From NCBI RefSeq assembly GCF_028712165.1, contig NZ_JAQTQR010000013.1:1-43389 (forward strand): DNA of 43,389 nucleotides, read 5' to 3'. The DNA comes from Sulfuricurvum sp. GTDB taxonomy: Bacteria > Campylobacterota > Campylobacteria > Campylobacterales > Sulfurimonadaceae. The position numbers were made by a program, and so were the translations under genes. Shown in pieces: positions 1-43,389 of the stretch (positions are counted from its first letter, which is position 1; each line of letters begins with the position of its first letter). The notes under the pieces are model-generated. The model saw only the letters and a program-made list of their open reading frames with translations. It had not been told where the DNA came from and ran no database searches.

Positions 1-86
1 ACAAGACGCTCATCGTATTCCAAATCGAAAAAATCAAAGAAATCTTCGGTATCGGTAATTTTTTGAAATTCGGCTAATGTTCCCAT
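1..86 (-). CDS. nifW: NifW, nitrogenase-stabilising/protective protein (N-terminal fragment)
   Basis: The first 28 codons of a leftward gene cut by the window edge. The visible protein begins MGTLAEFQKITDTEDFFDFF and continues DLEYDERLV. This matches the start of NifW, which typically reads as a short helix, then a D/E-x-F-F-x-x-F/L motif, then a Y-D segment before an RLHILK motif that would lie outside the window. NifW is a small protein that associates with the MoFe protein and is thought to protect it from oxygen. The ATG has a good ribosome site (AAGGAG, 6 bases upstream) and follows nifF by 38 bases, so it is probably the next gene of the nifN-X-DUF269-F operon. Only the N-terminus can be judged; the call rests on the motif and the context. 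Confidence 0.72.
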   Translation of the reverse strand, partial: MGTLAEFQKITDTEDFFDFFDLEYDERL

Positions 87-124
87 CGTATGCTCCTTGT
101 ATTACTCGTTATGCAATTTTGACT

Positions 125-640
125 CTAGAGTCCTATTTCACTTTTCAGTTGACTTGCCCATTCTTTAACACGATCTTCCGTCAAATCTTCTTGATTGACA
201 TCATCAATCCCTAATCCGCAGAATTTTCCGTCACGTTCTGCCAATGAAAATTCATAATCGTATCCGCTTGTTGAAGTAAATCCGTATGCACATGCACCGA
301 GAGAAGTGAATAGATCATGCATTTTTCCAAGAGCGCTTAAAAAATGCTCTCCGTGTGTTTTCTGATCACCTGCACCGAAAAATGCAACTTTTTTACCCTC
401 TAAATCCGGGCGGTCGTTACTAAGATCGTAAAGTGGGTCAACCCAATCGCGTTGAGGATCACCTTGACCCCAGGTAGAGGAACCGAGCAACAAGACATCA
501 AAATCTTCAAATTGCTCTATACCGTCAAAATCTTCTTCCATATCGATAAGTTCTGCACCTTTGAACTCATCCGCAAGAAGTTCTGCCGCACCCCGTGTGA
601 CACCGCTGCTGCTACCAAAGAAAATACCGACTTTTGCCAT
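125..640 (-). CDS. nifF: Flavodoxin, NifF-type
   Basis: A 171-residue long-chain flavodoxin, a soluble FMN protein that carries low-potential electrons, here probably to nitrogenase reductase (NifH). The phosphate-binding loop GSSSGVTRGAA lies at residues 9-19. The two FMN-flanking loops are visible as GSSTWGQGDPQ (about 53-63) and FFGAGDQKTHGEHF (about 87-100). Length and loop order fit the family. The ATG at 640 is preceded by AGGAGG and lies 2 bases after the stop of the DUF269 gene, so the two are translationally coupled. Position inside the nif operon supports nifF rather than a general flavodoxin (fldA). The downstream nifJ gene at 38.0-41.6 kb would be a logical electron source, but that pairing is inference. 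Confidence 0.88.
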   Translation of the reverse strand: MAKVGIFFGSSSGVTRGAAELLADEFKGAELIDMEEDFDGIEQFEDFDVLLLGSSTWGQGDPQRDWVDPLYDLSNDRPDLEGKKVAFFGAGDQKTHGEHFLSALGKMHDLFTSLGACAYGFTSTSGYDYEFSLAERDGKFCGLGIDDVNQEDLTEDRVKEWASQLKSEIGL

Positions 641-642
641 AG

Positions 643-1098
643 TTACCCCTCCTGTTTAATACATGGTTTATATTGTTCGTAAATATCGATTGCACTTTGC
701 AAGCTTTTGTCTCCGTCTTCAAATAATGCTTCCAATGTACGGAAACTGAAACGGTGTGCATCTTTAAAATACTTATTGACGATACAAATACGATCCGCGA
801 TTACGGCACAGCGCCCGAATCCTTCATGACTCATTTCCATAATAACATTACAGACAACACCCGTTTTACGTTCAAAAGAAAGTGCAATTGCTTTGTAAAT
901 CATTTTGATGTCGTTAATCATCATTTCATCAATGTCTGCGATCAAAGGAACTGCTTTTAATTCTTCTTTGGTTTTGACATATTTTTTTACCAACAACTCT
1001 TCATCACTGATTCGTGACCAGTTGCCAAATTGATCGAGTGCACGAATTTGTCGTACAATCTCCATCCCAAATTCACTCAATTGTTTTTCTGCGTCCAT
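643..1098 (-). CDS. NifX-associated nitrogen fixation protein (DUF269 family)
   Basis: A 151-residue protein beginning MDAEKQLSEFGMEIVRQIRA. It resembles the NifX-associated/DUF269 family, small proteins almost always encoded just after nifX in diazotrophs; their biochemical role is unsettled. The open frame runs 30 codons further upstream, but the ATG at 1098 has AAGGAG 7 bases before it and begins right after the nifX stop (1100), so this start is preferred. The C-terminal half contains R-F-S-F-R-T-L-E-A-L-F-E-D-G-D, a conserved-looking amphipathic segment. No catalytic residues are known to me. The assignment rests on family resemblance plus the nifN-nifX-DUF269-nifF order. Confidence 0.82.
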   Translation of the reverse strand: MDAEKQLSEFGMEIVRQIRALDQFGNWSRISDEELLVKKYVKTKEELKAVPLIADIDEMMINDIKMIYKAIALSFERKTGVVCNVIMEMSHEGFGRCAVIADRICIVNKYFKDAHRFSFRTLEALFEDGDKSLQSAIDIYEQYKPCIKQEG

Positions 1099-1099
1099 A

Positions 1100-1552
1100 T
1101 TATTCTCCTTCTGCCCATCGGTCTTGTCGAACATCGTGTTCGGTTTGCATTTGAATGATGTTTTTAATCCATGGTGGAGGATTTCCATTAATCATTTGCA
1201 CTAAAGTTTTCAACACATCTTCGATCAAAGTCGGCTCATTCACTTTCATAGGATGGATACCTGCACGGATAACTTTTGCTGCTGCCGTACCGCCGATACT
1301 CTCACAATACATGATGTTTACACCTTTGAGTGCACGAACACGAAAATCCGTTTTATCATCATCTTCAAGTTCAGAGGTATCGGTTTTAATAACTTCAGAG
1401 AGGGAAAACCCGTCTTTAGAGACGTTGTAAACAACAAACTCTCTCGCTCCGCCGAAGTGGGCGTTGATCTCTTCCATATCTTTGGTCGCGAAGGCGACTT
1501 TCATCGCATTTTCCATGGTTCCATTCCCCTCTACTGTGATTTTAGTGTTCAT
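1100..1552 (-). CDS. nifX: NifX, FeMo-cofactor precursor carrier
   Basis: A 150-residue member of the NifX/NifB-C-terminal/NafY superfamily, which binds NifB-co or the VK cluster during FeMo-cofactor assembly and passes it to NifEN. The fold signature is visible: MKVAFATKDMEEINAHFGGAREF (about 17-39), with the central N-A-H-F-G-G segment that in this superfamily contributes a His to cluster binding, and an I-M-Y-C-E-S-I-G-G-x-A-A-A-K-V-I segment (about 80-95). The start ATG at 1552 overlaps the end of nifN by 11 bases and has an AAAGG ribosome site. Translational coupling to nifN fits their joint role. A second in-frame ATG twelve codons in (MENAMKV) would still keep the whole domain. Confidence 0.9.
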   Translation of the reverse strand: MNTKITVEGNGTMENAMKVAFATKDMEEINAHFGGAREFVVYNVSKDGFSLSEVIKTDTSELEDDDKTDFRVRALKGVNIMYCESIGGTAAAKVIRAGIHPMKVNEPTLIEDVLKTLVQMINGNPPPWIKNIIQMQTEHDVRQDRWAEGE

Positions 1553-2840
1553 GTTTGACCTTTCTCAATGAATTTGCTATCTCAAATAAAAAATAGGTAC
1601 TGCCTTCGTACAACTGATCGCTTTTAAGCTGATTCCCCAACTCTTCGTAATTCGGGAATCCGCGTAGAACGAGTGCCGTATTGTGATATGTATGCAAGAT
1701 TCGTTCTGCATGAAAATTACTGATGACCATATCCGCAGAATCGAAAAAAGTTCGTGCATCTTCCAGGTCTCCGACAAATACTTTTTCCGCTTCAATATTG
1801 TGCAATGCATCACTAAATGTTGTAGATATTGCAGCATCGATGGTTCCGCCGACACTTCGGAGCAATGCACAGATTCCAACGAGCATATCCGGTTCACCGG
1901 TTACGACAAAATGGGAGCTTCCAATGAGAAAATGGGCATCCAACATCGCATCTTGAAGACGTGCACGCCAGCGTTTCATCAAAGGTTTTGGGTCTGTGTG
2001 TCGTATTTTCATCAAGGTCGCTACAAAATTGTCGCACCCGTCTAACCCCATCAAATGATCGAAATGGAGATGTTCAATTGCAGGGTTCTTTTTTTGTAAT
2101 GCCTGAGCCGATTTTTTCATCGATGCACCGATACTGATTACAATCGAAGAGGTGGCCAAATCACGAATCTGATCGACTGTGATCCCGCCATTGGCCAATT
2201 TCCCCTGCCCTGCTTCCCAATATCCGTCCAGTGAGGTTGAAAGATCCGGTAGAGCATAGGTCTCAAATCCAAAATCCTCGCACAGACATTTGATCTTTTC
2301 AACCTCGATCGGCTGCATACTCAAATGCGGCAGAAAGACAAGTTTGTTAGTTTTTACTTCGGTAGCGGCAACAGTAAGTTGTTCGATCATCGCGGTGACG
2401 GTAAGAGCCCAACCGCTCTCCATTCCACCCTCATAATCAGGTGTATTGACATATACATAAGGGATTTCGATATGCATCCCTACTCCGCGTACGTCATCGC
2501 CTTTGGTCTCGGTGAGTCCAGTCGTATGCAATCCGATCATGGAAGGTTTGAGCGTCTTCTCTTTGTTTTGAATATTTTCAATCGCCATCAAGATCGAATA
2601 ATCACCGCCGTCAAGCACCGCGGTGATATCGCTGACAGATGTATTGTTAATCGCGATCGGTTCATTAAAATGGCGTGTAAAAAATACTTTTGTATACGAA
2701 GCACACCCTTGCGCACTGTGCATCAGGGGCATACAATCTTTTACCCCCAGATAGGCGAGAGTCGCACCCATCGGCTGCGAATGCTTGATCGGGTTGACTT
2801 GAAGAGGTTTATGTTCATGACGAGAGAGGGAAAATTCCAT
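1542..2840 (-). CDS. nifN: NifN, FeMo-cofactor scaffold subunit beta
   Basis: A 432-residue protein of the oxidoreductase/nitrogenase component 1 family. NifN pairs with NifE in an alpha2-beta2 scaffold on which the FeMo-cofactor precursor matures. The N-terminal cluster region shows C36 and C46 (KDCMPLMHSAQGCASY), followed by FFTRHFNEPIAINNTSV, typical of NifN. The DGG-rich stretch and the TGLTETKGDD segment around residues 105-120 also fit. Length is normal (about 430-460). The ATG at 2840 has AAGGAG 5 bases upstream. It is the first gene of the nifN-nifX-DUF269-nifF-nifW unit and, unusually, is separated from nifE by an inverted trpB. A sigma-54-like site lies about 27 bases upstream of the start. 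Confidence 0.93.
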   Translation of the reverse strand: MEFSLSRHEHKPLQVNPIKHSQPMGATLAYLGVKDCMPLMHSAQGCASYTKVFFTRHFNEPIAINNTSVSDITAVLDGGDYSILMAIENIQNKEKTLKPSMIGLHTTGLTETKGDDVRGVGMHIEIPYVYVNTPDYEGGMESGWALTVTAMIEQLTVAATEVKTNKLVFLPHLSMQPIEVEKIKCLCEDFGFETYALPDLSTSLDGYWEAGQGKLANGGITVDQIRDLATSSIVISIGASMKKSAQALQKKNPAIEHLHFDHLMGLDGCDNFVATLMKIRHTDPKPLMKRWRARLQDAMLDAHFLIGSSHFVVTGEPDMLVGICALLRSVGGTIDAAISTTFSDALHNIEAEKVFVGDLEDARTFFDSADMVISNFHAERILHTYHNTALVLRGFPNYEELGNQLKSDQLYEGSTYFLFEIANSLRKVKHEH

Positions 2841-2866
2841 GACAACTCCTTAGTTACCTTAGATAT

Positions 2867-2882
2867 TGCAAGAAGTGTGCGA
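2867..2882 (-). promoter_or_regulatory. Candidate sigma-54 (-24/-12) promoter of nifN
   Basis: Read on the minus strand the site is TCGCACACTTCTTGCA. It matches the RpoN consensus TGGCAC-N5-TTGCA at 10 of the 11 defined positions, with correct spacing. The one mismatch is the first G of the -24 GG pair, an important position. Transcription would start near 2856, about 16 bases before the nifN ATG, which leaves room for the AAGGAG site. nif operons are commonly RpoN/NifA-driven. No clear NifA box (TGT-N10-ACA) was identified. Confidence 0.5.
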
Positions 2883-2920
2883 GAAGAACCATTTTAAGAC
2901 ATACAATACATTTATTTATC

Positions 2921-2926
2921 TATAAT
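2921..2926 (+). promoter_or_regulatory. Candidate -10 box (TATAAT) of trpB
   Basis: A perfect TATAAT in an AT-rich stretch 31 bases before the trpB start. The matching -35 region (around 2898-2903, GACATA) is poor, as is usual for the main sigma factor of Campylobacterota. It lies back to back with the nifN promoter in the same 116-base divergent gap. Confidence 0.45.
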
Positions 2927-2956
2927 CAGAAACATTTAAATACATAGGAGCATCAT

Positions 2957-4174
2957 TTGAACACTTCTTATCTCGAATCTCACCCAGATGAAAACGGATA
3001 TTTTGGAAAATTTGGAGGCTCTTTTATCCCCCCTGTTCTCGAAAAACCGTTTGCAGAAATTACGCAAGCCTATAAAGAAATTAAAAACTCTCCTGAATTT
3101 ATTAACGAACTCAAATACGTCCGCAAACATTATCAAGGGCGTCCGACACCCGTAACATTTGCACAAAACCTCACCAAACACTGTGGAGGAGCTAAGATTT
3201 ATCTCAAACGAGAAGATCTCAATCATACCGGAGCTCACAAACTTAACCACTGTATGGCAGAAGTGATCCTCGCAAAACATTTGGGAAAGAAAAAAGTGAT
3301 TGCAGAAACGGGAGCAGGACAACACGGTGTCGCATTAGCAACAGCAGCAGCTTATTTCGGTCTGGAATGTGAAATCCATATGGGTGAAGTCGATATTGCC
3401 AAAGAGCACCCAAATGTTGTACGGATGAAAATATTAGGGGCGAAAGTTGTTCCTGCAACACACGGGCTAAAAACTCTAAAAGAAGCAGTAGACTCAGCTT
3501 TCGAAGCCTATGTAAAAGATCCCGATAGTACCATCTACTGTATCGGATCAGTCGTCGGTCCCCATCCGTTTCCGATGATGGTTCGTGATTTTCAGTCCGT
3601 AATCGGTTTCGAAGCAAAAGAGCAGTTTATGGAGCATGAGGGAAAACTCCCTGATAACGTAATTGCGTGTGTTGGGGGCGGCTCGAATGCGATGGGGATT
3701 TTCTCCGCATTTATCGATGAACCGAGTGTCAAACTCTACGGAGTTGAACCGCTCGGTAAAGGGGAAAAGCTCGGAGACCATGCCGCAACTCTCACCTACG
3801 GTGAAGAGGGAATTATGCACGGATTCAACTCTATCATGCTCAAAGATGCCGAAGGTAACCCTGCCCCTGTACACTCAATCGGATCGGGTATCGACTACCC
3901 CTCTGTCGGACCTGAACATGCTTATCTAAAAGAGATCGGTCGAAGCAATGTGGCACTTTGTAATGACGATGAAGCCATCGAAGCTTTCTATACTCTTTCT
4001 CAATTAGAAGGGATTATTCCTGCCCTTGAATCGGCTCATGCGGTCGCTTATGCTATGAAACTAGCGAAAACACTCCCAGCCGATCAAACCATTTTAGTCA
4101 ATCTCAGTGGACGCGGCGATAAAGATATCGACTATGTTATCGAGCACTATCCTGTTCCTAACGCAAAATTTTAA
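2957..4174 (+). CDS. trpB: Tryptophan synthase beta chain (TrpB1-like), stand-alone
   Basis: A 405-residue PLP enzyme that condenses indole with serine to tryptophan. The PLP lysine is K95 in the stretch [14 protein letters not shown], the catalytic Glu is E117 in AETGAGQHG, and the PLP phosphate loop is VGGGSNAM (239-246). C-terminal SGRGDKD is also canonical. It is the TrpB1 type rather than TrpB2, judged by length and by the GAHK motif. The start is TTG with AGGAG 6 bases upstream. It stands alone: no trpA or other trp gene is adjacent, and it is inserted between nifE and nifN on the opposite strand, with only 5 bases to the nifE stop. Campylobacterota genomes can carry a second trpB copy; whether this is the main or an extra copy cannot be told from the window. 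Confidence 0.93.
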
Positions 4175-4179
4175 ATCTT

Positions 4180-5538
4180 TCATACTTCCCACGGTGCCGG
4201 TTTGCCGACATTGGCAAACACGGGATTGCGGAATGCGTATTTCAGATCTTCCGCAAGGTTGAGTAATCCGTTATAGCCGCCATAACTCGTTTTTTTCTCC
4301 TGATTGACGTCAATAAACGAGATTTTTTTCTTGATCGCGGTATAGAGGCTGCGTCCTCCAGCAAGAAGAATATGGGCTCCTGTCTGATCGATGATTTTCC
4401 CCTGTTCAGAAGCAGGTTTGGTCATCAGCACCCCATTTTCTCCCAGATACTCACGAGCTTTATCGATGTCATCCTGCGTTGATTTTGCGACACTTGTCGC
4501 TACCACTTCAATCCCTAAATCCTGAAGTCCTGAAGCGATCGACCATGCTTTGTTTCCACCGGTATTGAGAACCGCTTTTTTCCCTGCAAACATTGTTCGA
4601 TACGGGATCAAGTTGGCTTCCAACTCCGCTTCGGCTTCGGCGATCACTGCTTCGGCTCGTGCAATGAGTTCCGGATCACCCAAAGCGGTGACGATTTCAC
4701 GAATCGCAAAAGACGTATCGCGCTTTCCGTAAAACGATACCGAAATCCAAGGGATACCGTATTGTTCCTGCATTTTGCGGGTTAACGTGATAAGAGATTT
4801 GGCACACACGATGACATTAAGTTTTGCACGGTGGGCACAGCGGATATCACCGACACGGCCGTCTCCGCTCATCGAACTGAGGACTCGTATACCGATCTTC
4901 TCAAACAGCGGCATATACTGCCACATATCTCCGGTAACATTGTAATCGCCGATCAGATTGATATCATAGGGAGTCGTGAACTCAGGTTCTTTTGTACCGA
5001 TCAAATGCTCTAACACGGCTTCTCCCGCAAGACGCGAGCCTAGGTTCTTACTTCCAACAAATCCCGGAGCGTGAACAGGAACGATAGGTACACCGTGTTT
5101 TTCAGATCCTTTTTTACATGTCATATCCATATCATCACCGACCAATGATGTGACACACGTCGAATAAACAAAAATCGCTTCAGGCTTATAATGCTCCATC
5201 ACATGATCGATCGAATCCGCAAGACGTTTATCTCCGCCAAAGATTACATCATTGGTCGTGATTCCGGTCGTAAATCCCATTTGTGTATGATCTGTTCCCT
5301 TGTACGACGTTTTTGTCTCACGGGTTTCCCAAGATGCTCCCAGACACGTTTGAGGCCCGTGAACCAAATGGACTGCATCGGCATACGGAAAAAGGGATAT
5401 TTGTGCACCATCAAATGCGCATCCCCCGGCAGCTAGCCCCGGTTTGGGCTTATCACACCCTTCTCCGGGTTTTTTGTCTTTACTGTGAGAGCAGGCACTC
5501 TCGTTCATAAGTTCTTTGATTTTAGCTCGGCTTACCAT
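4180..5538 (-). CDS. nifE: NifE, FeMo-cofactor scaffold subunit alpha
   Basis: A 452-residue nitrogenase component 1-type protein, partner of NifN. The three cluster-region cysteines expected by analogy with NifD are present: C40 (GGCAFDGAQ), C65 (HGPQTCLGASWETR) and C128 (YSTCVTSLVGDD). The DINLIGDYNVTGDMW segment (about 210-224) and the SYGGYNGLLNLAEDL C-terminal motif are typical of NifE. Length is normal. The ATG at 5538 has AAGGAG 6 bases upstream. It is convergent with the inserted trpB, whose stop lies 5 bases away, and follows a methyltransferase gene by 60 bases. It may be transcribed alone from a weak sigma-54-like site at 5573-5588 or by read-through from the genes upstream. Confidence 0.95.
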   Translation of the reverse strand: MVSRAKIKELMNESACSHSKDKKPGEGCDKPKPGLAAGGCAFDGAQISLFPYADAVHLVHGPQTCLGASWETRETKTSYKGTDHTQMGFTTGITTNDVIFGGDKRLADSIDHVMEHYKPEAIFVYSTCVTSLVGDDMDMTCKKGSEKHGVPIVPVHAPGFVGSKNLGSRLAGEAVLEHLIGTKEPEFTTPYDINLIGDYNVTGDMWQYMPLFEKIGIRVLSSMSGDGRVGDIRCAHRAKLNVIVCAKSLITLTRKMQEQYGIPWISVSFYGKRDTSFAIREIVTALGDPELIARAEAVIAEAEAELEANLIPYRTMFAGKKAVLNTGGNKAWSIASGLQDLGIEVVATSVAKSTQDDIDKAREYLGENGVLMTKPASEQGKIIDQTGAHILLAGGRSLYTAIKKKISFIDVNQEKKTSYGGYNGLLNLAEDLKYAFRNPVFANVGKPAPWEV

Positions 5539-5572
5539 CGGATACTCCTTGGAAGTGTATTATCCGAAAGTA

Positions 5573-5588
5573 TGCATAAGGCGTACGA
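5573..5588 (-). promoter_or_regulatory. Weak sigma-54-like site upstream of nifE
   Basis: On the minus strand the sequence is TCGTACGCCTTATGCA, with the same 16-base layout as the nifN site but three mismatches to TGGCAC-N5-TTGCA, including one in the -24 GG. It would give a leader of about 24 bases before the nifE ATG. Position and spacing are right; the match is poor and may be chance. Confidence 0.22.
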
Positions 5589-5598
5589 GCGAAGGGGT

Positions 5599-6204
5599 TT
5601 AGGATTTTTTACTGGCGGTTACGAGGAAGATAGGATAGTCCTGCGTCTCTTTTTCTATCGTATGGGCATGATGAAAACGGACATGTTCAAATCCTGCATC
5701 TTCAATCGTTTTGCGCAACGTATCCCGATCAAAACCGAAATGATGAACTCCCTCATTTCCGTGGCTGTGAAATGTCCCGTCTTCGGCTTCCAAATCGGCA
5801 ATTGCGATAAAACCGTCACGTTTTAGATGCGCATGAAATGCTCTGAATAAATCTGCCGTATCTTCGACGTGGTGCATTGCCATTGAACTGACGATACCGT
5901 GGAATTGTTTTTCCAGAGGCGTTTCGCAAATATTTTGGCAGATTGCTTCCACTCTAAGTTTGTCCGAATTTTTACTCTCCAACTGCTCCAGCATTTTCTC
6001 GGAAAGATCGACCCCGACAACCTGTTGAACCATTTGAGCTATTTTAAAACTAAGCAGTCCCGTACCCGCTCCGAAATCCATAATATGCATCGTATTGAGT
6101 AAAGAAATTCGATTTGATATCGTTTGGAACACCGCATGGGCGATATTTTGACGCATATCGCCTTTGTCCCATTCCGCTGCCGCCTTATTGAAACGTTCGC
6201 TCAT
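5599..6204 (-). CDS. Class I SAM-dependent methyltransferase
   Basis: A 201-residue Rossmann-fold methyltransferase of the UbiE/Methyltransf_11 type. The SAM-binding motif I is MDFGAGTGLLSFKIA (about 43-57), the acidic motif II end is VVGVDLSEKM (about 62-71), and the motif near VSSMAMHHVEDT (about 105-116) corresponds to the post-motif region with the usual MHH. The substrate cannot be predicted. Its ATG overlaps the stop of the MscS-type gene upstream by one base (TAATG), so the two are probably cotranscribed. The context (mechanosensitive channel, PDC-domain membrane protein) does not identify a substrate. It is downstream-adjacent to nifE but shows no nif signature. Confidence 0.85.
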   Translation of the reverse strand: MSERFNKAAAEWDKGDMRQNIAHAVFQTISNRISLLNTMHIMDFGAGTGLLSFKIAQMVQQVVGVDLSEKMLEQLESKNSDKLRVEAICQNICETPLEKQFHGIVSSMAMHHVEDTADLFRAFHAHLKRDGFIAIADLEAEDGTFHSHGNEGVHHFGFDRDTLRKTIEDAGFEHVRFHHAHTIEKETQDYPIFLVTASKKS

Positions 6205-7043
6205 TATAAACCCTCATTTATCTGTTGTGAAACCATACGTATTTCACGTTGAGGATAGGGAATCGTAATGTTCGCCTCTCTCAACGCTTTATAGATGGCC
6301 ATATTGGCTTCGTATTGTATCTTGAAAAAATTGCGGGTCGGAACCCAATAGCGTACTCCGAGCTCAACTGCACTGTCTCCGAATTTTTCGATACCGATGA
6401 TCGCCTGGGTCTCTTTTGAGACGTTTTCAATCCCCTCTATCACTCTACGGATAATTGCGATCGCTTTTTCGGCATCGGCATCATAGGAAATCCCGATACT
6501 CGACTCTACGATACGGTATTTAAATGAGTTGACGATCACTTCACCGATCATATTTTTATTCGGAACCGTAATAAGCTCTTCATCTTCGGTTCGCAGTGTC
6601 GTATACGCAAGACGTATCTCTTCGACTTCACCATAGACTTTGTTGATCAGAATCGTATCCCCGATTTTAAACGGTCGTGTAATGATGAGTGAAATTCCGG
6701 CCGCATAGTTGGCGACACTTCCCTGAATCGCCAAACCCGCCGTTAAAAAAACCGCACCGACCGCTGCGATAAAGGGTGCAATAGATATTCCCAATTTACC
6801 GATGGCGACAACCAGCATGGCACCGAAAACCAATATTCGGATGCCGTTGGCAACAAATTTCCCCAGTGTTACGTCAAAATCATGCTGTTGAAAAAATTTG
6901 ATGAGAAGATTGTATACATATTTCGACAAAAACCAGCCGATCGTTACAATGATCAGTGCTCCGATAATCTGGAAGCTGTAATTGGCTAAAAAATCGATCG
7001 CTTTGACGTAAAACTGATTTAAATATGCTATTTGCTGTTCCAT
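6204..7043 (-). CDS. Small-conductance mechanosensitive channel, MscS family
   Basis: A 279-residue inner-membrane channel that opens on membrane tension and releases solutes in osmotic downshock. Three membrane segments are visible at about 24-42, 65-83 and 88-118. The third is the Gly/Ala-rich pore helix with the family run AGLAIQGSVANYAAG. It is followed by the ITRPFKIGDTI motif and the beta-domain stretch V-P-N-K-N-M-I, all diagnostic of MscS. Length matches E. coli MscS (286). The ATG at 7043 has AGGAG upstream. It lies 20 bases after the PDC-domain gene and overlaps the methyltransferase start, suggesting a three-gene unit. Confidence 0.92.
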   Translation of the reverse strand: MEQQIAYLNQFYVKAIDFLANYSFQIIGALIIVTIGWFLSKYVYNLLIKFFQQHDFDVTLGKFVANGIRILVFGAMLVVAIGKLGISIAPFIAAVGAVFLTAGLAIQGSVANYAAGISLIITRPFKIGDTILINKVYGEVEEIRLAYTTLRTEDEELITVPNKNMIGEVIVNSFKYRIVESSIGISYDADAEKAIAIIRRVIEGIENVSKETQAIIGIEKFGDSAVELGVRYWVPTRNFFKIQYEANMAIYKALREANITIPYPQREIRMVSQQINEGL

Positions 7044-7063
7044 ACAATATCTCCTGATTTCAA

Positions 7064-7933
7064 TTACTCATGCCCTTTATGTTTCTTACGTCCGACATAA
7101 TTGAGGACTGCCATAGAGACGATCAAAATACCCACGCCGCTGATAAGATAGAAAGCATAATTCATGTTGCGAATATCGTCAATCGCCACTTTAAACACCA
7201 CCATCAACGATTCGATCGAGAGGGCAATAATAATCGAGGTAAGAAATTTCGTCAGCGTTTTGTATTCATTTCCCTCCTCAGGTGTCAATGAACGATAGAA
7301 TACCTCATGCTCTAATATTGTTTTCGAGAGATCAAAAATCGCGATAGCCAGTGTAATTCCGATAATCGATTTGAACACGTGCTGCAATGTCTCATCACCG
7401 AAACTTATCAGTGCTTTTACAAAACCGACCAATCCGTAAACACCTAAAAAGAGTGCTAGTAAAACCAACCCTCCGCCCAAAAGTGCATAAACCCCGACAG
7501 AAAGTTTGGATATAAGCCGGTTGCTGTCGATCAGATGCATTTTACTCAGCACGGCAACCACATCGATATCAAACACGGCAATCTTGCCATCCGGATACTT
7601 TCGGGCAACCGAAACTTTCGGCTTTCCGCTGTTGGCACAGATATAGGGGTTGGAGATGTAATTGCCTTTTTCATCAAACTGTATTCGGTTGATGAAATAG
7701 GAACGGTCTGAGCCTTTTAACGACATATCATGATCATGCCGACGCCATGTAGGGGTTATCTGTTCCCCTTTAGCGTTCATCAGATACATATCGCTCAGAC
7801 ATGGTAATCGTTTGAAAAAATTTCGTACCTGGAGATCATCAAAATCTTGGCGAGGATTATCGCTGATTGTAGTAACTAAAAACCCCTCTACCGCATCCCG
7901 ATTATCACGATAGATCTGCATCATTTGTTTCAT
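7064..7933 (-). CDS. PDC-sensor membrane protein of unknown function
   Basis: A 289-residue protein with an N-terminal PDC/Cache-like region (about 10-140; D-M-Y-L-M-N-A-K-G-E-Q-I and G-S-D-R-S-Y-F-I-N-R are typical Cache strands) followed by four hydrophobic helices at about 146-172, 186-206, 226-248 and 260-280. There is no kinase, GGDEF or MCP output domain. Similar Campylobacterota proteins have sometimes been labelled general glycosylation pathway protein, but nothing in this sequence supports that role. The PDC part lacks a leading membrane helix, unlike most extracytoplasmic Cache sensors, so either the start lies further upstream or the domain is differently placed. The ribosome site is weak (GGAT 8 bases upstream). 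It is first in a unit with MscS and a methyltransferase, so it may sense a ligand for a membrane-stress function. Confidence 0.68.
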   Translation of the reverse strand: MKQMMQIYRDNRDAVEGFLVTTISDNPRQDFDDLQVRNFFKRLPCLSDMYLMNAKGEQITPTWRRHDHDMSLKGSDRSYFINRIQFDEKGNYISNPYICANSGKPKVSVARKYPDGKIAVFDIDVVAVLSKMHLIDSNRLISKLSVGVYALLGGGLVLLALFLGVYGLVGFVKALISFGDETLQHVFKSIIGITLAIAIFDLSKTILEHEVFYRSLTPEEGNEYKTLTKFLTSIIIALSIESLMVVFKVAIDDIRNMNYAFYLISGVGILIVSMAVLNYVGRKKHKGHE

Positions 7934-8115
7934 TCGCTGTTATCCACTCTATAAAGTTATTTTAGTGTATCCAAAATGGTTCCAGTAAGTCAAAAAGAAT
8001 AGACCCAATCGCTAAACAATCTACTAAAGATGTAGCATAATGTTTCTTATCACTTATTAGTATTTTTTTGTTATCATCTAGCTTAATTAAATTTTTGTTA
8101 TAGAAAGGGGATATT
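7934..8115. other. Divergent intergenic region
   Basis: A 182-base AT-rich gap between the PDC-domain gene (leftward) and the DksA-like gene (rightward). It must hold promoters for both. Candidate -10 elements are CATAAT at 8036-8041 on the plus strand and TATAGA near 7948-7953 on the minus strand, both weak. No hairpin, RNA gene or short conserved reading frame stands out. Confidence 0.4.
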
Positions 8116-8454
8116 ATGAGTACACAGAAAAAACTGACTCTCAAAGATTTTGAAACCATCCTAAAAACAGAAAAAGCAAACATAGAGAAAAACATACGAT
8201 TGATCAAAGCAGAAGTAACCAGTATTGATTCCGGAAAAGATATCGGCGATATAGAAGATATGGCTGAGATTGAAATCAACAACACAACCGACCATGCCAT
8301 TCTCTCTCAGCTCCAATCTCAACTCTTTGAAATCGATGCCGCATTAAATCGTATCAATTTGGGGATATACGGTATTTGTGAAAAAACCGGAAAATCAATC
8401 CCGATTGAGAGATTAATGGCAAATCCGACGGCACGTACCGTTGTTGGGGAATGA
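8116..8454 (+). CDS. DksA/TraR-like protein with degenerate zinc finger
   Basis: A 112-residue protein of the DksA/TraR type. DksA proteins enter the RNA polymerase secondary channel and alter promoter selection with ppGpp. A coiled-coil N-terminal half (about 8-80) carries GDIEDMAEIE, in which D45-x-x-D48-x-A50 matches the functional DxxDxA tip motif of DksA. The C-terminal finger region YGICEKTGKSIPIERLMANPTAR (85-107) aligns with the classical YGxCxxCGxxIxxxRLxAxPxA motif but keeps only C88; the other three zinc cysteines are absent. So tip function may be kept without zinc. The ATG has AAAGGGG 5 bases upstream. The next gene begins 10 bases after the stop, so the two are probably coupled. 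Confidence 0.8.
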   Translation: MSTQKKLTLKDFETILKTEKANIEKNIRLIKAEVTSIDSGKDIGDIEDMAEIEINNTTDHAILSQLQSQLFEIDAALNRINLGIYGICEKTGKSIPIERLMANPTARTVVGE

Positions 8455-8464
8455 AAGGGTTATT

Positions 8465-8938
8465 ATGTCTTATCCAGAGCATCTGAACAATCATTTGGGA
8501 GAAGTTGCCGAAAAACTCGGTATTGATCCCATCGATATGACCATCGTCAAAATGACCCCCGGTGTTGATGATCGACATAAAGAGCTTGAGCTGATACAAG
8601 GGAGTTGGAAAGAGACACGGCCGTGGATTATCATTGACGAAAAAGATCGTATTTATACGTTGACATCGGCCGAGTCTTTATCGATGATCATACGACTCCT
8701 CAGTAACAGTCAAAGTGAAAATTTTCAACATAAACTTGAAAAAGCAATTTGGCAGCGTTTGCCTATCGATTTTGAAGATGTTTGGTCCGTAGCAATGGAC
8801 CGAATACAGACAATGGCTCGTTCCCAATCAGACAGTACCGTCGTCAATATTGATCTCGATTGGCTGGTAAGTGAGATCAAACAAAAATACCCGAATCTTT
8901 TTTACCATTTAGACCAGATAATGACGCAGAAAGAATAA
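8465..8938 (+). CDS. Hypothetical protein in the DksA-like/Pcm gene group
   Basis: A 157-residue soluble protein that I do not recognise. It is acidic and Trp-containing (W in QGSWKE, PWIIID, IWQRL, EDVWS, LDWLV), with an apparent alpha/beta N-terminal part and a mostly helical C-terminal part; no Cys, signal peptide or membrane segment is visible. The ATG at 8465 with AAAGG upstream is preferred over a TTG at 8441, which would overlap the preceding gene. It is encoded between a DksA-like regulator and protein-L-isoaspartate methyltransferase with short spacings (10 and 20 bases), so a role in stress or stationary-phase physiology is possible but unproven. Confidence 0.72.
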   Translation: MSYPEHLNNHLGEVAEKLGIDPIDMTIVKMTPGVDDRHKELELIQGSWKETRPWIIIDEKDRIYTLTSAESLSMIIRLLSNSQSENFQHKLEKAIWQRLPIDFEDVWSVAMDRIQTMARSQSDSTVVNIDLDWLVSEIKQKYPNLFYHLDQIMTQKE

Positions 8939-8958
8939 TTGAACGACAGTGAAATAAA

Positions 8959-9576
8959 ATGCTCGGCAATGAACAGCTTATTCATCACTTAATAGCGGCA
9001 GGGGTTCTTAGAACCCAATCTCTCATCGATGCTTTCAAAAAATGCGACCGTATTTTTTTTGTCCCCCAAGAGTATTTTTCTTATGCCTATGAAGACCGTC
9101 CGTTACCCATAGGAAAAGCTCAAACGATATCCCAACCTTATACCGTTGCTATTATGCTCGAGCTCCTCGCTCCTCAGATTGGAAACAGGGTGCTTGATAT
9201 CGGTTCAGGATCAGGATGGACGACCGCACTGTTAGCAACGGCTGTGGGAGCATCAGGAAGTGTGGAAGGGATAGAAATCGTTCACTCATTGGTCGAATAC
9301 GGAAATAATAATTTAGCCAAAGCCGATATTCCTAACGCATCGATCAAGTTAGGTGACGCAACCTATCTGGGAAAACCGGGGGAAGTTTATGATCGGATAC
9401 TGGTTTCTGCCAGTGCAACTGAAATGCCTCTACAGCTTTTTGATCAGCTTAAACCCGGTGGAATACTTGTTATACCGATCCAAAACAGTATTTGGCGTTT
9501 TATCAAACAAGAAAACGGTTCAATCGATTCTTACGAGCTTCCGGGATTCGTTTTTGTCCCGCTTATTCTCTCATAA
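8959..9576 (+). CDS. pcm: Protein-L-isoaspartate O-methyltransferase
   Basis: A 205-residue SAM-dependent enzyme that methylates L-isoaspartyl residues in aged proteins so that they can be repaired. The characteristic segments are present: RIFFVPQEYFSYAYEDRPLP (about 30-49), the GKAQTISQPYTVAIMLELL motif (about 52-70) that defines the family, and SAM motif I VLDIGSGSGWTTALLA (about 78-93). Near the C-terminus, LKPGGILVIPI is also canonical. Length is typical (about 205-215). The ATG has only a weak ribosome site. It is convergent with amrS, with a 5-base gap between stops. It is the last gene of the DksA-like/unknown/pcm group. Confidence 0.93.
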   Translation: MLGNEQLIHHLIAAGVLRTQSLIDAFKKCDRIFFVPQEYFSYAYEDRPLPIGKAQTISQPYTVAIMLELLAPQIGNRVLDIGSGSGWTTALLATAVGASGSVEGIEIVHSLVEYGNNNLAKADIPNASIKLGDATYLGKPGEVYDRILVSASATEMPLQLFDQLKPGGILVIPIQNSIWRFIKQENGSIDSYELPGFVFVPLILS

Positions 9577-9581
9577 TAAAA

Positions 9582-10607
9582 TTATTTCCAAATCCCCTCT
9601 ATCTGTGTTTCACAGTAAGGACAGCGGTTTAAATTTTTCAAATGATTCGTAACATATTGTCCAATATGTCCATGACGATCGATCACCAATTTGTAACAGT
9701 TTGGACAATAGGTAGATTCTCGTGTCTCATCATCAATATTACCGACATAAACATATTTTAATCCGGCTTTTTTACCGATCTCATACGCACGTCGAAGCGT
9801 AGAAGCCTGAGTTCTAGGAACATCCTGCATTTTGTACATCGGGTGAAATCCGCTGATATGCCACGGCATAGAGGGATCAAGTGCTGATTGGAAATCTGCG
9901 ATCGCACGGATCTCTTCGTCCGAGTCGTTGTATCCGGGAATCAGCAGGGTCGTTGTCTCTATCCATATCCCTTTTTTATGGGCGTATTCGATTGTGTCCA
10001 GCACCGGTTTGAGCGAAGCACCACAGATATTGCGATAAAACGATTGATCATATCCTTTGATATCAATATTCATTCCATCCAAATACGGAGCAATGGTATC
10101 AAGCGCTTGATGCGTTTCATAGCCGCTGGTAACGTAGATATTTTTCAGTCCCGCCTCATGAGCGAGTTTGGCAGTATCATACGTGTATTCAAAAAAAACG
10201 ACCGGTTCGTTGTAGGTGTAGGCAATACTGTCGCATTTGTATTCCAATGCCAGGTCAACAGCTTCCTGCGGTGAAAGGGGACGTCCGAATATTTCGTGAT
10301 GATGTTCTTTCGGGTATTGGGAAATATCGGCATTTTGGCAAAATTTACACGAAAAATTACATCCAACCGTTCCGAATGAAAATACCTTTGACCCCGGTAG
10401 AAAATGAAACATCGGTTTTTTTTCGATGGGGTCTACATTGACCGCCGCAGCAAGTCCGTATGTCAGAAGTTGCAGTTGCCCATCTTGCACTTGACGAATT
10501 CCACAGATTCCGTATTCACCTTCGGAGAGTTTACAGTGCTGATTGCATGCGAGGCATGCAATCCTCCCGTCTTCAAGTTTTTGGGATAACCATGCTAATG
10601 ATGACAT
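9582..10607 (-). CDS. amrS: AmmeMemoRadiSam system radical SAM enzyme
   Basis: A 341-residue radical SAM enzyme of the AmrS family (formerly labelled pyruvate formate-lyase activating enzyme-like). The 4Fe-4S/SAM motif is C83-x3-C87-x2-C90 (GTVGCNFSCKFCQN). An N-terminal cysteine set (C18, C21, C25, C35) and a C-terminal CPNC...CPYC pair that looks like a zinc ribbon frame the radical SAM barrel. The family is named for co-occurrence with AMMECR1 and Memo domain proteins, thought to modify a still unknown target. Neither partner is adjacent here; they could lie elsewhere. The ATG has AAGGAG upstream. Its neighbours (pcm convergent, baeRF-type protein upstream by 33 bases) give no substrate clue. 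Confidence 0.88.
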   Translation of the reverse strand: MSSLAWLSQKLEDGRIACLACNQHCKLSEGEYGICGIRQVQDGQLQLLTYGLAAAVNVDPIEKKPMFHFLPGSKVFSFGTVGCNFSCKFCQNADISQYPKEHHHEIFGRPLSPQEAVDLALEYKCDSIAYTYNEPVVFFEYTYDTAKLAHEAGLKNIYVTSGYETHQALDTIAPYLDGMNIDIKGYDQSFYRNICGASLKPVLDTIEYAHKKGIWIETTTLLIPGYNDSDEEIRAIADFQSALDPSMPWHISGFHPMYKMQDVPRTQASTLRRAYEIGKKAGLKYVYVGNIDDETRESTYCPNCYKLVIDRHGHIGQYVTNHLKNLNRCPYCETQIEGIWK

Positions 10608-10640
10608 AATGACTCCTTTTATAAAAGTGTCTAATCCGGT

Positions 10641-11072
10641 TTATTTCGTAAAATACTCCAGTAATTGATCATCAGGAATTTTAGTCACATCAGCATGAAG
10701 ATTGATCGTCATTGTACTTTTTATTGCCGGATCGATTAATTCTACGATTTGATTATTAATCGCTTTCGGTGCGGAAAAATACCAAGAATCATATCTGTAT
10801 TCTTGCAAGCTTCTTGAAATCTGAGCCGCAATCTCTTTAATGCGGCGATGTTCTTCTTCTTCCTCTAGATTATGGTTTTCACCTGATCCGCTTGCACCAA
10901 CGCCTTGGAAATTTCCTTTTCGATCAGAGACTTTATCTCTCAGACGTTCATGGGTTTCAAGACTATCGATCGATTGAACAAGCTCGACTGATTCCCTACC
11001 CATAGGATCCACTTTGATAGCAAAAAGTTTAAAGCGCTGTAAATCAGTAACAATAATAAGTTTTATTGACAT
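10641..11072 (-). CDS. Host-attachment/baeRF-type protein
   Basis: A 143-residue protein that resembles the bacterial host attachment protein family, related to archaeo-eukaryotic release factor eRF1 domains (baeRF families). The pattern visible is an N-terminal beta strand (SIKLIIVTDLQRFKLFAIK), a charged, low-complexity middle (GVGASGSGENHNLEEEEEHRR, 75-95), and a helix-strand end with AAQISRSLQEY and W-Y-F-S-A-P-K. The name comes from an Agrobacterium plant-attachment locus and is probably misleading; ribosome-linked stress roles have been suggested for baeRF proteins. The ATG at 11072 is chosen over GTG at 11078 because AGGAG lies 5 bases before it. It sits between amrS and hsp20. Confidence 0.68.
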   Translation of the reverse strand: MSIKLIIVTDLQRFKLFAIKVDPMGRESVELVQSIDSLETHERLRDKVSDRKGNFQGVGASGSGENHNLEEEEEHRRIKEIAAQISRSLQEYRYDSWYFSAPKAINNQIVELIDPAIKSTMTINLHADVTKIPDDQLLEYFTK

Positions 11073-11145
11073 AATCACTCCTCTCTTTTAAAAATGCTGA
11101 AGATTTAACTGAGCGAAAAAGATCAATTGAATTTCTCCAACTTTT

Positions 11146-11171
11146 ACATTGTAGCAAAAGTAGCACAATGT
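11146..11171. repeat. Inverted repeat between hsp20 and the baeRF-type gene
   Basis: Perfect 7-base arms ACATTGT and ACAATGT separated by 12 bases (AGCAAAAGTAGC). It starts 8 bases beyond the hsp20 stop and about 75 bases before the baeRF-type start. No T-run follows on the minus strand, so it is not a classical terminator for hsp20. It could be an operator or a 3-prime stabilising stem. By arm length alone it could be chance. Confidence 0.3.
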
Positions 11172-11178
11172 GAAACGT

Positions 11179-11607
11179 TTATTTCACTTTGATTTGTTTG
11201 ACTGTGTCGTCTTTAGACTCTTTTTTCGGCAGAGTGACTTCGAGAACACCGTCTTTATTTTCGGCATGGATGTTTTCAGTATCGACATTTGAGGGCAAAG
11301 TAAAACTACGTATAAAGCTGCCAAAGTTGCTTTCACACTGGTAATAGTCCTCTTTTTTAACCTCGTTTTTCTCTTTTCGCTCCCCTTTGAGGGTCAAAAC
11401 ACCATTTTCTACCTTCACGCTTATGTCCTCTTTTTTGACACCTGGAAGGTCTACATCGATGTGGTAGGCATATTCGCCTTCACGTGTATTTACGGAGGGG
11501 GTAAAGCTCGAAAACACATCTTTACTTAAATCAGATGAGAAAGCTTCACCTATGCGTTTTTCTAATGAACGCAACTCTTTAAACGGATCAAATCGTGTTA
11601 ACAACAT
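11179..11607 (-). CDS. Small heat shock protein, Hsp20/alpha-crystallin family
   Basis: A 142-residue cytoplasmic holdase chaperone. It has the short N-terminal arm with DPFKELRSLEKRIGEAF (7-23), an alpha-crystallin domain from about residue 40 to 130 with Y-H-I-D-V-D-L-P-G-V-K-K-E-D-I-S-V, the GVLTLKGERK strand, and the GVLEVTLPK motif near 120, which matches the family G-x-L-x-x-x-x-P-K signature. A C-terminal I-K-V tail motif (IxI/V-type) is present for oligomer assembly. The ATG has AAGGGG upstream. The 120-base gap before it contains a bulged inverted repeat. It is followed after 106 bases by the baeRF-type gene, perhaps a stress pair. Confidence 0.93.
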   Translation of the reverse strand: MLLTRFDPFKELRSLEKRIGEAFSSDLSKDVFSSFTPSVNTREGEYAYHIDVDLPGVKKEDISVKVENGVLTLKGERKEKNEVKKEDYYQCESNFGSFIRSFTLPSNVDTENIHAENKDGVLEVTLPKKESKDDTVKQIKVK

Positions 11608-11650
11608 AATAAACCCCTTCTCGAGTAATTTACAGAGAAATGAGATGTTG

Positions 11651-11691
11651 CACCATACCTCTGCATGAAAAATTTTAACTATGCAGTGGTG
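11651..11691. promoter_or_regulatory. Bulged inverted repeat upstream of hsp20
   Basis: On the plus strand the order is CACCA, five unpaired bases, CTGCAT, a 14-base spacer, ATGCAG, TGGTG. The two inner 6-base arms and the two outer 5-base arms are each perfectly complementary, giving an 11-base-pair stem with a one-sided 5-base bulge. It lies 44-84 bases before the hsp20 ATG. It does not look like CIRCE or HAIR. No T-run follows on either strand, so it is not an evident terminator of tex. Confidence 0.45.
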
Positions 11692-11727
11692 AAAAAAATA
11701 TTAATAAATGAATTAAATTATTATTTC

Positions 11728-13839
11728 TTAGTTCTTTAAACTCAAAGCTACTTTTCCTTTAATCACATCAACCTCCACGACTCGAATACAGCTCAACTGC
11801 TGATTGACACTAAGGACTTCGAGCGGATGTGCAATCCGTTTTTCACTCATTTGAGAAATATGGATCAACCCGTCGTTTTTAAGACCGATATCGACAAATG
11901 CTCCAAAATCTGCGATGTTTCGTACAACACCTGAGACGATAGAACCCTCTTTAAGCTCTTTGATATCCGTCAAATCCGAACGGAAAATGATCGGAGGCAG
12001 CGTTTCACGCGGATCAAATCCCGGTTTGCGCAGTTCTGTAATGATATCTGCAAGCGTCGCTTCCCCTACCCCTAATTCCAGTGCAATGTTTGGAATCTGC
12101 TCTTTGGTGATAGCGCTAAGATCGTATCGTTTTAACAGGGTATTGGCTGCATCATAACTCTCAGGGTGAATCCCTGTATTGTCCAACACACTTTTACCCT
12201 CGCGTATCCGGAAAAATCCTGCACACTGTTCATACGCTTTGGCTCCCAGTCCCTTGACCTTGAGGAGTTCCTGCTTGCTTTTAAAAGCACCGCTGTGTTC
12301 ACGGTAGTCGATAATCGTTTTCGCCAATTTGGCACCGACTCCTGCAACGTAGGACAAAAGTGAGGCCGAAGCACTGTTGGGATCGACACCGATTCGGTTG
12401 ACCAGATCTTCGGTTACCTCATGAAGTTTTTTTTCCAGCTGTTTTTGATCGACATCATGCTGATACTGTCCAACTCCGAGCGATTTCGGATCAATTTTGA
12501 CCAGTGCTGCCATCGGATCGCGCAAACGCTGGGCGATTGATATCGCTCCGCGTATCGTAACATCGAGCTGCGGATACTCCTCCTGTGCGATTTTAGAAGC
12601 CGAATAGACCGATGCCCCCGCTTCGGATACGACGGTATAGGTGAGACTCAGTCCCTCTTCACGGTTCAATCGGGCAAAAAATTCCTGAGTCTCGCGTGAT
12701 GCGGTCCCATTACCGATGGCAACCGCATTGATACCGTAACGCTCGGCAAGCTGTTTAACCACTTTGGCACTTTTTTCATAATCGCTCTGCGGAGGGGTAG
12801 GATAAATCACCGCATGATCCAGATACGTACCGTGTTCATCCACTACGGCGAGTTTGCACCCCGTACGATACGCCGGATCGGCTCCCAATATAGCTCGTTT
12901 GGTGACTGGAGGTGATCCCAGCAGCTGTGTCAGGTTTTTGCCGAAGGTATTGATCGCCTGTGTGTCGGATTTTTCTTTGATCATCATATGGATTTCACGT
13001 TCGAGAGAAGGGAACAACAGCCGTTTAAACCCGTCGAGATAACTTGCCAATAAGAGACTTTGGGAACTCTTGGCATTTTTTGGAATCCGATAGCGCACAA
13101 TCGCATTTTCTACCCGATCCAGATCGAGTGTGATCTTTACGCTCAGTTCTTTTTCACTGACACCGCGCATAATCGCGAGGTAACGATGCGACGGGATTGA
13201 TGATATCTTTTCGCTTTTTCCGGCGAGTTTGGCAAAAAGCCCCTCTTCTTTCAACCCTTTCGAACCTTTGATCTCAAATGACGAATAGTCCATAATCTGA
13301 CGTCGCCAGTGATCTCGTTCTCTCGGATCATCGCTGTAGCGTTCCGCCACTATGTCCTGAGCCCCTTTGATTGCATCCTCTCGGGTTGTGATGCTCCCTT
13401 TTACGAACGATTCAGCACGCTTCGTAAACTCTGTAATATCCAACTGAGCTCTCTCCAACAGATCGGCCAATGGTTCCAATCCTGCTGCAATCGCTGCACT
13501 TGCACGGGTATTTTTTTTCTCTTTGTAGGGTCGAAAGATATCTTCTACCTCCTGCAGTGTTGCGGCATTGTTAAGCCGTGAACGCAGATCCTCGCTCATC
13601 ACAGCGCGCTCGATGATCAGCCGTTCGACTTCCTCTTTGCGTTCCAGCAGTTTTTTTGAGTAGGCATATACGCTCTCAAAATCGCGCAGCTGCTCGTCCG
13701 TAGCTCCGTCTGTCATCTCTTTGCGATAACGGGCAATAAAAGGGATGGTAGATCCCTCTTCGAGAAGTTTTAGGATATTGGTAATCGTTTTGGAACTTAG
13801 TCCGGTTTTTTCGATGAGAAGTTGTATCAGGGGGGTCAT
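11728..13839 (-). CDS. tex: Tex-family RNA-binding transcription accessory protein
   Basis: A 703-residue protein of the Tex/YhgF family, related to eukaryotic Spt6. Domains in order are an N-terminal helical region with IPFIARYRKEMTDGATDEQLRDF (about 31-53), a YqgF/RNase H-like central domain (ILGADPAYRTGCKLAVVDEHG, about 316-336), a helix-hairpin-helix region (YVAGVGAKLAKTII and VKGLGAKAYEQCAGFFRI, about 490-545), and a C-terminal S1 domain (GSIVSGVVRNIADFGAFVD, about 631-649). The frame is open 26 codons further upstream into the intergenic region, but the ATG at 13839 (MTPLIQLLIEKTGL) with AGGA upstream matches the usual N-terminus. A TATAAT lies 26 bases upstream. Length is slightly below E. 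coli YhgF (773). Confidence 0.94.
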   Translation of the reverse strand: MTPLIQLLIEKTGLSSKTITNILKLLEEGSTIPFIARYRKEMTDGATDEQLRDFESVYAYSKKLLERKEEVERLIIERAVMSEDLRSRLNNAATLQEVEDIFRPYKEKKNTRASAAIAAGLEPLADLLERAQLDITEFTKRAESFVKGSITTREDAIKGAQDIVAERYSDDPRERDHWRRQIMDYSSFEIKGSKGLKEEGLFAKLAGKSEKISSIPSHRYLAIMRGVSEKELSVKITLDLDRVENAIVRYRIPKNAKSSQSLLLASYLDGFKRLLFPSLEREIHMMIKEKSDTQAINTFGKNLTQLLGSPPVTKRAILGADPAYRTGCKLAVVDEHGTYLDHAVIYPTPPQSDYEKSAKVVKQLAERYGINAVAIGNGTASRETQEFFARLNREEGLSLTYTVVSEAGASVYSASKIAQEEYPQLDVTIRGAISIAQRLRDPMAALVKIDPKSLGVGQYQHDVDQKQLEKKLHEVTEDLVNRIGVDPNSASASLLSYVAGVGAKLAKTIIDYREHSGAFKSKQELLKVKGLGAKAYEQCAGFFRIREGKSVLDNTGIHPESYDAANTLLKRYDLSAITKEQIPNIALELGVGEATLADIITELRKPGFDPRETLPPIIFRSDLTDIKELKEGSIVSGVVRNIADFGAFVDIGLKNDGLIHISQMSEKRIAHPLEVLSVNQQLSCIRVVEVDVIKGKVALSLKN

Positions 13840-13864
13840 AAAAATCCTAGGAAATAATAATCCG

Positions 13865-13870
13865 ATTATA
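13865..13870 (-). promoter_or_regulatory. Candidate -10 box (TATAAT) of tex
   Basis: A perfect TATAAT on the minus strand, 26 bases before the tex ATG, in the 68-base gap after corA. No convincing -35 element is present, as with the other putative promoters in this window. This would let tex be transcribed separately from corA. Confidence 0.4.
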
Positions 13871-13907
13871 TCGAACGAAGTTAAATTGTGAGGAGTTATT
13901 CCCCCCG

Positions 13908-14876
13908 TTACAACCAACCGCGGTTGCGAAAATAGATCAGCGGTATCACTCCTGCAATCACCATCATCATCAATGACATCGGATACCCGAATGTCCAGCT
14001 CAGTTCCGGCATAAAATGAAAGTTCATCCCGTAAATGCTCGCGATCAATGTCGGAGGCATCAAAACGACGCTTGCTACGGTAAAGAGTTTGATGATCTTA
14101 TTTTGCTCGATATTCGTCTGAGCCAAAAAGAGATTTTGGAGGTTATCGAGAGTATTGCCGTCAATCGTAATGAACTCGACCAACGAGTTAATATCTTTGA
14201 TCATTATGACCACGTCTTGTTTGATGTTCGACGGAAGTTTGGTCGATTTTGCCAAAGCCGTCAAGATACGGCGTTTATCAAAGACCGATTGACGTACCTT
14301 TAGGGTAAATCCCTGCAGTGTCGAAATTTTGCGTAGCGTATCTTCGGACTTGCCGTCTGATTCCCATAAAAGCTTTTTACGGATGTCATCGCTTTCATTT
14401 GCGGCATATTCCAGTAAATCGGCATCCTGATCGATCCGGATGTCAAATATTTGCATAAATACGTCGTATCCGTTATAGAGCTCTTTTGGGTGGGAAGTGA
14501 GCATCTTGTGGATCATCTCAAACGTTTGAAGTTGTTTATCACGAATCGTAAAGAGGATATCATCCTGTAAGACAAAACTGATACTCTCATTGTAATGCGA
14601 TTTGGCGGTTTCGACAAAAAAGAATGACGCAAAAAAATACGAATTGATGATAATACTGCGATTGTCTTCCCAATAGCGTGAACTTATTTCGATCTCTTCA
14701 CGTTCCTGTTTGGAAGGAATCTTAATATCAAACAATGTTTCAATCTGCAGAATTTCATCTACCGAGGGGTGAAGCATATCAATCCAAACGATATTCTTCA
14801 CCTCAGAGGGCGATTCGATTGCACTTAAAGATGTTGCGGTAAAAATCTTATTATCGCGTGTATAAAATGTTACCAT
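13908..14876 (-). CDS. corA: CorA-family divalent cation transporter
   Basis: A 322-residue pentameric magnesium/cobalt channel of the inner membrane. A large cytoplasmic alpha/beta-helical domain occupies about residues 1-250. The two membrane helices are near 256-280 and 294-313. The signature Y-GMN (283-285) with the MPEL loop right after it (FHFMPEL) is present; these form the pore entrance and its selectivity ring. The C-terminus is basic (RNRGW), as in CorA. The ATG has GGAGG upstream, and only 13 bases separate it from the pgk stop, so it is probably cotranscribed with pgk. Transport of Ni or Co rather than Mg cannot be excluded. Confidence 0.93.
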   Translation of the reverse strand: MVTFYTRDNKIFTATSLSAIESPSEVKNIVWIDMLHPSVDEILQIETLFDIKIPSKQEREEIEISSRYWEDNRSIIINSYFFASFFFVETAKSHYNESISFVLQDDILFTIRDKQLQTFEMIHKMLTSHPKELYNGYDVFMQIFDIRIDQDADLLEYAANESDDIRKKLLWESDGKSEDTLRKISTLQGFTLKVRQSVFDKRRILTALAKSTKLPSNIKQDVVIMIKDINSLVEFITIDGNTLDNLQNLFLAQTNIEQNKIIKLFTVASVVLMPPTLIASIYGMNFHFMPELSWTFGYPMSLMMMVIAGVIPLIYFRNRGWL

Positions 14877-14889
14877 TCAAGCCTCCGCG

Positions 14890-16104
14890 TTATGATTTTC
14901 GATCCAATTTCTCAAATCCGGGAAGTATCTTCCCTTCGAGCAATTCCAAACTTGCCCCTCCGCCGGTCGAAATGAAACTGAATTTTTCTTTCTCCCCCGC
15001 TTTTTCGACGGCATCGACCGTATCCCCGCCGCCGACAATGCTGTAAGCATAACTTTCGCTGATGATGGTTGCCAGCTTGTAGGTCCCTTTTGAGAATTGG
15101 TTGATCTCATAAATCCCCATCGGTCCGTTCCATATTATCGTGTTTGAGAGCTCAATCGCTTCAGAGAAGAGTTTCAATGTAGCGGGTCCGATATCGACGG
15201 CATGAAATCCATCTAAAACATCTTGTACCGGAACGACTTTAACATCGATCGGATGCTCAATAGAATCCGTAATGACGACGTCCACAGGCAAATATACTTT
15301 TACATGATGCTGTTTTGCCTCTGAGAGTACTTCTTTTGCCGTTTCGAGGAAATCCTCCTCTACCAATGATCCTTTCATATCATAGCCAAGCGCTTGCAAA
15401 AAAGTATTGCTCATCGCCCCTCCGATAATCAGTTTGTCCACTTTTTGCATTACCGACGTCAACAACGTAATCTTAGTAGAGATTTTGGAGCCTCCGACAA
15501 CCAGTGCAATCGGACGGATCGGATTTTCAAGCGCTTTTGTAAACGCCTCGATTTCCCGCATCATCAAAAAGCCTGCCACCTTCGTCTCGACATAATCCGC
15601 TATTCCGTACGTCGAAGCATCCCGACGATGGGATGTCCCAAATGCGTCATTTACGTATACATCGCAGAGTCCGCCGAGTTGTTTGCAAAACTCGGGATCA
15701 TTTTTTTTCTCACCCTCATAAAATCGGATGTTTTCAAACAAAAAAATCCGTTCGATCGAGCACTGGGCATTTTCGGTTTTTAAGGTATCCAAATCGTCGA
15801 TAAATTCGACCCGTTTCTGAAGCAGACGCTCCAGTCGTTTTTGAATATGTTTAAGCGAATAGCGTTCATCATATCCACCCTTCGGACGACCCAAATGACT
15901 CACCAATGTTATCGAACAAGCATTATGATCGATGCAATAATTGATTGTCGGAAGAGCCGCACGAATTCTGCTGTCGTCGGATATGTTGTACTGTGCATCC
16001 ATTGGGACATTAAAATCGACACGGATCAAAACCTTTTTTCCGGTTACGTCAATATCTTTGAGGCTTTTAACCCCGCCCATCGTAATAATATTGCTAATCA
16101 TCAT
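14890..16104 (-). CDS. pgk: Phosphoglycerate kinase
   Basis: A 404-residue glycolytic/gluconeogenic enzyme interconverting 1,3-bisphosphoglycerate and 3-phosphoglycerate with ADP/ATP. Substrate-site motifs in the N-domain are RVDFNVP (28-34), SHLGRPKGG (69-77) and VNDAFGTSHRRDAST (151-165). Nucleotide-site motifs in the C-domain are GGSKISTK, IIWNGPMGIYE, GGGDTVDAVEKAG and STGGGASLELLEGK (close to the C-terminus). All essential parts look intact. The first of two adjacent ATGs is used; the second (16101) gives better spacing from GAGG. Usually pgk follows gap in this phylum; here it stands divergent from a pyruvate kinase next to glycogen genes, so it may be a second, storage-linked copy. Confidence 0.95.
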   Translation of the reverse strand: MMISNIITMGGVKSLKDIDVTGKKVLIRVDFNVPMDAQYNISDDSRIRAALPTINYCIDHNACSITLVSHLGRPKGGYDERYSLKHIQKRLERLLQKRVEFIDDLDTLKTENAQCSIERIFLFENIRFYEGEKKNDPEFCKQLGGLCDVYVNDAFGTSHRRDASTYGIADYVETKVAGFLMMREIEAFTKALENPIRPIALVVGGSKISTKITLLTSVMQKVDKLIIGGAMSNTFLQALGYDMKGSLVEEDFLETAKEVLSEAKQHHVKVYLPVDVVITDSIEHPIDVKVVPVQDVLDGFHAVDIGPATLKLFSEAIELSNTIIWNGPMGIYEINQFSKGTYKLATIISESYAYSIVGGGDTVDAVEKAGEKEKFSFISTGGGASLELLEGKILPGFEKLDRKS

Positions 16105-16225
16105 TTGCCTCTTTTGTAAAGCTTATGGAACATTAGAGTATCCAAATTACACATATATTACACCAAAATTCTTAACATCTGACATCAGAAAAACACTTGT
16201 AACATTTCTATCGTACTATTAGTAT

Positions 16226-16231
16226 TATAAT
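16226..16231 (+). promoter_or_regulatory. Candidate -10 box (TATAAT) of the pyruvate kinase gene
   Basis: A perfect TATAAT 27 bases before the pyruvate kinase ATG. It lies in the 153-base divergent gap with pgk. A small perfect palindrome, TCTGACATCAGA (16178-16189), lies about 37 bases upstream of it and could be an operator for either gene, though a 12-base palindrome is weak evidence. Confidence 0.4.
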
Positions 16232-16257
16232 CAATCCAATCAAATCCGGAGTGACCG

Positions 16258-17709
16258 ATGGAAAATGCTTTTTTAACCGAACTGCTCGACAAATTATTGG
16301 ACTTAAAAGAAAAAATGACATCCGGCATTGAGAGTGATCAAATCAATGTTTCTTTGCTCAATATGAAGCAATATCTAAATCTTCGTAAACACGATTATTC
16401 TCAACTTCAAGATGAATTGACCAAAGTCGGGCTCTCCTCATTCGGCCGGTCACAAGGACATATTGAAGCAAGCATCAATGTCGCTATCGAGATGCTCTCG
16501 CATGCTTTGGGCAAAGAATCAATAGTGCAACAGGCGGTGTTAAGTTATGAAGCGTCTCATGCGATAATGGATAAAAACAGCGAAATTTTTTCCACATCAA
16601 GCGATAAAACTAAAATTATGATAACCGTCCCTTCCGACTATGCGGACGATGAATTTTGGTTTTCCAATCTCTCTCATGAGGGAGTACATCTCTTCCGGAT
16701 TAATACCGCACATGATTCAACCGAGGCATGGAACGATATGTCAGAGTTGATTAAACTTGAACGCTATGCCAGCGGTAAAGATTTGCGTATCTATGTCGAT
16801 CTCGCCGGTCCAAAAATCAGAACATCTCTCTTTAAATCCAAAAAAGACCCCGATAAAGTAAAAAAAATAAAAGTCAATTACGGAGAAAAAGTACTGATCC
16901 GTTCCGCCAATCAGCCTCCGTTGGAAAAAAAACCGAAACACTATGCAGCGATTATCGGGTGTACGCTTGAACAGCTGGGTAATCTGGTAAAAGTCGGTGA
17001 CAGAGTTTTTGTCGATGACGGAAAGATCGAAATGCTTATCGAAGCGATCCATGGAAATGATATCGCCTGCAGCGTCTTGACACATAAAGAAGGCGGCAGT
17101 AGTATCAAAGATGAAAAAGGGATCAATTTCCCCGACAGCAATATCGATATCCAAGCCATCACAGAACATGATAAAGAGATCCTCCCTTATATCTGCGAGT
17201 ATGCAAACATCATCGGAATCTCATTTGCCCAAACACCCGAAGACATACGGGATTTAATCAATCAGCTGGACGTTCTGGGGAAAAAAGGGGAAATTTCCAT
17301 CGTTGCTAAAATCGAGACCAAAAAAGGGGTAGAAAATCTGCCTCAAATCCTCGAAGCACTCATCGAATACGGCAACTCCGGAGTCATGATAGCGCGCGGA
17401 GATTTGGCTATAGAGATCGGATTTGAAAATCTGGCGTATATGCAAGAAGAGATTCTTGACCTGTGTACTGCGGCACACATGCCGGTGATATTGGCAACTC
17501 AGGTCTTGGAAAGTAAAATGAAGACAAATATCCCCAGCCGAGCCGAAATCTCCGACGTCGCCTTTGCGCACAAGGCCGAGTGTGTTATGTTGAACAAAGG
17601 GGAATACGCACTGGAAACCATCAAAATTCTCAGTACGATTCTAAAGCAGATGGATTTGATCTTCCGCAAAAACAAGCTGCTCTATAACCACAGTTTTCAG
17701 TGGAAATGA
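16258..17709 (+). CDS. pyk: Pyruvate kinase, N-terminally extended and lacking the C-domain
   Basis: A 483-residue pyruvate kinase-like enzyme (phosphoenolpyruvate + ADP to pyruvate + ATP). The barrel begins only at about residue 117 with KTKIMITVPS and HLFRINTAH (144-152). The B domain follows DLAGPKIRTS (181-190). Catalytic K351 is in VAKIETKKG, the MIARGDLAIEIG metal-site motif is at 377-388, and ATQVLESKM...RAEISDVA at 413-435. The protein ends about 45 residues later, so the C-domain that carries the allosteric site in E. coli PykA/F is missing. Instead there is a helical N-terminal extension of about 115 residues with no recognised domain. GGAG lies 7 bases before the ATG. It is divergent from pgk and convergent with the diguanylate cyclase gene. 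Confidence 0.88.
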   Translation: MENAFLTELLDKLLDLKEKMTSGIESDQINVSLLNMKQYLNLRKHDYSQLQDELTKVGLSSFGRSQGHIEASINVAIEMLSHALGKESIVQQAVLSYEASHAIMDKNSEIFSTSSDKTKIMITVPSDYADDEFWFSNLSHEGVHLFRINTAHDSTEAWNDMSELIKLERYASGKDLRIYVDLAGPKIRTSLFKSKKDPDKVKKIKVNYGEKVLIRSANQPPLEKKPKHYAAIIGCTLEQLGNLVKVGDRVFVDDGKIEMLIEAIHGNDIACSVLTHKEGGSSIKDEKGINFPDSNIDIQAITEHDKEILPYICEYANIIGISFAQTPEDIRDLINQLDVLGKKGEISIVAKIETKKGVENLPQILEALIEYGNSGVMIARGDLAIEIGFENLAYMQEEILDLCTAAHMPVILATQVLESKMKTNIPSRAEISDVAFAHKAECVMLNKGEYALETIKILSTILKQMDLIFRKNKLLYNHSFQWK

Positions 17710-17722
17710 TCCAAAACTGGAT

Positions 17723-19105
17723 TTATCCCTGATATATCTCAGTTCTGTTTCTACCGTTATTTTTAGCTTCATACATCGCTTTGTCCGCTTTTTCAAAAAG
17801 GGATTTTTTGGTGTCTTCTTTAGAGAGCTGGGCGATCCCGAAACTGAGGGTCAAAGTATTTTCGACATACTTGAACATATACGTTTGAACCAGTTTACGT
17901 AGATTTTCGGCTAAATTATATGCACCGTTAAGATCCGTAGCAGGGGTAAGAATCACAAACTCTTCCCCTCCCCATCGTGCGAAGATATCTCCGTTTTTGA
18001 TATTGTTTGCTATCAGGCTCACCACATCTTTGAGTAGTATATCTCCGGCTTGATGCCCATAGGTATCATTAACCAGTTTGAAATTATCCACATCGAAAAT
18101 GATAAGGCTCAATGGCTGATTATTGAGATTAGCACTGCCAATCTCCAACGCAAAAATTTCTTCAAAATTTTCACGGTTATTGATTCCGGTAAGATTATCT
18201 TTGTAGGCTTTTTGCTCCAACGTGTTGGTCATCGAATAGAGTTCGTCAACCTTGTTCTTCATTGCTTTGTTAATGTTTTTGAGCTGCTGTTTCGTCTCTT
18301 CGAGTTCAGTAATGTCGTGGCGTATCGCAATATATTCTACAATATCGCCATCCACATCCAAAATCGGGATAACCGTCGTATCAACAATGTACTGTCCCCC
18401 CTCTTTTTTCATGTTGGTGACTACGCCGTTCCAACTTTTTTTTGCTTTTATAGTGTCCCAAAGATCTTTAAACGCTTCTCTGGGCATATCGGGATGTCGG
18501 ATAATATTATGCGGTTTTCCGACAAGCTCATCTCGGCTGTAGCCTGATATCTCGCAAAATTTATCATTGACATAGGTGATAACCCCTTTCGGGTTCGTTT
18601 TAGAGACGATATTGCTCAGATCGACCGCTTTTTTATATTCGGCCAAAAGATTGGAGTTTTCACTTTTATAATTTTGATTGCCGCCAATAATGATCTCAAA
18701 GTTGCTTGCTAAATCATTACCCATTTGCAATGTGAGGGATTCGATTTCACTTTGTAAGGCGAAAGAGAGATTCCCATTTTCATAAATGATCTCTTCAATG
18801 GCATTTTTTAGTTTTGTAATCAATGAAAACAGATCGGCAGTGGTTACGTTGTAGTTATTTAATAGTTGTAGAAATTCGATCTTGACATGACATTCGGAAA
18901 CCGTTGCACGCCATTCGATCACACTGATAAAACAATCGCAGAACTCATAAAAGAGATGGGTATTTTTTTCGATTATAGGCAAAGAGTGTCGATGAAGTAC
19001 GTTTTGTACCTCATTTTTAGCCATCCATCTTTTAATGATTTCATTTCTATTGACTCGTAAAAAATAGGAAAACTCTTCGGTATTTATAATCTTAATCACA
19101 CACAC
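17723..19105 (-). CDS. Diguanylate cyclase with Aer-type PAS domain
   Basis: A 460-residue cytoplasmic signalling protein. Residues 1-150 form a helical N-terminal domain of unknown type. A PAS domain follows (about 160-270) with the NIIRHPDMP stretch (200-208), the hallmark of the Aer-like PAS that in E. coli binds FAD and senses redox or oxygen. A short coiled coil (268-300) leads to the GGDEF domain (302-458) with active site GGEEF (379-383). The expected RxxD inhibitory site reads KNGD (370-373), so product inhibition may be weak. The start is GTG (19105, or in-frame GTG at 19099). It has its own candidate -10 (TATACA on the minus strand near 19140-19146). It lies just downstream of glgP in the same direction. 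Confidence 0.9.
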   Translation of the reverse strand: MCVIKIINTEEFSYFLRVNRNEIIKRWMAKNEVQNVLHRHSLPIIEKNTHLFYEFCDCFISVIEWRATVSECHVKIEFLQLLNNYNVTTADLFSLITKLKNAIEEIIYENGNLSFALQSEIESLTLQMGNDLASNFEIIIGGNQNYKSENSNLLAEYKKAVDLSNIVSKTNPKGVITYVNDKFCEISGYSRDELVGKPHNIIRHPDMPREAFKDLWDTIKAKKSWNGVVTNMKKEGGQYIVDTTVIPILDVDGDIVEYIAIRHDITELEETKQQLKNINKAMKNKVDELYSMTNTLEQKAYKDNLTGINNRENFEEIFALEIGSANLNNQPLSLIIFDVDNFKLVNDTYGHQAGDILLKDVVSLIANNIKNGDIFARWGGEEFVILTPATDLNGAYNLAENLRKLVQTYMFKYVENTLTLSFGIAQLSKEDTKKSLFEKADKAMYEAKNNGRNRTEIYQG

Positions 19106-19169
19106 TCACTTTTAAATTTTATTATCATTCATTTTACTCATTGTATAGCAAAAATTATAAAACAATTCA

Positions 19170-20810
19170 TCAGTAATTATACATCTTCACATAATATTCA
19201 TGCACCATACGACCAGAGTCAAAGGCCGGAATTACATCACTCATCGCACTTTTCATCATCTGGCACCATTGTTCCGGACGATCATAATACATCGGAATGA
19301 TCTCATTTTCGAGAATATCCATCATATTTTTGTTATCCTCACGGTCTTGCACCTCGATCGGAGTACTGTGATCGATCGGCGGAATCGTAAAGGCGTTGAA
19401 TCCGTGTTTGGCAAATTCCGGATGCCATCCGTCATTAGTAGAAAAGTGAATTGAACCGTTCATACTCGCCGTCATACCGCTCGTACCGCTCGCTTCGCGT
19501 GAGACACGCGGTGTATTGAGCCATACGTCAGAACCTTTTTTCAGGATACGGGAGAGTTCCAACTCGTATCCTACGAGTACGGCCATATTTTTGAATCCGT
19601 GGCTGATATAGATAAGTTCATTAAATGCATTAATAGCGTTGGTATCGAAAGGATACGGTTTACCCGCCCAAATGACCTGAATCGGTTTATCGGTACGTTC
19701 CAATAGAGATTTAAAACGGGCAAAATCATGTTTGAGCAGTCCGGGACGTTTGTATTCGGCAAAACGTCGAGCCCACACAATCGTTAAAATATCCGGATCA
19801 AACATTTTACCCGTCTGATCGGCAACTACATTAAACAGGTTGCGTTTGAGATGTTTTTTTCGTCCGATAAGAGCATAGTCTTCATGTTCATCGAGTGCCG
19901 CGAGCATACCGTTGTCCGACCAAAAACGTCTATTCTGGGCATTGGTGATATAAATGATTTCGGAACGTCCTTCACAATTTTGCCACATACGATTGGCAAC
20001 TTCACCGTGTATTTTAGATACGGCATTAGTAATCTTGGAAGAGCGTAACGCTCCTACCGTAAGATTAAAATTATTATCCGTCATATTCATGATGTTACGG
20101 ACGGTACCTAAGTCTAGCCCATTGAAAAAACCGAATTTATGGAGCAATTCTATATTGTGTTGTTCATTGCCCGCATCTTCAGGAGTGTGAGTTGTAAATA
20201 CAACCCGTTTTTTAACCTCATTCATATCCCGATATTTCGCATAAAGTTCATATACTAACGGAAGTGCATGTCCCTCATTCATATGATAAATATCGATCTT
20301 TTGTCTCAATGCTTCGAGGACTTTTACCCCACCGATACCCAATACAACCTCTTGCGATATTCGAGTCTCTTCATTCGCATCATAAAGTTTGTGGGTAATA
20401 GTACGGGCCAAAAAGTCATTTTCGGGAATGTCGGTAGAAAGGAGAATAATAGGTGCGGAGCTGAATACATTGGGCGGCAAATAAAATGCCTTAATAGAGA
20501 CATCCTTGGAATGGATGTTAACGACTGCCTGGACGCCAAGGTCTTCTAGAAAGTAGTAATGTTTTCGGATAAACTCCATCTCCAAACTGCGGTCTTCGTG
20601 TCGGGATTGATCGTAATACCCGAAGCTCCATAATATTCCGATACCAACAACATTTTGACGCAGATCGTAGGCACTTCGCATGTGAGAACCGGACAAAAAT
20701 CCCAGACCCCCTGAATACGTTTTCAGAGCTTGATGAATAGCAAATTCCATAGAAAAGTATGCAACACTGGTAGAGTATTTTGGGTCGATTTCATAATCAT
20801 GGAGTATCAT
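19170..20810 (-). CDS. glgP: Short alpha-glucan phosphorylase-like protein (GT35), PLP lysine replaced
   Basis: A 546-residue member of the alpha-glucan phosphorylase family; such enzymes release glucose 1-phosphate from glycogen using PLP. Family motifs are AYFSMEFAIHQ (17-27), YSGGLGFL (32-39), NEGHA (178-182), FTTHTP (205-210) and WARRFAEYKRP (346-356). The motif that carries the PLP Schiff-base lysine reads EASGTSGMTASMNG (439-452): Thr447 replaces the expected Lys in the GMK position, codon ACG at 19470-19472. The start region also departs from the usual LAGDHLKSASDLG (here LSGSHMRSAYDL). It is shorter than classical GlgP (about 800) and than the archaeal type. It is the last gene of the glycogen operon, 29 bases after glgB. 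It could be a phosphorylase variant or a PLP-independent transferase. Confidence 0.82.
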   Translation of the reverse strand: MILHDYEIDPKYSTSVAYFSMEFAIHQALKTYSGGLGFLSGSHMRSAYDLRQNVVGIGILWSFGYYDQSRHEDRSLEMEFIRKHYYFLEDLGVQAVVNIHSKDVSIKAFYLPPNVFSSAPIILLSTDIPENDFLARTITHKLYDANEETRISQEVVLGIGGVKVLEALRQKIDIYHMNEGHALPLVYELYAKYRDMNEVKKRVVFTTHTPEDAGNEQHNIELLHKFGFFNGLDLGTVRNIMNMTDNNFNLTVGALRSSKITNAVSKIHGEVANRMWQNCEGRSEIIYITNAQNRRFWSDNGMLAALDEHEDYALIGRKKHLKRNLFNVVADQTGKMFDPDILTIVWARRFAEYKRPGLLKHDFARFKSLLERTDKPIQVIWAGKPYPFDTNAINAFNELIYISHGFKNMAVLVGYELELSRILKKGSDVWLNTPRVSREASGTSGMTASMNGSIHFSTNDGWHPEFAKHGFNAFTIPPIDHSTPIEVQDREDNKNMMDILENEIIPMYYDRPEQWCQMMKSAMSDVIPAFDSGRMVHEYYVKMYNY

Positions 20811-20839
20811 ATTTTCTTCTTTAATTAGCTTTTATAAGA

Positions 20840-22789
20840 TTATTGTACCGATTTATCGATCAATTTTTGTTTCAGATACACAACCCCCAGCGGAGGCAAT
20901 GTCATAGAAATAGAGTATTCCCTCCCATGAGTCGAAGCATGAAATGTATGGAGCGGTTCTCTGTTGCCGATATTCCACCCCTCATATAATGAAGATTGGG
21001 AGTTGAATATTTCAACGTATTCCCCCTCTTGCAAAACACCCATATGATAATTTTCACGCGTCGCATCTGCAAAGTTGCAAACAACATAGATGTCATCAGC
21101 CGGATTATCGCTTTTTCGCACGAAGCTTAGACAATTGTGGCTGTAATCACGATCATCAATCCACTCAAATCCCTCTCGCATCACATCATACATATGCAAG
21201 GCGCGCTCATCACGGTAGAGACGGTTGAGATCTGAGACCATTTTGTTCAACCCTTTATGCATCGGGTTATCCAACAAATGCCAATCCAAAGAACGTTCAA
21301 AATTCCATTCGGCGTATTGTGCAATCTCTCCCCCCATAAAGAGGAGCTTTTTCCCCGGATGTGCCGTCATATACGCAAACAGTGTTCTGAGATGGGCAAA
21401 TTTTTGGTTGGCATCTCCCGGCATTTTATTGATAAGAGAGCCTTTCATGTGAACGACCTCATCATGGCTCAGAGGAAGCATAAAGTTTTCATCAAACCCG
21501 TACCACATACTAAACGTCAGTTGGTGATGGTGGTGCTGACGATGAATCGGATCATAACTCATGTATTTGAGCGAATCGTGCATCCACCCCATGTTCCATT
21601 TGAAACCGAAACCCAATCCCCCGATATCCACCGGACGGGTTACCATCGGATAGGCGGTCGATTCCTCGGCAATCATCATAATATCACTAAACTCGCCGTA
21701 TACGCTGACATTGAGTTTTTTCAAAAACTCTATCGCTTCGAGATTTTCATTCCCGCCGTATTCATTAGGGATCCACTCACCCTCTTTTCTCGCATAGTTG
21801 AGATACAGCATCGAGGCAACGGCATCAACGCGAATGCCGTCTATATGGTATTTATCGAGCCAGAACATCGCCGAACTGATCAAAAAAGACTGTACTTCAT
21901 TACGACCGTAATTAAAAATGATGCTTCCCCACTCCGGATGAAATCCCTGACGCGGGTCGTCATGCTCATAAAGTGCCGTACCGTCAAAATTGATCAATCC
22001 GTGCATATCAACTGCAAAATGTGACGGAACCCAGTCCATGATCACGCCGATATCGTTTTCATGCAGGGCATCGATGAGAAACATAAGATCCTGAGGTGTC
22101 CCGTAACGCGCCGTAGCGGCGAAATACCCGACAACCTGATACCCCCATGAACCGTCATAGGGATACTCGCTCAGCGGCATAAACTCGACATGGGTGTAGT
22201 TCATCTCTTTCAAATAATTCACAAGCTCGATAGAGAGTTCCCGATACGTCAAAGGACGGTTATCTTCCTCTACCTTTCTGCGCCATGACCCCAGATGCAT
22301 CTCATACACACTGATTGGGGCATCGTGCGCATTGCTCAGATGACGATCCCGCATCCAATGCTGATCTTTCCAGTCATACCCTTCCAGACTCCAGACACGA
22401 GAGGCCGATTTAGGCGGCTGTTCGCTGTAAAATGCAAACGGATCGCTTTTATCGTGAACAATGTTATGGAATTTGGAAACAATATGATATTTGTAGGTGA
22501 GTCCCTGCTCTACGCCCTCAATAAAACCTTCCCAGATTCCCGATTCATCGCCTCGTAGCTGCAGAGGATGAGACGAAGTGTCATAATGGTTAAAATCTCC
22601 CCTTACGCTGACATACGATGCGTTTGGAGCCCATACGGCAAAATAAATACCTGCTTTTCCCTCATGCTCCATTGCATGGGCACCAAGCTTATCGTAGAGC
22701 TTTGTATGCGTCCCTTGTTTAAAGAGATAGATATCCATCTCACTCAATCTGGACATATTGTAATTTATGGGGTGATCTTGGTTATTCAT
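20840..22789 (-). CDS. glgB: 1,4-alpha-glucan branching enzyme
   Basis: A 649-residue GH13 enzyme that makes alpha-1,6 branches in glycogen. An N-terminal CBM48 domain is visible (GIYFAVWAPNASYVSVRGDF, about 47-66), followed by the catalytic barrel: GVIMDWVPSHF, the nucleophile Asp in GIRVDAVASML, the acid/base Glu in MIAEESTAYP, and the transition-state Asp in PLSHDEVVH. The C-terminal beta domain ends with PPLGVVYLK. Length is normal. The ATG overlaps the end of glgA by 4 bases, giving translational coupling, and GAGG precedes it. It sits between glgA and glgP in the operon, as expected for a complete glycogen pathway. Confidence 0.96.
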   Translation of the reverse strand: MNNQDHPINYNMSRLSEMDIYLFKQGTHTKLYDKLGAHAMEHEGKAGIYFAVWAPNASYVSVRGDFNHYDTSSHPLQLRGDESGIWEGFIEGVEQGLTYKYHIVSKFHNIVHDKSDPFAFYSEQPPKSASRVWSLEGYDWKDQHWMRDRHLSNAHDAPISVYEMHLGSWRRKVEEDNRPLTYRELSIELVNYLKEMNYTHVEFMPLSEYPYDGSWGYQVVGYFAATARYGTPQDLMFLIDALHENDIGVIMDWVPSHFAVDMHGLINFDGTALYEHDDPRQGFHPEWGSIIFNYGRNEVQSFLISSAMFWLDKYHIDGIRVDAVASMLYLNYARKEGEWIPNEYGGNENLEAIEFLKKLNVSVYGEFSDIMMIAEESTAYPMVTRPVDIGGLGFGFKWNMGWMHDSLKYMSYDPIHRQHHHHQLTFSMWYGFDENFMLPLSHDEVVHMKGSLINKMPGDANQKFAHLRTLFAYMTAHPGKKLLFMGGEIAQYAEWNFERSLDWHLLDNPMHKGLNKMVSDLNRLYRDERALHMYDVMREGFEWIDDRDYSHNCLSFVRKSDNPADDIYVVCNFADATRENYHMGVLQEGEYVEIFNSQSSLYEGWNIGNREPLHTFHASTHGREYSISMTLPPLGVVYLKQKLIDKSVQ

Positions 22790-24258
22790 TGCCCTCTTCT
22801 CCCATTTGAAATCTTGTAGTACAGCGCTTCGTATTCGAGTGCGGAACCATTCCAGTCAAAACGCTTACTCATAGCATTTTTCTGCATTTGTTCAAATCCT
22901 ATACGATCATTGTACCATGTATGAACCGCCCATCCGACAGTATTCACAAGCGCATCGGACGAAGCGTCGTAAAATTTGAACCCAGTGCCGTGCATTTGGT
23001 CGTTTTGATAGTTTTCGATCGTATCGTCTAACCCGCCGGTAGCGCGTACGATCGGAAGAGTCCCGTATCGAAGACTGTATATCTGATTCAAACCGCACGG
23101 TTCAAACAAAGAGGGCATTAAAAACATATCGCTGCCTGCTTCGATTTGGTGTGCGAGATCATTTCGATATCCGATAAAGCAGCCGAATTTATCGGGGTGT
23201 TTATGGGCGATATCGCTGAAATAATGCTCTGCCCACTTCTCTCCGGCACCGAGCATCACAATCTGAATATCCATTTCCAAAAGTTTCCAGATCGCATGCG
23301 CCAGAAGTTCAATCCCTTTTTGCTCTGCAAGCCGACCGACCAATCCGATCAAAGGAACATCGGCTCTTTTAGGCAAATGAAATGTTTCCTGTAAGGCATC
23401 TTTACAGAGCGCTTTACCGCTCATATCCTCTGCATCAAACGTTTGTGCGATAAATGAATCCTCAGCTGGGCTCCATTCTTGATAATCGATTCCGTTGAGT
23501 ATCCCGTAGAGTTTATACGATAGATGATCGATCAGGCTCTCTAAACCCCAGCCAAATTCCGAGGTACGGATCTCGTCGGCGTATTTTCGGCTGACGGTAG
23601 TGATGGCATCTGCATGAATAATCCCCCCTTTGAGGAGATTGACCCCATCGTACTCTTCAAGCTCATAGAAATGATTCCAGCCGATTCCGAGGACATCCAT
23701 CAGCCCCTTATAAAATCTCCCCTGATGCTGAAGGTTGTGGATCGTAAGCAAAGAACCCGTAAAAGCAAAATCCGGATCGTAGGTATACAGTGTGTTAAGC
23801 ATCACAGGAAGCGCAGCCGTATGCCAATCATTGGCATGAATCACATCGGGATGAAAACGGAGCATTTTGGAGAGCTGCATCACGGCACGGGAAAAAAAGA
23901 TAAACCGGTTGTCGTTATCGTTAAAACTGAATCCATCCTCTTCATAGAGCCCTTTTCGTCCAAAATATCCCTCATGCTCGATAAAATAGACGGGAACATC
24001 GCTCCCCGGCAATAGACCCTCATAAACCGAGGCCCACTCTTCACCCATAATCCCCATCGGTACCCCGAGAGAACCTTCCATCGGCGTAAGAGCGTATTTT
24101 TCCCGATCTACGATATAGTACCGCGGCATCACGACCCGAACATCATGTCCCAAAGCACGAAGCGCTTTCGGCAGTGCTCCTACCACATCCGCCAAACCGC
24201 CTGTTTTGGCAAACGGCACTACTTCAGATGCAGCGATCAAAATGTTAAGTTTATTCAT
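22786..24258 (-). CDS. glgA: Glycogen synthase, copy 1
   Basis: A 490-residue GT5 glycogen synthase that extends alpha-1,4-glucan from ADP- or UDP-glucose. The N-domain sugar-nucleotide motif is KTGGLADVVGALPKAL (about 18-33). HANDWHTA is at about 143-150. The C-domain has GRLAEQKGIEL with the Arg and Lys of the phosphate site, and FEPCGLNQIYSLRYGTLPIVRATGGL with the catalytic Glu. All key residues look intact. A TTG codon at 24261 precedes the ATG; the ATG at 24258 is chosen because AAGGA lies 5 bases upstream. The 4-base overlap with glgB and the 47-base gap from the second glgA place it in the operon. It is the more canonical of the two synthases. Confidence 0.95.
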   Translation of the reverse strand: MNKLNILIAASEVVPFAKTGGLADVVGALPKALRALGHDVRVVMPRYYIVDREKYALTPMEGSLGVPMGIMGEEWASVYEGLLPGSDVPVYFIEHEGYFGRKGLYEEDGFSFNDNDNRFIFFSRAVMQLSKMLRFHPDVIHANDWHTAALPVMLNTLYTYDPDFAFTGSLLTIHNLQHQGRFYKGLMDVLGIGWNHFYELEEYDGVNLLKGGIIHADAITTVSRKYADEIRTSEFGWGLESLIDHLSYKLYGILNGIDYQEWSPAEDSFIAQTFDAEDMSGKALCKDALQETFHLPKRADVPLIGLVGRLAEQKGIELLAHAIWKLLEMDIQIVMLGAGEKWAEHYFSDIAHKHPDKFGCFIGYRNDLAHQIEAGSDMFLMPSLFEPCGLNQIYSLRYGTLPIVRATGGLDDTIENYQNDQMHGTGFKFYDASSDALVNTVGWAVHTWYNDRIGFEQMQKNAMSKRFDWNGSALEYEALYYKISNGRRGQ

Positions 24259-24305
24259 CAATTTCCTTTTAACGCACTCATATCACTATCAATTATAAAG
24301 TTTTT

Positions 24306-25727
24306 TTACTTCGATATACTCTCATAGAGACGACTGTAGATTTTTGCACTCTCAGACCAGGAAAAATCACATCCCATGTTGTGGTTGGCAATCTCGTCGA
24401 ATCTCTTTTTATCGACATAGAGCTCACATGCTTTTTGTACCGCTGCGTACAGAGCGCGGGTGGTAGGAGAGTTAAAGACGATTCCGTAGCCCGCAGAACT
24501 CCCCTCTTTGTAGTTTTCAAATTTTTTCACGGTATCGGCCAATCCTCCGACACGATGAACAACCGGCAATGATCCGTACGCAAACGCAATCATTTGATTC
24601 AGTCCGCACGGCTCAAACAATGAGGGCATCAGGAGAAAATCGCTTGCTGCATACATGCGATGCGATAACGCTTCATCATACCCCATATACAGACTGACAT
24701 TCTTATAACTCTGCGTAATAGCATTCAAAGCCGTATGGTACTCTTCTTCACCATCTCCTAAAATGGCAATATTGCATTCCAAAGCTGCCATTTTCGGAAG
24801 CGTTTCGATGAGCAGATCGATCCCTTTTTGTCCGGTAAAACGTCCTATAAAAACAAAAAGCGATTTCGTGGCCCCTTTGAGACCAAAGTGTTTGAGAATA
24901 TCACTTTTAGAAGCTTTCTTCCCTTTGACATTTTTATACGTACTGACCAGTGCAGTGTCGCTCATAGGTGAAAAATGCTCTGAATCGATTCCGTTGAGAA
25001 TCCCTTGAAGCTTAGGCCGATGAAACTCTATGAAGCCTTCCAACCCGCACCCGAATTCATGCGTTAAAATCTCTTTGGCATAATTTGGACTGACCGTCGT
25101 GATAGTATCCGAATACGCGATACCCGCTTTCATGAAATTGACTTTACCATGGAATTCTAGTGCATCCATGGTCATATAGCCGCTATTTATCCCTATCTGT
25201 CCCAAAACATCCGCTTCAAAAATCCCTTGATATGCCAAATTATGGATGGTATAAAGCGTTTTAGTCGGTATCGTCGGATCTTCGCGTATGAGTAATGCAG
25301 CCAATGCACACTGCCAGTCATTGAGATGAAGGATATCGTAATGTTCACTTCGGATCAATGCAGCGAGGACATGTGAAAACAGTCCAAAGCGCAACGCATT
25401 GTCTTCATAACCGCACTCAGGAGGACCGTAGAGAAAATCACGTTCGCACAGCAGCGGAGCATACACAAAACGGTACTCTACCCCCTCGAACAAACATCCG
25501 TATATCTCTATCGTATACTCTACTCCACCCATCTCAATGTTAAAGGGTTCATTCAAAAGAGTGATATCATATTTATCTCGATCAATCGACCGGTACAGAG
25601 GCAGTACGACATGAACATCATACCGACCGCATAACGCTTTTGGAAGACTATGCGCTACATCCGCCAATCCTCCGGTCTTTGCAAATGGATATACCTCGCT
25701 CGCCGCGAACAACACTCTTTTAGCCAT
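24306..25727 (-). CDS. glgA: Glycogen synthase, copy 2 (divergent)
   Basis: A 473-residue GT5 glycogen/starch synthase paralogous to the next gene. It has KTGGLADVAHSLPKAL (about 17-32), LHLNDWQCALAA, GRFTGQKGIDL and FEPCGLNQ. In the motif after the catalytic Glu, the usual RYGTLPIVR...GGL reads AYGSLPVVHRVGGL, so the Arg of RYGT is lost. This suggests a changed donor or acceptor preference rather than a broken enzyme. The ATG has GAGGAGA upstream and overlaps galT by 8 bases. Paired synthases in one operon could divide elongation and priming, or use ADP-glucose and UDP-glucose respectively; the sequence alone does not decide. Confidence 0.93.
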   Translation of the reverse strand: MAKRVLFAASEVYPFAKTGGLADVAHSLPKALCGRYDVHVVLPLYRSIDRDKYDITLLNEPFNIEMGGVEYTIEIYGCLFEGVEYRFVYAPLLCERDFLYGPPECGYEDNALRFGLFSHVLAALIRSEHYDILHLNDWQCALAALLIREDPTIPTKTLYTIHNLAYQGIFEADVLGQIGINSGYMTMDALEFHGKVNFMKAGIAYSDTITTVSPNYAKEILTHEFGCGLEGFIEFHRPKLQGILNGIDSEHFSPMSDTALVSTYKNVKGKKASKSDILKHFGLKGATKSLFVFIGRFTGQKGIDLLIETLPKMAALECNIAILGDGEEEYHTALNAITQSYKNVSLYMGYDEALSHRMYAASDFLLMPSLFEPCGLNQMIAFAYGSLPVVHRVGGLADTVKKFENYKEGSSAGYGIVFNSPTTRALYAAVQKACELYVDKKRFDEIANHNMGCDFSWSESAKIYSRLYESISK

Positions 25728-26724
25728 GATTATCTCCTCGTAAAAGTTTTGCTGCCAATTCCGGTTCCACCGGATTGATCATCATATCGGTATTGATTTC
25801 AAATCCGCCGAATCTGTAAAGTCTGGGCATGATCCGGACAATCAGACGATGTGCATCACATAAGTGTGACTCATCCCCTAACGGCGGTGTTGAAACCCAG
25901 AGGTTAAAGGCAAATTTATTTAACTGTATTGATAGTTTCTGCATAACCGAAACAAGCAATGATGCAAGCTCATCCAAATGTTCATCACTTACCGTATCAA
26001 TCTGACCGACACATTTTTTCGATCCGATCATAACCTCGAAAGGATAACTGCTGGCAAAGGGACAAAAAGCATTGAAATCACCGCGTTTATCGATCATCCG
26101 TATCTCAGCATCCTCTTCATCGCTTATGATGGATTCCATCATTGAGCGATTATGGTTATACATATACTCACGGCTTCGACGATAAAAATCGCGCTGCGAT
26201 TTTGGCACGAGAGGCAAGCCGATCAGCTGTGTGTGGCAATGGCTTTGGGTGGAACCGGCATCATAACCTTCATTTTTAAACAGTGAAATGAAGGTGATAC
26301 GGTGATCACGCCGTAAATCATCAACCCTCTCTCGAAGTGTTCTAAGCCAAGAGAGCATGTCATGATGGTTCCATTGGGTCATTGAACGATAATGAACCGG
26401 AGTATCGATAATAACCTCATGCGCACCGAATCCGTCCCAATACTCAAAAGCTCCATTATGATGCTGATGGGGCACTTCGATCGCTACAGCCTTATAGAGA
26501 TTGGGAACGACCCGAGTCTGCCAGCCTGGATGATTGCTGAGACTATCATTTTCACGTATAGCGTAAATTTCTTTGGGAGTCATCGCTTCATTTCCATCGC
26601 AGAAGGGGCATTCCGACTCTAATGATACCGATGTCTCCTCACGCGTGTTATCAGGGCGCTGAAGACGTTCGGGAGCAATAATGACATGGGAATCGTGCAA
26701 ACGATCATAGCGAATTTCAGACAC
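25720..26724 (-). CDS. galT: Galactose-1-phosphate uridylyltransferase family protein
   Basis: A 334-residue HIT-superfamily nucleotidyltransferase. The active site reads HCHTQ (162-166; the family pattern is HPHxQ, with the second His as nucleophile), preceded by NEGYDAGSTQS. A zinc-type CPFC is at 39-42, and an H-E-V-I-I-D-T-P strand at 102-109. Lengths fit GalT (about 330-350). The GTG start has GGAGAT upstream. It overlaps glgA2 and the GH57 gene on either side. No galK or galE is nearby, so the role may be exchange of NMP between NDP-glucose and hexose 1-phosphates, or ADP-glucose phosphorylase-type activity, within glycogen metabolism rather than galactose use. That is inference from context. 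Confidence 0.86.
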   Translation of the reverse strand: MSEIRYDRLHDSHVIIAPERLQRPDNTREETSVSLESECPFCDGNEAMTPKEIYAIRENDSLSNHPGWQTRVVPNLYKAVAIEVPHQHHNGAFEYWDGFGAHEVIIDTPVHYRSMTQWNHHDMLSWLRTLRERVDDLRRDHRITFISLFKNEGYDAGSTQSHCHTQLIGLPLVPKSQRDFYRRSREYMYNHNRSMMESIISDEEDAEIRMIDKRGDFNAFCPFASSYPFEVMIGSKKCVGQIDTVSDEHLDELASLLVSVMQKLSIQLNKFAFNLWVSTPPLGDESHLCDAHRLIVRIMPRLYRFGGFEINTDMMINPVEPELAAKLLRGDNHG

Positions 26725-28747
26725 GCGTTATCTCCAGTGTACCTACAACGTTTAGTGAGGATTCAAAATCAAAAATAAACGCGATACTGAGACCTTGAAC
26801 ACTCAAATCAAATCCCTGCTCGCTTTGAGAGAGCGTTTGAAGCTGAAAATAGTGTGCACTAAAAACTCTGTCTGTACGGAAGGTGATTTTTTTCTTTAAT
26901 ACGGTGTCAATGATCTCAACGCTTTGGATACCTTCGAGCGTTCCGTTTTCCTCCAGTGATATGCCGTTGATACGAAGTTTGTCATAATCGGAAAAATGGA
27001 GATTATGTTCCATTACGTAGTTAAATTTCCCTGAAGCCTCACTCTCCAATAGGATTGAAAAATCGATCGTATCCGCACCGAAAGAAAAGTTCTTAGTCAG
27101 TTTTGTGTTTGCTTTTCCCTCGCTGTAGACTCCGCCGTTTCGCTCAAATGTAAGGCTATTCTTGCCCATTGAGGACTCAAAAGGCTGATTCGCAAAATCA
27201 CCGTATTCACGGAAATTACAATGACGAAACGATTCAGCGTTAAAACTATCGTCACTGATATGATCGATAAACGAATTTTTCAAATACCAATCATAGATAA
27301 TGGCATCTCGAAGCGAATCATCGAACGAACCGCTTGCATGGTGGATCGTATCGATTCCCTCTTCAATCGGAGCCGATTTTTCACGCGGAGCCTCAAACAA
27401 CCTTTTGTGGTATGCCTCTTTACGTCTGGTCAAAGTGTTTTGATAATTGAAACACTTGTCGCGAATATCGAGTTCTACAAGCTGTCCTCCGTGCGCTGCA
27501 TCAAAACGGGCAATCAGTTTGGAGGATACCGACTTGTATTTAGGATAACCGTCGAGTTCATTGGTGTCACTCACCAATGCTTTTTTCTTGCCATAACGGA
27601 TATTTTCACACTCTATGACATACGTATAAGCGTTGTCTCTCAAGTTAGGAAGATAGAGTCCTCCGAATACTCCATGCCAGAGCGAATCATTCGTTTGGGC
27701 TTTGTGCAAAGGAAGTTCAAAATCTCCTTCGCCTGCATGAAACGCGCGAGAGAGTTCGATAGTTCGTTTGTGCAATCGGTTGGATTCGGGATATTTAACA
27801 AAAAAGTTTTTCCACGTTCCCCCTTTGAGGAACTTTACCCCTTCGCGCTCGTAGCGCTCCAGTCCCATCTCCTCTTTCAATGCTTCAAGGGCCAGCGCAT
27901 CATCGGCTTTTAGACTCCATTCACCCATTTCATAATACGAAACATTCGGCAGATAGGCAATGCCGCGAGGATGGTGAGAATTAAAATACTCTCCGTAATG
28001 ACGTGTTTCAATGGACTCATCGGCTAGAACCGTTTGGACAAATTTTTCCAGCCACCCTTTTTCATAGACCCACTCATGCGTTCCGGGCCACATTCCGAAT
28101 TTTTCCGCATCATCAAATATGATTGCTGCCGAATCGTTTTCGCGGTTATACGATTTGATTGCACGAATCGCACTATCGACGTTTAAAAACGGTATCGCAT
28201 AGCGGAGTTTTTGGCTGATCGGGAACAGTCCCATCGGAACTCCCCCCTCTTCACTCATATAATAGCCGTCCAACACCTCTTTATCAAATCCGGCACATTG
28301 AAAATGGTAATCATCCATAACCGTATAGTTGATCCCTGCACGGTTCAGATCGGGGATCAAAGCGGACTCCCATACCCGTTCGGTAAGCCATAGCCCCTGA
28401 GGGACTTGTGAAAATCGCTCTGCAATCGAATCGTTCAACCGTCCTATCTGTGCAACCCGATCACGTGATGGGATAACGCTCAAAATCGGTTCATAATATC
28501 CTGCACTGAAAAACTCAATGCTTCCTTTTTTCGCAAGCATTACAATTTTCTCATACAGTGTGGGGCGCAACTGTTCTATCCGCTCCATCAGCCAGCCGCT
28601 GCAATGGACCGAAAATTTAAATTCGGGATATCGGCTCATCACCTCGAAAAACGGTTCATAGCACGTTTTTATTCCCAGTTCGATAACCCAGTCAAAATTA
28701 TCCACAGGCTGATGCATATGGATTCCAAACAGCAGTGATGTCTTCAT
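26717..28747 (-). CDS. GH57 4-alpha-glucanotransferase/alpha-amylase
   Basis: A 676-residue GH57 enzyme close in layout to the Thermococcus litoralis 4-alpha-glucanotransferase. It opens with LLFGIHMHQPVDNFDWV (5-21). The nucleophile is E123 in GLWLTERVWE and the acid/base is Asp212/213 in FDDAEKFGMWPGTHE (211-225). A C-terminal beta-sandwich (about 390-676) matches the domain found in that subfamily. It rearranges or disproportionates alpha-1,4-glucans. The ATG has AGGAG upstream, and the stop overlaps galT by 8 bases. No signal peptide is visible, so it acts in the cytoplasm, consistent with glycogen turnover rather than extracellular starch use. It is one of two GH57 genes in tandem; they are not close paralogues. 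Confidence 0.92.
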   Translation of the reverse strand: MKTSLLFGIHMHQPVDNFDWVIELGIKTCYEPFFEVMSRYPEFKFSVHCSGWLMERIEQLRPTLYEKIVMLAKKGSIEFFSAGYYEPILSVIPSRDRVAQIGRLNDSIAERFSQVPQGLWLTERVWESALIPDLNRAGINYTVMDDYHFQCAGFDKEVLDGYYMSEEGGVPMGLFPISQKLRYAIPFLNVDSAIRAIKSYNRENDSAAIIFDDAEKFGMWPGTHEWVYEKGWLEKFVQTVLADESIETRHYGEYFNSHHPRGIAYLPNVSYYEMGEWSLKADDALALEALKEEMGLERYEREGVKFLKGGTWKNFFVKYPESNRLHKRTIELSRAFHAGEGDFELPLHKAQTNDSLWHGVFGGLYLPNLRDNAYTYVIECENIRYGKKKALVSDTNELDGYPKYKSVSSKLIARFDAAHGGQLVELDIRDKCFNYQNTLTRRKEAYHKRLFEAPREKSAPIEEGIDTIHHASGSFDDSLRDAIIYDWYLKNSFIDHISDDSFNAESFRHCNFREYGDFANQPFESSMGKNSLTFERNGGVYSEGKANTKLTKNFSFGADTIDFSILLESEASGKFNYVMEHNLHFSDYDKLRINGISLEENGTLEGIQSVEIIDTVLKKKITFRTDRVFSAHYFQLQTLSQSEQGFDLSVQGLSIAFIFDFESSLNVVGTLEITRV

Positions 28748-28755
28748 ACTTTCTC

Positions 28756-30747
28756 CTATATAAACCAGTCGTTTGTAAAGTGATCATCCAGCTCAAGCAA
28801 TAAGAAACCGTTTGCCGGCATCGTCTGGATAACTGTATCTTCCTGGAGCAATTCAAACCGCAAATGCAATGTCCTATTCGAACTAAAAAACTCGCGAGAG
28901 AGTGCAAATTCCAAACGGTTTCGAACGGCCTTCGGATCTAGTATTATACGCTGCTGTGTTTCTTGAATGATTACAGCAACGTGCATTTCACGTGTACCGA
29001 TAATCATTCCTACCAATGACACGTAAAAGGAAGTATCGTCATAACCATAGTAAATAATATCAATAGGTCCGCGAACGCGATCCATCGTCGAAAAGCCGCC
29101 GCGTTCATCGATTACACCGCTTCCGACCCATGCGAAAAAGGGGCTGTTCGGATTGCCGATTACCGGGGAAATCAGATTATGCGGTTTACGGGTTGTAGGT
29201 TTTGCTGCGGCATTTGAAATAATACTATCCCATAAATGCGATGGTATCTCCCTACCCATCAAACGATAAATCTGGATCAGATGTTCTCGAAACAGTGCAT
29301 CGAACTCTAATGAAAACTCCGTAAAATGATCTTCACCGTACCACCAAAACCAGTCGCTGCACTCCGATGCCAAAAGATGGTATCGAATCTCTTCCGTTAC
29401 TTTGTTATTCAGTCCATACTCTTCTACAGCTCGACGCGTCTCGAAGATCAGTTCCCATGCCCGATTTTTTTCAGGATGCCCTACCCATGTATCAAAGGTT
29501 CCGTGTATCCAGCTTCCGGGAGTGATATGATCTAAAACTGTAATCTTGGATTCCTGTGACACTTCATCCATCGTTACGGTTTTACACCATTGAGTAGCCG
29601 AAAGAGCACCATACAGTCCATTGAAAAAATCCAATCCGTTATTGGGATAGAATTCCCATGCATTTTCTCCGTCCACTATGACAGAAATATAGGGATTTTT
29701 TTCTCGCAGAGCAATCTGATGAAGAGCTTCCATAAAGTGCTCTCCTGCTCTCAAACCTTCCATATGACGATACTCAAATCCGATCAGATCACTCAGTCCA
29801 TGGTCGCGAAAAGCAATGGCAACGTCATCGTATTTATAAGGTTTAAAATGAGACGACGCTGAATTATTTTGAAGAGTGCGATGTAAGATTGCTTCATCCG
29901 TGGCAATCCATTGTATCCCATATTCTTTGTAAAGAGCGATACTTTTCTCATCGACTGCACCTTCAGCCGGCCAAAAACCGCTTGGTTTGCGCTGAAAAAC
30001 ACTTTCGTATAATGCGATAGAACGTACCACATGTTCGCGTGCATCGTCCATCAAAGAATAAGCGCTTGCAGGTAACTGTGTTGCCGCATTGGCACGTGAG
30101 CCGTTTTCCATATCGATCAATAGCGGCAGTATCGGATGAAAATAGGGAGTCGTTGAAACGGATATAATCCCTTTACGCTGTAAATCGGCATAAAACGGCA
30201 ATATCTCCCGGACAAAACCGCTCAGTGTATCAAGCAACTCTTTTTTATCCGCTTGCGTGTAACCTTGTTGTTTTAAAAACAACGCTTTGACAAAATCATT
30301 TTGGGTACGCAGATAATGTCCGCACCAAGCGAGGAAAAACACCACTTCCAAATCAAGAAGTTCTTCATCCGAAAAAGTTTCCTGATAATACAGTCCACTA
30401 TAGCGCTCTATCGGACGTACCATCGTCTCATATTGCGTTGAGGTGCAGAGTTTAACGATCCACTCTCGCTCAGTATCACTTAATTCAGCAGGATGCTTAA
30501 CCCATAATGAAAGAAAAGCATCATGTTTTAAAGGTTCTCTGTAAAGAAGCATCTGTTCGATCAACGAAGCGCTGAGATTAAATGTTGCCTTGAGACCCGG
30601 ATGGAGGCTCATCAGCCACGGCATTTCATAATAATCTTTAATGGCGTGCAAAAATACCCACGGCATTTTCATAACCCCGTCACTTCCCCTGTAATCGGGC
30701 TGGTGCATGTGCCAGAAAAAAGAGAGGTGTAAGGTTATTTTCTCCAT
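28756..30747 (-). CDS. GH57 alpha-amylase/amylopullulanase-like glycosidase
   Basis: A 663-residue GH57 protein. It starts with LSFFWHMHQPDYRG (8-21), which has the conserved HQP. The nucleophile is E262 in GFWPAEGAVDEKS, and the acid/base is D359 in VIVDGENAWEFYP, matching the amylopullulanase/uncharacterised-amylase branch of the family rather than the 4-alpha-glucanotransferase branch. A C-terminal region (about 500-663) is likely a beta domain. No signal peptide is seen. The start overlaps the stop of the fusion gene upstream by one base, and the ribosome site is GGAG at 8 bases. It likely trims or debranches alpha-glucan, and no GlgX-type debranching enzyme is present in the operon. Exact specificity is uncertain. 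Confidence 0.9.
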   Translation of the reverse strand: MEKITLHLSFFWHMHQPDYRGSDGVMKMPWVFLHAIKDYYEMPWLMSLHPGLKATFNLSASLIEQMLLYREPLKHDAFLSLWVKHPAELSDTEREWIVKLCTSTQYETMVRPIERYSGLYYQETFSDEELLDLEVVFFLAWCGHYLRTQNDFVKALFLKQQGYTQADKKELLDTLSGFVREILPFYADLQRKGIISVSTTPYFHPILPLLIDMENGSRANAATQLPASAYSLMDDAREHVVRSIALYESVFQRKPSGFWPAEGAVDEKSIALYKEYGIQWIATDEAILHRTLQNNSASSHFKPYKYDDVAIAFRDHGLSDLIGFEYRHMEGLRAGEHFMEALHQIALREKNPYISVIVDGENAWEFYPNNGLDFFNGLYGALSATQWCKTVTMDEVSQESKITVLDHITPGSWIHGTFDTWVGHPEKNRAWELIFETRRAVEEYGLNNKVTEEIRYHLLASECSDWFWWYGEDHFTEFSLEFDALFREHLIQIYRLMGREIPSHLWDSIISNAAAKPTTRKPHNLISPVIGNPNSPFFAWVGSGVIDERGGFSTMDRVRGPIDIIYYGYDDTSFYVSLVGMIIGTREMHVAVIIQETQQRIILDPKAVRNRLEFALSREFFSSNRTLHLRFELLQEDTVIQTMPANGFLLLELDDHFTNDWFI

Positions 30748-33254
30748 TACGATTTACTCCACTCCTCTATTTTAGAGGTATACAGTTTTGTATAATACTC
30801 ACCTTTTTCATCAGTAGCCGCTTGTATTGTCAGGTTCAAAGAATTATTGTATTGATCCGGAATCATCAGAACCCAATCATCGGTATCAAACCAAATTTTT
30901 ACTCCATCGAGAGTAGAAGATTCTTTCCCTTTTGAATCTTCCAGGAACTTACGCATCATTTTTCCTTTTAATGCCTGAGTACACGGAAGCTGAATCGTTG
31001 CATAGTAAAAATGAGGCAATGATTTGATGATCTCGGAAAGCTTCACGCCATGAGTAACGATCATCTCTAAGATTTTCAGTGTGGCATACATCGAATCTCT
31101 ATGGGTCGCAAATTCGGTAAAGGTAAAGTTCCCCTCACCGGTAGCAACCAAATCATACGTCTTCATTTTCGACGCTTTAAAATTCGCGTATTGTCCACGT
31201 TCAATCTCAAGTTGATCGAAGTAAACGATATCCGCTGCCCAGGTCGGAAGGAAAACCCTCTTCTTCTCTCCCGAAGCTTTTGCATCCATATTGAGCAAAC
31301 TGAGTACGACATACAATGAAGTCTGTTTGGTAAGCAATACCCCCTCATCACTGATAATATCAAGACGCTGTCCATGAGGGAAAAGGACAAAACCTGCATC
31401 CAGACGAAGTGCTCGGATTACAGCACCCATATCCTCATAGGAGCGTTTCGCCGTATTATTGATATTTGCAAGTCGTTGTTCATCTTCATAGGCATTGAAC
31501 ATAATATGTTCGACATTTAAGTCATTTAATATAGTCGGAAAGACTTCAGATGCCAAGCCGTGCATTACATCCACTGCAATACGGCAATCAAGACATTTAA
31601 ATCGATGCGATTGCAATATACTTTCTATCCCTTTTTTATATTCATGGTATTCTCGTTTGTGGTCGAGAGGAAATATTTGCCCGATTTGAGTGTAATCAAC
31701 ACGACGAAACGTCTCTTTGAAAAATGCTTTTTCCACTTTTTTTGCTACATCATTATTGATGCGGAGGGCTTCATTGTTATAAAACGTAATCACGGTACTC
31801 GTAGGATCATCGAGTTTTTGATTGAAATGGACTCCGGCAGTATAGTTCTCATGAAACGAAAGACTGCAACGCATGACAGCTGAAGGGATTGCATTATAGT
31901 CGACGACATCGACTCCGGAGGATAGCAAACCTCCTAAAAATGCCCGTTTGAGCATTCGTGAACTTTTATCGTAGTGGCGTGAGACAAGCACGGTAGAACC
32001 GATAGGAAGCTGTGCTCCAAAGGATTCAGCCAGTTTGGTGGCCATTTCGCAGGAGAGTTCTACGTTGGATTTTCCGATAACCATTCCATCTTCAAAAATA
32101 GAATTTTTATATTTGTTTCCTAAAATAAGACTTCGGCTGACTATAGCGGCATCTTCGATCATTTTGTTCGGCCAGATAGTGACGTCTTTTTCTATCGTGA
32201 CCAACACTCCTATTTCACACCCCTCTGCCAAGATCAATCCCGATTTTGCGGTAACATTTTTACCGATCTTATTATGATTGCAAATAACGCATCCATCCAG
32301 ATTGGCATTTTTACCGATCTCAACATCGTCCCAAATAACGCTATTTCGAATTTTGCACCCTGAGCCGATCGTTACATTGTTTCCGATAACAACATTATTC
32401 AGTTTTGCACCGTGCTTGATTGTTACATCGTTTCCAAGCACGACAATCCCGACAATCTCGACACTCTCATCGATATTGAAATCCTCTTCATGGATCAATA
32501 CACCGTCAGGATATTTGATTGCTTCGCCACCCAGCTCAAATTTAATTTTACCGCTTAAAATATCTTCATACACATCACGATAACTTTCCGGATTTCCGAC
32601 ATCACGCCAATACCCTTGAGCATGTCCGGCCATCAAATCGATCCCCTTACGCATCAGAAGCGGAAACAGATCTTTCGCAAAATCGAAATTTTCATTTTTT
32701 GGAATATAGTCTAAGATTTCAGGCTCGATGATATAAATTCCGGTGTTGATCGTATCACTGAACACTTCTCCCCAGCTCGGCTTTTCGAGGAATTTTTCTA
32801 TTTTTCCCTCTTCATTCGCGATAACGACACCAAACTCCAACGGATTTTCAACCGATGTGAGTGTAATGGTCAGTTTTGACTTTTTCTCTTCATGATAATC
32901 AAAGATTTTCTGAAAATCAAAATCGGTTACCAAATCTCCGCTGATAATAATAAAGTTTTCGTCTCCGATGTATTCTTGAGCCTTTTTAACCGCACCGGCT
33001 GTACCGTAATCATCATCCGGCACTACATACGTGATCTTAATACCCCATTTACTTCCGTCTTGGAAATAATCTTTGATAACTTCAGGTTTAAAATATAGGA
33101 GGATTATGAACTCTTTGATTCCCAAATTCCGCAAACTCACTATAGTATGTTCCATCATTGGTCGATTCATAATCGGTAACATCGGTTTAGGGATAGAGTT
33201 TGTAAGTGGCTGGATACGTGTACCGAATCCGCCTGCCATAACCACAGCTTTCAT
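30747..33254 (-). CDS. Sugar-1-phosphate nucleotidyltransferase fused to degenerate phosphomannomutase domain
   Basis: An 835-residue three-part protein, start ATG 33254 (AAGGA 6 bases upstream; the frame is open further but without a site). Part 1 (1-240) is a nucleotidyltransferase with GGFGTRIQPLT (8-18), KPML, ISGDLVTDFDF (104-114) and EKPSWG. Part 2 (about 250-380) is a left-handed beta-helix of hexapeptides. Part 3 (400-835) has the phosphoglucomutase/phosphomannomutase fold, but all four active-site loops are lost: the TASHNP serine loop reads FNQKLDDP (477-484), DGDGDR reads FPHGQR (625-630), GExSGH reads GEGNFT (706-711) and the phosphate loop RPSGTEP reads IPDQYNN (798-804). It heads the glycogen operon, probably supplying NDP-glucose; GDP-mannose is the alternative. 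Confidence 0.9.
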   Translation of the reverse strand: MKAVVMAGGFGTRIQPLTNSIPKPMLPIMNRPMMEHTIVSLRNLGIKEFIILLYFKPEVIKDYFQDGSKWGIKITYVVPDDDYGTAGAVKKAQEYIGDENFIIISGDLVTDFDFQKIFDYHEEKKSKLTITLTSVENPLEFGVVIANEEGKIEKFLEKPSWGEVFSDTINTGIYIIEPEILDYIPKNENFDFAKDLFPLLMRKGIDLMAGHAQGYWRDVGNPESYRDVYEDILSGKIKFELGGEAIKYPDGVLIHEEDFNIDESVEIVGIVVLGNDVTIKHGAKLNNVVIGNNVTIGSGCKIRNSVIWDDVEIGKNANLDGCVICNHNKIGKNVTAKSGLILAEGCEIGVLVTIEKDVTIWPNKMIEDAAIVSRSLILGNKYKNSIFEDGMVIGKSNVELSCEMATKLAESFGAQLPIGSTVLVSRHYDKSSRMLKRAFLGGLLSSGVDVVDYNAIPSAVMRCSLSFHENYTAGVHFNQKLDDPTSTVITFYNNEALRINNDVAKKVEKAFFKETFRRVDYTQIGQIFPLDHKREYHEYKKGIESILQSHRFKCLDCRIAVDVMHGLASEVFPTILNDLNVEHIMFNAYEDEQRLANINNTAKRSYEDMGAVIRALRLDAGFVLFPHGQRLDIISDEGVLLTKQTSLYVVLSLLNMDAKASGEKKRVFLPTWAADIVYFDQLEIERGQYANFKASKMKTYDLVATGEGNFTFTEFATHRDSMYATLKILEMIVTHGVKLSEIIKSLPHFYYATIQLPCTQALKGKMMRKFLEDSKGKESSTLDGVKIWFDTDDWVLMIPDQYNNSLNLTIQAATDEKGEYYTKLYTSKIEEWSKS

Positions 33255-33281
33255 AAGAGTCCTTCGTGCGTAAAGTAGTCT

Positions 33282-33308
33282 GTTCAGCCAATACTCTATT
33301 AACTGAAC
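33282..33308 (-). promoter_or_regulatory. Potential 12-base-pair RNA hairpin in the glycogen operon leader
   Basis: Read as minus-strand RNA, the left arm GUUCAGUUAAUA and the right arm UAUUGGCUGAAC pair fully around a GAG triloop. Ten pairs are Watson-Crick and two are U-G. On the opposite strand those two pairs would be C-A mismatches. It lies 28 bases before the fusion gene ATG and is not followed by a U-run, so it is not a terminator. Candidate roles are translation control, an RNase site or a protein-binding site. Confidence 0.5.
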
Positions 33309-33423
33309 CATATTTAGTCTTCAATATTAACGTGTTGAGTTAAACTTTTGATACTAATGTTTAATCATAACATACGTTCGACACAAATTATTACATTATT
33401 ATCACTGAACTATCTCAGAACCG

Positions 33424-33429
33424 ATTATA
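33424..33429 (-). promoter_or_regulatory. Candidate -10 box (TATAAT) for the glycogen operon
   Basis: A perfect TATAAT on the minus strand, preceded by a T/A-rich run (TTTTTTAAA), a pattern common in Campylobacterota promoters. It would give a leader of about 163 bases that includes the hairpin. A less perfect TATGAT at 33364-33369 is an alternative. Confidence 0.35.
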
Positions 33430-33489
33430 TTTAAAAAATAGTGTCATTTATAACGATTCTACTCAATAATTTAACCCAAAAATCGCTTG

Positions 33490-34695
33490 CTATTCCACAA
33501 TAATTGAAAAGCAATGATATTCGTTTTTATAATCGTACGTCAATTGATATCCGTGTTTGATAATAATCTTACTTACAATATTGAGACCCAAACCGAAGCC
33601 TTGCGTCGTACGAGAGCTCTCTTGTCTCGTAAAGGGGGTCAAAAAATAGCTAAAATCTTTTTCCAGCGGTTTACCGTGATTTGAAACACTGATGCGGTTT
33701 ATATCGATTTCCAGGACTATAGGGAGCCGATCGGTATATTTCAGAGCATTATCAAGCAAATTTTTCAGTGCAAGTGAAAGATAGTGGACATCACCGGATA
33801 ATATGAAATTATTTTTTATCTCAATCTTGACAGCTGACTCATCTTCAAGACAAAGTTTTGAGAGAGCTTCCATGACCAATGTTTCCGCACTGAATTTTTC
33901 AGATTGTATTGTGTCGGTCGCTTGAAGTTTTTCAATCTCCAAAAGTTCTCGCGTAAGTTGATCCAGTTCTTGGAACGAATGTTTCAGTGTCGCTTTTGCT
34001 TTGGAATCTTCGATTTGTTCCAGTGCAAACAGCCCTCTCGCAATCGGGGTACGCAGCTCATGTCCGACATCCCGCAAAAGCTCTTGACGTGAAAGAATCA
34101 AATTTTCGATAGTTTGAGCCATTTCATTATAAGTTTGTGCGACTTCTCCTATCTCATCACGTGTTCGGACTTCACTGCGGCTGCGATAGGCCCCTTTGGC
34201 AAAACTGCGCATGCTTGAAGCGATGGAATTAAGCGGTGATAACATTCGTAAGATACTGATAAAGATAATGATCAATACCGCTATATCGGCGATGACCAGT
34301 GTATTGAGTACCCACCCTTTTTTCTGAACCTCCAGAAAGCTCTTATCGTGCAAATAGATCTCTTCGTCAATGTATCGCACATGCAGAACATAATCACCGT
34401 TTTTCGCTTCAAATATTTCAAATACACCAAAGGTATGCGGTTGGCGGACAAGCATCCTTTCAGGAAGTTCCGGAGCTGTTTTTACCAAATTGATCGTTTT
34501 GAGTTTATTGTCAAGTTCATTAGCCGATGATGTTGCCATCCAACCAAATATTTTACGCCCGTCAACGATATATTTTTGAAGTATGAGAGATTCGTATTTT
34601 TGAGTATTGATCGTATCGATTTGATACCCTATTCCGATCATAAGGAGAAGACTGATACTGAATAAGAGTGTAATTTTGGTAAATATCGACATCAT
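33490..34695 (-). CDS. Sensor histidine kinase, ArsS/OmpR-partner type
   Basis: A 401-residue inner-membrane kinase. Membrane helices are at about 7-27 and 128-151, enclosing a short periplasmic domain (about 28-127). HAMP lies at about 150-200. The HisKA motif is RDVGHELRTPIARG (208-221) with phospho-acceptor H212. The ATPase boxes are LKNLLDNALKYTD (N box) and GFGLGLNIVSKII (G box), then HCFSIIVE at the end. The DVGHELRTPI form is typical of the ArsS-type kinases of Campylobacterota. The start codon follows the regulator stop directly. It is the last gene of the cytochrome operon and probably reports envelope or redox state together with the Spy-like protein. Confidence 0.93.
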   Translation of the reverse strand: MMSIFTKITLLFSISLLLMIGIGYQIDTINTQKYESLILQKYIVDGRKIFGWMATSSANELDNKLKTINLVKTAPELPERMLVRQPHTFGVFEIFEAKNGDYVLHVRYIDEEIYLHDKSFLEVQKKGWVLNTLVIADIAVLIIIFISILRMLSPLNSIASSMRSFAKGAYRSRSEVRTRDEIGEVAQTYNEMAQTIENLILSRQELLRDVGHELRTPIARGLFALEQIEDSKAKATLKHSFQELDQLTRELLEIEKLQATDTIQSEKFSAETLVMEALSKLCLEDESAVKIEIKNNFILSGDVHYLSLALKNLLDNALKYTDRLPIVLEIDINRISVSNHGKPLEKDFSYFLTPFTRQESSRTTQGFGLGLNIVSKIIIKHGYQLTYDYKNEYHCFSIIVE

Positions 34696-35367
34696 TTATC
34701 CTGTAAATTTGTAGCCGATTCCCCAAACCGATTTGATATAGCGGGGTTCTTTGGCATCATCGCCGATTTTTAGACGGATATTGCTGATATGCATATCGAT
34801 AGTTCGGTGTTTGGTATCGTCACCCAAGCCTAATGAACCGATGATCTGATCACGGGAGAGGTTTTTACCCCGATTTTTAACCAACAGCCAAAAAATATCG
34901 AATTCGATCCGTGTCAGATCGATCGGATAACCGTCCATACTGACGGATTTATTTGATTCATCAATCGTGAAATCAGATACGATGTGTTCATTTTTTCGTC
35001 CGTAGCGGCGTAAAACCGCTTCCAAACGCAACACCAACTCCCGCGGTTCATACGGTTTATCGAGATAATCGTCGGCTCCGAGATCGTAGCCGTATATTTT
35101 GTTGCCGATATCGGTGCGGGCAGAAGAGATAATGATGGGGATGTCGAGTCGGCTTTTAATCATTTTTGCTACATCAAATCCATCCATACCGGGAAGCATC
35201 AGATCCAAAACGACAATATCATATACCTCTTTTCGTTCCAGCAAGGATGCAAGAGCATCTTTGGGATTGGAAAAACCTTTTACTTCAAATCCGTAAGGCT
35301 CCAAAAATGAGATCATCATCTCTTGCAGGGGAATGTCATCTTCGATCAAAAGAACTTTTTTACTCAA
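34696..35367 (-). CDS. OmpR-family response regulator
   Basis: A 223-residue regulator. The receiver domain (1-120) has the acidic pair IEDD (8-11), phospho-acceptor D55 in VLDLMLPGMDG, and the K of DKPYEPREL. The C-terminal winged helix (about 128-222) ends IKSVWGIGYKF, the OmpR/PhoB signature. The start is TTG (35367) with GGGAG 7 bases upstream; it overlaps the Spy-like gene by 8 bases. The kinase follows immediately. OmpR-type regulators bind direct repeats with an 11-base period; such repeats are found upstream of the operon (37900-37917), which suggests autoregulation. Confidence 0.93.
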   Translation of the reverse strand: MSKKVLLIEDDIPLQEMMISFLEPYGFEVKGFSNPKDALASLLERKEVYDIVVLDLMLPGMDGFDVAKMIKSRLDIPIIISSARTDIGNKIYGYDLGADDYLDKPYEPRELVLRLEAVLRRYGRKNEHIVSDFTIDESNKSVSMDGYPIDLTRIEFDIFWLLVKNRGKNLSRDQIIGSLGLGDDTKHRTIDMHISNIRLKIGDDAKEPRYIKSVWGIGYKFTG

Positions 35368-35746
35368 TCTCCCACTCCCTCATATGCTGAATGAATCGTC
35401 GCTTTTGCTCCGGAGTCAAAATCGTATGAAGACGCTCAAACAATCGTACCCGAATCTCAATCGACATACGTTCCATTTCCAAATTTTTAGCACGAAACGA
35501 TTCGGTATCGAACGTCGGAGCAAGAAACAGTCCGTTAATATCCTGCTGTGTTTGCTTGCTTTGATGATGATATTTGCGATATGCCTGCTGATACTCTTTC
35601 ATCGCATCCTCAACAGAGCGATGTTGTTGCTGTGTTAACCCTAAATCATCCAGATCCATCGGAAAACGGTGTCCGTCGTTGTCGGCATAAGAAGGACTAA
35701 ACCATGCCAAACAAAGTGACATTCCCAACAACATAATCCATTTCAT
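35360..35746 (-). CDS. Spy/CpxP-family periplasmic protein
   Basis: A 128-residue exported protein. Residues 1-21 form a signal peptide (MKWIMLLGMSLCLAWFSPSYA) with cleavage before DN. The mature protein is helical and carries both LTxxQ motifs of the family: LTQQQ (37-41) and LTPEQ (110-114). CpxP and Spy are periplasmic chaperones; CpxP also restrains its cognate sensor kinase. Here the gene sits directly before the response regulator and kinase, overlapping by 8 bases, which repeats the Cpx arrangement, so it may act as an accessory sensor for that kinase. Residues between the motifs are rich in Gln and His, so metal binding is possible. It lies downstream of the cytochrome genes and is likely cotranscribed. 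Confidence 0.85.
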   Translation of the reverse strand: MKWIMLLGMSLCLAWFSPSYADNDGHRFPMDLDDLGLTQQQHRSVEDAMKEYQQAYRKYHHQSKQTQQDINGLFLAPTFDTESFRAKNLEMERMSIEIRVRLFERLHTILTPEQKRRFIQHMREWEIE

Positions 35747-35758
35747 TTACTCCCCCTT

Positions 35759-36862
35759 TCATATCGCTTTGATCGCATTATCTTCAATCGTCCCCTGCTC
35801 TACATCGCTATGGCACGCTTTACAGTTTGCGCGGCTTTTCACACTGTCGCGCTTAAAGACCTCAGCAGGTATATCCCTGTGCGTCCGTTTCCAAAACGGT
35901 GTTTGGGTAAATGCTATCATATCGCGATTTTGAAGCGATTGCATCATTTTTACCGACATCTCCTGTTGTGAACTCTCTGCAGAGTGTGCCAGAAGATAGG
36001 CTAAAATCGTTTTATGATCCGCAGGATCAAGCGAAGCATCATCGCCGAAATGGTTCGATAAATCCCCCATCAGTTTTGTCCACGATTCTCTCGCTAACAG
36101 CGTCGGAGGATATAGAGTATGACAGGAACCGCACTCATTGACAAAAGCCGGATTGGCTTTTGCATAATCGACTTTTTCATTGTAGCCGAGGGTGATCGGA
36201 TTGTTCGGTACACTGAGTGTATAGATAAGGAATACAATGGTTCCGCCGATTCCTATGATTGCAACCATTTTTTGTGTTAATGACAATACGGCACTTTCAC
36301 CCTCCATATTTTTGTGTCCGTCAATAATTGAGTTAAGCGTGCGATCCGATTTGTGCAGCACTCTATCGCTCAACACTCCCATTACATGCGCCGCTATCAA
36401 GACCCATAACAGATTGACAAAAAACTCATGTATCTCACCGAACCATTTCATATCTGAAAAGTAACCTGCATGCAAAAATGCGAGTATCCCTCTATTTTCC
36501 TGTATCCCATAAGCAAGCATTCCGCTTATTGTTGCAAGTGCAACGGTTGCGAGCATCGCGATCATTACAAAACTAGCTGCCGGATTATGGCCGACATAGT
36601 GTCGAGTCGGATTAAAGAGCGATAAGAGATATTCTTTCAGCGCGTCGAAGCGCAGAGTAAAATCACCAAAACGGGAATATTTAGGTCCCATAATCCCCCA
36701 TACGATGCGAAACACCAGCAATACCCCTACCGCACTGCCGATCGCCGCATGCAAAGAGAGCCATCGATCTTCCAACGAGGCGATCCACGCCCCGAGAATC
36801 AAAGAAACAAACAGCCAGTGAAACAACCGTGTCGGAAGTGTCCAAACATATACCCGTTTCAT
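35759..36862 (-). CDS. Cytochrome b561-type membrane protein fused to dihaem cytochrome c
   Basis: A 367-residue membrane protein. Residues 1-185 are a Ni/Fe-hydrogenase/thiosulfate-reductase type cytochrome b with four helices (about 12-30, 37-58, 96-118, 148-166) and haem-ligand histidines such as H15, H38, H145 and H159. A further helix at 198-217 leads to a periplasmic domain (225-367) with two c-type haem sites, CGSCH (244-248) and CKACH (347-351). The domain is strongly similar to the separate dihaem protein encoded next (SLDPADHKTI is identical in both). It would pass quinol electrons to the dihaem cytochrome and the SHP-type protein. In R. sphaeroides the b and DHC parts are separate genes; the fusion is notable. 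Confidence 0.88.
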   Translation of the reverse strand: MKRVYVWTLPTRLFHWLFVSLILGAWIASLEDRWLSLHAAIGSAVGVLLVFRIVWGIMGPKYSRFGDFTLRFDALKEYLLSLFNPTRHYVGHNPAASFVMIAMLATVALATISGMLAYGIQENRGILAFLHAGYFSDMKWFGEIHEFFVNLLWVLIAAHVMGVLSDRVLHKSDRTLNSIIDGHKNMEGESAVLSLTQKMVAIIGIGGTIVFLIYTLSVPNNPITLGYNEKVDYAKANPAFVNECGSCHTLYPPTLLARESWTKLMGDLSNHFGDDASLDPADHKTILAYLLAHSAESSQQEMSVKMMQSLQNRDMIAFTQTPFWKRTHRDIPAEVFKRDSVKSRANCKACHSDVEQGTIEDNAIKAI

Positions 36863-36875
36863 AGTAATCTCCTAT

Positions 36876-37412
36876 TTATTCCCAACTGCCGTAATTTGGG
36901 ATTCGAATTTCGCGTTCACGATAACTGCCGCTTGCCGCTTTCGTATGACATGCGGCACAATTTGCGAAACTTTTGACTTCCGCTTGCGTGACCATTTTTT
37001 GCGCTACCTCACGATGTTCCCGTTTAAAATTCGGTGTTTCAGAAATACGCATCGCGATCTCTCCGCCCATTCCGGTCATACGATCATTTCTTGAGGCATG
37101 TGTTGCCAAATAGTTTTGGATCGTTTTGTGATCTGCCGGATCGAGCGAAGCATTCGTTCCGAAATGGCTGTCCAACGTATTCATCGTTTTGTCCCATGAA
37201 CGCTTAGGCAAAAACTCGGGCTGATAGGCAATATGACATGCTCCACACTCTTTTTGATACAACGCCATCGTTGTCTTATCTTGTTTGGTCATCGGTTTTG
37301 CAACCACAGAAGAAGAACGGTGTTCATGTTCTTCATAATCGTCTTCTGCGTAAAGATACGCTCCGCCTGCCAGAATAAGTGCGGCTACTGATATATTTAA
37401 TAATGTTTTCAT
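36876..37412 (-). CDS. Dihaem cytochrome c (DHC-type)
   Basis: A 178-residue periplasmic cytochrome with signal peptide 1-22 (cleavage near YAEDD). Haem sites are CGACH (56-60) and CAACH (152-156). Between them, WDKTMNTLDSHFGTNASLDPADHKTIQNYL matches the domain at the C-terminus of the cytochrome b fusion, and the spacing of the haem motifs is the same (about 92-99 residues). DHC is the proposed electron donor to SHP in Rhodobacter sphaeroides. An acidic/His-rich stretch (EDDYEEHEHRSSS, 23-35) follows the signal peptide. The ATG has GGAG upstream. It lies between the SHP-type gene and the cytochrome b fusion, 12 and 13 bases away. Confidence 0.9.
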   Translation of the reverse strand: MKTLLNISVAALILAGGAYLYAEDDYEEHEHRSSSVVAKPMTKQDKTTMALYQKECGACHIAYQPEFLPKRSWDKTMNTLDSHFGTNASLDPADHKTIQNYLATHASRNDRMTGMGGEIAMRISETPNFKREHREVAQKMVTQAEVKSFANCAACHTKAASGSYREREIRIPNYGSWE

Positions 37413-37424
37413 TGTATTGCTCCG

Positions 37425-37832
37425 TTAATTTTTCATAATATAGGTGAGGACATCACCTTTTTCTTGTGCAGTTCCCTCACGGGCATAAACATCCATGAAA
37501 TTGCGTCTAAGCCATTTGGTAACCTCTTTGGTACTGGTAAGACGCTGAGGATTTGTACTCGGAGAGAGCGGATCTATCACTTTTCCGGTCAAAGCATTTT
37601 TTCCCGGATTGGCCAGATTGAGAGTATGACAACTGGTACATGCCATCGGCTTGCCTTGTTTTCCGGTGTGGGTTGAGGTAAAAATCTCTTTTCCTCTGGC
37701 AGCGTCAAATCCGCTGAACGAGCGATTTTCCGTTTTTGCTGCAGTTTCCAGTTCTTTCATATATTGAACAACTTCGGGTGATGCCGCCATAAGCGACATC
37801 GAGAACATAGCGACGATTGCAAGGTATTTCAT
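37425..37832 (-). CDS. SHP-type monohaem cytochrome c (DUF1924)
   Basis: A 135-residue exported cytochrome. Signal peptide is 1-17 (cleavage near MAASP). One haem site, CTSCH (65-69), and the C-terminal WLRRNFMDVYAREGTAQEKGDVLTYIM (107-133) match the DUF1924/sphaeroides haem protein family. SHP is a high-spin cytochrome that binds oxygen and in which an Asn is the sixth haem ligand; N111 here is the likely counterpart (inference). It heads the SHP-DHC-cytochrome b operon, which is the gene set known from Rhodobacter and others. The ATG has AGGAGGAAGG just upstream. Its physiological substrate is unclear; oxygen, NO or nitrogen oxyanions have been proposed for the family. Confidence 0.87.
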   Translation of the reverse strand: MKYLAIVAMFSMSLMAASPEVVQYMKELETAAKTENRSFSGFDAARGKEIFTSTHTGKQGKPMACTSCHTLNLANPGKNALTGKVIDPLSPSTNPQRLTSTKEVTKWLRRNFMDVYAREGTAQEKGDVLTYIMKN

Positions 37833-37899
37833 AACCTTCCTCCTGTTTATTTGATGTTCAAATAGTAAAACAAAGGTGTCAATACGTTCCGTCTATTCT

Positions 37900-37917
37900 C
37901 TTGACACTTTCTTGACA
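37900..37917. promoter_or_regulatory. Tandem repeats with 11-base period, candidate response-regulator box
   Basis: Two identical heptamers CTTGACA begin at 37900 and 37911, exactly 11 bases apart; on the minus strand they read TGTCAAG twice. Direct repeats of 6-7 bases at 11-base period are the standard target of OmpR/PhoB-type regulators, and such a regulator is encoded in the operon downstream. They lie 68-85 bases before the SHP-type start. Confidence 0.5.
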
Positions 37918-37926
37918 TTTATATGG

Positions 37927-37948
37927 TTCTTAGAAGTTCTTCCAAGAA
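37927..37948. promoter_or_regulatory. Imperfect palindrome, candidate operator of nifJ
   Basis: Left arm TTCTTAGAAG and right arm CTTCCAAGAA (9 of 10 complementary), separated by TT. It lies about 45 bases upstream of the nifJ -10 box. Size and symmetry fit a dimeric repressor or activator site; the protein is unknown. Confidence 0.35.
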
Positions 37949-37992
37949 TTAAAAATTACGATTAAATTTCAGTTCGGTCTACTAACTTGGGC

Positions 37993-37998
37993 TATAAT
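37993..37998 (+). promoter_or_regulatory. Candidate -10 box (TATAAT) of nifJ
   Basis: A perfect TATAAT 35 bases before the nifJ ATG. The -35 area (37970-37975) has no consensus match. The predicted leader (about 28 bases) contains the GGAG ribosome site at 38023-38026. Confidence 0.5.
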
Positions 37999-38033
37999 GT
38001 AAAACCGTAAATTTTATTGGATGGAGCAACTCT

Positions 38034-41000
38034 ATGTCTGAATCCACTACCATTACCGTCGATGGAAATGAAGCCGTCGCACTGGTCGCCCATAAAATCA
38101 ATGAAGTCATCGCGATATACCCCATAACCCCCTCATCCCCCATGGGAGAATTCAGCGATATTTACAGTTCCAAAGGGGAAAAAAATATTTTTGGAACGGT
38201 TCCTGAAGTGTACGAAATGCAAAGCGAAGGGGGAGCCAGCGGCGCCGTTCACGGTTCCCTCCAAACAGGAGCCCTGACGACTACGTTTACCGCTTCGCAG
38301 GGCCTTTTGCTAATGATCCCCAATATGTACAAAATTGCAGGAGAACTCACTTCAACGGTTTTTCATGTCGCCGCACGTTCTCTGGCCGCGCAGGGGCTCT
38401 CTATTTTCGGAGATCATCAAGATGTGATGGGAGTTCGGCAGACCGGTTTTGCCCTTTTGGCCTCAAACTCGGTTCAGGAAGCCCACGATTTTGCCCTCAT
38501 ATCCCAAGCGGCATCTCTGCGCTCTCGAATCCCATTTCTGCATTTTTTTGACGGGTTCCGGACATCGCATGAAGTGAGCCGGATAGAACAGCTAAAAATC
38601 GATGATCTAAAAGCGATGATCGATCCGGAATTGGTAGCACAGCACCGAAAGCGGGGGTTAAACCCTGATCATCCCGTCCTAAGAGGAACTTCCCAAAATC
38701 CGGATGTCTATTTCCAGGGTCGCGAAAGCGTCAACCGCTACTATCAGGCATTGCCGGGTATTCTGCAAAATGAGATGGATCGTTTTTATGAATTGACAGG
38801 ACGCCGATACAACCTGTTTGACTATTGCGGTGCCGAGGATGCGGAGCGTATCCTCGTTCTCATGGGATCCGGTGCCGAAGCGGTCGAAGAGAGCGTAGCG
38901 TATTTAAATACCCAAGGTTCCAAAGTGGGAATGATCAAAGTTCGTCTCGCGTTGCCGTTTGCACAAGAGGCCTTTATACAAGCGCTTCCGAAATCACTCA
39001 AATCCATCGCCGTATTGGATCGAACCAAAGAATCCGGAAGTTTGGGAGAGCCGCTGTATCACGATGTCGTGACGACCCTTTTTGAGCATCGGGATACGTT
39101 CCGTGTTATGCCAACCATTATCGGGGGGAGATACGGACTCTCATCCAAAGAGTTTACTCCTGCCATGATCATCGGAATTTTCGACGAATTGGCCAAAACA
39201 ACTCCGAAAAATCATTTTACCGTCGGTATTGATGATGATGTGACCTTTACGTCACTGCAATACGATCACGATTTTATTTTGGAAAACAGTGACCAGTTTC
39301 AGGCGGTTTTTTACGGACTGGGTTCGGACGGTACCGTCGGTGCGAACAAAAATACAATCAAGATCATCGGAACCCAAACCGATAATTATGCACAAGGATA
39401 TTTTGTTTACGACTCCAAAAAGTCGGGCTCGATGACTACCTCGCATCTGCGTTTCGGAAGCAAACCGATACAATCGAGCTATCTCATCCAAAAAGCCGAT
39501 TTTGTCGCCGTGCACCAGGCCGTATTCCTCGAAAAACTCGATTTGCTCGATATTGCCAAACCCGGTGCTATCTTTTTGCTCAATTCTCCGTATCCGAAAG
39601 AAGAAGTATGGAATAGATTGCCTCGCGTGACACAAGAACAGATCATTGCCAAACAGATACGATTCTTCGCAATCGATGCCTATAAAGTTGCACAGGCATC
39701 CAAAATGGGACGACGAATCAACACCGTGATGCAGACGTGTTTCTTTGCTATCAGCGGGATTCTCAGCAAAGACGAAGCGATGCGAAAGATCAAAGCCTCT
39801 ATCCAAAAAACCTACGGCGCAAAAGGGGATGTCATCGTTCAAATGAACTATGACGCCGTGGATACAACCCTCGAAAATCTCTATGAAATCAAAGTCCCGG
39901 ATAATGCGAACAGCTCACAAGCCCTTCATCCGATTCTCAAAGGGGATATGACTCCGTTCATCGAGGAGGTGATCGGAAAAATAAGCGCTTTCAAAGGGGA
40001 TCAGGTTCGTGTATCCCAAATGCCGGATGACGGCACATGGCCTACCGGAACGGCACAATATGAAAAACGCAATATTGCTCAGGAAGTTCCGTTTTGGGAT
40101 GCCGATACCTGTATCCAATGCAACAAATGCGTCTCTGCATGCCCCCATTCCGTCATCCGCTCGAGTATTTTCGACGTATCCTTTCTGGAGAATGCACCGC
40201 AAGGATTCAGTGCCAAAGCGGCAAAAGGGAAAGAGTACACAGAAAACGACCGCTTCGCAATATCGGTTGCCGTCGAGGACTGTACCGGCTGTGCACTGTG
40301 CGTAGAAGTGTGTCCGGCCAAAAACAAATCCCAAACCAATCTCAAAGCGATCAATATGGTGCTGCAGCTGCCGTTGCGCGAAAGCGGAATCAAGCAGTGG
40401 GATTTTTTCCTCTCGTTGCCTAAAATGGATCGTTCTTCTCTCGATCACAGCAATCTCAAAGATTCACAGTTCCTCGAACCTCTTTTCGAATTTAGCGGTG
40501 CATGTCCGGGATGCGGAGAGACCCCTTATGTCAAACTCGCATCTCAGCTTTTCGGGGATCGTATGGTCATCGCCAACGCAACCGGATGCAGTTCTATCTA
40601 TGGCGGCAATCTTCCTACGACACCGTGGCGTAAAAATGACGAGGGAAAAGGACCGGCATGGTCGAATTCGCTGTTTGAAGACAATGCGGAGTTTGGATTA
40701 GGATTTCGTCTGGCCATCGATTCGCATACAGACCGTGCAAAACAATTGCTTGAAAATCTAAAAGATAAGCTAGACCCTTCTGCGGTCACCGATATTCTTA
40801 ACGCCGAACAGCATGATGAAGCACAGATCAATGCCCAACGACAACGGGTTGAATTGCTCAAAAAATCGTTGGAAGCACTTGATCATGACGATGCCAAAAC
40901 GCTGATCGAATTGAGTGATTATCTGGTCAAAAAGTCGGTCTGGATCATGGGCGGCGACGGATGGGCGTACGATATCGGATACGGAGGGCTCGATCATGTC

Positions 41001-41597
41001 CTGGCCAGCGGTAAGAATGTCAACATTCTCGTCCTCGATACACAAGTCTATTCCAACACCGGAGGTCAGCAGTCCAAAGCGACCTTCACCGGTGCCGTGG
41101 CAAAATTTGCCGCAGGTGGAAAAGCGGCTATGCCGAAAGATCTCGCGGCAATGGCTATCAATTATCAAAACGTCTATGTCGCGAAAGTCTCAATGGGAGC
41201 AAACGACACGGCTACCGTAAAAGCGTTTGTCGAAGCGGAACGTTATGACGGCCCTTCGATCATCATCGCCTATTCGCATTGTGTCGCACACGGATATGAT
41301 CTGAAATACGGATTTGATCAGCAAAAAAGAGCCGTAGACAGCGGTCTGTGGCCGATATTCCGTTTTAACCCCGACAAGATCAAAGAGGGTCAAAATCCGA
41401 TGACGCTCGATTACAAAGGGCCTAAAATCGATGTAAAAGATTTTATGTATCGTGAAACCCGATTTAAAATGGCAGAAAAAATGAACAAAGAGGCCGCGGA
41501 TTCTTATTTGGCTACCGCATCCCAAACTGCCCAATCGCTCTATCACCGATACCAAAATCTGCACGCGTATTATCAACCGTCCGAGGAGAAGGAATAA
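38034..41597 (+). CDS. nifJ: Pyruvate:ferredoxin (flavodoxin) oxidoreductase, NifJ-type
   Basis: A 1187-residue single-chain PFOR that converts pyruvate + CoA to acetyl-CoA + CO2 and reduces ferredoxin or flavodoxin; it can also run in reverse for CO2 fixation. Domain I begins with YPITPSSPMGE (about 30-40). The two ferredoxin-type 4Fe-4S sets are CIQCNKCVSACPH (about 691-703) and CTGCALCVEVCPAKN (about 747-761). The third cluster begins CPGCGETPYVK (about 824). The TPP site is GGDGWAYDIGYGGLDHVL with YSNTGGQ (about 972-1012). Length is normal for NifJ (about 1170-1200). Many Campylobacterota use instead the multi-subunit PorABCD, so the single-chain form is worth noting. It is followed by a DHOD-like gene after 2 bases. 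Confidence 0.95.
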   Translation: MSESTTITVDGNEAVALVAHKINEVIAIYPITPSSPMGEFSDIYSSKGEKNIFGTVPEVYEMQSEGGASGAVHGSLQTGALTTTFTASQGLLLMIPNMYKIAGELTSTVFHVAARSLAAQGLSIFGDHQDVMGVRQTGFALLASNSVQEAHDFALISQAASLRSRIPFLHFFDGFRTSHEVSRIEQLKIDDLKAMIDPELVAQHRKRGLNPDHPVLRGTSQNPDVYFQGRESVNRYYQALPGILQNEMDRFYELTGRRYNLFDYCGAEDAERILVLMGSGAEAVEESVAYLNTQGSKVGMIKVRLALPFAQEAFIQALPKSLKSIAVLDRTKESGSLGEPLYHDVVTTLFEHRDTFRVMPTIIGGRYGLSSKEFTPAMIIGIFDELAKTTPKNHFTVGIDDDVTFTSLQYDHDFILENSDQFQAVFYGLGSDGTVGANKNTIKIIGTQTDNYAQGYFVYDSKKSGSMTTSHLRFGSKPIQSSYLIQKADFVAVHQAVFLEKLDLLDIAKPGAIFLLNSPYPKEEVWNRLPRVTQEQIIAKQIRFFAIDAYKVAQASKMGRRINTVMQTCFFAISGILSKDEAMRKIKASIQKTYGAKGDVIVQMNYDAVDTTLENLYEIKVPDNANSSQALHPILKGDMTPFIEEVIGKISAFKGDQVRVSQMPDDGTWPTGTAQYEKRNIAQEVPFWDADTCIQCNKCVSACPHSVIRSSIFDVSFLENAPQGFSAKAAKGKEYTENDRFAISVAVEDCTGCALCVEVCPAKNKSQTNLKAINMVLQLPLRESGIKQWDFFLSLPKMDRSSLDHSNLKDSQFLEPLFEFSGACPGCGETPYVKLASQLFGDRMVIANATGCSSIYGGNLPTTPWRKNDEGKGPAWSNSLFEDNAEFGLGFRLAIDSHTDRAKQLLENLKDKLDPSAVTDILNAEQHDEAQINAQRQRVELLKKSLEALDHDDAKTLIELSDYLVKKSVWIMGGDGWAYDIGYGGLDHVLASGKNVNILVLDTQVYSNTGGQQSKATFTGAVAKFAAGGKAAMPKDLAAMAINYQNVYVAKVSMGANDTATVKAFVEAERYDGPSIIIAYSHCVAHGYDLKYGFDQQKRAVDSGLWPIFRFNPDKIKEGQNPMTLDYKGPKIDVKDFMYRETRFKMAEKMNKEAADSYLATASQTAQSLYHRYQNLHAYYQPSEEKE

Positions 41598-41599
41598 TC

Positions 41600-42595
41600 A
41601 TGGATCTCTCTACTACATTTTTAGACTTAGCACTTAAAAACCCTCTGATCGCGAGTGCATCGCCGTTGACCGCTTCACTCGACAGCATCAAAAAACTCGA
41701 AGATAACGGGATCGCCGCCGTCATTATGCATTCTCTTTTCGAAGAAGAGATTACGCATGAGATCCGCCAAATCGATCATTTCTTACACATACACAGCGAT
41801 TCGTATGCGGAAGCTACCAGTTACCTCCCCAGCGAGGTCGATTTTGATAATCTCCATGCTGATCACTATCTGGAAGAGATACGACGTATTAAAGAGTCGG
41901 TATCGGTTCCTGTAATTGCATCTCTGAACGGCGCTTCCGCCGGAGGATGGGTCAAATACGCAACCAAACTCCAAGAGGCCGGTGCCGATGCGCTGGAGCT
42001 CAATATCACCTATATCCCCACTTCCATGGAACAGCAAGGTCATGAAGTGGAGCAGATGTATATAGATACGGCAGCGATGCTTGCACAACATATATCGATC
42101 CCGCTTAATGTCAAAATGAATGCCTACTTTTCCAGTCCGGCCAATATGGCAAAACGGTTCGTCGATGCAGGTGTAAAAGGGCTGACCCTTTTTGACAACC
42201 CTACTCTCGTCGATGTCGATCTCGAACTACTGAGCCCGTTGCAGCATGCAAATATCACCTCATCCGCACGTTTAAGTGAAACCCTCCGATGGTGTGCGAT
42301 ACTCTATAACAAACTCCCCTGCTCGCTCTGTGCCAATACCGGAGTCCATGGCGGAACCGATGTCCTGAAAGCCATTATGAGCGGTGCGGATGCGACTGCA
42401 TTGGCTTCTGTACTTCTGATTAAAGGAGAAACGGAGATAAGTCAAATATTACTTGATATTAGAGAGTGGATGGAGAAACATGAATACGAATCGATTACCC
42501 AGATGAAAGGGAGCATATCTCTTTGTCATACCGACAATCCATCCGCATACGAGCGGAATTCCTATATGTATGCCCTGCAGCATTACCGACGCTAA
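41600..42595 (+). CDS. Dihydroorotate dehydrogenase-like flavoprotein
   Basis: A 331-residue FMN TIM-barrel protein of the DHOD-like family. N-terminal LKNPLIASASPLT (11-23) and the C-terminal GVHGGTDVLKAIMSGADATALAS phosphate-binding region (about 249-271) are typical. The segment LELNITYIPTSMEQQGHEVEQ (about 131-151) takes the place of the active-site loop of true PyrD, and the usual orotate-binding pattern is not evident, so pyrimidine synthesis is unlikely. It starts 2 bases after the nifJ stop with GGAGAAGGA upstream, so it is translationally coupled. Such pairing with PFOR is recurrent in anaerobes and suggests a role in pyruvate or electron metabolism, but no reaction is established. 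Confidence 0.85.
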   Translation: MDLSTTFLDLALKNPLIASASPLTASLDSIKKLEDNGIAAVIMHSLFEEEITHEIRQIDHFLHIHSDSYAEATSYLPSEVDFDNLHADHYLEEIRRIKESVSVPVIASLNGASAGGWVKYATKLQEAGADALELNITYIPTSMEQQGHEVEQMYIDTAAMLAQHISIPLNVKMNAYFSSPANMAKRFVDAGVKGLTLFDNPTLVDVDLELLSPLQHANITSSARLSETLRWCAILYNKLPCSLCANTGVHGGTDVLKAIMSGADATALASVLLIKGETEISQILLDIREWMEKHEYESITQMKGSISLCHTDNPSAYERNSYMYALQHYRR

Positions 42596-42613
42596 GATTC
42601 GAGTGATTCGGGA

Positions 42614-43389
42614 ATGAAAACGGCGTTCAACCATGTAACTTTAATCGTATTATTAGCAGCACTTACATCGGTTACACCGCTCTCTATCGATACCTATCTG
42701 CCATCCATGCCTGCAATCGCACATTCTCTCGGTGTAGGTATTGAAAAGATCGAAGCGACGATCAGTATTTTTCTTTTGTTTTTTGCCATCGGTCAGATGG
42801 TCGGGGGGATCCTTTCAGATAGAATTGGGAGACGAAAAACCGCCCTCTTGGGTCTTAGTATTTTCTCGCTGGCCAACTTTGCCCTGTTTTTTACAACGTC
42901 ACTGAGTGAACTTTACCTCTTCCGTGCAATTCAGGCGTTTGCAGGAGGTTTGGCCATTGTCAACTCCTCCGCTATCGTCCGCGATCTATTCCACGGTACG
43001 GAAGCGGCCAAAGTCTTCTCAACGATTGCTTCCATCACGATGATTGCCCCGATGATTGCACCCGCTATCGGTTCGGTTATCATCTCCTTTTTTCCATGGA
43101 ACACCGTTTTCTTATTTTTAGGCATATATTCCTCTGGGGTGACAATCGCGCTTTTAGCCAAACTCCCAGAGACAGGAACTCGCTCCACATCAAACATACT
43201 CGAAGCCTATAAAAGAATTTTGACCCATAAAGAAGCGATCAGCTATATTTTGGCCCTTACGTTCAGTTTTTCGGGGATGTTCATATTTATAGAAAAATCA
43301 AGTTTCATTTATATGGAATATTTCAAAGCAGACCACCGCCTTTTTCCGTTTCTCTTCGGTGCCAATGTATTGGTAATGATCGGTATGAC
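42614..43389 (+). CDS. Bcr/CflA-family MFS transporter (N-terminal part)
   Basis: A gene open to the right edge of the window; 258 complete codons are visible. The protein starts MKTAFNHVTLIVLLAALTSV and then PLSIDTYLPSMPAIAHSL, the hallmark of the Bcr/CflA drug-resistance branch (helix 1 with D-x-Y-L-P). Motif A appears as GGILSDRIGRRKTALLG between helices 2 and 3. Helices follow at about 75-95, 100-120, 130-150 and 158-178, giving six, then the central loop and the start of the second half. The ATG has only a weak ribosome site (GGGA close by). It follows the DHOD-like stop by 18 bases, so it may be cotranscribed with nifJ. The substrate is unknown. Confidence 0.88.
   Translation, partial: MKTAFNHVTLIVLLAALTSVTPLSIDTYLPSMPAIAHSLGVGIEKIEATISIFLLFFAIGQMVGGILSDRIGRRKTALLGLSIFSLANFALFFTTSLSELYLFRAIQAFAGGLAIVNSSAIVRDLFHGTEAAKVFSTIASITMIAPMIAPAIGSVIISFFPWNTVFLFLGIYSSGVTIALLAKLPETGTRSTSNILEAYKRILTHKEAISYILALTFSFSGMFIFIEKSSFIYMEYFKADHRLFPFLFGANVLVMIGM

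Follow-up and report, generated by a model that had tools for sequence, protein, structure and literature searches.

Can an alpha-glucan phosphorylase do without the lysine that holds its cofactor, and if so, what fills the place of that cofactor? This question is raised by a gene in a 43,389-nucleotide stretch of Sulfuricurvum sp. DNA (RefSeq assembly GCF_028712165.1, contig NZ_JAQTQR010000013.1; hereafter, the window), whose product is a member of family GT35 with threonine at the position of the Schiff-base lysine for pyridoxal 5'-phosphate (PLP). A 2015 review gives GT35 as the only phosphorylases that require PLP (PMC4336185), and in phosphorylases, according to a further source (PMC11046441), basic residues hold the PLP phosphate, which exchanges a proton with the substrate phosphate. 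The GT35 entries consulted in a review table from 2022 include no enzyme from Campylobacterota, Bacteroidota or Verrucomicrobiota (PMC8950772). A search of an open-access literature collection yielded no description of the clade reported here or of its substitution. Throughout, we refer to the clade without the PLP lysine as T-type and to GT35 proteins with lysine at the place of residue 447 as Lys-type.

Sequence sets

Residues were compared in an alignment of 126 T-type, 57 Lys-type and 3 canonical rows, with the window's own gene outside the 126; a further alignment (A2) combined the window gene with 56 of the 80 loci L033-L112. Clade members were sought with two search patterns, neither of which contained residue 447. 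Four loci (L025, L028, L029 and L030) fell outside the first motif pattern and were read as T-type by alignment, and one (L128, genome G104), in which the gene is broken by stops and the type could not be assigned, was excluded from residue counts. Genome counts were drawn from genome tables or from tallies and rows over cut-off.

A threonine in place of the PLP lysine

The gene and the codon in question are located as follows.

19170-20810, minus strand: GT35-like protein of 546 aa, T-type (without the PLP lysine); intact open reading frame, TIGR02094 score 436.3 bits, AlphaFold mean pLDDT 92.3
19470-19472, minus strand: codon of Thr447, in the position of the PLP lysine, from the sequence and alignments

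The TIGR02094 score (alpha-glucan family phosphorylase) lies well over the cut-off of 191.7, the PF00343 match reaches 50.5 against a cut-off of 27, and the predicted fold is a GT-B fold of the GT35 type; the product is thus a GT35 protein by sequence family and fold, with Thr447 instead of the Schiff-base lysine. The codon, ACG at 19472..19470, lies within REASGTSGMTASMNG and gives the motif EASGTSGMT inside an intact frame, as the sequence-only reading of the window had reported. That reading had allowed for a sequencing error, AAG being one base away. We reject this explanation, because a second T-type copy in the source genome, 83% identical, likewise has Thr at 447, and because clade members use ACN, AGY, TCN and GCN codons at this place and are all read without Lys. 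No third GT35 gene was found in the source genome, where PF00343 gives two matches and the four TIGR02094 matches are pieces of both genes. Thr447 is real and is a trait of the clade.

Extent of the clade

A match was obtained in 34 of 60 genomes searched as relatives, 36 of the 60 coming from the same genus, and the first 32 loci, among which the window's gene appears twice and the source genome's other copy once, all have Thr, Ser or Ala at residue 447. Scanning with the clade alignment, at one genome per species, confirmed at least 589 related stretches (of 590); the best 80 of these were kept and all 80 have Thr or Ser, so that the clade is present in at least 80 species of the collection scanned. 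Thr or Ser is also found in all 50 loci picked by score pattern alone from genome surveys, which partly repeat the scan loci. Once identical sequences had been merged, the residue was Thr in 116, Ser in 49, Ala in 4 and Lys in none of 169 distinct T-type proteins, the window's included, and Lys in 61 of 61 other GT35 proteins, whether Lys-type or canonical. The alignment of homologues that the sequence-only reading had called for separates the two groups completely, and its deduction that a classical PLP Schiff base is impossible at residue 447 is supported. Outside the 169, G547 and the second T-type copy of G571 both carry Thr447, together with a clade-specific lysine, Lys424.

The same reading had guessed at a clade of short phosphorylase-like proteins in Campylobacterota and Bacteroidota. 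The clade exists and is large, and both phyla were correctly named, with Verrucomicrobiota and some records labelled Pseudomonadota to be added; shortness, however, fails as a cause or marker of the substitution, because the short GT35 proteins L184, L185, L191, L251 and L252 keep Lys. These five represent a class of about 570-615 aa that retains the PLP lysine, and a short Lys-keeping protein on a Methylophaga plasmid lies near GlgX. The scan matches listed bear Campylobacterota, Bacteroidota and Verrucomicrobiota labels and a few Pseudomonadota ones (Halopseudomonas, Sphingomonadales and Beijerinckiaceae), of which the Sphingomonadales and Beijerinckiaceae records may be mislabelled assemblies.

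The T-type gene of a Runella rosea plasmid record (L190) is annotated glgP, and a pyridoxamine 5'-phosphate oxidase family protein starts 30 bases after it. Matches to the T-type protein were returned for 365 plasmid records, 257 of them from Klebsiella and 269 conjugative; among the 40 shown, most enterobacterial rows are annotated as glycogen or maltodextrin phosphorylase.

Selection and phylogeny

The dN/dS set comprised 15 genes: a single gene for each of 14 members of the genus, the source genome included, and the second copy of the source genome. dS was unsaturated in 29 of 105 pairs, and the median dN/dS of these was 0.041; the T-type gene is therefore under strong purifying selection where tested. 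In a tree of 55 GT35 proteins the T-type sequences form one side of a branch with a support of 100 (SH-aLRT). When rooted with GT5 and GT3, they form one group beside Lys-type TIGR02094 proteins, with canonical phosphorylases outside and a support of 91 for T-type plus Lys-type. A single loss of the PLP lysine is the simplest history. The root is uncertain, because long branches meet and the alignment to GT5 and GT3 is weak, so that a PLP-free ancestral state is also conceivable.

Residues kept and residues changed

The alignment places four segments of the window protein in functional context.

19473-19499, minus strand: REASGTSGM loop, residues 438-446, with clade-specific Arg438 and the GT-B catalytic-site Glu439
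19539-19571, minus strand: GYELELSRILK, residues 414-424, with clade-specific Gly414, Glu416, Ser420 and Lys424; GY....S recalls the GT5 adenine site
19746-19769, minus strand: RRFAEYKR phosphate-binding motif, residues 348-355, kept
20685-20711, minus strand: GGLG loop and Ser42 (Asp in Lys-type), residues 34-42

Arg349, Lys354, Glu439, Gly442, Thr443, Asn262, Asn290 and His208 are invariant in every row of the alignment, whether T-type, Lys-type or canonical, as is His181 save for one gap, and the RRxxxYK phosphate motif, the GTSGM loop and the catalytic Glu do not vary within the T-type clade. The Arg/Lys phosphate site and catalytic Glu of GT35 (Arg349, Lys354 and Glu439) are accordingly present in 126 of 126 T-type rows, while Arg348 is common to T-type and Lys-type proteins and is Lys in the three canonical rows. 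The early observation that the NEGHA, THTP and RRFAEYKR motifs are retained is confirmed (NEGH, THTP and RRFAEYKR are present), and the altered LAGDH motif that accompanied it proves to be a clade trait, residue 42 being Ser in 125 of 126 T-type rows (one gap) versus Asp in 56 of 57 Lys-type rows (one gap).

This pattern bears on the suggestion, also made from the sequence, that the protein could be a non-catalytic regulator that binds alpha-glucans. A residue essential in the family has indeed been lost; however, the other catalytic residues are invariant over all aligned rows, residue 447 is confined to Thr or Ser in 165 of 169 proteins, and the T-type protein stands in for phosphorylase in many genomes. 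Given these unvarying catalytic residues and the low dN/dS, we regard a regulatory role as highly improbable.

Besides Ser42, the clade-specific residues comprise Trp61 (mostly Tyr in Lys-type), Gln292 (Val or Ile otherwise), Gly414 (120 of 126 T-type rows; Asn or Asp otherwise), Glu416, Ser420 (mostly Ala otherwise) and Arg438 (mostly Met or Leu otherwise). Lys30 had been considered as a GT5-like signature of the clade and was dropped, since the Lys-type protein L192 has Lys30 too. Lys424 is the mirror image of residue 447: it is found in 169 of 169 T-type proteins versus 0 of 61 other GT35 proteins, which mostly have Val or Ile. Such a residue invites the idea that the protein is still a PLP enzyme, holding the cofactor non-covalently or through another lysine, of which Lys424 would be an example, and the retained phosphate motifs agree with it. 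In the model, however, Lys424 lies near the far end of helix 417-426, and it should be out of reach, because the general layout of the fold implies that ligand-side residues sit at the helix start. The residues likely to face the PLP ring, judging by their inferred nearness to it, have also changed (Asp/Asn414 to Gly, Tyr61 to Trp). Retention of PLP by such means has, in our judgement, little chance of being correct.

A different explanation is suggested by the GY....S pattern at residues 414-420, which occurs in 119 of 126 T-type rows versus 0 of 60 other GT35 rows. It matches Gly354, Tyr355 and Ser360 of E. coli glycogen synthase, which touch adenine (PMC6210743). The vacated PLP slot might accordingly bind a nucleotide, with nucleotide chemistry regained; glucan would then receive glucose from UDP- or ADP-glucose, or give glucose up to a nucleotide. 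Against this, T-type proteins keep Arg348, a position held by Ser or Gly in three GT5 rows. The adenine-contact residues also vary within GT5: the Ser360 position is Ala in one of these three rows, which makes Ser420 a weak marker.

Structure and known systems

Structural comparison gives a similarly divided answer on nucleotide use. The predicted model superposes with similar quality on the GT5 synthases 2qzs (Z 31.9, 3.1 A, 440 residues aligned) and 6gne (Z 31.9, 2.8 A, 452 aligned) and on E. coli MalP 1qm5 (Z 32.5, 2.4 A, 533 aligned); such a near tie may occur throughout the family. The nearest fold remains a GT35 enzyme, the Segatella copri glycogen phosphorylase 9l6i (Z 35.6, 2.2 A, 533 aligned, 31% identity).

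The latter is a Lys-type Bacteroidota enzyme with the motif EASGTSGEK. Lys-type TIGR02094 proteins such as this share the fold and the RRxxxYK, EASGTSG, HTP and NEGH motifs with the T-type clade, but they have Lys at the PLP place, Asp42, mostly Tyr61, Asp or Asn414 and mostly Met or Leu438, and, short forms excepted, they are usually 150-360 residues longer (open frames of 698-910 aa). Canonical phosphorylases (E. coli MalP and GlgP; TIGR02093) have the catalytic Glu, the Arg-Lys phosphate site and the GT-B fold in common with T-type proteins, and differ in bearing PLP on a lysine (Lys646 in MalP), in being about 250-270 residues longer and in lying outside T-type and TIGR02094 in the tree. 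GT5 GlgA resembles the T-type protein in size and fold, and its GY loop recalls that of T-type proteins; it differs at the Arg348 place, as noted, and in its KTGGL motif, which is absent from 14 T-type rows, where the residues read are Lys, one residue, Tyr, Ser or Ala, and then GGLG (longer than KTGG by two residues). At E 0.001 the window protein does not match TIGR02095 (GT5 GlgA), and no TIGR02095 match over cut-off was seen among T-type members, where weak matches such as E 6e-12 occur.

The GT4 retaining trehalose phosphorylases provide a further comparison. They are GT-B phosphorylases that carry the RX4K motif (PMC12018205), and, GT35 being described as the only PLP-requiring phosphorylase family, they function without PLP. 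They belong to another family and act on another substrate; an RX4K sequence can also be read in the T-type protein (Arg349...Lys354).

GT35 complement of host genomes

The T-type is the only kind of GT35 in most of the carriers surveyed, namely 28 of the 38 in Campylobacterota, 23 of the 24 in Bacteroidota and all 11 in Verrucomicrobiota. Of 298 genomes of Campylobacterota, TIGR02094 matches 44 and GlgA exceeds its cut-off in 44, the two coinciding in 43; the two exceptions are G104, with a broken GT35 gene and no GlgA, and G040, with GlgA and no GT35. The T-type occurs alone in 28 genomes, both types in 10 and the Lys-type alone in 5, and GlgA carriers have a Lys-type gene in 10 of 38 cases with a T-type gene versus 5 of 6 without one (Fisher p 0.013).

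Of 198 Bacteroidota genomes, 24 have a T-type gene, and a second GT35 type was seen only in the survey centre G362, which had been chosen for carrying both; the motif at residue 447 was read in all 23 T-only genomes, G547 among them. A match of Lys-type or canonical score pattern is present in 146 of the remaining 174. In Verrucomicrobiota, 94 of 96 genomes have a GT35 match and 11 have a T-type gene, with another GT35 in none of the 11; here the motif was read in 10 carriers and, through L099, in the centre G377. With the survey centres left out and kinship ignored, T-type exclusivity gives Fisher p values of 3e-16 (Bacteroidota) and 7e-12 (Verrucomicrobiota), and it partly reflects a few ancestral events. 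A second GT35 of another type was present in five of the 41 genomes with scan matches: G348, G362, G371, G347 (as fragments) and G372 (canonical-like). The PLP-independent glucan transferase proposed in the sequence-only reading may yet apply; the genome evidence points to a phosphorylase role rather than a new activity. Against a phosphorylase role, 10 of 38 Campylobacterota T-type genomes also carry a Lys-type GT35, one of them in the same cluster, so that the two types may do different jobs.

Gene neighbourhoods

The T-type gene of the window follows a run of glycogen genes, identified by profile matches.

20840-22789, minus strand: glycogen branching enzyme GlgB, whose gene stops 29 bases before the T-type gene
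22786-25727, minus strand: two different GT5 glycogen synthases (GlgA) in tandem
26717-30747, minus strand: two GH57 proteins, one with 4-alpha-glucanotransferase-type C-terminal domains
30747-33311, minus strand: fusion of a sugar nucleotidyltransferase and a phosphosugar mutase, 854 aa, in the glycogen cluster

Along the direction of transcription, the order is nucleotidyltransferase/mutase fusion, two GH57, a GalT-like protein, two GlgA, GlgB, T-type and a GGDEF protein. Elsewhere in the window, positions 4180-5538 encode a nitrogenase component 1 type protein (PF00148). The second copy lies in a locus that reads PGM - T-type - Pta - AckA, which is a catabolic order, and the cluster of G053 that holds both types reads Lys-type - PGM - PGI - T-type - nucleotidyltransferase/mutase - GH57 - GH57 - GalT-like - ROK - GlgA - GlgB.

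Neighbours were tallied on either strand over 56 of 57 Campylobacterota loci (L036 left out and the window's locus included, many of the surrounding windows being 4.6 kb), with labels taken from local BLAST matches for which two PGM and two ROK references were pooled. GlgB and a ROK-family kinase were found at 14 loci each, the nucleotidyltransferase fusion and PGM at 11 each, PGI at 9 and PFK at 7. The kinase, of glucokinase type, stands directly upstream of the T-type gene at 11 of the 56, and in L022 (1435-3996) the two are fused into a ROK/GT35 protein of 854 aa. Such an association would fit the release of free glucose, and hence an enzyme that moves glucosyl units between glucan chains, or liberates glucose, without phosphate. 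PGM and PGI are common nearby too, however, and glucose would also come from the GH57 glucanotransferases that some of these clusters encode; we consider phosphate-free action very unlikely. In Bacteroidota, no glycogen gene was seen as a common T-type neighbour, and this context tells little because neighbours were judged by eye from sequence starts.

Glucan synthesis in T-type hosts

The nucleotide explanation can also be weighed against the synthetic genes of the hosts. In seven of 20 closely examined T-type genomes, one of them a 1.3-Mb assembly, no GT3 synthase and no GT5 GlgA above cut-off was seen, which leaves room for a synthetic role in some hosts and counts against the phosphorylase reading favoured below; these genomes may use the GlgE route, or the T-type protein may itself be synthetic there. 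The 20 were drawn from the 41 genomes with scan matches; 12 of them have no full-length GlgA match, GT3 synthase occurs in 5, all among the 12, and GlgB is over cut-off in 13. On the other side, GlgA is already present in 38 of 38 Campylobacterota T-type carriers and, over cut-off, in 22 of the 41 other genomes, and GlgC over cut-off is absent from 36 of 36 Campylobacterota genomes searched (31 T-type carriers and 5 with the Lys-type alone) and present in 13 of 26 others, the remaining 13 having none. ADP-glucose is therefore not the general donor, and strict dependence on it is disfavoured, GlgC lying below cut-off in half or more of the hosts searched. The trait common to the hosts seems to be a glucan and not one nucleotide donor. 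Taken with the residues and the fold, these counts lead us to regard nucleotide-dependent transfer as unlikely.

Several further features of these genomes were recorded. A GlgC-like match falls in an open reading frame of 831-861 aa in 34 of the 36 Campylobacterota genomes, with standard GlgC in none, and the nucleotidyltransferase/mutase fusion may supply GlgA with its nucleotide sugar. In many GlgA-bearing Campylobacterota genomes, a pair of GlgA matches over cut-off lies close together. In 24 of the 41 T-type genomes (L043-L106), an open reading frame of 259-312 aa (382 in one case) has a match confined to the N-terminal half of GT5 glycogen synthase.

A proposed phosphorylase without Schiff-base PLP

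The reading we favour, and to which we give an even chance, is that the T-type protein is an active alpha-glucan phosphorylase without Schiff-base PLP, in which a free anion or a nucleotide replaces the cofactor phosphate. The reaction would be that of alpha-1,4-glucan and phosphate to glucose 1-phosphate. Arg348 and the GTSG loop, which we take from phosphorylase structures to be the anion site that normally receives the PLP phosphate, could be filled by freely bound phosphate or by the phosphate of a nucleotide. Thr/Ser447 and Arg438 would occupy the space vacated by PLP, and the attacking phosphate would be held by Arg349 and Lys354, in the manner of the GT4 trehalose phosphorylases, which have no PLP. 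Those enzymes are a precedent for a free anion in the slot, and so is phosphorylase reconstituted with pyridoxal, on which phosphate analogues reportedly act according to a study of 1977.

A free anion, a nucleotide and PLP held otherwise are all fillings of the slot that fit the data. Gly414, Glu416, Arg438, Gln292 and Trp61 amount to more change than the bare loss of PLP needs, and part of this change resembles nucleotide-using GT5 enzymes, which counts against the favoured phosphorylase. We also put forward, tentatively and at somewhat less than an even chance, a broader history in which covalent PLP was discarded once, the slot came to take freely exchanging phosphate or an adenine nucleotide, and the PLP-free phosphorylase took over from the classical enzyme across much of Bacteroidota, Verrucomicrobiota and Campylobacterota.

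Conclusions

A clade filed as glycogen phosphorylase, with one member annotated as glgP, cannot hold PLP in the classical way. Its hosts, most of which, among those surveyed, have no other GT35, may break down glycogen by an undescribed route. If the putative T-type enzyme works, many soil, marine and gut bacteria would depend on it to break down their glycogen, and the clade would provide a natural test of the job of PLP in phosphorylase and of whether PLP replaced a nucleotide in the GT-B-type fold of that enzyme.
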